Below are positions 1 to 64,000 of a DNA stretch of 64,000 nt, piece by piece. The notes under the pieces are model-generated. The model made no database searches, was not told the origin of the DNA, and worked only from the letters and a program-made list of their open reading frames with translations. Both the position numbers and the translations under genes were made by a program. How positions within the stretch are numbered: position 1 is the stretch's first letter; every line of letters starts with the position of its first letter. Source of the stretch: Clavelina lepadiformis (lineage: Eukaryota; Chordata; Ascidiacea; Aplousobranchia; Clavelinidae); assembly GCF_947623445.1 (NCBI RefSeq), contig NC_135242.1, positions 3,534,001-3,598,000 on the forward strand. Reading direction: 5' to 3'.

Positions 1-990
1 GAGGTCAATTGGTGATATTGGGGGTCTACCGGTATTGCAATTGGGGCACCAAAACCTTCAGGTAGCCTACACCAAACATGCATGAAGCTAATTAAGCACT
101 ATTTAGTGATAAAAAACAAATGTTTCCTAAAAACCAGGTTTTGCAACTATCTCTCAACTCATTCTGTATGGTTATACACTAGGGTGCGCTAATTATAAGA
201 ATTTAAAGAAAACTTTGCTCACAGAAACTGCGGCTGCTGATACTGAGCCGGTGCCACGGTGAAGGGTACAACAGCACCTAAAACAGAGTGTCTTTATTTT
301 TCGAACGCCTTTTCCTAAAAAAGCAACACATAAAATCTGATGACGTCATTCTCACCTTCATCGTTTAGGTTATACCTTGATGACGATTCGGCAAACTGTT
401 CGCTAATCTCTGAAGTCATATGCTGTGTGACGTCACGCATTGGCTGTATAACTGGTTCTGGTTCTGTGGGGTTATAAATATCGACTATTAAATAATCCAA
501 GAAGGCTGTTTTGTGTTTGGTTGGACGAAGAAAGGTACATGTGCGGTAATTAGCCCGACGGGAAATTCGCGTTTCCCCGCAGGAAACGTTTGGCAGGTTG
601 ATTGCGCTACACAGTACACACCGCTAATCTTGCCTCTTTCTTGCAGCGTTGTCATTACCACCGGTGAAGAAACGGGCTTTGGACTGCCATTGCTGCTCCC
701 GCACACGACTGCGTTGGGCTTGGGGGGAAATTCTGACAAAATAACATTGACCTTTTATCGGTTTCAGGGCTAAAAAGTTTTTGTCTCAGTTTATAACATG
801 TTTGTTGCGACACTTCTTACTTTTTCAGTCGTTCAAAAAGCACGTGATCTGTTAGTATAATATATGAATGGCTCATTTTACCTGTTTCAGTCGTTGCAGC
901 AGTTTCGTGCGACGTTTTTGGTGAGCTTGAAGAAGAAATTGATCTCTCCTGGGCGTTTTCATGAGAATAGGCGGCCACGGCAGCATCCAT
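1..990 (-). CDS. 5' part of an unrecognised multi-exon gene, runs off the left edge
   Basis: I do not recognise this protein. A first coding exon is seen at 990-882 (ATG at 990; starts MDAAVAAYSHENAQERS, then Ser/Thr-rich) and ends at a clean GT donor. Likely following exons are 732-622, 505-356 and 277-223, and possibly 55-1. Phases close (1, 1, 1, 2) through the fourth exon. The 622 donor and 505 acceptor are a choice: the two open frames overlap at 488-505, so an intron of about 116 bases is inferred. The product is rich in Ser, Thr, Pro and Gln, contains VVPFTVAPAQYQQPQF, and shows no domain I can name. The fifth exon could continue as FWCPNCNTG or, in another frame, as a Pro/Gln-rich stretch; I cannot decide. 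The gene is on the same strand as ArfGAP1, 1.5 kb further on. Confidence 0.45.
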
Positions 991-2518
991 GGTTGCGGGT
1001 ACATTAATTTTTCAAATAGTCATAAGATTTTTGTGCTTTAACGGACAACTTATCACTAACTGGAGATTCGTAGCTAGTTAGTAATGCAGTTAAGAATAAG
1101 TTTGTTTAAATGAGGTTTAAGGGCTATTTTGCGGTACTGTTCTGTATTATGACATATGCTGAAGTATTTAAGGCTTGTAATGGGAACGGTTAGTACCGCG
1201 CCGTACCGGTCTATTAGTGAATGTCATACCCTAAGTAGGTTGTCTCACGCCGGCAGTTGACACAACTATTTTCGTATGATCTCTATATTGGGTGTGACGT
1301 AAGTACAAAGTATGCAAACCCACATGTTTTGAATTTTGTAGAAATTCTCTTTAGTCACTTCCTGAATAGGTATAAAATTTGAAGTAGTATATGGAAACCG
1401 CTATTATATAAATTAACGACCCGTACCGGTACAACCGAACGTATTGAGTGCGTTGAAGTCTACTCAAACTGCTAGCCGTAGACAATATTTGACCTCTTCA
1501 CATTTCCGTTGACATTTGAACTTTTATTTACGCGTACGGACACCCTTACTTCGAAAAGCTGTTTATTAATTAAACAGTTTATTGATAGAACGAGTTGGGC
1601 TTGGGGAAGCACCCGGTCTGGTTGTTTATAATTATCTTAGTACGTTAGTAATAAGATGCCAGTTTGCTGTGCATCTGTGAAATTGTAGAAGATTTTCTGA
1701 AACCAAACCTGTCGGGTGAAATTATACACGTCACAAATCCCTTCGACTACGTCATAATCAACTGCCTGCGTCAAAACAAATGATGATCTATGACTGGACG
1801 AGCTAACGGTCTATTATGACGTCGTTGCTTTTGAACTTGTTTATTTCTGTTTTGGCTGAAAATAAGTCAAATTCATGTCTTGGCTTTCTAATCACTCGTG
1901 ATCAATCTCAAAGCAGATTTTCGTGAAAGTCGACATTAACTAACCAAAAACGATTTTGAAGATTTTTTTCGGCGAATAAAACAGCACCAAACGCGGCAAA
2001 CACTAAAACCCATTTAAATTTTAACTTTATGACGACTGTCCTGGCTTGTGGAGTGAAAATTGTCGCTTTGTTAAAAGTTTTTTTCGATAATTACGAAGGT
2101 TGCCTTATCGTTCGCTTAATGAAAAGGTAACCCAATATCCGCGCATCGGTTACATGGAGTAGAAAACAATACGACAAAAGGGGTCCAAGCCGTGTCAGCC
2201 GTTAACGAATCATTCCGAGAAAAAGCCCTAGCGTCGCTTTCATCGCCATTCACACCGGCCAATGAATGTATTTTAATGAGACATGCGCACTGATGAAAAC
2301 ACGCCGCTCTCGGCTCAAACTGGAACAAAAAAGAAGTTACTGACGGCACCGCCTCCACAGAACTTGCCACAATAAGCAGACATTAATTGTCCAAGACGTT
2401 ATTTTCTCGTATATTTTACAATATTAGTAAACATGTAACGCGACGAAAAACAAACACAACAATAACCCACCACTAATAGGCGATAGAGAGGATAAATAAA
2501 ATATGATTTTGGTCTCTT
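991..2518. other. Intergenic, no gene seen
   Basis: This 1.5-kb stretch lies between the end of ArfGAP1 and the start of the left-edge gene, both on the minus strand. It should hold the left gene's promoter and ArfGAP1's 3' UTR. The 84-residue open frame at 2116-2370 has no splice signals or family resemblance. I see no repeat here. Confidence 0.5.
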
Positions 2519-5500
2519 TCAGTCAAATTTTGATGACGTCACGCTCACTTCATTGTCTTTCTTTGTGACGTCAACACTGTCCCACCCAACTTCCTCCCAG
2601 TCACCCCATGTGTTTTGCGGAGGGGCAGATGGCGTCACCTTTGATGACGTGGGAGATGACGTACCTTCGTTGAGCCAAGCTTCAAGATCAACTTCGTCGT
2701 CTGCGCTTGTCACAGGGGTAGTGTTTTTTGAACCTATGACGTCATCAAATTCTGTTCGAGTTGGCGGTCTTGTATTGGTCGATGCTGGCTTGGTGGGGGT
2801 TTCTTGATTGACGCCAAAAGTATCCCAAAATTCCGCATTCACATCATCTTGGTCGGTGCTGGAGAGAAACCGTGAATTTTTAGATCAAGTGAAATTCACT
2901 GCGCAAAAAATTCAGTTTGCTGAGCCTAGTAGAGCAAATATACCGTCTACGCGCAAAACGATAGTATTCCACTGTACATTGCAATATTCCATCACTGACG
3001 TCATAAATTTTTACGCAGCGTTCTGCAAGTTTCCTAAATTAACCAAAAATGAGTCAACTCCATCCACGTGGACGAGACGATTGAAAAAGCAAGTTCCATT
3101 TTTCCCCGGCGTCTACTGGAGATAACTTGTAGCGGATTTTAAGATAATTCTACGTTTCACCCATCTTACTTACCGCAGGGGTGACAGGTGGGTATGAATC
3201 ACATAACGGGCCCTAGTTAACCCACCATAAGCCGCTTATCGTCGACGCGTTAATTGACGCAACGCTTAGAATGCGGGAAAGGGCACTTTAGCACGTTGTG
3301 AATTAAATCGGATGAAACGTTCGCTTCCAGTCGACAAATTCTAGTGCTTTCTCTTTCTATTGATGCAAAAGCGCGATGCCAGATCAAACGCTTGTGTACA
3401 CTGAAACCGTAAATAAAAAATGACTTCCCCTTGTGGCACAGTTGTGTGAGCAGGCTTGATATAACTAGGCGCGTTTCCTTTTACACAACAAGCCAATAGC
3501 ACGTTACACAGCTTTCGACCGCGTGCTAGCAATTTTGCGGCCAGACCAACGAGATAAAAAGCCTTATAATTGGGATACTGTGCGTCACTTATCGGTATAT
3601 GCACTGCTTCTACATGATAAGTAATAGGGTAATTGCGTTGGCAAAAACGTAATATATAGCATAAATAATAACGTGATAAAGCATTTGACAAACGTTTTGA
3701 AGTTGGTTAAGCCGTTGCGTACAGTACTACACACAATCACAATTTACAGACTACTATATTGGATTTATGAAGAGCTAGCACCTACCGTTTATTTTGAATA
3801 ATATTTGAGAGATTGGATAAACCGGATTTGCTGTAATCTGAAAATTTTCCCGCCAGTGACGACATCCCGCTCGTGATGTCATCAACCATTCGACCCTCAG
3901 TGATTTTTTGCTGTGTGGGCTTCACGACCTTCTCGCTGACCTTTGAACTGAGGTCAGTGGCTAAAACTGACGCTTGTGAACCGAGTTTAACCGCCTGAAG
4001 GAAGAAAACGTCACAAATGAAAAACGGATGATAACTGGCCCAGCAAACGGTGAAGTGGTTCACTTCAAGTTGTTAACTATCTCCGACATACGTTTTCTTT
4101 TGCTGCTGTGGCTGCTGTTGACGTCCACTTTGCTGCAGTCTGCCACCCAACGGACAAAGAACTCATTGCACCAGAAAAGAAATCATTTTCTTCAGTTTTC
4201 GGGGTTGGAGTGTTTCCAAAACCAACATAGCCTGAACTCGACACTGTGGAGTTTATTTTTTAAACGTTATTCAGCAAAACTGAGCAAACCAAATGCAGCA
4301 GATACAATAGATGTCACACTGCTAATATAATTGAAAATTTTGAGGCTACTCAAAAAGCATATTAGCATGTTGCCAATGTGTTCCATAACAAACATGAACT
4401 ATATTCTATGCTGCACTTCATGTATTCGTGATAGTATGACAAACTTTTCTGTTGCGAAGCCACCGGGGAAGGAAACGAATCATCTTGGTTCAACCACGAT
4501 TCAAAATCGTCGATGTTGTTTCCACCATCGTTATTTGATGAATTTGTTGTTTGATTTCTATGGAAAAATGGCCCAAGTGAGATCACTGCGTACTAGTTAT
4601 GAAATATAGCTTTATATAATTTATAAAATTACAGAAATTATAGCTTTATAGAAATTTATGTATGTTTTCACACCTATGTTTAGTCGATAGTGAATCATTG
4701 CCACGCTGAGTGGAAGAGATGTAATTTTGAGCTGATGATGTGCTTTCATCCCACGTGTCCCCGGAAGCTTCTGTGGTGACCTACAAATCAAAGCATTCCT
4801 GTTGTTGTTATATGTTTCATTACATGAGTCATATAAATACATAAGATCGAAATGGTGACAAATGATTGAACACAACGTAGGACTTTATTGAATGACGTAT
4901 GTTTCTGGTGAATCCATATATTAATGCTTGTGTGGTTATATCGGTGAAAAACAAATTAAAATTTTTTAACTATCAAAAAATCTTACTTTGTCTCGAAGTA
5001 AAGCAGCTGTTTTGCTGTTGTATTTTTCTTGCAGTGTCCAATTAGGATCATAATCAGAATGAGATTCGAAAAAGGACCTTGCAGGATCATTCCCACCCAC
5101 CTGGAAAAAAGCACACGGCAAAGAATTTAGAACCAGCCATCACATCCTGTACATTAAAACATGTTTATTGTAACTGAGATTGATGAACTTCATTAAAAAG
5201 ACAAAATGCTGTGTTATTAATTGCAACGTACTTTCATTTTTTCTAGCTCAGAATCTTTCCACTTGTCCATCGTTGTTGATCGAACAAAGCTCAAATGAAC
5301 ACCAAGTCCTCTGTGTTGACCGGAACATTCTAAACAGATCCAGATTCCGTAGGTGACGGAAACCCATTGCGGATTCAGCGCTTGACACTCGAAGCAACAC
5401 TAAAAATAAATATTTTAAGTTGAAGTGACAAATCTTTTACTTACTTACATACATGCTCTAATCTTAGGCTGATTACATAAAGTTCTATTTGAATATAGCA

Positions 5501-5893
5501 GCACCTCAAAGGAAATCGGACAAAAATGTTATTATATGGCAAGCACATTGAGACGTGCAACATAACTTGTAAATGATTACAAAAATACCATTTTATGGAA
5601 TGCTTGACCTGTCCATTTTGAAAATTCAGTTTGTGCTACACTACAATACCTACAGAAACAACGATGCCTACGGCCAAAATTCTATGGGACAAAAATGTTC
5701 CCAATGTAGGCAAACTTAACTGCATGCAAAATATGAAAATATGACAATTTCCTTGAAAGCAGAAAAGTTATGCAACTACACGCATCAGGTGATGCTGTTA
5801 TTGGCGAGTTCTACGCATGTGTAAATGACAAACCTTGTTTCCATTTTTCAGTTTCAATTCCTTCAAAACTCTTCTAGATCGAGGACTTGACAT
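2519..5893 (-). CDS. ARFGAP1: ArfGAP1, ADP-ribosylation factor GTPase-activating protein 1
   Basis: It stimulates GTP hydrolysis on ARF1 at the Golgi and so helps COPI coat dynamics (family knowledge). Eight exons close in phase: 5893-5834, 5399-5232, 5100-4987, 4780-4674, 4557-4445, 4231-4092, 3994-3786 and 2858-2519, giving about 416 residues (human about 406). The ATG opens [20 protein letters not shown]. The ArfGAP zinc finger spans roughly residues 20-45 ([14 protein letters not shown], then [14 protein letters not shown]), with the catalytic Arg expected in the [12 protein letters not shown] segment. [20 protein letters not shown] follows, then low-complexity linkers with the ALPS-like segments typical of ArfGAP1 ([30 protein letters not shown]). 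The C-terminus has [11 protein letters not shown] and [10 protein letters not shown], matching the vertebrate coat-binding Trp-rich tail. The acceptor at 4558 was chosen because upstream AGs lead to stops. Confidence 0.95.
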
Positions 5894-7311
5894 CTTGTTT
5901 TCATTCAATTCAAAGCTCTTATATGAAATATATCACGTTCTATGAAAAAACATTAAATATGCCGTATTTCTAGTTATTTTACTATGATGAGGCTTAACAA
6001 ATTTGCATGAAAATTGAAATAGAAAAACCAACATGAAGATTTCACTTTGAGAATTAATTATTTGGCGGCTCTTCCAGTGCACCGTAACCACAAATTACTT
6101 AGCAATTGGCATTTTAGCCATTAGAACAGTCTTAAGCTACTTCCTGGTCGCAATTGTATAAACATTTTAAATGGCAAAAGAACAAAGCACACAGTATGAC
6201 AGCACAGAAAATTTAAAAATTATTCCATGCAAGAATTACAACTGTTCAACTACACCTCCACCTGCATAACTCTCATGCGTCGATATGATGCTATTAAACG
6301 GTCGGAATTGGACAGGTTTCCATAACAGAATAGACAATTATATACTGTTGCCAGAATTATTGAAACAGCTATTCTAACCTGGCTCCAGTCTATTGTTAAC
6401 GACAAAAAGCTGCAAAGCTTTTTAACATTTTTACCTATTGGAAAACGTTCATGAGTTGGATCACAGATATTTTTAACTTGCTAAGTAGCACAGGGCTTCC
6501 AAAAATCTTTCAGAAAAGATTGTTCGTTTTCATTGTTGACTTAATTTTTACTGTACTTTAAAGACATCTTGTTTACCAAAGGTTGTTTAAAATTTCACTA
6601 ACGTTTTAGGCATCAGGCGTAGCTATGTAACGCCTGTGAAAAGATAAAAAATGCAGTATGAGAATTAAAAAAGATTCAAACTGTGTCTCTTCCAGACTTA
6701 ATAATACACAACGAGCTTAATTTGAACGTCTTCCAATTGACAAAAGCATTTAAAATTGTTTGAGCTTTTCAGCATGAAAAATGGTTGAGAGCCAGGTCAG
6801 TGCACACATTTTAATAGCATGGGCACCAGTGTAAAAAGGTCTGCTGAAACATGGCACGCTTAATGCTAGATAAATGATGGTATGACTGGTCTAAAAAAAG
6901 CGATACAATACTTTCAAATAACCAATCTAATTAACCCATAACCAACCAATTTTGTAATAGAAAATGGTTAAGTGCATCACCAGGTAGGCTATATCTTTGA
7001 AATTTTCCAGCTTTGCTCGTGAGAAAACACAGGTGGCCACAAACATGTTTTTCCAACCTTCACTTTTTGTGCTTTCAGACCAGCAATTCATTTAAATCTG
7101 GTAGCCGAAAATTTCAAAAATTTGGAATGAAAGATGCTAGGACATTTTTCAAACTTTCACCAAATACCCAGTCGAACATACTGCATAAATAGTCCAAAAG
7201 ATGATACACAATTGTACGGTAATAATCTAGGAAAACATTGTCGGTTTGTTCAATCTCTGCATCATCATCATCACCACTCACAGAAGATTGGGAGTCGCTA
7301 TTTACATTGGA
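5894..7311. other. Intergenic, no gene seen
   Basis: This stretch holds the ArfGAP1 promoter side and the 3' flank of SDF2. It is AT-rich and has no long open frame. I saw no repeat that recurs elsewhere in the window and no clear AATAAA for SDF2. Confidence 0.5.
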
Positions 7312-7950
7312 CTATTTCGTGCCCATGTTCTCACTGGGCTTTATATAAACACCCTCTACCGATTTCCAATATTTGCCTTGCCCGCTAGAATCACTAGTCG
7401 AACTCATAATCTCTTTCTGTCCATGAATTGGCCTTCCATAGGATTGACCTGAACACGCTAGGTATGCTGATGTTTCACGATGCTTGAAGCGAACATACTG
7501 ATCCCTCTTCCATGTCTTCCCAGAGCAGATGACGATCCAATCATCCAGATGATCACCTTCCCCCTCCTCGCCGTAGCAGCTAACCTCTTGCTCGTGTGAA
7601 AGCGGCGAACTGACGTGATGACTGTGAAGATTGCATGAAGTTTGGATGTGTGTTAAACGAACAGCTTGCCCACATTTTATCGCTTCTCCTCTTGGTATAT
7701 GAGTGTCAGACGGGCTTCGAACTTGCCAGTAACTATTGGCATCAGTTTCGGAATTCATTCCAGTTACCGATTGCTGCCCGCTTCCAGAACCATATTTGAT
7801 GTCGTGAGAATGCAAACGAACTCGTTGGCCTTTGTTGTACAATTTAACAACCGACCCTCCAGTAACATTTTCCTCTTCCAGTTGTGCACATCGGGCTCCA
7901 TAGAACAACAATGTACAGCCAAGTATGCACTGTGTGACACTTAGGTACAT
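7312..7950 (-). CDS. SDF2: Stromal cell-derived factor 2, ER MIR-domain protein, single exon
   Basis: SDF2 family proteins sit in the ER lumen, bind ERdj3 (DNAJB11) and help hold misfolded clients. This intact 212-residue frame (human SDF2 211) starts with a hydrophobic signal-peptide-like stretch of about 20 residues (LSVTQCILGCTLLFYGARC). It then has the family signatures GSVVKLYNKGQRVRLHSHDI, YGSGSGQQSVTG and IKCGQAVRLTHIQT, LHSHH, GEEGEGDHLDDW and YGRPIHGQKE, covering three MIR repeats. The end is KPSENMGTK, so no KDEL-type retrieval signal is present; human SDF2 also lacks a canonical one, unlike SDF2L1 (HDEL). There is one N-glycosylation sequon (NVT) near the mature N-terminus. No intron is needed, although most neighbours have several. 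Confidence 0.95.
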   Translation of the reverse strand: MYLSVTQCILGCTLLFYGARCAQLEEENVTGGSVVKLYNKGQRVRLHSHDIKYGSGSGQQSVTGMNSETDANSYWQVRSPSDTHIPRGEAIKCGQAVRLTHIQTSCNLHSHHVSSPLSHEQEVSCYGEEGEGDHLDDWIVICSGKTWKRDQYVRFKHRETSAYLACSGQSYGRPIHGQKEIMSSTSDSSGQGKYWKSVEGVYIKPSENMGTK

Positions 7951-8608
7951 TTTTATAAAGTGATTTGGAAGAAAATGTCAGTACAAATATCCTAATAGTT
8001 TTATCTAAATAATATTTGTAAACAACAAAATAAAAAAACTTTACTGATTAACATTATCCATGCCACTATGCAAGAAAACTGCAGTGCTCCTTTAAAAAAA
8101 TGGAATGAAATTATCGGTAAGGATTTTCTGGGGTGAACTCACCAGAGTAAAGTAGTAACAACACACCATGGTTAGAACTTACTGGCATCCAAATTGTTCC
8201 AGATTGGAAGATTTGCAAACTGCACAAGCAATTTTTTGGCCTCGTGCAGAAGTGCACAACCTTTGCATACTAGATCCCAGCTACTCAAATTGTGAAGTCA
8301 TCTGGTTGTGCACTGCTGCACTAGACCCAGATCTTTAATATGCACATCTTTGTTTCATGTATGTGATTCTTGTTGTGTAAGAAATTTTACCTTCATAAAC
8401 AGCAAATTTTCTAATCGAAACACCAGTTGTTAACTTTGCAAAGTGCAATTAGAGTTAGCTATGGTGTTTCCTCAAATGAAAATTATGGCAAATCAAGACG
8501 ATCTATTTTTAATGCTAAGAAACACAATTTGGCATGATGGCGTGAATTCTTTCTTTATTTATTGGACATCAATGTTCTAGTAACCAACTTCGGCTGATTT
8601 GTTTATTA
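7951..8608. other. Intergenic, SDF2 upstream flank, no gene seen
   Basis: An AT-rich flank upstream of SDF2 that presumably contains its promoter. It ends at the target-site duplication of the MITE at 8617. Confidence 0.45.
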
Positions 8609-8616
8609 TAAATAGG

Positions 8617-9047
8617 CATAGGTAGGCATACTGCGGTACTACAGTATCAAATTACTATACTGCGGAACTTATTCAGTACAGATACCGTCGGTACTTTCGA
8701 AAAAAAGTACCGAATTACTTTTTTCAAGGAATTTCAATCGGTCCCGGTACTCTGTACTTTTCACAAGATAATTTCAAAATTTTAACAATCATGTTTTCAA
8801 AAATACATATTTATTAATCCTTAATACAAATTTTAGCATCAATGTCATAGATATGTTTTGACCTGGAGTAATCTTTACCGGGGGCATAATAACGGCAAAC
8901 GTTGCATTTGTAGCAGCATTTTTTACACAAAAAGTAGCTAACTACTTTTTTAATATAGTACCGAATACCGGAACCGTCGGTACATTTTTTGCCAAGTACC
9001 AGTACCGTTACCGATGGTCATTTTAAAGTACTGACTGCCCACTTCTG
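8617..9047. mobile_element. hAT-type MITE, 431 bp, with perfect 8-bp target duplication
   Basis: TAAATAGG flanks the element on both sides (8609-8616 and 9048-9055). The left end begins cataggtaggcatactgc and the right end, read on the minus strand, begins CAGAAGTGGGCAGTC, an imperfect hAT-like inverted repeat (CA.AAG.GGGCA type). The interior carries many GGTAC/GTACCG words and no open frame, so it must depend on a transposase made elsewhere. Its right 190 bases match a fragment at 17161-17289. Sequence differences between the two copies and the decayed left repeat suggest it is not very young, though the duplication is still exact. Confidence 0.8.
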
Positions 9048-9075
9048 TAAATAGGCAAGAACTTATAGCCTAGAT

Positions 9076-11455
9076 CAGGGTGGTCCAAGACTGCGAACAT
9101 GAAGGGCCACATTAGGGTCTGAGAAAAACTTCACGGGCCGCATAGTGAGAAATGATAACGCGTTGCTGAAAGTAGAAACGTTGTTAACTACTGTTCGCAG
9201 GCTATGAACATTAACAAATCTTGTCGCTTACAAAATACAGTTGTATGAATGAAATGAAATGAATGAAAGGAAAGGACTGAGTTTGCTGTTCTGATCGACC
9301 TAATGTTTTGCTGCACGCCTAACTCACTTTTTAATCTCTGCTTGCGACTCTGCGTTTTTGCTTTTGCATATGGTGTCGATCTCTGCTTTAAATTCAGTGG
9401 TCGACAGACGTAAGCAGGCATCCAGGGTTTCATCAGCCATTCTGTTCCGTGTGTCGCTTTTTAATCGCTTCATAATGGAGAAAGTGCTTTCACATATGTA
9501 TGTGCTACCAAACATGGAGCATATCTTCAGTGCGAAGTCGTTTAATCGTGGAAACTGTTCGTTGCTTAAAAGCCTCCAAAAGGCGTCGTAACGCTCATTC
9601 TTACGTGAAAGAAGAAAAGGGTCTGACTGCAATTCACATAGTTCTTGCTGAACGTAAGATGGTTGGGATTCTATAACTATTTCCATTGGATTGTTGAAAA
9701 GCTCCATTTGTGCTTTCAGCAAATCAAAGTCAGCGAATCTGTCGTTAAACTCATCGATGATGTCACCAATTTTGTTAGAAAATGCAGAAAAATCGATACT
9801 TTTTCTTTCACCAAGTACTTCACTGCATGCAGGAAAGTGGGTAGCATCATTCCTTTGCAAAGAAGCCTTAAATAGCACAAGTTTCTTGCGAAAACCTTCA
9901 ATGTGTCCAACCAATTGAGAAATATTTTGTTTCTTACCTTGCAGTTTCATGTTTAGGATATTGAAGTGATTACTAATGTCTGTCAAGAACGCCAACGAAC
10001 CAATGAACTTGTCATCACTCAACTGAATCTGGTATGTCTCGGTCGTCCCTTCTATCTCATTCTGGAGAAAATTTAGTATTTCTTTTCGCAAAGAAAAGAA
10101 ATGTTTCAATGTTTTGCCTGCACTTAACCATCGAATTTTTGAGAATAGTGGAACATCTTCATATTCTGCACCCACATCTTTTAAGAACTGGATGAATTTT
10201 CTATGTCTCTGGGCTCTGTTTCCCCCTTTGATGATGTTGACTATATTCGTCACACTAAGCATAACATCACTCATCTGCAAAACTTTGGCACATAGTGCTT
10301 CTTGGTGAATGATACAATGCAATGTTGGGCAGTTCACTCCATGATCTTTTAGAATGCCAACTAGTCCTCTCTTTCGTCCTGTCATTGCCCTGGCACCATC
10401 TGTTACAACACATGCACACTTCTCAAATCCTCCATAAGCATCAACGACAGACGCAAGGCTGTTATATATGTCGATACCTTTTGTAGTTCCACGAAGTGGA
10501 GATATCTTGAGTAGTTTTTATCAATAGTGCGAATGAAAACCAAAAGCTGGGAAACGTCACTGATGTCAGTACTTTCATCCAAGGCTAAAGAGAAGTACTT
10601 GCATTGTTGAACAACGTCTTTCAATTGCACAGTCACGTTTTCGCTCAATTCTGCCACTCTTCTTGCAACGGTTTGATGAGATAAAGAAACGTTTTCAAAT
10701 TTTTTGGCTATTTTTTTATCTCCAAAGGAAAGGGCCATCTTAATCGCACACTCTTTTACAATCTCCCCGTCTCGAAAAGCTTTTCCATGTTTTGCGAGCG
10801 TTAGAGCAACTTCGTATGAAGCTTTAAGGTCTGCAGTTGAATCGGGTTTGGAAAAACCAATAATCATTTTTTTTTGCTTGGAATAATTGCCCTTTAACTC
10901 TTTCAAAATTGCTTCCCTAGAAGTTCCATGGTATTGGCCATATTTTTTCTCATGCATGGTGCTGTAATGTCGCTTTAAATTAAACTCTTTAGGCACTGAA
11001 ATAACTTGCAAGCAAACCAGACACTGTGGTTTACCATTGCTATTGGCAAAAAAATACCTTTCCTCCCAAGTAGAATTGAACTCTCTGTTTTCCTCTGACA
11101 CTTTTCTTTTGACACTCATGCTTTTAGTAAACTTTTCCCCTTGACTAAATAAACGAGTTGCAGCTAATTTACAACCAAATTCGAGAGTGTACTCTGCGCT
11201 AGCAACAAAAGCAAAATATCAACGCACGTTTGTGTCGTCACAAACCGACATTGTTCCCTCATAGTTACCTATTGACCCGATTATGCACGACTTATTTAGG
11301 GTTGTGGCGAATGTAATGTATTTATAAAGCGTAGGTGTATTTTTAAACCTTGGATTTAGCACTGATAATTCCGGCATCCACAAAGTGTTCGCGGGCCGCA
11401 CAAAAGCTTCACGCGGGCCGCATGCGGCCCGCGTGCCAGGGTTTGGACCACCCTG
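9076..11455 (-). mobile_element. hAT transposon (Buster-like), full length, transposase broken once
   Basis: The 2380-bp element is bounded by identical 13-bp inverted repeats, CAGGGTGGTCCAA, and a perfect 8-bp duplication GCCTAGAT (9068-9075 and 11456-11463). The ends also share a GGGCCGCA-rich subterminal segment. The single gene is on the minus strand. The TA centre of the target (nnnTAnnn) and the transposase type, related to the ZBED5/GTF2IRD2 kind of domesticated genes, fit the Buster branch of hAT; that assignment is inference. The exact duplication and identical ends suggest a fairly recent insertion. It sits only 20 bp beyond the target duplication of the MITE at 8617-9047. Confidence 0.92.
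9324..11119 (-). pseudogene. hAT transposase, split by one frameshift/deletion
   Basis: Two long frames meet: 11119-10403 (N-terminal, 238 residues) and 10385-9324 (C-terminal, 353 residues, whose true reading extends upstream to about 10500). The first has a BED-like zinc finger (CLVCLQVISVPKEF, then H and H five residues apart) and the first catalytic Asp in FSLALDESTD. The second has the next Asp in ACVVTDGARAMTG, a CH-type motif (LHCIIHQEAL), and the Glu with the hATC dimerisation region (STYICESTFSIMKRLK). Around 10490-10510 the frame changes between RYLHFVEL and PLRGTTKGIDIY; compared with relatives about ten residues also seem missing there. No other break was seen, so the copy is young but cannot encode a full enzyme as it stands. 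Confidence 0.85.
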
Positions 11456-11463
11456 GCCTAGAT

Positions 11464-12196
11464 ACAAGTTAGGGGTGTAACTTGATGAGTTTCGAGCTTG
11501 CGTGTGCCATCACACGTTCCATTAAAGCCGGTAGGCTTCAGCCTATAGGATAATTCATTAGAAACTAAACCTGTCTGCCTTGCTCTTACCGGTTACCGCC
11601 TACCAATAATTTATTTTATTTATTTATAGTCTAGGCCTATAGTTATTGACTGTGGTGAGCGAATAGGTGCTAGCTTTGTTACAAGTTACAACAAAACATA
11701 ACAAGAAATACGCTCACAAACAATCAACAAACGCCGAACGGGAAGAAACGGCAAAGCCCTGGCAGGGAGTTTAAAACACACAAAGTGTTAGGTTAACTAC
11801 CGGTATATATAGACTAGGCGCACAGTCTAACAGTGGTACTATAAGGATGGACAGTTAACTGACATTACAGTAACCGGTGCACTTCTGCTATAAAACGACG
11901 CAAAGCCTTGCCAAGGATGGCAACGAGTACAGAAACATTTAAAGACCAAAGCAATACTGTAACTTCGCTAACACAAAGAAAAAAAGCTTACTCAAACCAG
12001 TGCTTTGCTTTGCCGTTAGGGTTAGATTATAGAAAATGTGATGACATTTGAGTAATTACTCACTTGTACCGGATAAGTTGTTTAAATAAATATATTTCCA
12101 AAATTTTCAATCGTTATTGAAATTATAAGATTTCCATGAGGAAATTCTTCAGCTGATTAAGATGACGTGTTAGATTTCCATCAAAATCCCCTAATT
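11464..12196. other. Spacer between two hAT elements, with a SINE-like copy
   Basis: No gene. It holds one SINE-like repeat (about 11605-11790, described separately); the rest is unique AT-rich sequence. Confidence 0.5.
11605..11790 (-). repeat. SINE-like repeat, copy 1
   Basis: Read on the minus strand it ends in TATAAATAAATAAAATAAAT, an A-rich tail, preceded by CACCACAGTCAATAACTATAG. The body (GGGCTTTGCC, TTGTTTGTGAGCGTATTT, AAAGCTAGCACC) matches 17722-17885 with scattered differences and small gaps. Two shorter relatives lie near 24480-24540 and 38222-38330. The tail and multiple copies suggest a short retroposon. I did not identify an RNA polymerase III head, so SINE is a working label. 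Confidence 0.55.
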
Positions 12197-12370
12197 GTTG
12201 CGTCCAGTGCAGGATTAAGGTGGATGCTATTGATGCTGCAGCATTAGGCCCATTCCTGAAATAGGCCCAGACGAAAACAGACGTGAATTTTCCGGACGCT
12301 GAACAGTTTTCCTTTGCTTAATTAACCCACAAATAATTCTTATTATGAAATTTGTAGTCCGACTTTCGCA

Positions 12371-12435
12371 CGCCTAGGCACAGTGTTACGCCTAGGCACA
12401 GTGTTACGCCTAGGCACAGTGTTACGCCTAGGCAC
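12371..12435. repeat. 18-bp tandem repeat, about 3.6 copies
   Basis: The unit cgcctaggcacagtgtta starts at 12371, 12389, 12407 and (partial) 12425. The full copies are identical, so the array is recent or homogenised. The unit contains the palindrome CCTAGG. It lies in the left arm of the 4.47-kb hAT. Confidence 0.95.
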
Positions 12436-12436
12436 G

Positions 12437-13421
12437 TAAGATAAAGCAAGATTTTGGCATAGACTACTTATTTAAGATGAAAAATTATAACACTTTTCGA
12501 GCTGTTTCAGGGCCCTTCATTACTTCAGCCGCAGATAAGATGCACGGCTTTATTAACTCTTCCCCAATCGTGTATGCTTTTTTTGGTTTTAACTATTCGT
12601 AGAGAAACTAGATAGGATTCATGAAGAAAGGATTTTTCGGTAGTCGTCATCTTTTCATTTGCTTTTTTTAATCGTTCATATCAGAGAATATTCGTCCAAA
12701 ATATTCAAGTGGCTTGCCTTCAAGATTGTTGTGCTTTGAATGAAAGTGACGAACAACTTTAGAAGGTTTCATAACGTCATTTGGCAGAATTTGGGAGCAC
12801 ACCAAACATTAGGGCCGTGACGATTGTTCACTACCCGGAACTATTGTAAAACCAAGCTCCAAGTATTTTTATTGTATTGCCTGACAAATTCCCCTTTTCG
12901 TTTCTTACTTCCCTCTGTGACACTCAACTTATCTGCATATGCCCTTTTCGTAGTTTACATTTGCACCTACTGATACTTGGTTCATTTCCATTTTGAGAAT
13001 TATTTGTTTCAGAAGTCTTAGTTTTTTCCTTCTTGTTAAAATACACTTGTTGGTTCGTTGATTCCATATTAATCCTTCTGTAGTTTAACAGGACAAGCTA
13101 TTGCAGCATCTGAAAAGTGAAGAATGACCTTGTATTACAAAACTTTTTGAAAGCTAGACGCAGTTTATGACGAAACAATCATAAACGGCACAAAATCTAG
13201 GTCATCGGAAGGTTAACCTTTATTATTAAACAGTTCTGCTGTATCAACGAAGGAGAGATAGGCTATGCCAGTTTTAGCCTACTGCTGTGAATCGGCCAAG
13301 CGTAAAATGAGTTTTACAGGAAGTATCAACTTTGCAATGCTTATGATTCCAGATTAAAATTAGCTTGGCAGAAAGTAAGATACGGTACTTCGCGGACCGG
13401 CGGTTGAGAACCACTGAGTTA
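12437..13421. mobile_element. Probable nested hAT-like remnant inside the left arm
   Basis: Two segments match the MITE at 16831-17096. The first is 12448-12490 (gcaagattttgg, then tatttaagatgaaaaatta). The second is the end segment 13395-13421 (cgcggaccggcggttgagaaccactg). They are about 970 bases apart here but about 120 in the MITE, so this may be a longer relative. No matching left end or target duplication was found. A short minus-strand frame starting MESTNQQVYFNKKEK at 13067 lies inside, too short to interpret. Confidence 0.35.
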
Positions 13422-13808
13422 GGCTAAGCCTTAGGAATACATTAGGTTAAGGCAGTAAGATTAGTACTCATTATGGTTGGGAAAAGAGTTAGCAATCATT
13501 ATTGTTGAGTTCAATGTTGTTTCATTGCCGATTCACAAGCTAACACCGTGCAAACAACTGCCGGTTCACAACAAAAAATGATGGAAACCAGTGTCAGTTT
13601 ATAACAAAAAATGATGGAAAGCATTGGGGTTCACTTGGACGCTAGCGACTGCCTTAATTCTAAGACAATTGCTAATGTTTTTTTTTGCACTGTGACGTAG
13701 GCTAAATATACGGCGTTGTGTTTATTGTAACGGAAGATTTCAAGTTAATGCGATAAATTTTACGGTTCCACAATTTACAAATTTAGCTGCGTTTTGTGCA
13801 CGCTTGCT

Positions 13809-16331
13809 ATGGCGTCTCAACTCAGTGGATGGGATAAAGCGAAAAAGAAAAGGAAAGAAGCAGCAGAACAAGAAAAGCTTCTGGCGAAAATTCCAAAACT
13901 GAGTTCATACTTTGGAATGCGAGCAGCTTCGTCTCAATTGCCTGCGTCGGATGCGATTGAGAATTCGAGCGCTCCTGAAGACCAGGCCAAGCAAGATGAA
14001 CCTGATGAGGAAAGAGAGGATAAAGAGCGGGAAAGTTCAGCGGAGAGAGCAGAGGTGAAAGGAGACGCTATCACTGGCGAAGCACTGGCGCAAACGCTGG
14101 AGGATATCACCAATGATTTAGGACAGTGGGGTAAAATCAACGCTGACACTCGAGAATATTGGGCCAAGAAAGGTTCAAAACACTGCCAACACACTGAATC
14201 GATGTTTGAAGAGAGCGCCAGACAATACCTAGGTGAATCATTCCAACGTCGATGCACTAAGACCTTCTTCGTGCGTACGCATCCGCTCAATGGTGAAAAA
14301 TCCTATAGACAATGGTTGTGCTACTCGCCTTCGACCGGGAAGGTGTTCTGCTTTGCATGCAAGTTGTTCGGTGGTAATGCTGTTCAAGCAACCAAGTTCG
14401 TATCCGGCGGTTTCGACAATTGGAGGACAGGCGAATCCAGAATAAAATGGCATGAAAGCAGCGATGGTCATCGCAAGGCTATGTTGTCTTTTGCGAGCCG
14501 ACAGAGGGAGGCCGGTCGTGTTGACTACCTAGCCGCTAAACAGGTCGAGGAAGAGCGGTGTTACTGGCGCCAGATTGTAAAGCGGCTCATCGACGTTCTG
14601 ATATTCCTAGCTAAGCGTGGCCTTGCTATAAGGGGCGCGGATGAGATCATAGGTTCCCCTCATAATGGTAACTACCTTGGCATCATTGAGTTGTTGGCGG
14701 AGTACGATACTCTGCTGGCTAGCCATATTAGAAAATATGCGAACTGCGGGAAAGGTCACATTTCTTATTTGTCATCCACAATTTGCGAGGAGCTGGTGCA
14801 GCTCATGGGACAAAAGGTGCAGGACACCATCCTGAAAGAAGCCAAGAAGGCGAAGTATTTCTCTGTCTCGATTGACTCTACACCTGACGTATCACACCTC
14901 GACCAGCTAACGATTGTTATTCGATATGTTCTGCCGTTGGGTCCAGTTGAACGGTTCCTGACATTCTTGCCTATGATGAGACACACCGCTACGCACATGG
15001 CTAGCATACTTCTGAACTTTCTGAAGGAAAATGGCTTGGATGTTACTAACTGCAGAGGCCAGTCGTATGACAATGCGTCAAACATGTCAGGACGGTACAA
15101 CGGTGTCCAGGCAATTGTGAAGCGAGAATGTAAATATGCTGCTTTTATTCCATGCTGCAACCACAGTTTAAACCTGGTAGGAGACCAGGCTGTTAATAGC
15201 TGCGCTGGCTGTACCAGGTTTTTTCATTTTGTCAATGGACTATACGTTTTCCTGTCTGAATCGACATATCGCTGGCAGAAACTGAAGAATCGCTGCACAT
15301 TAACGCTCAAAGGTTTGTCTGGAACCCGATGGTGTGAACGTGCAGATGCTGTCAAAGCGCTAGTAGAAGGGTGGAAGAGCATTCAAGAAGTCCTGGATGA
15401 GCTTGCGGCAGATAAGGAGCAGAAGGCCGATACGAGAAACCAGGCCGATACGAGAAACCAGGCCGACGGATTTTCGCGCAGGATGGACGAACTTGAGACA
15501 GCAGTTATGGCGACTGCCTGGAACGATATCCTATGCCGTCTCAACAGTACGAGCATTAGCCTCCAAGACCCTACAGTCAGTCTGAATACGGCAACTAGTT
15601 TATTGGCATCACTGGTCGACACGATTCAATTTGCACGGGACAGATTTGACGTGTATGAGCAGATGGCGATCGAAAAGGTTCCTCACGGCGAATACAAGGC
15701 TGAAGAACGTCGAGGCCGTAAGCGAAAGCGAATGCCTGATGAAGGAGCTGCAAACGAAGAAAACCTCACCCCTAGGGAAACATTCAAAACCCATATATAT
15801 CTGGTCATGATCGACAGACTGTTAGCTGAACTGGAAAAGCGAATGAAGGCGTATGAGGATATATCTACAACATTCGGATTTCTTTCGGAGCTAACGTCAT
15901 TGAGCATAAAGCAGATCGAGAATAAAGCTCAAAATCTCGTTTCCTCGTATCCAGATGACTTGGAAGACACGCTGGTGGCTGAGCTCATACAGTTTGCTGC
16001 ATTTATGCGCACCCAGAAATCGGTGAGTGTGAACGAGTCAGCAGAGCTTACCATGTACAAGCTTTTGTCGTCGTTGAACCTTTCTCAAACATTTCCAAAC
16101 GTCGAGATTGCTTTGCGCATCTATCTGTGCTTGATGGTGTCTAATGCCTCCGGCGAGCGGAGCTTCTCAAAACTGGGAATAGTCAAAGGAGAGCTGCGGT
16201 CCTCGATGAGGGAGGAAAGGCTAAACATGCTGGCGCTTATGAGCATTGAACATGAGGTGCTGAGCAGCCTTGACTGCACTGACATGATCGAAGATTTCGC
16301 GCTTGCTAAGGCTCGAAAAACAGTAGTATAA
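13809..16331 (+). CDS. hAT-family transposase, TTF zinc finger / DUF4371 type, uninterrupted
   Basis: It would cut and paste its own element. The 840-residue frame is open from the ATG at 13809 (MASQLSGWDKAKKKRKEAAE) to the TAA at 16329. After a charged N-terminus comes a TTF-type zinc finger (about 130-225: WLCYSPSTGKVFCFACKLFG, later WHESSDGHRKAM). A DUF4371 segment follows (RGADEIIGSPHNGNYLGIIE) and then the RNase H-like core with first Asp in SVSIDSTPD, second Asp in RGQSYDNASNMSG, and CCNHSLNLVG. The C-terminal hATC region has Glu in NASGERSFSKL. The catalytic D, D, E are all present. A direct 18-bp duplication gives ADTRNQADTRNQAD near 15428-15463. The KRKRK cluster near residue 640 may be a nuclear signal. 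Nothing in the sequence rules out activity. Confidence 0.95.
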   Translation: MASQLSGWDKAKKKRKEAAEQEKLLAKIPKLSSYFGMRAASSQLPASDAIENSSAPEDQAKQDEPDEEREDKERESSAERAEVKGDAITGEALAQTLEDITNDLGQWGKINADTREYWAKKGSKHCQHTESMFEESARQYLGESFQRRCTKTFFVRTHPLNGEKSYRQWLCYSPSTGKVFCFACKLFGGNAVQATKFVSGGFDNWRTGESRIKWHESSDGHRKAMLSFASRQREAGRVDYLAAKQVEEERCYWRQIVKRLIDVLIFLAKRGLAIRGADEIIGSPHNGNYLGIIELLAEYDTLLASHIRKYANCGKGHISYLSSTICEELVQLMGQKVQDTILKEAKKAKYFSVSIDSTPDVSHLDQLTIVIRYVLPLGPVERFLTFLPMMRHTATHMASILLNFLKENGLDVTNCRGQSYDNASNMSGRYNGVQAIVKRECKYAAFIPCCNHSLNLVGDQAVNSCAGCTRFFHFVNGLYVFLSESTYRWQKLKNRCTLTLKGLSGTRWCERADAVKALVEGWKSIQEVLDELAADKEQKADTRNQADTRNQADGFSRRMDELETAVMATAWNDILCRLNSTSISLQDPTVSLNTATSLLASLVDTIQFARDRFDVYEQMAIEKVPHGEYKAEERRGRKRKRMPDEGAANEENLTPRETFKTHIYLVMIDRLLAELEKRMKAYEDISTTFGFLSELTSLSIKQIENKAQNLVSSYPDDLEDTLVAELIQFAAFMRTQKSVSVNESAELTMYKLLSSLNLSQTFPNVEIALRIYLCLMVSNASGERSFSKLGIVKGELRSSMREERLNMLALMSIEHEVLSSLDCTDMIEDFALAKARKTVV

Positions 16332-16830
16332 GTAAGCAGCACTAGCGCAGCATTGACAATATGCCAACGTTAAGTTGATCTGGATTAGCCTTTTCTTCAT
16401 TAACTCCGCTTTTCAGGCAATATTGGTATTGAATTGTGTTGGTGTTACATAGCCTGATGTTACTCTCGAGTTTTTACGATAACACGTCGTTATTATTGTT
16501 CATGTTCATTAAAATTTGGCTGACTGCGTCGAAAGCAATAAAGGCTCTTTGGTCGGTCTGATTACGCGTGTACGGTGGAGTCAGAGTGTCGAATGCATAT
16601 GTACCAATGCCTAGAAAAAATAGGCCTGTTTTTGCGCTGCAGCATCAGGCCCAGTTTCGTCTTAATCCGGCCCTGGTTGCGTCATAATGGTATTCTAATT
16701 CTATGGTTTTATTGTATAGAAACGAAGGCAAGACAATTTTAGTGGAATTTAAAGATGTATTATTGCGCTCATAACTATGGATGTACTATGTACATTGTAC
16801 AATAATTAACTGTTCTAAGATGTTCTAGCA

Positions 16831-17096
16831 CAGTGGTTCCCAACCTTTCTACACCAGGGGACCGGTAAAGACTTAAAAAAATGTTCAAGGACCGGCAACA
16901 GAAGATCGTAGTGAATAGGACAGATATTTCTAATCTTTTTGTTAACCAAAGTTGTCGTTGCATAACATAATGCAAGATTTTGGTATAAGCTATGTATTTA
17001 AGACGAAAAATTAGAGCAAAACGGCAATCAAATCAGCTTAAACAACCGGCAAAAAATTTACGCGGACCGGCGGTTCGGAACCACTGTTCTAGCAGA
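16831..17096. mobile_element. hAT-type MITE, 266 bp, perfect 8-bp target duplication
   Basis: Ends are cagtggttcccaacc and, on the minus strand, CAGTGGTTCCGAACC, a 15-bp near-perfect inverted repeat. TTCTAGCA is duplicated at 16823-16830 and 17097-17104. There is no coding capacity. GGACCGGTAAAG and GCGGACCGGCGG mark the subterminal regions. A related end occurs at 13395-13421. Confidence 0.9.
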
Positions 17097-17160
17097 GTCT
17101 TTATATATCGGTGTATAAAGACTCTGGGTCTAATGTAAGGGCCGTAGAACGATTTTCTTC

Positions 17161-17289
17161 ACCTACGTTTTGACCTGAAGTAACCTTTACCCAGAGCATA
17201 ATAGCGGCAAACATTATATTTGCAGCAGCATCTTTTACGCAAAAATTCCCGAACTACTTTTTTAAAATAGTACCGACTGCCCACCTCTG
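17161..17289. mobile_element. Right-end fragment of the 8617-9047 MITE family
   Basis: ttttgacctgaagtaac, gcataatagcggcaaac and the end gtaccgactgcccacctctg match the right half of the MITE at 8617-9047. The left half and a target duplication were not found, so this copy is truncated. Confidence 0.7.
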
Positions 17290-18742
17290 CGTATAAGTTA
17301 TAATTATCTGCGTTTGTCTTGTCGCTTTTCTACTCAATTCAATTTTAGACTTTGTCTTGAGCACGATGATAAAATTCAGGTTTAGAGAGTATATGTGCGA
17401 ATTTTAGGCTGAAAAACATGCACCTGCTGTTACAGCCACATGGAGTTTAGTGAAAAATTTAAATTTAAGACAGTGACTTCATTGCACTCAATTCGGTGTA
17501 CAAGACTCAATGACCTTCATCGCACTTCATAAAAACAAGGCCAGCACAACATCTTTTCCACCACTCGTAGTTCGCCATACTAGTATGGTTTATTTCAAAA
17601 CCTGAGTTTTAAATCTTATTTAAAAAAATCTTTAACGTAATTTCCACTTGACCTTATATTTATATTTGTTGAGTTTGGTGGCCATGCTAACCTTTCATCG
17701 TTATTAGCATCACTGAACAATTAACACCTTGCACGTGTTAAACTTCCGGGCTTTGCCATTTTTCCTCGTTATTTGATTGTCTGTGAGCATATTTTCGTGT
17801 TCTTTTACTTTCGCAAAGCTATCACCTTTTTTTGCTCCCCACAGTCAATGGCGAAAAAACTAAATAAAAAAATAAATAAAAATAACGATTTTGTTAAGAC
17901 GCATGACCCACATTCCATTAATATTTATTGATTGTTCCAGGGGGTCTGAATAAGTAACAGATGGGAGGTCGTAGAAATTGCCAAACAGGCTACATTTGAT
18001 TTATTCGAATCGATTGTTGCAAAACAATGCACAATGCATTGTTTAATGTCGTGTTTTTGTCATTGTCATTCCTTTCGTTGCCCTCTGGAGTCTAGAGAAA
18101 GAATGAGTCTGGATGTACAAATATGTTCAAGACTAACTGCTACCACCAGGCCTTCAGTGTTACACTGTTCATAATTTCTTAAATTGATGAATTATTATTA
18201 ACATGATTTTTATTTTATTTATTTCCTTGAAACTGACATTTATTTTTTGGTAATAATAATTAATTAATTAATTAATTAGTGAACGCGAAATATGACATAA
18301 CTTACATGCGAACAGCAGGTTCTACAGGGTCCTGGCATTTATAAAATTGGCACTGCACCCCTGGTGATAACGTAAGTATACCATACAACGTGGAGACATA
18401 TTATAAATTCTTTTATGTTCATGATAGGTCTCTCAAATGTTAGCTTTGTTTGCGTGTTTAGCGTAAGATATTTGCTTTTGTAATTGTGAAACTAAGGATA
18501 AAATTTGAAAAGGATTTGCATCTGGCCTGAATAGTGATACCTATCACTCATAGTTCGTGGAACCCGCAGCGGACAAATAGGAAAGCTCAAGACACAAACC
18601 ACAGCTATACAGTATTCGTAGGCTATATATGTCATACTGTTATCAGCAGCAAAACTGGCAGTTATTACATCATAATGACGTTGCATTTCAATCAATTTGT
18701 TTGAAAAATATTTGACCAACAAAATGCCTTCAAAGAAGGTTG
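17290..18742. other. Intergenic, SINE-like copy and AATT tract, no gene seen
   Basis: This gap lies between the hAT cluster and the gene at 18743. It holds the SINE-like copy at 17722-17885 and an (AATT)n tract at about 18258-18279. No credible exon was found. Confidence 0.5.
17722..17885 (+). repeat. SINE-like repeat, copy 2
   Basis: It runs from aacaccttgcacgtg to an A-rich tail (aaataaaaaaataaataaaa) just after ccccacagtcaatggcg. It matches the minus strand of 11605-11790 throughout, with gaps. Confidence 0.55.
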
Positions 18743-20237
18743 ATGATAATAATGAACAAATTCATCGATTTCAGAAAGTTTCCCGAAACGATAGGAAATA
18801 ACCAGGCAATACGGAATTCAAAGTTACTTCATCGGAAAGAACTACCACCTGTTTACCCATTCGCTAAAGATGCAAGGTACATTATTATAATTGATATGTT
18901 GCTTCTCACAGTATATGTAGCATAGATATCTGTTGTTTTGCCAAAACTTAATATCTATAGCTTTTATGACTTGTTGCATTTTTTTCCTGAGTTTTCCAAA
19001 CGAAATGTCACAGAAGCTGCGAAGCAATTACATGGCCCAATTCATGCGGAAGTCACATTCAAGGCGAAATTTGAGACCGACTTCACCACAGAGACGGCAC
19101 AACCCTCAGTCCAAAAAAGTAAACAAGTAGTGTATGCCCTACCGTAAATTTTTGGCATGTTTAGACCAGTAACATTCTTTCCGGAACAACTGGCGATTGA
19201 CAACTCCAACATACCCTGGTTTTAGGTTTTTCATTTTTTGCAATATTACAACAAACCGGTGTGTCACGTCAAAACAAAGAACAGGTCAAGGAGTTCCAAA
19301 CATGACATCATAAAATGCTATTCAACGCTACACCCGATACCGCTGACGACATGCAAATCAGCTTTCAAGCAACCCGCTTTTCTCCCGCATTTAAATCAGA
19401 GGGTTCAGATTTTTCTGGAGCCAGCCAAACATATCGTTCCTGTAGAGATCGTGCAAGCAGACGACGAAGGTTAATTACTATTGTAGATGCTATTCTGTAA
19501 ACTGCTTAGTAAGGATTTTCGTTGCCAAAAGACTTCTTGTTATTCAGGCGAAAATGAAACTACTATTCTTCTACCATCTTGTCAGGTAAAGCTGTTTGTT
19601 ATTTGAACCCTATTTTTGATGGAACCACTGGTCAAAGGTGAAAACATTCGCTGTTTGATTCCAAGCAGCGGTTGTTTAAAACGAATGATAATTAGCTTAC
19701 AAAATTTTAATCATTTCGTACGTCCCAGCATGATGCTAAGTGAAGTTAAATTTTGGAACTACTGTAGCAGTACCACCTTTTCAGGAGAAAGGAGTCGATT
19801 TCATGACGTCACAAGCGTGGAAAATGAATCCAAGAAAGCGTAAGTTTTTCCCGATAACAACGAACCACAACTGGAAAACACCTCAAGGTAGATAGATTTT
19901 AACTGCATTGTTTGTGGTAAGTAAAAGATTGAATTCTTAACATCTCAAGTTAGTTAGCACTATATCCTAGCAGTGCCCAATACTCAATGTATCTCTATTC
20001 CTTACATCTGACCAAAAATACAACAAATGTTAATATTGCTTTTATAAAAACACAGTAAACCGTTAGCGACCAGATGAGTTTTCTCAAATTGCGTCATCAT
20101 TCGCAGGCCAACATATACCAACGAAAGACGTGATGGAAACGACAACTAAGTTGACATACAAGCCGCTACTACCCCTCAGAAGAAGAGAGACGCCCAAATT
20201 TAGCAGGATTCTTGACTCTTCAATATTTAATCACTAA
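18743..20237 (+). CDS. Unrecognised 242-residue protein, possibly an axonemal microtubule protein
   Basis: Six exons close exactly in phase: 18743-18876, 18992-19118, 19226-19469, 19548-19585, 19785-19839 and 20107-20237 (TAA). All have GT-AG borders, several with good pyrimidine tracts. The start MMIIMNKFIDFRKFPETIG is the first ATG of the frame. I know no named homologue. The protein is basic and repeats a loose motif of Ser/Thr-x-x followed by an aromatic residue and a basic/proline stretch: LRSNYMAQFMRKS, TTCKSAFKQPAFLP, MTSQAWKMNPRK, METTTKLTYKPLLPLRRR. Such spacing resembles SAXO/TEX26-like microtubule inner proteins, but that is only a guess. Between the second and fifth exons is an acidic turn (QADDEGENETT). 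The gene converges on NIPP1, with 256 bases between stop codons. An alternative frame in exon 2 also stays open; I chose the one that keeps phase. Confidence 0.55.
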
Positions 20238-20493
20238 TCACGATTCAGCTTCAATCTTGCGTACAATGGCAAGTTTATAAAAACCATCTGATCCTAGAAA
20301 AGCGTCTTTATAATTGGAAAGATAAGGTTTGAGACAAGCGACTTGACACTTTCATTTGAAGGTTTTTGTCTAAGTTGAACACATTGCTCAACACAAACGG
20401 CTCAACAGCAGCATTTAAACACGGGGTTTGCTCAAGGGTCATGCTTCTCGTCAGTATGGAACCACGCACAGTAAAACCACATGCGTGATGACG

Positions 20494-23400
20494 TCACACA
20501 AGCAGGGCAGGGGCTGGTCTTTTTCCAGGCCAGGCTTCCTTGATGTATTTTTTTCGAGGTTTGGTGTCGACCGTGCTCTCGATTTGAACTTCAGGCTGAG
20601 ATACGCTAAGTGCAGTTTCGATGGGGACCTGGAAAACATGAGCCATGGGCGTACTTGATTGGGATCGAATATACTATTGAAGCTGTCTCAGAAAAATCTC
20701 ATTATTTTATTCCACTCTACACCATTACATTTATCCTATTTTTTTGTAGTAGAGCATATTCGAGGGATATTTTGAAATCTCACCTTTGTTTCGGTTTCAA
20801 TGTCAGGAGCTAAATTAGGCACGAAGCTGTTTATTCTGGAAGATATGGTCTCCATACTGGATTTTTTATCTGGAATTTAGGTATGAATACTAGCTATTAC
20901 AGTATGAACCCCCTTACAATACTACAGAGTCTTAATTATAAAGCCAATGTAGTTATGACATCCTTATGTGCTCGAAGACAGTCAATATCTGACCGAAAAA
21001 TGTCCGTAGTTCAGGAAATTCACATTCTTTACCTTCTAAATCTTCATAAAGTCCTTGGTTATAAAATTCTTGCACGTGTTTCTTGACTTCTGTGTGACCT
21101 GAAACCAACCCTGAGACAGCACCTCTATGTCTCTGTGGCGAAGAATAAATAAACAAAAAGAATAAATACATAAAAATCAATGGGATCAATATAAATCAGT
21201 AGACAATAATTTTCATTCAATCACATTTCAATGATAGTCAATTTAAAAGACTTTCATTTCTGTAAACTTTGGTCAAAGGGGTTGCACTGGCTTATGTTAA
21301 GTCGAAAGGTAAGAGTTGACCAATCACAGGTAACTACAGTTAGCCTATTACAGTTGATGCAATTAATGCGAAGGACAAAGTTATAAATTGCTTAATGTAA
21401 AAAAATAGAAATTTTATGAAACTGCTAACCTACAGGATATAAAATTTACGATAACAAGCCAGTGACAAAGGAAAATTGGTTTACTGGAGTCTATAATTAA
21501 TACTAACCTTATTTGGTATTACTTCAACAGAAATCATATTACGAAATCTTCCTACACTTGAATCGATGTCTTCAGGATTTATGATTTCATTTTCGTCAGC
21601 AAAATTAACTGATTTACGTTTCCTTTTCATTAATTTGCGCGGTTCATCAACAGGAAGCGTGGACATGCGCTTGTTATGTGCCGTATTGAATTCTGTCAGG
21701 TTCTGATAAAAGTATAAGATGCATAAAATTTCAATTCTAAAGCACAATTATTCAGTGCTTAATGTTTTGGACAAGCAATGGATATTAATATTTCACAACA
21801 TTATGTAGCAAATAGCCAGGACAGATAAGGTTATGTTAAAACTGGGAAATTAGAATTACACTGCATCAAAAACCAGCAACATTAAAGATAACTGTAAAAG
21901 AAAGTAAAACATGAATTATGTTACTTGTCATTTTCATCTGTTTACTGTAAAGCGCCTTTGAGCATTTTTTTATGAGGTATGGGGCACTATGGAAATGTTT
22001 ATTAGTATGAAACAGTTTTTAAAGTAAATTACATCAAGTTCTTCTTCCTCTTGAGGAAGATCAAACGCTGAATCCTCCTCATTTTTCATGTCGTCACGTT
22101 GAGGTGCAACATTAGGTCGCTCTATTATTTGTAGGAGGCAAAGTGATTAGGATTGGGGAAAACATCTTTATTCAGCATGCAGTTGTGATTACAACAACTG
22201 AACCACGTAGGCTTATAATAGTAAAACATTTATCTGATATCCGCCCCCAGCTCTTTCTAAGATAGAATATCTTTTTTTAAATGCACACAGACACAAACAT
22301 CTCATTCAAGTACTCTGACCCTTTAATATGTACGATCTTGTTGATGCTCCGAAATGAAATGTGGTGTCAAATGGAACAGGAGTTGGTTTATTTGCTTCCA
22401 ACCGAAGATTCCTGATAAATGATCCATGCACTGAAAAAAAATAGAATAGAAGCAATTACAAAACATGTGGCACAAAACCCTGAGACACTTGACTCGAAGT
22501 ATTTTTATTTCAACGTCCCTTATGAAAAGACAATCTAAGTTTTCATGAAAAAACATAACTACTATACACATAACATATTAAATTCTGCTGTATTCAAAAC
22601 TTACTACTTCCGAGGTCAATGATAAACATCCTTTTCAAGTGTTTATGATAAAGAAGAGCAGCGTGAACTCTTGAGCAAGACGCATGTTCAATTAAAAAAT
22701 CACAGGTGTCAGAATTACGGCCAAAATAATAGCATTTCTTTTCATCAATAATAAGTTTCTGTAAAACCACACAATAGTTTGATCTTAACTCTTATTTTAA
22801 GGTAAAGAAAAAACTGCTCCTAAATTTAAACAACTAAAGAAACACACACAAGAAATTTATGATTAAAAATCATTTGCATTAATAATACTCGACAACAGAG
22901 CAGTTGAAGTATGGGGAAGTATGCAACCCAGATGCTACTATTTTAATGTCCTTTAACAAGGCATGACTGATACTCACTTCTGTTCAGTGAATATTTCTTT
23001 CTTTGTGAACAGTTTCAAATTCGGGCAGTGCGATAAACACATAAATAAAATGTGTGTGACTATTGATAATTACACAAAGACAAATTTGGTGAAAAGGTGA
23101 GACTGAAAGGTGTGCGAAGACTTTGTTCAGTTTCAGAATAAACATTCTGATATCTTACCATATGTCATACCAATAACACTTCAATTGTTTAAGCAATAAT
23201 TAAGTTATCAAATTGTAAAGAATTATGATATTACTGCAAATCGATAGCAATTTACAATTGCCCAAACTTAAATACCTCAATCAGTTTGTCTCCTTTCATT
23301 ACATCAAGGTGGGTACCAGCAGGACACATTCCTGCCCTGTAAAGAAGTTTGTAAAAAACTTATATAGCCTATCTGGAGATTGCAGAAGTAACCATATGAA

Positions 23401-23568
23401 GTAGCTTATAGTTTCTAATGATTCGTTTCAAATTTGGCAGACTTTTGCAGTCCCAATATAAGAATGTCAATAAATTAGTTCTATTTGCTGTTCTTACCAT
23501 GATGGGATTTCAAAATCAACCTTCACTGGTTCAGAAGAGATTGATCCTCTTGATCTATGCTTTGACAT
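20494..23568 (-). CDS. PPP1R8: NIPP1, nuclear inhibitor of protein phosphatase 1
   Basis: NIPP1 holds PP1 in the nucleus and links it to splicing and chromatin partners through an FHA domain. Nine exons close in phase: 23568-23498, 23336-23276, 22758-22605, 22430-22320, 22121-22033, 21702-21508, 21132-21033, 20869-20784 and 20628-20494, about 333 residues (human 351). The FHA domain begins after HLDVMKGDKLIE and contains YYFGRNSD, SCSRVHAAL and GASTRSYILK. LTEFNTAHNKR and EIINPED.DSSVGRFRN match the family exactly around the PP1-binding site. The RVxF-type motif is KSVNF (residues 192-196; human RVTF). The C-terminus RKKYIKEAWPGKRPAPALLV matches the second PP1/RNA-binding tail. The FHA motif N-S-T-H-G of human reads G-S-M-H-G here, across the exon 3/4 junction. 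Confidence 0.95.
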
Positions 23569-23805
23569 TCTTGCACAATCGTCACAGTATGATTTCACAA
23601 TTTGCAGATTCAAGTATTTTCTGTTAATTGTTTAACCAGAAGAAAGTCTGCAAGTGAAAAATATAAATCTAGAAATCAAAAAGATACCGTACTGGTTACA
23701 TAGTTTTAGTAAGCATAAGTAGCTTAAGCATTATTGCAACTTTCAACGGGCAAGTCTGCAAAAATAACAACCGTATGACATGCTGCCCAACTAAAGTGAA
23801 TTATA

Positions 23806-23950
23806 ATGCTGCCCCTATTTCACTGGAAAAAATCGTGTATTCAAAGCTACTGTTCACAGTTTCTTGTTAACCTAACTTAAATGCTATAATATAGGTCTAG
23901 TAACCCAAACCTAACCTAAATCTACCTTCCAATCTAAACTTAACTCCAAT
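23806..23950 (+). repeat. Dispersed repeat, copy 1 of 3
   Basis: Shares atcgtg, cagtttcttgttaacctaac, ttaaatgctataatata and aaatctaccttccaatctaa with 55446-55612 (plus) and 60925-61085 (minus). It is non-coding and its class is unknown. Confidence 0.7.
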
Positions 23951-24479
23951 AATATGATCCAACAATATCCCGCTTAAAGCAACCCCGAAAACTATAAATC
24001 AAAGCATCAATTTCGAATATAGCCTAGCCAATGATAGCCTGGATGGTTGGAAAATGAAAGTGTAATGGTAATAATTTTGATGTATTTTTTAATTTAAAAA
24101 CATCAAATCAAAACACTTTCGCCGTTGTAATTATAATAATAATATAATCATTCGAGATTTTTTTGGTACAGTGTGCATGAGTGCGCAGAAAGGGTGGGAA
24201 AACGCAATAAATATGTAAGGGTACTTTAGGATACCACCACATTATAGGTTAGATTTTAGATTTCGTGAATAGCCTATTTGCGACAAGTCTTCAACTTAGA
24301 TTATTTAAATGGGATATAAAATGTTACATTTAAGCAAGTAGTAGGGCAATAGTGAGACTTTGTAAAAAAGAGCAATGATATTGATTATTTCTGTCATGTT
24401 TTAGAAAATAAAAGTAAATGTTTGTAAAAAGTTGAAATTGATAGATGCAATATGTACAATTTGAAATTATTGGGCTAAC

Positions 24480-24540
24480 ACTAAACTTTTCGCTCCCCAC
24501 TGTCAATGGTGAAAATAAAAACATTAAAAATAAATGGTAC
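24480..24540 (+). repeat. SINE-like repeat, 3' fragment
   Basis: cgctccccactgtcaatggt followed by an A-rich stretch matches the 3' end of copy 17722-17885. Confidence 0.4.
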
Positions 24541-25716
24541 CAATTTGCCAAAAAACCTTTTGATGTTATGAGACCGCTAGGAACCCGGCCGATTCATTAA
24601 TGCTTGCTCATGCCTCATCCAAGCTTGGTTAGGAAGTTATGGAAACAGGCTTAAGGTTGGGTTGTCATTGTCAACTCAATTTTAAAAGCCATGATTCTGG
24701 TATGAATGTTTACCATAAAGTGTATATAATAGTTGTTTGTATTGTTTGGAAAAAATAAGCCTTCTTTAATATGGACCAAACAATTACCGCAATACGGTAT
24801 TACCGAACCGGGTATTAGTTAAAATTTGTTAACGTCAGACTTAGGCATCAGACTGTATTGTGTTCTAGCATCGACTATAAACAAACTGTCAAATATATAA
24901 GTTTTGTTTTTTCTATCTCCCTGTTTATAAAAAAAATCGAAAAATTTATTAAGACAGCGTCGATATTTCACGTTTTTAGTTGCTGCCACTTTGATGATTC
25001 ATGAAACTTGCAATATGCATAAACTAGGCTATACCGATGACCCAGATTGAAAAATTTGCTGTTTTGGGTAAGAAGTTCCCTGTGCAACAAGATGAAACAA
25101 TAGCCACTATATGCGCAATCAATCCCACGCACATTTAACAAACTTTTCAATCTGGCCGATGACCCATAGTGGAAAGTGACAAAGTGTTGCACCTGCACGC
25201 GAGAAAGTCATCAACATCGAACGTGCATGTCGGAATTTTTTACCTTCACGACAATTTATAATAGACAAAGAAAGAAACGCAGGTTGCTAAGAAAGACATA
25301 AATGTTTTGGCCAAATTTCAGTTTGAGTGTATAAGCTTTCGTCCGTTTTTTGGCCCGATGTTTTGGCTGGTTTATATGCTTGGTTAATTCTCAAAAAGGG
25401 TGTTCAAACTCTTGAACACATAGGCTAGTTCCGCCACTGGGTGCAACTGCCATACTTTTTTGTATATACTTGGTAACACGAATGTTTTAAACTTTTAATC
25501 ATGTTGTCTGGCTATAATTAGGGCATTTTGCTGATTAATTATCAAACTTTGCATAATCACGGACCTACATATACTTAGCAGTACATTAAGTGTTGAGTGC
25601 TTTGTAGGTTTTGGCCTATTTCATGTATGTACTTGAGTGTGCAGGCTTACCAAACTGTACAAAAGAATTAGACCTTGGTCTAGTAACATTAGCATAAATT
25701 TAAGAAGACTAGCATC

Positions 25717-26409
25717 ATGAGTGCAACACAAGGTCCAGAGGGAACACCGGCATTGATGAATTGTATGGAACCCATACATATACGAGCAAAAGAAGTAAGA
25801 AAAGCAATAGAAGAATTTCTGCTGAAAATAGAACATGAACATACGACCCTTTCTTGGCCAACGGTTCTTGATAACTTCGCTCTGCTTTCTGGCCATATCA
25901 GCTCTTTATTGAGCATGATGAAATCAGATAAGACTCTTCCGCTGAGAAATTATCCAGTTGTTCCATTACGGCTTAACCCTGACACAGATCCGGTTTTAAT
26001 GGAGCTAACCGGACGACGAGTTCCTATCATGTCTCATGCCGAAGTCCCTGATTATTTGAGAACAAAGCCGGATCCTGAAGTGGAACAAACAGAAAGACAA
26101 CTTCTCGCCGAAGTGATGCCACATACCGAACAGACCTCGGTATCACCGGCCCAACTGACTCAATTTAATAAGCAATGCAATCGAGTCCTAGACAAGATAA
26201 AAATGGCAAGATCTAATTGGCAAGCGGACCAAGTCAATTCTCGTTCGTCTGCCACTGCTATAACATTTAAACAACGGGCAACTGAAGAACTTGTCGCAGC
26301 TGTATATTATGGAAGAGGAATTAAACTGACAACACCTGTCGCCACCCTACAATCAGCTGACCAAAAAACTATTATAATTCCAAACACAGTCTCTATGCAT
26401 AATGCTTAG
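25717..26409 (+). CDS. MED8: Mediator complex subunit 8, single exon
   Basis: MED8 is a head-module subunit of Mediator, contacting TBP and RNA polymerase II machinery in the nucleus. The 230-residue intact frame begins at ATG 25717. An N-terminal helix (HIRAKEVRKAIEEFLLKIEH) leads into LSWPTVLDNFALLSGHISSL, RNYPVVPLRLNPD and VPDYLRTKPDPEVE, which match the vertebrate protein closely. A second helical segment (QFNKQCNRVLDKIKMAR) and EELVAAVYYGRGI correspond to the conserved C-terminal half; the low-complexity Gln/Gly tail of vertebrates is largely absent. No intron. FBXO15 starts 254 bases downstream on the same strand with no AATAAA or ATTAAA seen between them. Confidence 0.95.
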   Translation: MSATQGPEGTPALMNCMEPIHIRAKEVRKAIEEFLLKIEHEHTTLSWPTVLDNFALLSGHISSLLSMMKSDKTLPLRNYPVVPLRLNPDTDPVLMELTGRRVPIMSHAEVPDYLRTKPDPEVEQTERQLLAEVMPHTEQTSVSPAQLTQFNKQCNRVLDKIKMARSNWQADQVNSRSSATAITFKQRATEELVAAVYYGRGIKLTTPVATLQSADQKTIIIPNTVSMHNA

Positions 26410-26620
26410 ACAAAAACTGTTTTGCAATGCAAATACTGTACAATTTTGGGTTATTTATTGTTTCCTCTTAAACTTTCAGAAGTGATGATGATATTACTTG
26501 TTTTGATGGTTTTAGGTTGCTGAGAGTTTGCTATCAATCATAATGGATTTGTAACATACTTACATCATAAAATATTTCTCACTTGTTTGTAACTGTATTT
26601 TGTTAAATCATATCTAATGC

Positions 26621-26628
26621 TTTTTCAG
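26621..26628 (+). promoter_or_regulatory. Possible 3' splice acceptor (trans-splice site) before FBXO15
   Basis: tttttcag at 26621-26628 follows a T-rich stretch and lies 35 bases before the FBXO15 ATG, with no coding exon upstream to join it. This is where a spliced-leader acceptor would be expected in a tunicate operon gene. It could equally be the end of an ordinary 5' UTR intron; another ctttcag lies near 26473-26479. Confidence 0.4.
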
Positions 26629-26663
26629 ATTAATAAGGAATGGATAGTACCTGAATTTTTGAA

Positions 26664-28073
26664 ATGAAGAAAGTGTCAAACCCGTCTAAACTGAGTAGTT
26701 TTTATGAAAAATACACAGGTCAGTCGAACAGGAAGAAAAATCATTTTCCTGTGAAACGTAAACACAAGCTCTGTGTAAGCGATCTTCCTGATGAAATCAT
26801 TGTCAAGATATTTGCATTTTTGGATATTGACAATTTGCTTCAGGTTACTTGTGTTTGTCGGAAGTGGAAGCATTTATCCGAAGATAGTCTGCTCTGGCAC
26901 GACACCTTCAAAAGGTTTTTTGATGTCGGTGTTAACACCGCATATTCTAAACTGATGAAATTGACGTTATCAGACACAAAAAGAGAGTTTGATAAAAGCA
27001 GTGTCTCCTGGAAAAGAGAATTTTTCAATCACTGCAGGACGAGAAATCAACGGCTTTTGTCAAACGTAAAAATCGATCCCTATGCTGGAGTGACTCTCGC
27101 TTCCGATATATTTGAAAAATATCACATCAAATTTCAACTGCTAATTAAAGACAAACAGGATAGAGATCACTACTTCCCGATGCAAAGCAGTTGTCAAAGA
27201 AATCCATTCAAAGCATCCATTTTGTTGCAGTGTCATAGTCTTCATTCCTTTCCTCCTTTGAAATCTATAAAGAGTTTAAGCATCTTTGCTGTTACTGCAT
27301 TAGTATTGGGACATGGTTGCTGCCCTGTACAAGGGAGTCCTACTAAACTCGGATTAGTGAAGTGTGAAAGTTTACTCGTTGATGCAAAAGAGAGGGAGCT
27401 TGCGGACATAGCTAGCGATGACCAGATTGAGATGCACAAGACTCCTGGAGGTTTTCTTGTAGGTTCATGGAAAGGAACGGACGATCCTGCAATTATTTAT
27501 GCCCCTCTTCTGTGCTACAACCTAGTTCAAAAGTCATTTTTCTCCACAAGAGAACGCATTTTTTCTCCAGCGCACCGAGTTGTGCTAGATGATATCGACC
27601 CACGGTACGGTCTCCATGGTTACACGTGTTATCTGCATCTCCACTCTTCAACAAAAACTCTTTGGCAGGATAAATTTAGCCACTTGTCGTCAAATGAATC
27701 CGTGGAGGATGGTCTTTTAATTATGGCGCCTGACAGTTCCTGTGTCGGTCCGTTTAAGCTTTTATCGTGGCGATGGAAGACAGAATTATTTTCTGGCCTA
27801 ATCAAAAATCTTGCTGTGCTAGACATTGTCGTTAAGGACTGCAATAAAGATGTAATTTGGGCTGCTTCCAGTCCGGTCACTTCACAAAGCATCTCTTCGA
27901 GTAAGCTCTCTTTTGAACAGAGTGGCCCACTTATGTTGGTTCATCACGAAGATGATTGCGGTATAGTCACTGTTACCTACGCCACTTCAACAGATGGATT
28001 TCCGTCAGTTCCTTCGATCAAGATATGTCTTAAAGCTTCTAAAATAAATCAGTGGTTTGGAACAAAGTATTAA
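26664..28073 (+). CDS. FBXO15: F-box only protein 15, single exon
   Basis: It is likely the substrate-recognition subunit of an SCF (SKP1-CUL1) ubiquitin ligase; vertebrate FBXO15 is known as a pluripotency-associated gene, its substrates poorly defined. The 469-residue frame starts at ATG 26664. A basic N-terminus is followed by an F-box at about 36-82 (CVSDLPDEIIVKIFAFLDID, VTCVCRKWKHLSED). The remaining 390 residues match FBXO15: WKREFFNHC, GGFLVGSWK, DDIDPRYGLHGYTCYLHLHS, SWRWKTELFSGLIKN and the C-terminal INQWFGTKY (human INHWFGTEY). There is no intron. It lies between MED8 and PSMB6 on the same strand. Confidence 0.9.
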   Translation: MKKVSNPSKLSSFYEKYTGQSNRKKNHFPVKRKHKLCVSDLPDEIIVKIFAFLDIDNLLQVTCVCRKWKHLSEDSLLWHDTFKRFFDVGVNTAYSKLMKLTLSDTKREFDKSSVSWKREFFNHCRTRNQRLLSNVKIDPYAGVTLASDIFEKYHIKFQLLIKDKQDRDHYFPMQSSCQRNPFKASILLQCHSLHSFPPLKSIKSLSIFAVTALVLGHGCCPVQGSPTKLGLVKCESLLVDAKERELADIASDDQIEMHKTPGGFLVGSWKGTDDPAIIYAPLLCYNLVQKSFFSTRERIFSPAHRVVLDDIDPRYGLHGYTCYLHLHSSTKTLWQDKFSHLSSNESVEDGLLIMAPDSSCVGPFKLLSWRWKTELFSGLIKNLAVLDIVVKDCNKDVIWAASSPVTSQSISSSKLSFEQSGPLMLVHHEDDCGIVTVTYATSTDGFPSVPSIKICLKASKINQWFGTKY

Positions 28074-28179
28074 GCTGAAATGATGAATTGATATTTTACT
28101 CAATCTTGCGCGTAATAGCAATCAATTAACCATTATATATGGTTTATTAAGTTAGTAATTAACTAACGAAAAAAAATTA

Positions 28180-28185
28180 AATAAA
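28180..28185 (+). terminator. Polyadenylation signal of FBXO15
   Basis: AATAAA 107 bases after the stop codon, in an AT-rich stretch and before PSMB6. Confidence 0.6.
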
Positions 28186-28445
28186 GATATTTGTATATAT
28201 TTATCTGTAATGTTTATACCACTGTTATTGCTTTGTTTGTTCTTTGCCAGTTTCAATTCGTAGCTTTGCATAACATATTCCTTAGTGTTTGCATTATTCA
28301 TTAATTTTGCACTATAGTCAATGCTCACTGTGTAGGCATTGCGGATTTCACTTTAGTCAGCAAATGTTTTATTTTATCTGCAGACGAAAGCTACGCTATA
28401 TTTGACCGTACATTAAAATAGTTAGTAAGTTTTTCTTGAAAAACA

Positions 28446-30154
<1,709 letters not shown>

Positions 30155-30984
30155 TTTTAATCCAGTTTGCTTTAGTTCAAATTATCTGTTTCAAGCCCTC
30201 TGCTGTACCGTAAAAAGCGGCTCCAAAACGTAACCATGAACTGCGCATTCAATATTGTTTTCACTGAACCTTTGTGTTCGAGTTCATGCTCAATAAATTG
30301 TTGCTGCTTCGGATAGACATCTTTCGCAAACATGTCTATTCACCCTGGAATTGGACAGGCAGTACCTTCTCTAGACTTTTGTTCGTGATATCAAATTCTA
30401 GTTAGTAATGTCTTCATACAGGTTTCCTGTCGTACGCCATTCTGTGCACATCTTACCAATTTTATAAGTAGTCTGGCAGTTTGATGAAATTCTATTGCAC
30501 ATTCTACAGTAAGCAACGAATCAACACAAATATACATCACACATTAGAACTGCGTTTCTCAAATCACGTATCGTGTTCAGAAATACGCGGCAAGGACTTT
30601 TCTAATGGATTGAAGTAATGTTTACTTCGAAAGCGTCCACAATTATTACGTGAGCAATATCGTCATTACTTTTTGAGAGTAGAGATTCTAGTGTAGGACT
30701 ATGTAATAATTAAATCGGTTATGGGACGCGAAAAATTTTATTGAGACTGGTTGCATCAGAACAAATAACGCAAACCTGCAGCACACGAAACCACCGGCAC
30801 TACGGGCAACAGCAAAGCATTCGTGACGGAATATAGCGTTTGTATGCGGTATAATTTTCAATATCATGGCTTGATAATACATGATTTACAATGAGGTATA
30901 ACAGATATGTACAAATCCTGCTGTCCATGTTACAGTTCAACAGACATCTTTTGCGAAATACCAAACCACGTCAGACGACATAAG
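30155..30984. other. Convergent 3' flanks, no gene seen
   Basis: Between the ends of PSMB6 (plus) and the membrane-protein gene (minus). It holds the PSMB6 3' UTR. The 64-residue minus-strand frame at 30688-30882 has no support. Confidence 0.5.
30292..30297 (+). terminator. Polyadenylation signal of PSMB6
   Basis: AATAAA about 140 bases after the stop, followed by a T/G-rich stretch. Confidence 0.65.
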
Positions 30985-32669
30985 TTACAGCATAACAAAA
31001 AGATTTTTTCCTGGGGGCTCCGAAGTGGATGTAGTTGTTGCAGATGAAGCATTCATAGCGGTGAGGTCATCGCCCAGGGTGTTGTTATACAAGCTGGTTG
31101 TATCTAGCAAGGCACGGGTTGGGTAGGTGCTGCTAGCAGGCGAAGGGTTCACAACACTGACATGAACTTGGCGATTGAAAGCGATAAAATACCCGACCAA
31201 AATTCCGAGAGCAAATCCCAACAACATTAAGATCATATAACGGAAAATAACGCAACACGACGAACTCTCTGATCGATACGGAGGATTTCCTGTTTTCAGA
31301 TTTCCACGAAATTCCATCGGTGATGCGTCATATCCGGTGATGTCAGCATCGTCTTCGTCAAGGATGGTGAATCGTGTTTGACCGTCGTCGGTATATTTTG
31401 GAAGATAATCTGCAAAGCTTTTTGAAGAGCAAAGTAATTCAGTTAAAAGTTTATGTATATGTGTAATATTTCCTACGATTGTTTTTGTTTGTACGACAGT
31501 AGAATAGGTCACAGCTTCTTCTTACCTGTTTGGTTTATCTTGCATAGATTTGCTGAAAGAAGATCCTGTATTATCCCCATAACTGTTGTTTCCTGTACAG
31601 TGAAAGATATTTTGTGTGTTATCTATTGTACATACGTAACATCGATAAAACTTCTACCAACGATAAGTTAGGTAAATAACCTATGTCATGGTAAGGCACC
31701 CGAAGCTTTATCGTCGGACTGAGGATAATCTTTTCACGGTTCAAATTAGATGACGATTTCTCATAGCCAAAGCCGTAATTATTAAGCTTGTATTCTTGCG
31801 ATCTCCGCTATAGGCACACACAACTCGTTGTTTCGTTTTTTGATTTTTAAGTTTTAACGTATTGCCCAAATTTGAAGCTGTTCAATTTTCACTAGGACCC
31901 CTAAACATAGCGAGCGTCGTTCAAACCTTGCTCAAGATAGTCAAGAGCATTACGTCTACAATGGTATTGCGACGCGGTGTCGACCCAGGAATGCATTGTT
32001 GCCAGCCTTGCGTCCAACAATTCCTCCAATGAGCCTTGTATAAGCTATTCAGAAATAAAGGCTAAGATTATTTGTTTTGTACCATCGTTTTCGGTCCCGT
32101 CTTGAGTGGTGCTGATTTTCTGAGAGGTTTTAAAATTGTCTCCATCTTGAGAAGTTATAGAAACTCCGTCCCCTGACCATCTTGAAATGAAATAAAGTAC
32201 GCTTTGAAGTAAAACAACCCACTACGGTGAACTGGTTTGTTTTGTGACTAACTTATATGACAGCTGACCTTTTGCCCATGAGGCTTGGTGAAGGCGGGTT
32301 TTCAATTTCCGGGGAAAATGTTACCCAGCTAGCTGGCGTTTTAGCCGGGGCTTGTTGTCGTCTTTTTGAAACGTGATTTAAATTCTGCATTTAATCCACA
32401 AATTTATCAAATTGACTTAGGCTAAATGTTTCGCTTGCATTAAATTGCTTTGGTATGAATGATGCGTTATAACTTACAACTGTCTCCTTATTAGTTTTCG
32501 TATGAATGCTATGCTACAACAATCTGTTTAAAATTGTTAAATTCAACTGACGACATGTAAAGGGAATTTATCGTACTTGGCCTTGATCTTCGTCATTCAA
32601 TGCTCCTTCAAAATCTCCATCGATATCTAAATTCCAATCCAAAAGTTCGTCATCATTTTCGTAATCCAT
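30985..32669 (-). CDS. Unrecognised single-pass membrane protein, 268 residues
   Basis: I know no homologue. Five exons close in phase: 32669-32577, 32384-32269, 32180-32083, 31592-31526 and 31417-30985. It begins with a very acidic stretch (MDYENDDELLDWNLDIDGDF), then a basic patch (SKRRQQAPAK). A Ser/Thr/Asp-rich region of about 100 residues follows. A membrane helix of about 25 residues (CCVIFRYMILMLLGFALGIL, then VGYFIAF) is preceded by two cysteines that could be acylated. A Thr/Ser/Asn-rich tail of about 65 residues has N-glycosylation sequons (NNT, NAS). With no signal peptide and the charges as they lie, the N-terminus is probably cytoplasmic and the tail outside. The exon 5 acceptor (31418) has a weak pyrimidine tract; phase decided it. 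Confidence 0.7.
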
Positions 32670-33958
32670 TTTGCCGAATAAAACCCAGAAAGTGTAATAT
32701 AACTTGTAATATAAAGTAGGATATGCTACAGTATAAACTGCAGTGATCACCCATACAGTTATTTAATTTAGCTACTAAGTCTATAACTGGTCTACGTTAT
32801 AGATTCCCTCTTTACAATAAACCTCACTACCAAAGAAACTTAAATATGTTAGCTTTTCAAAACTTGAGCTATGCAGAACTCAAACTATTAGTTTCGTTAT
32901 TACGCAGTTAATAAATTTGTTGCACGAGCTCGTATGTCATTTAACAATGGCGGGGGCACTCGTCTTTCATTTTCGCCACAGTATTTTCATTTCTCTTTTA
33001 GCTTACCCTTGGATTGATCGATTTGTTTGCTCATATATGTTGACAATGTACAGTGCCAAGCAATTCGAACACCAGTTAATCAGTAACAAATATTTGATGC
33101 AAAACGTAACACGGTAAGCATTGAAACCTATAACATCCATAATTTCAAAAGATGTGATCATTGGCATAACGACACTGAAGCAATGACGTACGTAATAAAA
33201 GACTGATGCAGCTATTTTCAAGAAACCCCACTGAAAGTGAGTTTTCCTCTGTGGGTGATAATATTATAATAGACTGAAGACAAAAATTCGAATAAGTAAA
33301 ATCCAAAATTAAAGCCAAACAAGACTTACTCAATAACTCTAAGCAGTATCAAGAACAAAAATAAGCACCCTTTAAAGTCAACACGCAGCATGTCGTTGGC
33401 TAGTACCTTTGAGTTGAACAAGGGCAATTTGATAAAGGTTAATCAAACAATCTTAGTCATAATAGAAAAATAATATATTGTTTTAGATTAAGTAACGCTT
33501 TGTTGTTGTTTTTTTAACATAAAAGAAGTCAAACAAGCTTTCACTTGTTGAAATCTTGCATTACATGCATTTTTGGGTTTAGTGTTCGTGCTAGTTGTTA
33601 TCAACAACTTAGCGGCGTTAGTATTTTTAATCAAATTTTAAGCTTTGTCTTTATATGCTTGTATTAGCGCATGAAATTTTCTATTAACAATTAATAGGCA
33701 TACTATAGTGATTTTTCGTCCTAACTTACCTAATGACGAAAAAAAAATATTTTGCCAGCATTATGGTTTTGTGTATGGGGAACCACCGTTAACAATATGT
33801 ACACAGTATTGTGCAACATGATGCAGTAAGCCTCAGTTCTTTATTTATTTATTATAAGTTGGTGTGAAGATAAAAAAGTTTGGCTTGCATATTGATAAAT
33901 TGGGTCTAATTTAGGTACATTTTTTTAATTTTTCAAACCATTTGCATGGTAAGCTGTT
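32670..33958. other. Divergent promoter region, no gene seen
   Basis: 1.3 kb between the divergent starts of the membrane-protein gene and GEN1. Short open frames at 32917-33333 lack splice context or similarity. Confidence 0.5.
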
Positions 33959-36900
33959 ATGGGCGTTTATGGTTTGTGGGACATTCTGGAAGAAAATAAA
34001 ATTGGCACTACTCGAAGTTTAAAGGATCTACGCAATGAAACACTTGCTGTGGATTTAGCCCCATGGATTTGCCAATCCGAAGCAGTTGGCTCCACAAGTT
34101 CCAACGTAGAAACTTACATAAGGTAGATAAATTGTATTGTAAGCTTTAATAAGAAACACGGCAAACTGTTATGAGTGTAAGTGTGCTAAGATGTGTACAG
34201 TTGCTATAAGGTTAGCCGCCAAACCAGAATATCACATTGACATAAATAATGGGTCAAGTATGACTGGAAATATCAGCGAGAAATAAATTGCTAGATTATT
34301 CAGTTTTGTGTTTATTCTTCAAAAAACCTGTGATTCCGAAAAGTTTGCTTTTAATTTCTTTACTGTTACTAATTTACTGTTTCTTAGGAACTTAATATCT
34401 CGTGTTGTGAAGCTAATTCGTGGAGGGGTGAAACTTGTCTTTGTAATTGATGGGAAACCACCTCTTCTTAAGCAGCAAACAATTGCCAACAGGTCCAATA
34501 CAAGGTGCCATACAATCAAAGTTTGTCAATTTAACGGCTTTGTATATAACAGCAATTTGTGTATAAAGTCATATAATGTAGCTCCATATAATATATATCC
34601 ATGTAATATAAGTCCATATATATATGGAAGATTAAAATGAGGATCTGAAGTTGTAACCTTAAGTACACTGTGTTAGAAATATATATATATATATATATAC
34701 TATTTTTCATATTGTCTTATTAATTTTTTGTGGAAAAACTCCTAAAAAGTTATTTTTCAGCGGTAGACCAAAGCATTTTATAATATATAGCTTATTGTAG
34801 CATTATGTGTGTATACTGATACCTGTACAAAAGACTCAAAAACAATTTACTGTTTGTAAATGCCAGATTCAGCAAAGACAGGGGCTTTTCTGGGATTACT
34901 TGTTCGAGAAATGAACTGGATGCTCGACTTAAAAAGGTGACATTGTAGCGATGGCAGCCAGCCGGAAGTTCAATTTCTAAGGCTGTAGATGTATAACTGT
35001 TCTAATTTCTTGTTCATTGCAAAAGGTCTTTCAGTTTTGGAAATTGAAACAGGTTTTGTTGTTCAGTGCTGTGAAGTTCTGGAGCATCTCGGCATTCCAT
35101 GTTTGAAAGCTGATGGCGAAGCAGAAGCAACTTGTGCAGTGCTAAATCTGAACAGAAATGTTGATGCTTGTATCACGAATGATAGTGACGTGTTCTTGTA
35201 TGGTGCCAGAAAAGTGTACAAAAATATAACTTTCAATAAACAAGTGTGTTTACTAGTCTACAATCTACATAAGTATATCACAACATTTTTCAAGATCTTA
35301 GGTTAACTTTCGTAGTGTAATGTTTCCTGTTGTTGAGGTGAGAGTGACATGTATTAAAAATAGTTTATTTTTTTAAGTAGTAGTACAGTATTATTAGCCG
35401 TTCATCTTCCGCTTATAAAAGCAATTTAGCATTCATGGGCAGCCACAACAACATAATTTTATTTAAAGGAAGCCACCGTTGATTGCTATGAGATGAAGAA
35501 TATCTGGACTAAGTTAAAACTCAATCGAGATTCCTTTATTGCGATGGCACTTCTCACTGGATGTGATTACACGGTGGATGGAAAACACGGAGTGCCCGGC
35601 ATTGGGAAAGTGAGTTTTGTCTTCTATTCAGTTGTGAGTTATGTCCTCAAACAAGTTATTGGTATTGTGCTTAAATGTTTCATTGTATGTTTATATTCCT
35701 AACAGTTTACCTGGTCAAAATGAGAACTCCATTAAGTTAAGGAGCTCAAGTGCCGGTAACATAATCTGGAAGTGGATTTTCCAATTAGGATATTATAGCA
35801 AGTTTAATTTTCATTGCCAGGTTAAAGCTCTCAAATTGCTTAATTTATGGCAAGGGAAAAACGCGCTACAAGCATTGCGAGATTGGAAAACTAAACCTAA
35901 ACCTGAAATCCCTTGCAAGCTTCTGCATTGTACTGTATGTAAGCATTTAGGTCAGTTGAAGTAAATTTCACACTTTGACTTGCTTTTGACACAAGGTTTT
36001 ATAAATACATAAACAGCTAGATTCAGCACATTCTATTGTAAGTATGTTTGTGTATATTCATCACCAGGCACAAAGAATAAACATTTTAAAGGAAGTTGTG
36101 ATGATTGTGGAAGGGATTGCGCAGATGGGAAGGACACTTTTAATGAGTGCAACTGCCCATGGCATTTACATCAGAATGAGTCGATTGAGGACGAAGTTTG
36201 GTTGAAGGCTCAAAAGGTGCGTTTTATCAACAGTTCTTAATGTTTCATTTAAACAAGAACTGTTGTCAATCTTATGCTACACAAATTGCTTTCAGTACAA
36301 ACTACGCTAGTTATACTAGCCAATTAGCTAGTTTTTTGGCTCTGATACTTATTTTTTAAATATCTCTCAGTTCCTAACACTTTGCTCTTAAATTATTTTT
36401 ATCTTTATTGTTTTCTAAAGGTTGATGGATTTCCACCGGAAGAGATCATTCAAGAGTTCAAAAAACCACGGAATGTCAAAGAAATCCCGAGAGCCCACGC
36501 TCCCTGCTTGGACGGATTGATGAAATGTCTTCAGTGGACACCAGACTTTATCATGAAAACTGTCCTCCCCCTGCTCACTTACCGGGCTCTTTCCTTGAAG
36601 GAGAAATCTTTTGTAGAATTTATCGGGTATTGTTGCAATAACTTTTATCGTTAGTTTGATGTTAGTCTGTATAGAATCACATGTCAAGCAATTTGTAAAG
36701 AATTTATCTATCTAACATTTGCCATTTGGTTTAATCTCATTAGGATAGAGAAGATGCGGATATTGAACAGGAGAGAGATCTATGATGTGAAGTGGTTGGT
36801 ACGTGGCTATGGCGAACATGTAAGCCCAGAACCAAGGCAACTCGTCAAAGCTGCACATCCCGATGTTGTCAAGAAGTTCAGTGAGGATCTTGAGAAGAAA

Positions 36901-37269
36901 AGAAATGTTAGCAGTGAGTACATGATACAGTTGATACAGTGCAGCATGATACAGTTACTTGACATTGATTTAAGTTGATTTTCTTTAGCTGCGTTGTCAG
37001 TTGGTTTTATGGATTTTCTGAGAAGGTTGCTGTTTCATGCAAACTGAATTAGTTGAATTTTTTGTATTATGTTAGAAATTCAAAACGCCTCCACTGGGTC
37101 GAAAAAGATGACGGATTTCTTCAAACAGAAGAAAAGAAAGTTTGTCCCAGATAAGGGAAACACGCTGGATAACCAATCAGCTGATGATGATGAAAATAAG
37201 AACCTCGCGAAAGAACTGGGAAGTTCATCATCAGTTATCGATGACAACGATGTCATATATGTACAATAG
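33959..37269 (+). CDS. GEN1: Holliday junction 5' flap endonuclease GEN1
   Basis: GEN1 is the XPG/RAD2-family nuclease that cuts four-way junctions late in recombination. Ten exons close in phase: 33959-34122, 34388-34504, 34867-34936, 35067-35243, 35469-35609, 35821-35950, 36068-36216, 36421-36626, 36744-36913 and 37076-37269, 505 residues. The N-domain starts MGVYGLWDILEENKIG, without the extra Met-Gly spacing of FEN1. Metal ligands are in place: LAVDLAPW, LVFVIDGKPP, ADGEAEATCA and TNDSDVFLYGA. The helix-hairpin-helix reads TGCDYTVDGKHGVPGIGK. A Cys/His-rich stretch (CTVCKHL, CDDCGRDC) parallels human. WLVRGYGEHVS may be in the chromo-like region. The tail is short, basic and acidic, and carries SKKMTDFF at 450-457, a PCNA-box-like motif. 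Human GEN1 is 908 residues; the missing part is its disordered C-terminus. The exon 4 acceptor was set at 35066 because the upstream AGs break phase. Confidence 0.93.
34679..34699. repeat. (AT)n microsatellite in GEN1 intron 2
   Basis: About ten AT units; other TATA-rich words lie just upstream (34585-34625). Confidence 0.9.
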
Positions 37270-37549
37270 GAGTTGATCTTAAGATCTGCTCTGGTGTTGA
37301 ACACACCTTGTTGTTGACAGTAATTTGTGAAACCGCAACTGTGAAAAACCTTCCACCTAAAATACCTCTTTAAGACGACAGCCTTTGTTTAGTAAGTGAC
37401 GATTTTATATTTAACACTTTTTAACAGTTCTTCATAATATATATAATCACACTGTGTTCAAATATTATTTGTGTTTGTACTAAATGTTTTTGTGTATCTG
37501 GCTGTCTGCTTTTACAATTTTACATTATGTTGATTGTTTTATCGTGTAA

Positions 37550-37555
37550 AATAAA
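37550..37555 (+). terminator. Polyadenylation signal of GEN1
   Basis: AATAAA 281 bases after the GEN1 stop, preceded by T-rich sequence. Confidence 0.55.
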
Positions 37556-38221
37556 TTGTACGACAGTAACCATCATTACGTATCAAGAAGCCGTCAAACA
37601 GGGTGAAACTAAGATCTCTGTGATTTTGTTGGGCTTTTAAGTATGGCTTAAAAAAAATTTGTTTAGACCAACCAGAAGGCAGCATGGTTTGTGTTGTTCT
37701 GTAGCGTGGGAATTACCCCAGCAGTTGGTGGGTTTAAACGTTCCAGAATTATGCTAAAAATTTCTATGAATGTAGCCAAAATTGTTTTTTAGGCCAAAAA
37801 TTCTGGAATCGATTTTTCGCCTCTGTTAAAACATTTTGAATCATGTTTTTTGACGGCATTTTATGGAATGTTAGTCCAAAGTGTCATGCAAAATTTCAGA
37901 GTGCCCCATGGAGGATTTTTCGAGTAATCAGTTTTTTAGTAAATTCACTGTATAATAAATCAAACAAGACTTTTATAGCATTTTTGGTGTTTCACGGCTC
38001 CTTAATACATATCTGGAAATAAATCAATATTAATGAATGTCTTTGGAGAAATTGTTCAACTTCAAACTCATGAAAATTCTTCATCAAATGGATTTGATGC
38101 AAAAATACAATTACAACTGGTGGCGCTAAAGAATAACAGCATCGTAATGATGAAACTTTAGTGGATTATATAAAGTTATAAAAGTACGTAATTAATGCGT
38201 TGTCAACAGTGGGAAGCTTGG

Positions 38222-38330
38222 CAGTTCGTAGCGTTTATTTTTGGCTATTGACTGTGTAGAGCGAAAAGGTGTTAACCTTGTTCTATGAATGACAAAACAA
38301 GAAATTGCCGCAGGCTCCGCTTGAATAAAT
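38222..38330 (-). repeat. SINE-like repeat, diverged copy
   Basis: On the minus strand TTAACACCTTTTCGCTC and CACAGTCAATAGCC followed by an A-rich end match copies 11605-11790 and 17722-17885 in order. Confidence 0.45.
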
Positions 38331-41300
38331 TATATATTTAATCTAGCCGAAAAACTTTCATTTTACGGTTTTAATTCCCTTATTCAAGGCTAGGTTACTT
38401 ATAAAATTTGAACAAAATTCTTTTTTAAACTTTTGTAAGTCGACATTAGTTGAACTACCTGTATAGAGTTTGTTACTTGGTTTTAAACCAGCTTGCAATG
38501 GCCAGGTGTATTTGAAATAATTTCTATGGCCCAACTGAAAATTTTTCCACAGGCCCCGCAGTTGGTTAATCAAGCTTATTGGTTTTCTTTTGTCAATATT
38601 CCTCTAACTGCAGTTAAATTGGAAGCAAAGTAAGTAGAAACTCATGTTTAAATCACTTCATAAACAGTTAGTTTCTAGTATCATACAAACAATTATTCGT
38701 TGTATGATTTTTAATTTCGGTGCTTGTATACGATGAAAAGCTCATATTGGATGCTGTAATGGCTAGTACGCCCACATATTCTCAAGGGTTTCTTACAAGC
38801 CCGAAGTACTGTTGACATGCGGAAGTTTTTTAAGGTTATCCCAGATCAGGTGATTTAATTTCCCACCGGACATGGTGAGAAAATATTGACTCTGCAGGTG
38901 GAGAGGTTTTACCTGGTATACGACAAGCTAGTGACCCTATCCAGTTACTGTTTGTTTAGTAAACTCGTATTTTACGTTTTCGGACTTTATATTAGAATCA
39001 AATTTGTCAAGCAATGAGTGTGGACTCTTTGAAAAGGGAAACGGTTGGTCCAGTTTAGTTATGCAACGATATTCTGCATGCTATAGGCAAAATATCGATG
39101 CAATTTTACTCTATGTTAAGTCTTAAGAGCATACAGTGAATGCTTCGAGAATGACTGGCGTTTGCGTTAATCGCGTGGCTACAATTTCCTGTCCTGAACG
39201 TTTTGTGGAAAATTTTAAAGGGAATGTAGTTTGAATTTAGCTGAAAGGTAATTTATTTAAGTTCATACAACTAATTTTAACCGATTAAATTGTGGTAAGA
39301 AAACCTAGTGTAATTAATAATACATTTACAGTTAAGGGGGTAAACTACACTATGCAAAACCAACAATATACAACTAAAATATCACTTTGGATACTTTAAC
39401 TTTAAGCCATCTTTCTTTAGCGTTAGTGCACGCATGATACAAGCGACAAAATCGGGCAATGTTTGAGTACCATGAGAGCTTAGACAAGTTTGAAATGTCG
39501 AGGGAGTTCTAAGACATACGAACGGTATTAAAGGCAAACATCACAATGTAAATAAGATATGCCTTTGGAGGGTCAGTTTTTATATGTCATATAATAAAAC
39601 AAGTTTTAAAGGTTATTATTTTCGATGCTCCATAGCCTACCGTACATACGTCACTAGGTCTATACGCTCATTAGGCTCGCTTCGTAAGCTTGCATTGCAG
39701 TGCGAAAAGCAAGATGAGCTTAAACCTAATTGCGCGACCTTAGCAGCAGCAAAGCCTAGATTCTGTGTTTGAACTATTGCAAAACAACTTGCACTGCAAA
39801 TGTATATGCTGCTGTTTCGCTTATGGTTCTTTGAACAGCGTTTGTGAGCTAGTGCCGTTCTGCAATGCTTGGCCTATTTTTGGTCTATCGATATCTTCGC
39901 TTGGCCTAGTTTTAAACCGGAAATTTTAGATAGTTTGATAGTTCTAGACATTCACTGACAGTTGCTACCGGTATCAGTCAACAACATAGAGTCATAGAGA
40001 CTAGCCTTGCTCTTTCAAAACTGTTAGGAAGTTGTGATTGCAGACGCAACCTGCCAGTGAACGTATATTCAGCTACGTGTAATGCGCGATACGAAGTCAG
40101 CACGCGTCGACCATTTTATCACAGCACTGCGGAAACTTTACCTGCGTGGTCGATGATACCCTATCTGCCGATTGTTTGGTATGTGACGTCACCGTGTATA
40201 GGTTATGTGCGTAAACTTTGTCATGCTCTATGGACACCACTCTACTGTGCTATAGGTGGCCTGTTATCAATTTAGAGATTAGGTTCTGTCGCCCTAAAAG
40301 TAGTAAATTTTATCACGTTTACCTGCTTAGCTATATACAGTTGAGGATGTGTTAAAGTTTATCACTTTTAGCGGAAGTGTTAACTAGCGTTGTGTAAACT
40401 CGAGCATAAGGTAATTTGACTTTGTCAAAGAAGATTTTATGTTTTAAGCTGGTATAATAAGTACCCTGGTGATTACTTCGCGAAGTTTATGTACACTTTT
40501 GTACTGCGGTATTTTGTCCAGGTAAGTGGGACAACAGACGGGTGGTTTTGTCACAGTTTTTCACTTGACGTTATAGTGTTGATTGTCTTCGGTTTGTGGA
40601 AAGAACAGTCTGTTGTAATTACCACATACAGACTACTCAATCGTACTTAAGCGTCTAATTAATAACCGGCCTGCTGACACATGCTATACATTGCACTCCC
40701 GGAGGCTATCGAAGTATTGATTTACTGGTTTTTTTTTTATCTAGCATAGTCACAGTCTATACAGCAGATAAAGGTACAAAGACTACAGACAGCTTACGTA
40801 CCAGTACGTTTGAGTTTGTTTACACCGGATGGTTTGCCATTGGTAAAAGCAAGGGAAAACATATCATTTCATATACATACCATTACGAATATGCGATTCT
40901 TATCTAAACGGATAGCGTGAAAACAAACGCGATGCATCAACTCTTTGTGCACCTATAGCTATAGAGTTACATCGCCGTTGTAATTTAAGCTTGACGGCTT
41001 TCTTTGTAGCCTTAATTGTTTATCGTTATCACGTAAAATGGATCCTGTCACGTTTTGTTGTTTAGCCCGACCGCGGAAGTACGATAGCATTCAAGGACGT
41101 TGCTTGAAGCTTGCTGTTTGGCAGCTGGTGTAGATCTGCTTTGCTTTAATCGCATCGTACGTGGTTTATACATCTGTTTTGTGACGAAATTTTATTGGTA
41201 ATGACAACAAGAAATTGATATTACCTTTGACCACTTCGGTAGCCAATGATGTGAGATACCAACTTCACGTTTACGTGAATTATTTCAGTCTATCTATTCA

Positions 41301-41838
41301 CATAGTTGAGCTGCCGACTGGGACTTACTGAATGTGAATTAACGTAAGTTACATAAACGTCTTGCAGGTTGCAGTCAAATTCATAATTCGATTGCCGTAT
41401 TGGCACGTGGAAGGATTTGCATGTTATTCCGGACGGTTATAAGTGACGCATAAAGTTATGTAAAAAGTGCTTGTCATGTACTGTGTAATGCAACTACTGT
41501 ACTGTATATGGTACTGTACTGTATAACTGTATGCACGACATGAGTCATGCTAATTTAAATATATCCAAACCATATGTGGCATAATCTCATTTGGCAAGCG
41601 AAGAAAACTTGTTATCTCCGCTTTTCCGGTCTTTAATTAACTGCTCAAAGAATTGCAAATTTCATTAAGGCAACGGTTTTATTGCAGACTGTAAGACGTT
41701 TAGTCAATAAAAATCAAATCCAGGTTGTTGCTGTAAATACTATAAATACTTCTGGTTGCAGCTTTCTGTAAATTGTCTTGTCTGGCATGCTATCGGATCA
41801 AATTAAGTAGTTCAAGTCGTAAATCTATCAAATTTACA

Positions 41839-44121
41839 ATGGCCAAGGCGCCCCAGAAGACGGTCGTAATAACAGGTTAGTAAATCTTTGATTGAGTACA
41901 AGTAGGGATTTAATGCAGAAAAATCTGCTAATTAGCACATTTTAAAACCCTATTGTACGTTTTTCGAAAAGAAAATTTCCCTCAAAACCGTTAACAATTA
42001 CGTCAGGTTGCGACTTACCCAATTCATACGGCTACGAGTTAGCACTGTGTCTGGACAAGCAAGGCTACACCGTATTTGCGGGATGTGCAGATTGCAATAG
42101 CATCGGCGCTCGTTCCCTCGCCTCACGTGGTTCCACTCGACTCGCAGTTATGCAAATTGACGTCACAAAACAAGAGCAAATTGACGATGCAACCGAGATG
42201 ATTCAGGATTTGTTGGGGGATGAAGGTGAAAGCAGTCCTTTGTATTTTTGTTTCATTTTCAACCTCATTGTAATCCGGTTTCCGTGTACTGTGAGTCACC
42301 GTAAAGATTGATAATAATATAATCAGCCCGTGTTTCATCGTGTTATAGACAACAAACTTCGACGAACACAGACGATTTTTCTTTTTACATGCGTCGTATA
42401 GCGATTACTAAGTCCTATATTGGCGATGTGTTTTGATGGCCTTTCTAATACCGCATTTTTCACGTTGACAGCATTATGGGCGGTTGTCAACTGCGCGGAA
42501 TCCTACGCGGTTGCCGAGGTTGATTGGTGCGCCACTGAAGATTTTGACCGGATCATGCAAATAAACTATCTGGGCCCAGTTCGTGTCGTGAAATCATTGC
42601 TACACCTGTTACGACGCTCTCGAGGCAGGGTGGTGAACCTAAGCAGCATATCAGGTAGCTCTATCATTCACCAGGGAGCCATTTTTTCCATCAAACGGTT
42701 TCATATATTTTTCAGGCTGTTTTTCTCGGGCCGGTCAGTCAGCTTACGCGGCAAGTAAGTTTGCGTTGGAAGCGTTCAGTGACTCGCTGCGACAGGAGAT
42801 GCTGAAATGGGGCGTTTTCGTTAGTCTGGTTCAACCTGCCTACTTCCCAGGTACGCATAACTTCAAATTAGTTATTTTAGACTGTTTGAAGAGGCGTTTA
42901 GTTAAACTGTTCTTGCTTTGGCGTAAATGCTTTTCGGCTTATGTTTATTGACTACTATGTGAACAGAGCCGTGTTAATCATGTATCTTACCATGCTAATT
43001 AATTACGCTGCCGCCATTTTTTAAACGGCACGGTCCCAGAAGCAGCTATTGATGATCAATATGTGGCATTTTTCATTGCCTGACGCGTTCCCATGAATAA
43101 TTAATTAATTTATACGAGACGTCTGTAACGGGATTGCGGTGAAAAATGTTGCTTGGATGGCTCCACTTGTTCATCGATGTCATGTGTAGTTAAATGTAGA
43201 AGAACCGACTGCATCAAAGATTTTCTATTTTGTAAAAAGGTTTTTGTCCTAATTTACATCACATAGTCAAACTTGACATGTCAATTTCAACGCTGCTACC
43301 TGTAATGCACTTATAATACACAAATTAAATAAAAGCATCTGAACACAGGTGCATGTGAAAAATATGGGACAAACTGACGTAAAGTGGTGAATGGTTTATA
43401 GAATTGCAGTGTCGGTTTCACTTTTATGTTTGCCTGGCACCGCTTATGCTCTCACAAGTCGCATTGTTACATTTAATTTGCAGAAGTCGAATCCGTGCTT
43501 TCGGACTCGGAAACATCGCTCCGCTTGAAACGCGTTCCGCAAACCGTGAAAGATGTTTACGGAGATGATTACTTCGCCCATTACATCCACTCCGTCGGAG
43601 GCGGAGCAGATTCCCCAAAGAACAGGGATGAAGATCCGACGCTGAATCCGTTGCTGTCAGAGAGTCAGTGCTCCACGTTAACATCCGGATACTCCTCCCT
43701 GTCGTCCACTTCCTCCTCCATAAAGAAAGTCAACCAGGAAAGTCTGAAGTCACGCAGCATCCGATCCGACTCCAGCCTGCAACCATCGTCCAAGAAAGTC
43801 GATTTGCCCAGCAAGGGCGATTCAAAGCAATCGCCGGAAATTTCAAAGAGACGAAGTTCTTCCTCTCTCCCTACCTCCGCCTCTTCCACTCTCAAATCAA
43901 AGGGTCCGATCAACCTCGGGAACATGAACCGAGTCCTTCACGCCCTCATGGAAGCAGTAACGGCGCCATCGCCCAAAGTTCGCTACTTCGTCGGTTCCGT
44001 CCAGGATAAGATGCTCAAGTCTTTCTCCACTCTTCTTCCCACCGTCTTCATGGACACTTACTTCACATCCGGAGAGGTGTCGAAGGTCGTACCGAAGCTT
44101 ATAAAGGAAAAACTGGAATAA
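41839..44121 (+). CDS. SDR9C-type short-chain dehydrogenase with a Ser-rich insert
   Basis: It resembles the BDH1/retinol dehydrogenase/17-beta-HSD6 group of NAD(H) oxidoreductases; the substrate cannot be told. Five exons close in phase: 41839-41875, 42007-42225, 42472-42654, 42716-42850 and 43484-44121, 403 residues. The family features are TVVITGCD, YTVFAGC, IDVTKQEQ, RGRVVNLSSISG (catalytic Ser) and YAASKFALEAFSDSLR (Tyr157, Lys161). Two motifs are altered: the glycine-rich turn reads GCDLPNSYGYELA rather than GCDSGFG, and the usual NNAG reads NCAE. Residues about 231-331, in the last exon, form a Ser/Lys-rich low-complexity insert not found in BDH1. The family C-terminus resumes with RVLHALMEAVTAPSPKVRYF and ends IKEKLE. 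There is no signal peptide. It may bind cofactor poorly or have changed function; that is inference. Confidence 0.85.
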
Positions 44122-45466
44122 TTCAATCACACCAAGTAAGATCGATGAGGTTTGAAGCTGTCATGCAATGGCGGCATATTTTAAGGACAAATCCCGTTGA
44201 AAAGGGAAAGCCGAAATCGAAAGCGTTTATTAATCCACACGCCTGCAATCCAGTACCCATGTTTGAGTGTTTGGTGAGGTGTACAATTTCACAGAGATAT
44301 CAGAAGAATATAGATTTAACCCAATACAAGGTAAAATTGTTTTATTGGTTATTTTTTTAACATGTTTTAGCTTTAAATGTCTCCATTTGTCATTCTTATT
44401 GCGTACACGTAACTGGTCCATTAAGAAACGAATCAACCGAATAGATATATTTAAACCATGAAGTGTGTTTTTACTCGTTCCCTTTCCATGTCTTCCAAAT
44501 GACGATATTTATAGAAACAATTCTACATTTGTTGTTGTCTCTGAAAAATCGGTCAATAGTGACTAAAAATTTATCACAAGTAACTATAAGCGTTTGTTAT
44601 GATTTTTCAGTAATTTGGTCTGTTATCTTTCATTTTCTGGACGTGACCACCATAATTTCGTCGTCTAAATAGCGTCTTCTGTTGTCAGACAAAACGACTT
44701 ATCGTCGTTCTTTGTTCGCATTTATTTATTCTCGAATTCTGTTTTATTAAATGCAATTTCACTTCAACATCCTGCGGTCTGCACCTGTTGTGTACTGTGC
44801 AGTAGCCGGTAAAAACGCTTCGAGGTTATAGAAAGGCGGAAAATTCTGTACATTTTGATGAGGATGTGTCTGTGTGAAGCTTCAGCTTAAATGCAATTTG
44901 ACATTGATGTGTGTAAGCAAAGCGTTATGCATAGCTTAATGCATGCCGCTACAAAAACATTTAGCTTTCATCAAACTTGTTAAAAAGATTTGTTCCTTAT
45001 ACTTCCTTATAATTCTCAACTCAAAATACTAAACAAGAAACGTTGTTTTGACGAACACTCCCATGAGGTTGACCCTCGGTGAGTCACATAAACCGATGAC
45101 GTCATATGTGAAGTGACGCGTCGAGTAGGCGCAATCTAGCCCAGCGGCGGGTTTTGCACGTGCCCACTCATTGACTTTTCTCTTTGACTGCCTTCGTTTG
45201 TCAAGTTGCGTACGGGTTTGAATATGCAGAAATTAAAACATTTTCTTTGTATAAGTTACCGAAAACAAATAGGCTGTGTGTTGTTGATTTTTACTTTAAA
45301 TATGACCATTAACAAACATGAGTGGTAATAGCATACTGTATTTCGAGAGTATAAATGTTCGAAAATCAGCTATATTTGGCCCATGAGTTATTGCATGCGT
45401 TAGCTGGATCAACAAATGAATTTGGTCACGAACCCGCACACTTGTTTGTTCATTCAAGCGTGAAAT
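44122..45466. other. Convergent 3' flanks, no gene seen
   Basis: Between the SDR gene (plus) and the ARH2-like gene (minus), holding their 3' UTRs. Short frames at 44145-44672 look like chance. Confidence 0.5.
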
Positions 45467-47674
<2,208 letters not shown>

Positions 47675-48686
47675 ATGAGATGAATATTTTTGTCTCTTTG
47701 CGCCCTCGTTGAAACCTTGCTCTTAAAAAATCGTTTTTTTCCCCAAAATGTTGGACCTTTGCAAACTTCGAGGTACTTACTACTTGTACTTAACTTGTAA
47801 CTAACTGCTGGTTACTTGGCATGCCTGTGCAAGATTGAATTTGCGATTTCAGCTGCGAACAGGCGTTCCTGGTTCCAAGTAGGTTTGGAAAGAACGGTGA
47901 TGACACGAACCAGGCACATTTGTTATCTACGTCACATGGCCTGTCACTTCAAGTGGCTCAAATACTCAGTCTTAATGACAGTTATGGCCTCAGATGTTTC
48001 ACCAGATCTTATTGAAAAGTTCAGCTTCACAAAACACGAGCTCGTGGGCATGTTATCAGTGCTGTATATTTTTCTACATGGTGAATACGATTTCGTGCGC
48101 CATTTGCAACAAGCAAATATAAAATATCATATAATTCATATAAAAGTTTGAGCGAATAACGGTATTGTGATGTTTTTTTCTTGTTTGAAAATTTGGAATC
48201 AGTCTCAAACTTGAGACAATGCAGGATTGAAGAATGCTGTTTGCAAGGTATCACCCAGAAATAGAATAACAAAAGCGCTTAAAAGTATCTAAAGCAAATA
48301 AATAACACAAGCGAAGAAAATTTTAAATAAATAACTAATTACAAAATCTACAGACTACTGAAGCTGTGTGACCAAATTACTTTCACGAACGATCGTTTGT
48401 AGGCTACATACTAAAAATAACACTCTATAGAGATTTGTAGAGTATGATCAGAGTTGATGATATCCCTAAATACATCGAAATCACGCAAAACTTTCAATGA
48501 TTGCTCTGATTTTTTGAAAATTAAGATTTTTATGTCGACATTTTCGCAAGAAACACTTGATATGAATTGTCGGTGAATTTGAAAAAAGTTGACACGTGAT
48601 ACGTGAAAGTGATTCGTCTATAATGAAGAAGCGGCATCAGTGTCATCCTTGAGGCTGGTACTGCTGCTCTCAAACGCTTCCTCCAG
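47675..48686. other. Intergenic, no supported gene
   Basis: Between SLC6 (its 3' end) and the ARH2-like gene start, both minus. A plus-strand frame of 111 residues (47816-48151) has no resemblance or splice context and is not called. Confidence 0.5.
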
Positions 48687-51600
48687 TTAAAAAGAGTTCA
48701 TGCGAGCATTTTTGTACATCTGGCAGCTCTCGTAGGAGGGAGGGGAAGGTTCGTTGGAGGAGGAAGTGGAAGAGCAGGATATTTTTGAAGAGGACGACTC
48801 CGGACACTCGCAGAATGATCCTTGATGCCGATCTGCGGATAGGCGCAATCCGCAGATCGACTTCCCGAAGATGTCGCGGATTCTGCTTCCACTTGCTCCC
48901 ATGTTGCTATGGACGAGATGTTTGTGATGATTGCCAAATATGGGCGTGCATGCTTTCTGGATTCGCTGAAAGCAGAAGTAGTTTAGTATTTATATGTCGC
49001 TTATAACTCTAATGAATCGTTTGAAAGCAAATTTAACGAAGAAATTTAACTTTCACTTAATTAAACCTGTCGTGCCAGTTAACAGACATTCACGTATAGT
49101 TTGTCAAGATCTCGCTTGAATAACGCTTACTAGCGTCTCACACTCTTCAGTTCTTACAAAACAGATGGTTACTTAGTAATAACCATGATTACAAATAGCC
49201 TACAACCTTACCTGGAAAAAAGTGTCACCAGGTGTCTTCAGAATTTGATAAATGGCACCGATAGGTATACATAGCATGGAGGAGAGAGCTAGGATCCATC
49301 CGATAAAAATTCCCCACCAAGGGTACTCATAGGTGCGGTTGTAGGTAAGAGGTTTATGACCGACAAATGTGAAAATCAAAATGCCCTGAAAAAAATATAA
49401 AATTATTACCAAACTTTATATTTTTGTCTAAATAAAAGGTCTAAAGTTAAATGCTCATAAAACGCCAATTCGCTGCAATAGATCGTCGTTTGATTGTCTT
49501 TTTAACGGCCTAAGTTTATCAGCAGTTAACAGCAGACGGATTTCTTAAACCCGTTATTACAAGATCAATGTGGTAACAGGCGCTGTCACTGCTATTAGCT
49601 ACTATAAAAACAGCTTTCGCCTTGCTGGCATTTTTCGGGGAATTCCCCATTTACTACCAGATTTGTGACAGCTGAAACTTATCCTTACTAGACTTATATT
49701 TAGAGAATTACCATTGCTATAGCTGGAGTTATGAAGAGCCAGCATATCTTCATGAGAAAACACGGCTTATAACCGATCATGTCTTCTAAGTTTCGGTAAT
49801 ATCTGCTGACACCTGTTCAGAGGAAACAAGTATAAACAAGTTGGATGTCCTGCCCGAAAACGGACGCATAAAACGATCAAATTCCAGCGCTTGGCCTTGT
49901 CAACCATGTTACATCATTTACTAGTTAACGGTCGGCTGGTTAACGTTTCAACCAGCATTCTACCTAGGCTGTTTACCAGTAGCCAGCAGACGTCATTTGC
50001 AAGACAGGGCAACGTTTTTATACAAATTTTTCCAACGAGCTCACCGTAAATCCAAGCTACTGTGATGCACTCCCAAAACGACATCCATAGGAGAGTCATC
50101 CCACTCGCAGAGTAGTAATCAAATATTTGAAAGACGTACATACCTCCCTGGAAGATATGGGAAAGCTTTCGTCAGCAAGTTTTAATCTCCGGAATCATTC
50201 TATCAAGCTGAATCTCAAGTATACAGAGGCGGAAGATTTTTCCTGAAACAAACCTCAGTAATCATGGACAAGCCGACGAGGTAACAGATCACACAGACTA
50301 CCGCCGCAAAACGAGCTCTGTTCGGACGAAGAATTCGTGGAAACATATCAATGACGGCTGTGAGAAAGCCTTCGACTCCAACGAACTGCAGAATTTTACA
50401 CACGTAGAGTTATTCTCTGGTTTTTGGTGTCTGTCGCCACAAGGTGCATGGCATGAGTCTAGGAGTTGTTTTACAAGTTGTTTGTGATGCTTAGAACAAT
50501 ACCGCAGCGGATGGAAAGTTTTTTTACAAGCTTTTAACTATTTAGTTGAAATGTTCTTATCACTGTTACCCGGAAACGCCCGTGCGATATCACTCTATGC
50601 TGAACTGCGGTGCCTTTGATAGTCACAATTACATGAACTACTTTAAGAAAATTGCACACGCGGGGTTCCCACCTGGCTGTCCAACCCAAGGAGAAGAATC
50701 ATAAAAAAGAAAAGGCATGACCACAAGGGGGATAGGGGCATCATGGTAACTCCCTTGGGGTAAGCTATAAACGCAAGCCCCGGGCCGGATTCTGCGACCC
50801 TGTCGATCGGAACGTGCTGCTCGTGCGCCATGAACCCAAGAAAAGTGAAAATGACGAATCCGGCAAAGAAACTTGTTGCGGAGTTGACAACCGCCAATAT
50901 GACGCAATCCCTGCCAAGTGACCGTGTTAGAACATGCCACGGCGGAAAAACAAAATAGACACGCAAACAAAATCATATAGATACGTTGCGTGTCCACTTT
51001 AGATCTACATATATGCTTTAAAACCTACTTGAAGCAGTCGTTATGGTACACATTGTAGCTTCCCAACGCAGCCAAAGCGCCAAGTCCAATGGCGTAGGAG
51101 AAGAACACTTGCGTTCCTGCGTCTATCCAAACCTGAACAAAAAACATCCATTTATTTTAAGTCAAATTCTCACATAATAAAAACGGAGACTCAAAAACGA
51201 AAGTTGTGAAACTCACGAAAGTCTGTTGGTTACCTGGGCCTCTTGTAGCTTGGTCCAATTCGGTTTCAAATAAAACTCAATACCAGTGACGGCGCCAGGC
51301 AGAAAGACGCCACGAACCAGTAAACAGAGAAGCACAACGTAAGGAAAGAGAGCAGTGAAGTAAACAACCTGAAAATAGAAGACAGAAAAAGTTGGGCACG
51401 TTATCAAAATTGCGTTAAGGGTCGTATCTACCTTCGAATTTTGGGTATCACAAATTTGCTGCTTGGAACAAAAGCAAATATGCTGGCTATTGTACATAGA
51501 AGTTATAAGTGCTGATTAAAGCTCGAACTGCTTTCAACTTTGTGAGGTATTTGGTTAAACAAAACCTTTACAGTTTCACAGCATACATCCCAGCTTTAGC

Positions 51601-54600
51601 CAGTCAAACCACAAGCAGGCGAAAAACAACTTTGTGAAGAAACAAGCATATCATCATAGCTCTGGTCCATAACAAAGGCTTGCATCTTTTCATTGTGGGC
51701 AACGTCGCGTTTATAACCGGGAATGGACTTGTAGCGGTCAAGGCCACACTAAGTAGTCTATCCCGAATGTTATTCATTTTTTGATACATTTTTCTTTAAT
51801 TTACTTTACATTTTCATTTATCCTGACGACCTTGTGAAGCACACTTCGATTAGCACGTGCTGAAGCGAGAATGCTCTCTGTATTTGTTTATGTTCAGTTT
51901 ACAACGCACATCTGAAATAGAAGTTTTTCTTTGGTTCTGACTTTGAGTGCTTACTGGGAAGAACAGTCAGCCTTCTTAAGGAGTCAGAACTTTCAGTTAA
52001 TAAAAGCTCAGTTCACGTTATGCGCAAGCTATCGTTAAGCATGTCTCTGTCAGGATTTGCAAAAACAGCAATAATTTGTGCGACACTCTTTTACCTTTCC
52101 TGTTGATTTGACTCCCTTGCAAATGCAGACGTAGCAGATAAGCCAAGCCAATAATAAGCATAAAGCAAGCTCCCAACGTATGCTACCGGGATCTGTAATA
52201 TCCTTGGTGATTTTCAGCACCTCACGTCTGCATAAAGATAACAGGATCACAATTTAACCCGTGCGCAGTTTCGAAACATCAAAATACGTAAACTAATGAA
52301 GTAACTAGGAAACTGAAGCTGACAATTGCAGCTTTAATCACATCAAACAACTTACTCCCAAAATTCCAAAATAGGGGATGAGAATTTAGTGACGTTAACA
52401 GCGGTCGTCATATTACTGGATTCGGTCAGATTGGAAGCTAAGGATTGATTGGTGGTGACGTTTTCCGGTCCTAGTTTATAGCAAAATGACTTTGTATTCA
52501 TTCCGCGTATCAATATTACAATAAGAACTCGATTGCGAGAAAGATACTTATATAGTTACTTACTGTAAATTACAGCTGTAAAATTGGTGGAGCAGTTTAG
52601 CGTGTTCCAAGCGTTTCCACAAGTGGACCAGGGAAGGATTCCAGTGAATGAGCGAAAAAGATAGTAGAGGGCCCAGGTCAAAACCATGATGTAGTAACAA
52701 TTACAAAAGAAAACGATCACAGTCGATGAAAATCCAACGCCTACAGAATACGAAAAAAGACTAAAAAAATTTAAATGAAAAGTTATGAAAAACTTAAAAC
52801 CCATGAGGAGGTATAGGCTATAGCCTTGCGAATTGTTGTCAATCCTTGAGGAAAAGCTCGCGCTATTTGTACCCTAAGGTAACCACATTAAACTAACAGA
52901 TATAGGTCACCAAATTGGGACCGGTTAAACAGGATCACTTATTTCCACATAGTGTTGCCACCGCCGGCGTTTTAATCAGGCGCACGTTTGAAGATCCAAA
53001 CTATTCCTAGATGAGCTTGTTAATAGGTTATTAAAGATTACAACCAAGTCCCCATCCCAGCGGTCGAATTCCGGTGAGGATTGAGACCGCCTAAATCGTG
53101 ACTGTTGCTACAATTACTGAAGTATACCACAAGCGTGCTGCTGATTAATGTACTAGCTGTTACTGACGAACAGTAACCAATAATAAATGGGCGTTGTTTA
53201 TAGTAACACCCACTTGACAATTCTCATTACCTAATTAATGCAAAGGAGCCATATGACAAGTGTGCCATACGTATATGAGTATTCCTTTGTCAGCCAATGT
53301 TTTAGAGAAATCTTATAAACTTACTAACTGAAAAAACTGGGCAAATCCCTGTGATCTAATGTGCGCGCGCTCTTCAAAACGGCGTAATGAAATCCGTGGC
53401 GTTCGTGTAATGGAAAACAATTGCACATAAATGTCAAAAGAACGAAAGAACTGACAGCTATTGGTTAGGTTTGATAAATAATAGAAATAGTGGAGCTGAT
53501 TAAAATTAAAGTGCGATAATATATTCGTCACTTTTTACAAGAATTGTTTTCAAATTCGCGTCACCTTTCATGATCGGACACAAATTCCAAATCCCAATAC
53601 CACCTTGCTTCATGAATTGACCGAGTGAGATCTCCAAAAAGAAGACAGGGATACCGCTTGTGACGATGAATAACAGGTACGGGATGAGAAAAGCTCCTGA
53701 ATGTAAAGAATCGAATCGTATTTTTGAATAATGTTTAGGTTTATACACTCGATGTTAATTACAGGGGTGCAATAATGAAGTTTAGCGGTTGCGTCGAGAA
53801 TTTTTGTGCATAGTAGAAGCATATACAGGACGAAGCCGGTTACGCGTTTGCCTCCATACGTTTATCGGAGATGTTATCGGTTGAACATTTATTCTGTCCA
53901 TCACTCATTATTCTTCCACTTTCTTGTATCATTTACATACTCGAGACAAATTGTATTAATGAAGACATAGATTTCGGAAGTTATGTTTAAGATACGTTTT
54001 TTGTTAGGTTATTAAACATCTTTGGAATATTTGGATGACCATGTTATTGTCAAACATATTTAAAAGTTTAAAGTTTTACACTGGTACGTAAAATTGCGTG
54101 CGTGCATGTAAGTTATAAGGAAATGTTGAAATTAACCGTCTCTGTATTAATCTCGTGTAAAAGATTTGTTAAAGCACCAACTGATTTATCTTATAATGAA
54201 TGCGAAAGAAATATTACGCAATCTGCAACCTTTCACCCGGTTTCGCCTCCACTATCGATAACTACTGCTTAATCTTGACAGAATCAGGAAACCGGTAATC
54301 GAGGGAGGGATCCGTTTACATTTCACTTCCGTCCTTCGGAAATTTCCCTCCGGAAATTTCCGCACGTTAAAATATTATGCCACAAGTAATCGAAGCGTTA
54401 CAATAGTGAACTAACCTCCACCGTTTTTGTAACAAAGATAGGGGAATCGCCAAACATTTCCCAAACCCACCGCGAAGCCGACGCAGGAAAGGATAAAATC
54501 GAGCTTCCTGCCCCAGGTTTCGCGAGGAACCGTATCATTTTCGTTATCTAAGGTGCGGAGGGCCTTTTCTTTTCCGCACGGTTCCTTTTCCGTCTGCTGC

Positions 54601-54698
54601 GCTTCCGTGTTTTTTGTTGGAAGCAGGTCCGCTCTCAGACCCAATGCTTCGACGTCATGTTCATTTTCCCCAGTTCCTGGGTGAATGAAAACATCCAT
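48687..54698 (-). CDS. SLC6 sodium- and chloride-dependent transporter, GABA/taurine/creatine group
   Basis: It should carry a small amino-acid-like solute into the cell with Na+ and Cl-. Thirteen exons close in phase: 54698-54416, 53696-53565, 52740-52564, 52470-52356, 52227-52095, 51368-51234, 51132-51029, 50910-50673, 50385-50254, 50147-50045, 49812-49712, 49385-49212 and 48965-48687, about 701 residues. TM1 reads [107 protein letters not shown] and [13 protein letters not shown] follow the GAT/TauT/CreaT pattern. The big extracellular loop has the Cys pair in [12 protein letters not shown] and seven glycosylation sequons. The C-terminal exon is long and Ser-rich. Substrate cannot be fixed by eye. 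Many small frames in its introns are chance. Confidence 0.93.
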
Positions 54699-54848
54699 TC
54701 TATGTAGGAACATAAAAATATGACAAATTAACACCTGTAAGCTATAAGAAAGCATCGCAATGTTTTCCTGCTTTTTCTCGGTTATAATTAACAATTCATA
54801 GTCATTCACAAGACATAGTCAACAGTACAACAGCGGCCGTTACGATTC

Positions 54849-55206
54849 ATTCTATATCGAGTGCTGATATTTCGAACGATTATTTTTTTAAGGGAACAAA
54901 TCATTCGATAAACTACCATTCATTTTAAATGGAAGATTGTGGTCGACCCCTCGACGACCGATCTTGGCAAAGAGCAAGACACAAAAGCATTAATTTTTGC
55001 TTGTTTGCATGCGTAACTTTTTTGCGACGTTTCTCTCGTTTTAACCTTCATAAAGCTACATAGAAGCGAACTTAAGACTTTGGAAGAAGACGTCAGATTA
55101 TATCTGACATCACGGCATCATTTTACGACCCCCTGTGGAATTTTAGTGTTGAGATGAAACTGTTTTTCGTTAATTCACGAAGCAGCCTATATCTATGGTA
55201 TACAGT
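54849..55206 (+). repeat. Interspersed repeat, short form (copy A)
   Basis: ttcgaacgattatt, agggaacaaatcattcgata, gacccctcgacgaccgatct, gcatgcgtaacttttt and aaactgtttttcgttaattc occur in the same order in copy B at 57191-58078. Copy A lacks about 536 bases present in B. No inverted ends or coding frame were seen. Confidence 0.8.
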
Positions 55207-55330
55207 GGAATCCCAGTTAACGACCACCCGATTATTATAACCTCGTCGCCAACGCGACCACTCCCGGTCGGACCACATCCAGACAACGACCGCAATAAAG
55301 TTGGCACGAAACAACTGATTGAACCCCGCC
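55204..55330. mobile_element. Possible Tigger/pogo-like DNA transposon remnant
   Basis: cagtggaatcccagttaacg preceded by TA resembles the end of Tigger-type Tc1/mariner elements, and the following gaccacccgatta and ataacctcg fit subterminal repeats. No opposite end was found. Confidence 0.25.
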
Positions 55331-55445
55331 TCACACAACCATTAATCCAACATTAAGTAAAAATCTGCAAACTTTTAACTCGCAATTGTAAAATCAAAAC
55401 TAATTAACTGCAGCTGCGCCTTAAGTATCTAAGACTGTATTTTAG

Positions 55446-55612
55446 CGATTGCTGCCACTATTTCATCGGAAAAATCGTGCGTTCGAAGCTATGCTTACAG
55501 TTTCTTGTTAATCTAACTTAAATGTTACAACATAGTAACATTAACTTAACCGAAATCTACCTTCTAATCTAAATCTACCACAAATAAAACCTTAAATAGC
55601 TAAAATCACTTT
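55446..55612 (+). repeat. Dispersed repeat, copy 2 of 3
   Basis: aaatcgtgcgttcgaagcta, cagtttcttgttaatctaac, ttaaatgttacaacatagta and aaatctaccttctaatctaa match copies at 23806-23950 and 60925-61085. Confidence 0.7.
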
Positions 55613-56759
55613 TTGCAGATCCATTCTCTTATAACCTAATCGCCTATATTTAGCGGCAGGTTAGTGCATGGCATATGAAAGCTGCCAATGAATCAGCAGC
55701 GACGGCTCCCTATTTCTCAACAGTTTTAAAACGTGTATTAGATATGAAACCGTTTCAGACAAAAACATTGTCCGTGTTAAAGGTTCTAAGTACGAGATTG
55801 AAAACGATTTGTGCAAAATTTCAACAGTTGCATTAAAACGAGCATCTGTAAATGATTGGTGTTGTTATGTTATTATTCTTGGAGCTTAGTACTTGAACTA
55901 GACGATCACACCATCAACTTACTCAGTTGCAGCACGTGGGCCGATTGTGAGATCTGGTCTATTGATCATGATTCTCCAAGTTCGTGCACACTTTCCACAA
56001 CGTGAAAGTTCGATTGTTCGTGCTGATTAATGACTGTTCGATGGCAGCGATTTCTTAGCAATCACTTCAATTAAAATTGTTTGTAATTTGACTGCTTTTT
56101 TTAGCTCGACCGCTAACACGATTAGTTTGATGTTGAATCTTATACAACTGTCGTTAGTTGCTGACTAACTGACTTGACGTCAACAAGCATAAATGTTCAC
56201 TTCGATTTGTTTTGACAATGTTGGTTCTTCATTGATTGAACACGATGAAACGCAACATTGTGTCCAGATAGCGAACTAAGTCCTTCTCGACTTGATCTTT
56301 GTGCAATAATATTTATATATAATTAATCAATGAGCACAAAGGGCGCCCATAGTGACGTAGGGTTGCGCCGATAACAACAGGGAAATACGTCGTGAAAATA
56401 TACACAAGAATGACACGAAACGCAGGCAACAAACATCCGATAGGAAACTGTTTGCAGGCTGCTTAGAAATTACGTGTTTAGGTTAATTTATATGTTGTTA
56501 GCTGGCCTAATGCAAACATAGTTAGTGAGGTCACATAAGTTTTCTTTAATGTTTGTTTCATTGCCGATTTGCAATTTGTCATACCTCTATACGTCATACG
56601 TCTATCAAAGAGTTCTTAAAGCACAGTAGAAAGTGATTAGCCCCTTATCGTATTCATAAGATGAGTAGCGCAACGCCTAAAATTTGGTGTTAAATTAATA
56701 TTCCGCATGCCTCACATACAACAGGAACACAAAACACGCTTAGTACTCTAGGCCTAGGC

Positions 56760-57063
56760 CAGTGGTTCTCAACTTTTCACGGTTTATGGCCCCCTTACAG
56801 CCACAGCGACCCTCAAAATCCGAGGCCCCATGCTCATCAATAAAAAATGTAGATTGTTGATTACAAAGCACTTTTTACTTCACAACTGTGTGCAGCAGCC
56901 TTCGCGCCGCTAATTATGCAGCGCAAGCACAAGCACAAAAATGTGAGAAACTTGTGTCCCGCTTTGCCTCGTCTTCCCACACTACCACACTATAGCTCAC
57001 TGGTGACGCATCTGTTCGTGGCCCCCGGAAAACGTCCCCATAGCCCCCGGTTGAGAAACCCTG
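56760..57063. mobile_element. hAT-type MITE, 304 bp
   Basis: Left end cagtggttctcaacttttc and, on the minus strand, right end CAGGGTTTCTCAACCGG make an imperfect inverted repeat. The flanks are GCCTAGGC (56752-56759) and GCCTATCG (57064-57071), a partly decayed 8-bp duplication. GC-rich compared with its surroundings, no coding frame. Confidence 0.7.
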
Positions 57064-57190
57064 GCCTATCGGCTATATAAGCAATACGGTCCTGTGTAAA
57101 ATTGTGACGTCATAATTCAGTAATCCATTAATTAAAGTCACCTCTTCACTTCGGTCGTGCGGGTGATCGACTTACTGGAGTTCTGCTGTA

Positions 57191-58078
57191 TATTCTCTGT
57201 CTAATGCAGCTATTTCGAACGATTATTGTTTTAAGGGAACAAATCATTCGATAAACCACCATTTATTTTAAATGGAAGATTGTGGTTGACCCCTCGACGA
57301 CCGATCTTGGCAAAGAGCGATACACAAAAGTATAAAATTTTGATTTTTTTGCATGCGTAACTTTTTGCAACGTTTCTCTCGTATTAACCTTCATAAAGTT
57401 ACATAAAAACGAACAACCCCATCTACACGATGTGTCGCCGACCCTGCACAGTCACAGCAAAACGTGGCGTACAATTGCATTGTTTGCTGTAGAAACTTGA
57501 AATTTGGTGACTTCTCCTAAAAAAGGTTCAGTAATCTTTCCATGTTTGTTTTATAAAGTATTGTCATATTTTCGTAATTTTGCTCTCTCTCCGCATTTAA
57601 GGGTATCGTTTCGTTTACTCATTCACGCACAATTAACTCGACTAACTGTTCTCTTGTGTTCTCTTCTCGCGGTCAGCTGGTTTTCCGCACAGCGGGGGCG
57701 CGGTGTAACAAGAAAAACTTACAGAAATGTATTACTTGTAGAAATACTTAATTTATACTAAATGCACTTTCTTTAGTTTTACAATTATGATGTATACAGG
57801 AAGCCAGATGTTTTTGCTACTAACCTGTAAAAATCCGATCAGTTTACGAGGTATAGTTTTCGATTAATTAACGATTGAAAATTCGTGTGCAGTGTCGGCC
57901 ACAAATATTTAAAATAGTAATGTCGCGCACCCGGTTTAGATAGGGTTGAGTTTGGAAGACGACGTCGGATTATATCTGACATCACGGCACCATTTTACGA
58001 CCCTTACGGAATTTTTGTGTTAAGATGAAACTGTTTTTCGTTAATTCACGAAGCATCCTATACCTATCGTATACACAG
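57191..58078 (+). repeat. Interspersed repeat, long form (copy B)
   Basis: The blocks 57191-57414 and 57951-58078 align with copy A (54849-55206). The middle 57415-57950 is absent from A. The middle contains an 85-residue frame with no resemblance to anything I know. Either B carries an insertion or A is a deletion form. Confidence 0.75.
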
Positions 58079-60924
58079 AACCAAAAATTATGTGCAACTG
58101 AAGAAGTTTTTAAGCTTGTGAGTAATTCTTAACAAAGTCGGTTCTTACCGGTTTGATTTGTCCTGTCGTTTGTACTTGAATCTTGCTCAACAACTGTAAG
58201 TGCTTCGAGTAGCAAGGCAAAGGGTAACGATGTACAACGAGACGTTTTTTAGAAGCAGTCAATGAAACACTTGAATGTATAAAGGCGAAAATAACGCATG
58301 TCTAAATCTTCAACAGCTGGCCATTGCTACGGCCAGAGGCAGTAATCTTTTCCTCTCTGTAAAAATTCAGTCTGATCTCCAGAGTAAGGTGTAGCTTAAC
58401 CTTGAGGTCTGCGGAGAAACTGATAATAGTTACCGGTGTCGCTGATCGTTATAACGCAAAGAACAATAAATTCTGAATTACATAGCACAATGAATATAGT
58501 GTAACTTGAGTACTCGTACAATACTATACTATGCTTATTCGTACATAGTGTCTGTGTCGTAAACAAAGGTCGTAACTGAAGTACAATGTACGGGAATCAG
58601 AGTTATTTCGTGAGCTTATTAATGTGCCTGCCTGATGCTTATATTAGTTTAAACGTAAACCTAATCGCGTGTAGTGGAAACAGATACAGAGACATAGGAC
58701 ACCCATAAACGAGTTCGCGTTTGTGGTCACGCGACCTGAACATGTTTTAATTATTTTTTTAATTAATATTAAATACAAAATTAGTTTTACGTTTATCGAG
58801 GCTAGATGACTGTGTTTGCCCAAACGTATATCGATCCTCCAACCAAAATTTTCCAAGCTTCCCAATGCTTTAAAATGTACATCTCGTGCTTCATTCTTGG
58901 GTGTACTATACTATGCTACAATCCAGTATGAGTCTAAGGTGTTTCAACTAAGGCTGGGAAAATTTGGTTCGTCAGCGACTACAGACTTTGTTATAGCCGT
59001 TAGCCGAAAACGTACATGTAGGACAGAATTTGGAGGAAAATTTTTCCTAATCCATTGATTCAGTTAATTTTCCTGCTCTGTTGATCATTTCAATTCTTCA
59101 ATACTTTGTTTTTCTGATAAATATTTGATTATAGTCAGTCATGAAATAAGTTGCTAATACAACCCTTTTCATGACATTAATTAATAACAAATAACCGTTT
59201 TGCTTGCGAATAACAATGTGACATGACAATTAGGGACTATGGCAGCTAACGGCTATTGCCATCCGGCTAACGGCTAAAGAAAATAGGCTGAACTACCATT
59301 CTTACTTTCAACAAATTGGAATTTGCCAAAAATTTAATTGAAATGAGAAATGAAAAAAATGAAAGAAAAAATACTGAGGCCATACAAACCACAAACCGCC
59401 GGTTACCTCAACGATACTTTTTTACCACATATATTTCCCTGTAGTTTCTTACTTATGTGACTGCAATATGACGTAACAAATTATATCGACGGTTCTCTCC
59501 CCGCTTCCTCGGCCAATAAACTAAACACAGCTGTTGTCAGAGCGCTGTCTGCATCGCCCTTCGTCGCCGTTCAACGTTGTAAATGACATTGAAAGGAATT
59601 TGAGCATGTCCTTATAAGTGATGGCGCTTTTTTTCTCTCATTAACCGTTGTTAACATGGCGCGGTCAGAGTACACAAAACTTTCGGAACTCAAGGAGCTT
59701 TCTCCGGGTAAACATTGAAAATTTTCCGATGTTCTACTCCTGTTGTACCAAGTAAGTAACTTCGGTCACATGCCAGGACAACCTGTGCACTCTTAGGCTT
59801 TAAATGAGAGAAAAAGTTAAGAAAAATTGCGACGTCCTCGGTCGTGACAGGATTCTGATTGTTCATAGATTTTGAATAAAGAAAAAAAACTATATCGTCA
59901 AAATTCACGATTTTTCCCCAACTTTTTTCCCTCAATTTATTACCGATGTAATTTATCGACATTAATTTTCAAATTTCTGATACCAGAGTAATTTGAAAAG
60001 TTCAGTCTTATTAAAAATAGATAATATGAACTATCCCGCTCTGACTCTAACGTTTATTACTCCTGTAACATTACAATGACAGTGTTAAACTGGGCTTTAA
60101 CTATTATGCCGGTCCCACACACTAGCTAAAAAATTGTAAAGAAGGTACTTTTGTAGCTAACCAAACTGAAAAATTTTGACCAAATTTAACCTACCTACCC
60201 GTTTAATGCCTCAAAAGCTTCTTTCAGTGTTTGACCGACGCTGTATACGCGTCTGTGTTAATGAACGCCAAAAATATGTAACAGAATCATACAGAATATA
60301 ATGGCTGAGCGACCAGTGTGCACGGGACACAATTTTACCCCATTACATAAATTCAAGCACAAAGCCGTGTGACTGACGAAAGCGCTTTGTGGTTCTGAAA
60401 AACTTTCGCGTGTACCCACTGTGACGCATTGTACATAAAGACATATATAGACGGAAGGTCACCTTTATAGCTTAAGCAATGTTTTTGGAGTAGATTTACA
60501 CAAAGAAAATAAAGTATGACAGTTGTCTTGTTCGGACTTGCCAATACTACAACACCATAATGGGAAGATGGTCTTCTGATATCTGGTTCTGGTGCCAGAA
60601 TAATTTGAAACTTCAAAAGCATTTTAATGGGATGCTTAACTCGCCATAGCCGACCTAACGTATTACGGATAACATTAACATCACCTAACGCGTACCTGGA
60701 ATATTAGATTATCAAAAATATTTCACTATGGCAACTGAATGGGTTTTAAACTCGTCTTCTGGAAATTATATATACGGTATGCATTCAACGTTTTTGAATT
60801 GGAAAAAACTTGACTCAAAAAATATAGAAGTGTTTTAGATTAATTACTCGAAGTGACTATTTCACCGTAAGTAGGTCACGCAGCCCATAGTTAATGATCG
60901 CGGTTAGGTTAAGAGAATGGGTGT

Positions 60925-61085
60925 GCAAAGCTATTTAAGGTTTTTATGGAAGTTAGATTTAGGTTAGAAGGTAGATTTAGCTGAGGTTTAGGTTACTATG
61001 TTATAACATTTAAGCTAAGCTAACAAGAAACTGTAAAAATGGCTTCAAACGCACGATTTTTTTGGGTGAAACATTGGAAGCCTTA
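60925..61085 (-). repeat. Dispersed repeat, copy 3 of 3
   Basis: On the minus strand AAATCGTGCGTTTGAAGCCA, CAGTTTCTTGTTAGCTTAGC and AAATCTACCTTCTAACCTAA match copies 1 and 2 in order, ending AAACCTTAAATAGCT as in copy 2. Confidence 0.7.
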
Positions 61086-62469
61086 ATAATTTGCCAGAAT
61101 TTCGTAAACCCTTTTACCAATAAAACACCACTATCCTGAAGATTTTCCGATTTTAATTCGATTTGACCGATTAGGTTTCATCCAATCAGTGTTTACTTGA
61201 GTTTTTCACCCTAAATTTTTGATTGCAATTTTTAAATTGCACCAATTATATTTGGCTGATCAGACCGAAACCAGGTTATAAAATTTTTTAGCTGTATATT
61301 TAATCCATTGGTACCTAGCAGTAGACGACTGTACCAGTGTTTGGCACGCCAACAAAGTGTGTGACATTTGTCAATTAAAAGAAACACTTAAGAGCTTTCA
61401 CTAGATAAAGCTCATTCGACTGCGCTACACACAAAAATTCAAAAGCCACAATTTTATAATTCGGTACTTACTCTCTTTATTATCTTCAACGATAGGGATT
61501 AATGTTTTCTTTTGTTTTCATTTCATCTGCTTGGAAAGAACTTCCAGACTTTCGCATAAAACCTTTTGTTACTACATTTTGGCTTAATTTCAAGTGTTGT
61601 GGCAAAAAGAATAACAAACTACTACTATTTTCGAACTATGTGCATTGTTGAAGAACAATATGACAGCAAATTCATTCCAAGAGTCACACACATGGCGTGG
61701 AACCATAGATGTTTGCACCAGTTTTTTGCTTTTGCGGTCATCTCGCAATTTAGGTTGACGCTTTGGGACATCCTTTAAATCACTTGAAGTTACGCAAATA
61801 AAAATATGCAACTAGCATACGAGCATATCAAACTTATCAAGCACAGCTAACTTAATGATTTGGCAATTGAGGTAAATCACTTACAGGGGTAAATATTTAA
61901 AAAGCGTTCAAGGTGACCTGAAAGTTTTGTTAGGTATTTCCAAGCAAAGGTTATACGTGAAATTGTCACGTACACAATCTAAATAAAACCACGTGCAGAT
62001 ATAAAAGTTGCGAAATAAGCCAGTCGATAATGTTCTAAACGTCATAACATGACATCATGTGATGACGTAGAATCCTAGACAGTTCGCCATACAAGTCTAC
62101 TTTCAACATTGACAATTCTTATCGCAAACCATGACCACGACTGACAGCATACCGACCTAGCAACCAAACCTCCAAACTATAGCACCTTCAGTCCGTCGTA
62201 TATATAATTTTGTGGTTAATATGCAACGTTAATCTGATTCGTAACAAGCCGATTACGCACAAGTGTCAAAGGTCACGCAAGCTTTTTTAGCCTTGCGAAT
62301 TTACTATGGTGTGCTCTGACGGCTTTGAATACAGCAGCTGAAATTTCAACTATTTGTTAACTAACAGATTACAAGTGGCATTGAAACACTGCATCTTAAG
62401 TGTGTGCGTGTATTTCTTAATGTGCTATAGAATAGACCAGAGAGTTGTGCCAAATTAAAAGAGTCGGGC

Positions 62470-62796
62470 TTGTATTTGATTAGATACATGATCCACAACT
62501 GTGTGTTAGGAATAGGACAAGCAATACAATGCATTACAGTACAATCGTTTTGCGTAGATGGATTTTATTCTGTGAATGGGCGACATCCCTTCTATTGTGA
62601 AGGCAAGCAACGTTCTTGCAACGTTTCCTTACTCGTCATTGGTCTGCTCTTACAGGTTGTGACCGGCTTACTAGATAGCTGTGGGAGATTCCAGGATATC
62701 AGTCGATTACTTGGGTGTATATTATTTGGAGCGGGTGTTATAGGTCGTGACAGAAGCAAAGTTGTGTCAGGTCACCTTTACGTTAAAGACCCATAA
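62470..62796 (+). CDS. Doubtful 108-residue open frame with a hydrophobic segment
   Basis: Not recognised. The frame has a hydrophobic stretch (SLLVIGLLLQVVTGLL) and six to seven cysteines, and ends KVVSGHLYVKDP. The nominal start codon at 62470 is not ATG; the first ATG is at 62488. It lies 280 bases before ABHD14 on the same strand. An AG acceptor-like site (tgctcttacag) lies inside. It may be chance or an upstream exon. Confidence 0.2.
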   Translation: MYLIRYMIHNCVLGIGQAIQCITVQSFCVDGFYSVNGRHPFYCEGKQRSCNVSLLVIGLLLQVVTGLLDSCGRFQDISRLLGCILFGAGVIGRDRSKVVSGHLYVKDP

Positions 62797-63075
62797 AATG
62801 TTTAAATTCATTCTTAATCCATTTGAGAGAATGTTTCTGTAACTATGAAGTAAACGTTTGCTACCATATTATATAGTAACAGTCTATAAGACCTACCACT
62901 GTTACGGAGATTTCATTTTAGCAAAATTTTTGTAGCTGTTTCAAATTTGTTTGTTGTCTCCACGAACCGATTCAGCGTTCTTACAATTGTTCTATTCATT
63001 TTGTTTTGATTCTTGTCTGTTGCAGACGATTGAGTTTGTGTGCTTATTATATGACCATACAACCAACACAGTAAG

Positions 63076-64000
63076 ATGAAACCACTTCAGGTGATGAGAA
63101 TAGCAGGAATAGTTTCCTTAATTGGTCTCTTTACAGTCCACTGGTTTATTGCAGTAACGCATAAGAATGCTAAAGGTAAGCGTCCATTGCACCACTGTAG
63201 TTTCCGAATTTTTACCTCAGTGTTACAAAATATTTATATCAGGCCTCCATCAGCCGATAGTATTTTGATGCTTTATACTGAATTAAGCATAAGATGAAGC
63301 GTCCTGTAGCCTACTAAACAAGCCTGCTTAAAATGTTCCAACATTTGTGTTTAGGTAGAGGCATATCGAACGTGAATAACAATCAGTACAAGACGTCCAA
63401 CGTGAAGGCAGATTCAATCCTTGAAAGTTTAGATAGCTATGCGGACGTAAAATTGGTCGAAAAATTTGTTGCAGTCCGTGACGTTGGAGATGTCTTTTGC
63501 ATATCTACCGATCAAGAATCTAAGCGGCATGTCCTGCTTTTCCATGGTGCTCTGAGGTCTTCTGAGGTATGGCAAGAAACAAAGACTCTTCAAATTCTGA
63601 GCAAAGCTGGTTATCATGCAGTAGCCGTTGATTTGCCTGCCGCCGGAAAAACTCCAAGACTCAGGCGAAGAGCAACACACCAATACCAGACAGGTCCTAC
63701 AGATTTCACTTATCAATTAGTTTCTACATTAGAACTAAATAAACCAGTTCTCGTGAGCGCAGGAAGCAGCGGAAAGTTTTCGGTACGATTTGTTCAACTT
63801 TACCCTGAAAATGTGACCGGTTTTGTGGCAGTATCCGCCTCAATTGGTGAAACTTATTTTGCAAAAGAAGAGGACTTCACAACTTGTTCAGTGCCAACGT
63901 TGAGCATCTATGGAGATATGGACACTGGCGGTGTTTACAAAGATGAGCTGTATAAGTTAATGCCCAACTCCCAAACTAAAGTGATCAAAAACGCCAAATA
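63076..64000 (+). CDS. ABHD14A: Alpha/beta-hydrolase ABHD14, cut by the right edge
   Basis: ABHD14B is a lysine deacetylase/hydrolase and ABHD14A a membrane-anchored relative of unsettled substrate. Exon 1 (63076-63175) encodes an N-terminal anchor (IAGIVSLIGLFTVHWFIAVT); exon 2 runs from 63355 to the window end without a stop, so about 248 residues are visible. Family words: VLLFHGALRSSEVWQ (oxyanion HG), LSKAGYHAVAVDLPAAGKT, then the nucleophile region VSAGSSGKFSVRF with Ser172 in S-x-S-G context (ABHD14B has SPSLSGMYS), and LSIYGDMDTGG carrying the acid. The catalytic His lies beyond the edge. The anchor favours ABHD14A over the soluble ABHD14B. Confidence 0.88.

Follow-up and report, generated by a model that had tools for sequence, protein, structure and literature searches.

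A very recently multiplied hAT transposon family in the ascidian Clavelina lepadiformis

Introduction

Tol2 of medaka and TcBuster of the flour beetle are animal hAT elements with functional transposases, their activity having been shown by experiment, whereas the family described here from Clavelina lepadiformis is characterised from its genome sequence. The transposases of hAT elements possess a D-D-E triad together with CxxH and RW motifs. The elements themselves are 2.5-5 kb in length with short terminal inverted repeats (TIRs) of 10-25 bp, according to PMC3942097, which also deals with BuT2, an element of the Tip group. BuT2 resembles the Clavelina element in having a DUF4371 and a hAT dimerisation domain, 8-bp target site duplications (TSDs) and short TIRs, but it is 2.8 kb long with a five-exon gene for a protein of 643 aa, whereas the Clavelina element is 4.4 kb long with a single 840-aa frame. 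According to PMC10368747, Hermes of the Ac group (structures 6dww and 8edg) likewise has imperfect TIRs with subterminal sites and makes 8-bp TSDs; the Clavelina protein is the longer of the two.

The window analysed is a stretch of 64,000 nucleotides of C. lepadiformis (NC_135242.1, positions 3,534,001 to 3,598,000). It carries what is very probably a cut-and-paste hAT DNA transposon of this animal, one copy of a family that has multiplied very recently. The family is new within the well-known hAT class, and a literature search found no paper joining Clavelina, transposable elements and hAT.

Structure of the Window Copy

The window copy has the following parts, coordinates being those of the window:

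12197-12204, unstranded: left TSD, GTTGCGTC
12205-16675, forward strand: full-length hAT transposon of 4,471 bp
12205-12219, forward strand: left TIR, CAGTGCAGGATTAAG
12231-12242, forward strand: left subterminal motif, TGATGCTGCAGC, an exact inverted match to 16636-16647
12370-12435, forward strand: 18-bp tandem repeat, with two extra units (36 bp) relative to all 14 other full-length copies
15424-15441, forward strand: 18-bp in-frame duplication in the ORF, six residues ADTRNQ
16636-16647, forward strand: right subterminal motif, GCTGCAGCATCA, an inverted match to 12231-12242
16661-16675, forward strand: right TIR, CTTAATCCGGCCCTG
16676-16683, unstranded: right TSD, GTTGCGTC, identical to the left TSD at 8/8 positions

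An exact 8-bp duplication and both ends had been claimed by an earlier, sequence-only reading of this DNA, and these are borne out to the base; as the ends are common to 14 other full-length copies in the genome, they are not due to chance. The TIRs are imperfect (CAGTGCAGGATTAAG / CAGGGCCGGATTAAG), with 13 of 15 positions alike, and the inner part of the left TIR is conserved in all 25 five-prime ends of the family with at most one mismatch. These ends, and the full-length copies at 4,418-4,471 bp, lie within the hAT ranges of TIR and element size. The left subterminal motif is a candidate transposase binding site.

The sequence-only reading had also called the element near-pristine. Its ends, TSD and ORF are indeed intact, but it departs in length at three places (by 36 bp, 18 bp and 1 bp), and none of these departures is found in the 14 other full-length copies. 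Residue 214 of its protein is tryptophan, again in 0/14 of these, most of which have methionine. With its extra 18-bp units, ORF duplication and W214, the window copy is therefore a structurally odd member and not the pristine family type.

Transposase

The coding features of the window copy are as follows:

13809-16331, forward strand: transposase ORF, 840 aa, one open frame with no internal stop
14349-14471, forward strand: candidate zinc-finger stretch with C181, C184, H215 and H221
14874-14876, forward strand: D356, first catalytic acid, motif SIDSTPD
15069-15071, forward strand: D421, second catalytic acid, motif SYDNAS
16155-16157, forward strand: E783, third catalytic acid, motif NASGERSF, aligned with Hermes SAASERTFS

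The unbroken transposase of 840 residues with three catalytic acids proposed from the sequence is thus confirmed, with D356, D421, and E783 in the motifs then named. D356 is presumably catalytic, a role which we assign from knowledge of the hAT family. The CxxH motif corresponds to C449/H452 and the tryptophan of the RW motif to W508; the three acids and CxxH are invariant between this protein and that of a sister family in the same genome (see below). Pfam searches gave DUF4371 (PF14291; 6e-17, 62.8 bits, cut-off 32.1) and Dimer_Tnp_hAT (PF05699; 2e-9, 37.6 bits, cut-off 21.4), the latter present in all three aligned members, while the candidate zinc finger shows a weak match to zf-C17orf113 (residues 168-227) under its curated cut-off. 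The Tip-type trait of DUF4371 beside the dimerisation domain is therefore present, and judged by its domains the element may be Tip-like.

A single-sequence search of solved structures matched Hermes weakly (E 0.014), in an alignment that takes in the RW motif and, further along, a separate stretch with the ERxFS motif to which the catalytic Glu belongs; with a three-sequence profile nothing was found among solved structures up to E 1, and the Hermes match was gone. The transposases of the hAT superfamily have an RNase H-like fold with an inserted helical domain; single-sequence structure prediction of the window protein gave a mean pLDDT of 37.8, too low for the model to be of use. In viral contigs, a single-protein search found no relatives of the transposase, and of 391 stretches matching the pattern of a three-sequence alignment none was confirmed.

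Copies in the Genome

A search of the C. lepadiformis genome (kaClaLepa1.1), in which 40 of 86 candidates were scored so that relics may be missed, found 24 insertions, 15 of them full-length. Between any two full-length copies there are 0-18 substitutions, 10.2 on average across some 4,418 bp; the copies lie on average 5.3 substitutions, about 0.12%, from their majority sequence, and their tree is star-like. In a pattern search of the genome all 25 five-prime ends were within one mismatch, as were 24 of 27 three-prime matches; the other three had three mismatches, no better than a reversed control (3 hits), and are omitted from the counts. The ORF is open in 11/15 full-length copies and broken in the other four, while nine of the 24 insertions are incomplete or interrupted, internally deleted derivatives being among them.

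Strong divergence among copies had been named beforehand as one result that would speak against recent activity, and the opposite is seen; the suggestion that the family was very recently active is supported by the few substitutions, the conserved five-prime ends and the open ORFs. A very recent burst of the 4.4-kb family is well supported. Directly observed for the family are sharply defined ends with their TSDs, paralogous targets that are still empty, many nearly identical copies whose sites are unrelated, ORFs that are for the most part open, and derivatives with internal deletions.

One family copy is interrupted by a 20.1-kb insert which at first looked Maverick-like in its size, TIR, and 6-bp TSD. 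The Maverick naming was dropped, as two 4.5-kb stretches held just one frame of at least 120 aa, matching no Pfam family.

The 40 coding changes among the copies comprise 25 missense, 12 silent and 3 nonsense, where the neutral expectation is 68/28/4%, and look to be without sign of selection. Together with the 24 insertions, their TSDs and the near-identical full-length copies, this makes it extremely improbable that the long open ORF belongs to a domesticated host gene of hAT ancestry, which is rejected for the 4.4-kb family on its multi-copy insertions. Some of the open ORFs have changes of doubtful effect; in copy L009, for example, a candidate zinc ligand is altered (C184R). Copies L021 and L022 lie at different sites but have a stop codon in common, as would fit elements moved by a transposase supplied from another copy; the common stop could also be due to gene conversion or to recurrent mutation.

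The neutral make-up of the changes, the four broken ORFs and the nine incomplete or interrupted insertions would suit a burst that is recent but finished, the family now being silenced or inactive and its intact copies being survivors not yet decayed. Such neutral drift of single inserted copies is, however, expected in active families too, and one pair of copies (L012 and L013) is identical over 4,418 bp, so we consider a finished burst a real but somewhat doubtful alternative. The family itself is, to judge from these copies, on balance probably active at present; the window copy is less likely to be so.

Insertion Sites and Target Preference

Exact 8-bp TSDs flank 22 of the 23 insertions having both ends; the exception (L011), and one insertion with a single end (L030), were left out of the TSD statistics. 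Joined, empty target sites were built for 21 insertions and four were searched in the genome. At the L019 junction 13 of 49 matches spanned an uninterrupted paralogous target, and at that of L018 38 of 40 did, 12 of them at 97-99% over at least 130 of 132 bases; both insertions lie in repeats, other copies of which carry the uninterrupted target. The same search found no empty site for L012, nor any for the insertion in the window.

Long identical copies may be wrongly assembled. The members of the identical pair, 37 kb apart, have different TSDs and unlike flanks, and for the family in general the differing TSDs, unlike 1-kb flanks, copy-specific substitutions and indels, empty paralogous targets and a HiFi assembly with a reported QV of 67.4 make an origin by assembly artefact or segmental duplication highly improbable, the latter being rejected on the TSDs and flanks.

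Target choice was assessed from 36 TSDs, 22 of the 4.4-kb family and 14 of its sister. Both families have the same weak preference, S-n-Y-R-Y-R-n-S. The Buster group has the TSD preference nnnTAnnn. This rule fails here, T at position 4 or A at position 5 occurring in 6/44 half-sites, below background (p 0.009), and in 5/28 of the sister. The Hermes preference nTnnnnAn (PMC10368747) is only partly matched, with 20/44 half-sites (p 0.07), and 6/28 in the sister, where there is no excess. For the Tip group, target preference had not been investigated according to PMC3942097.

If it works in the manner of Hermes and other hAT elements, the transposase would attach to the TIRs and to the subterminal motifs, its D-D-E active site would cut the element out, and the element would be inserted at 8-bp staggered sites with the weak preference described above.

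Sister Family and Captured MITE Pieces

The sister hAT family, first seen here, has ten full-length copies found in the same genome (L045-L048 and others). Its protein is 42% identical to that of the 4.4-kb family, all 14 TSDs examined are exact, and its left TIR is identical over 15 bases to the right TIR of the window element read inward; it differs in being 3.1 kb long. Four examined copies are 98.5-99.4% alike, which makes the sister family young but somewhat older than the 4.4-kb family, and older relics are present in the genome at 71-82% identity.

Inside the element lie two pieces of a hAT-type MITE family that is older and unrelated to it:

12435-12492, forward strand: MITE piece
13130-13421, forward strand: larger piece of the same family, ending at the MITE TIR (AACCACTG)

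This MITE family is spread through the Clavelina genome, and in a comparison of nine of ten fetched loci (L038 being omitted for its split match) the element's piece lies 6.6% from the MITE majority, against 6.7-11.4% for the genomic copies. As the carried piece is as diverged as these, the ancestor of the element lived in Clavelina or a related genome. This bears on horizontal transfer, in which one element would have come into the Clavelina lineage from a different animal before spreading. No relics of intermediate age were detected by the genome search, at the scored share of candidates given above, or by the end-pattern searches, while the sister family has such older relics; the share that was scored weakens the point and, with the MITE pieces placing the ancestor as they do, we regard horizontal transfer as unlikely.

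A wider reading can be offered tentatively, being possible rather than probable: that the two sister families, both with intact members, are active now or were so until very recently; that they define a hAT lineage, probably Tip-like, whose target rule, S-n-Y-R-Y-R-n-S, differs from those of the Ac and Buster groups; and that the 4.4-kb family stems from a single founder, and so lately that individuals still differ in most of its insertions.

With its many open transposases and a divergence of about 0.1%, this hAT family offers a good natural setting, in a chordate, in which the spread of a transposon can be followed. Its activity can be tested directly on published data, namely the assembly of the second haplotype (GCA_947623165.1), which PMC10884593 names together with the HiFi reads ERR10499356, and the RNA reads ERR10908613. 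The 36 TSDs provide initial information on how this hAT lineage chooses its targets.

Structure of the window element

The hAT element described in the sequence-only reading was confirmed at 12205-16675 with exact coordinates, its 8-bp target site duplication (TSD) GTTGCGTC lying on either side. Its ends are:

From 12205, left end of the hAT element: CAGTGCAGGATTAAG
From 16675, read inward, right end of the hAT element: CAGGGCCGGATTAAG

A subterminal 12-bp motif, TGATGCTGCAGC, occurs at 26 bases from the left end and again, inverted, at 28 bases from the right end. The transposase was, as claimed, found to be unbroken (ORF 13809-16331, 840 residues without a stop) and to possess the three catalytic acids (D356, D421 and E783), with C449, H452 and W508 also located; its domains are DUF4371 and the hAT dimerisation domain. 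Among 15 full-length copies, the window copy alone has two surplus 18-bp units (12370-12435), an in-frame 18-bp duplication (15424-15441) and a T run shorter by one T. Residue 214 is W in this copy, M in 13 of the 14 others and I in the remaining one (L016), with L021, L022 and L015 counted by their DNA. This residue adjoins H215, which is conserved in a related family of the same genome (the sister family) and may be a zinc ligand. Because of the private length changes and W214 beside H215, functionality is less certain for the window copy than for its family.

Just upstream lies another, unrelated-looking hAT transposase (9324-11218, minus strand) with an interrupted frame; it reads in two frames that overlap (271 and 397 aa), with zf-C2H2_12 and Dimer_Tnp_hAT domains. 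No TIR pair was recognised for it in a quick look.

Copy number and divergence

The proposed genome search for copies sharing these ends identified 24 insertions. Fifteen copies, including that of the window, are full-length (genome DNA search, 40 of 86 candidates scored), and pattern scans gave 25 five-prime ends (21 exact, four with one mismatch; control 0) and 24 three-prime ends with at most one mismatch. These amount to 24 insertions since a composite locus (L026) adds one end of each kind and another (L030) has a left end only. The insertions are spread over contigs C1-C6, C8 and C9 of the genome (G000), with none found on C7 by DNA search and end pattern scans.

Over approximately 4,418 bp, pairs of full-length copies are separated by 0-18 substitutions, on average 10.2 with a median of 10; from their majority sequence the copies differ by 3-11 (mean 5.3, or 0.12%), and their tree is star-like. 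The claim of a very recently active family thus stands, and the family may still be live. Two copies on C1 (L012 and L013), 37 kb apart with differing TSDs and unlike flanks, are identical, a pattern such as a local hop would give.

Coding state and derivatives

The ORF is kept in 11 of the 15 full-length copies (840 aa in the window, 834 aa in ten others). Stops occur in L014, L015, L021 and L022, L021 also having a frame-breaking indel, while the internally deleted L023 is still open (836 aa). The 40 coding changes among the 15 copies (25 missense, 12 silent, 3 nonsense) are near the neutral expectation of 68/28/4%. L021 and L022 have the same stop at different insertion sites, which fits their having been moved by transposase that a different copy supplied.

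The aligned main pieces of internally deleted derivatives match the full copy at 99.4-100%, and these derivatives are therefore young too. At L026 (G000:C2:21204537-21210168) a single TSD pair, CATGTATT, encloses a composite: two deletion derivatives in tandem, which share their internal junction, and an additional copy of the left end. Gap repair gone wrong may have produced it. L029 (G000:C1:7015405-7019194) has lost internal sequence and gained a 601-bp insert, bordered on both sides by the same 14 bp of the element. A further copy is split by a 20.1-kb insert, from L031 4643 to L032 994 (G000:C5:19450027-19470174), whose TIRs reach at least 132 bp (96% alike) and whose TSD has 6 bp (GATGAG); two 4.5-kb stretches of it gave one frame of at least 120 aa and no Pfam match.

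Insertion sites and target preference

The 8-bp TSD is exact in 22 of the 23 two-ended insertions, the exception being L011. Joined flanks were searched for four of 21 sites (L019, L018, the window and L012). The L019 and L018 sites lie within repeats, where 13 of 49 and 38 of 40 rows respectively cross the junction unbroken (the remaining two for L018 being the flanks themselves), and the element therefore entered single targets precisely. These empty sites are paralogous, not alleles. For the window and L012 insertions no empty paralogous site was found, the search returning their own flanks only. The L018 repeat (insertion at C9:2749310-2753727) lies mostly on C9; its 12 best rows cover 130 or more of the 132 bases at 97-99% identity, 11 of them on C9, and it is apparently a chromosome-biased young repeat.

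A protein search identified the sister family (L045-L064, several contigs), with 42% identity to the window family. Its elements measure 3.1 kb; ten matches span the whole query, and the four copies examined are 98.5-99.4% alike with ORFs of 839-841 aa. All 14 TSDs examined are exact, and its left TIR and the right TIR of the window family are identical across 15 bases. Relics of the sister family are present at 71-82% DNA identity; diverged DNA matches to the window family were only pieces of its internal MITE (DNA search, 40 of 86 candidates scored).

Both families share the target rule S-n-Y-R-Y-R-n-S. Of the 44 window-family half-sites (22 TSDs, both strands), 32 begin with G or C, 36 have Y at the third position and 34 have R at the fourth; T occupies the second in 20 (p 0.07) and the fourth in 6. 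The combined Y3/R4 score was matched by none of 5,000 draws of random flank octamers, these p-values being rough as both half-sites of a TSD were counted apart. The corresponding sister-family counts (28 half-sites, 14 TSDs) are S1 24, Y3 21, R4 20, T2 6 and T4 5. The rule is unlike that of the Buster group, nnnTAnnn. It only partly resembles the preference nTnnnnAn that PMC10368747 gives for Hermes.

Origin and placement of the family

Positions 231-288 and 926-1217 of the window element match a dispersed, older MITE family with the TIR CAGTGGTTCCCAACC. From the majority sequence of this MITE, the carried piece differs by 6.6% and nine genomic copies by 6.7-11.4%. Either the capture or the captured MITE copy therefore predates the burst by far. 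Arrival of the window family from a distant animal would be an alternative; the captured MITE speaks against it and argues that the ancestor of the element resided in this genome or in a related one. A 256-bp MITE of the same family, with CAGTGGTTCCCAACC and the 8-bp TSD TTCTAGCA, lies at 16831-17086 of the window.

DUF4371 beside the hAT dimerisation domain is reported for BuT2, of the Tip group (PMC3942097), and because of DUF4371 the window family is probably Tip-like. It is a new and very young tunicate addition to the hAT superfamily.
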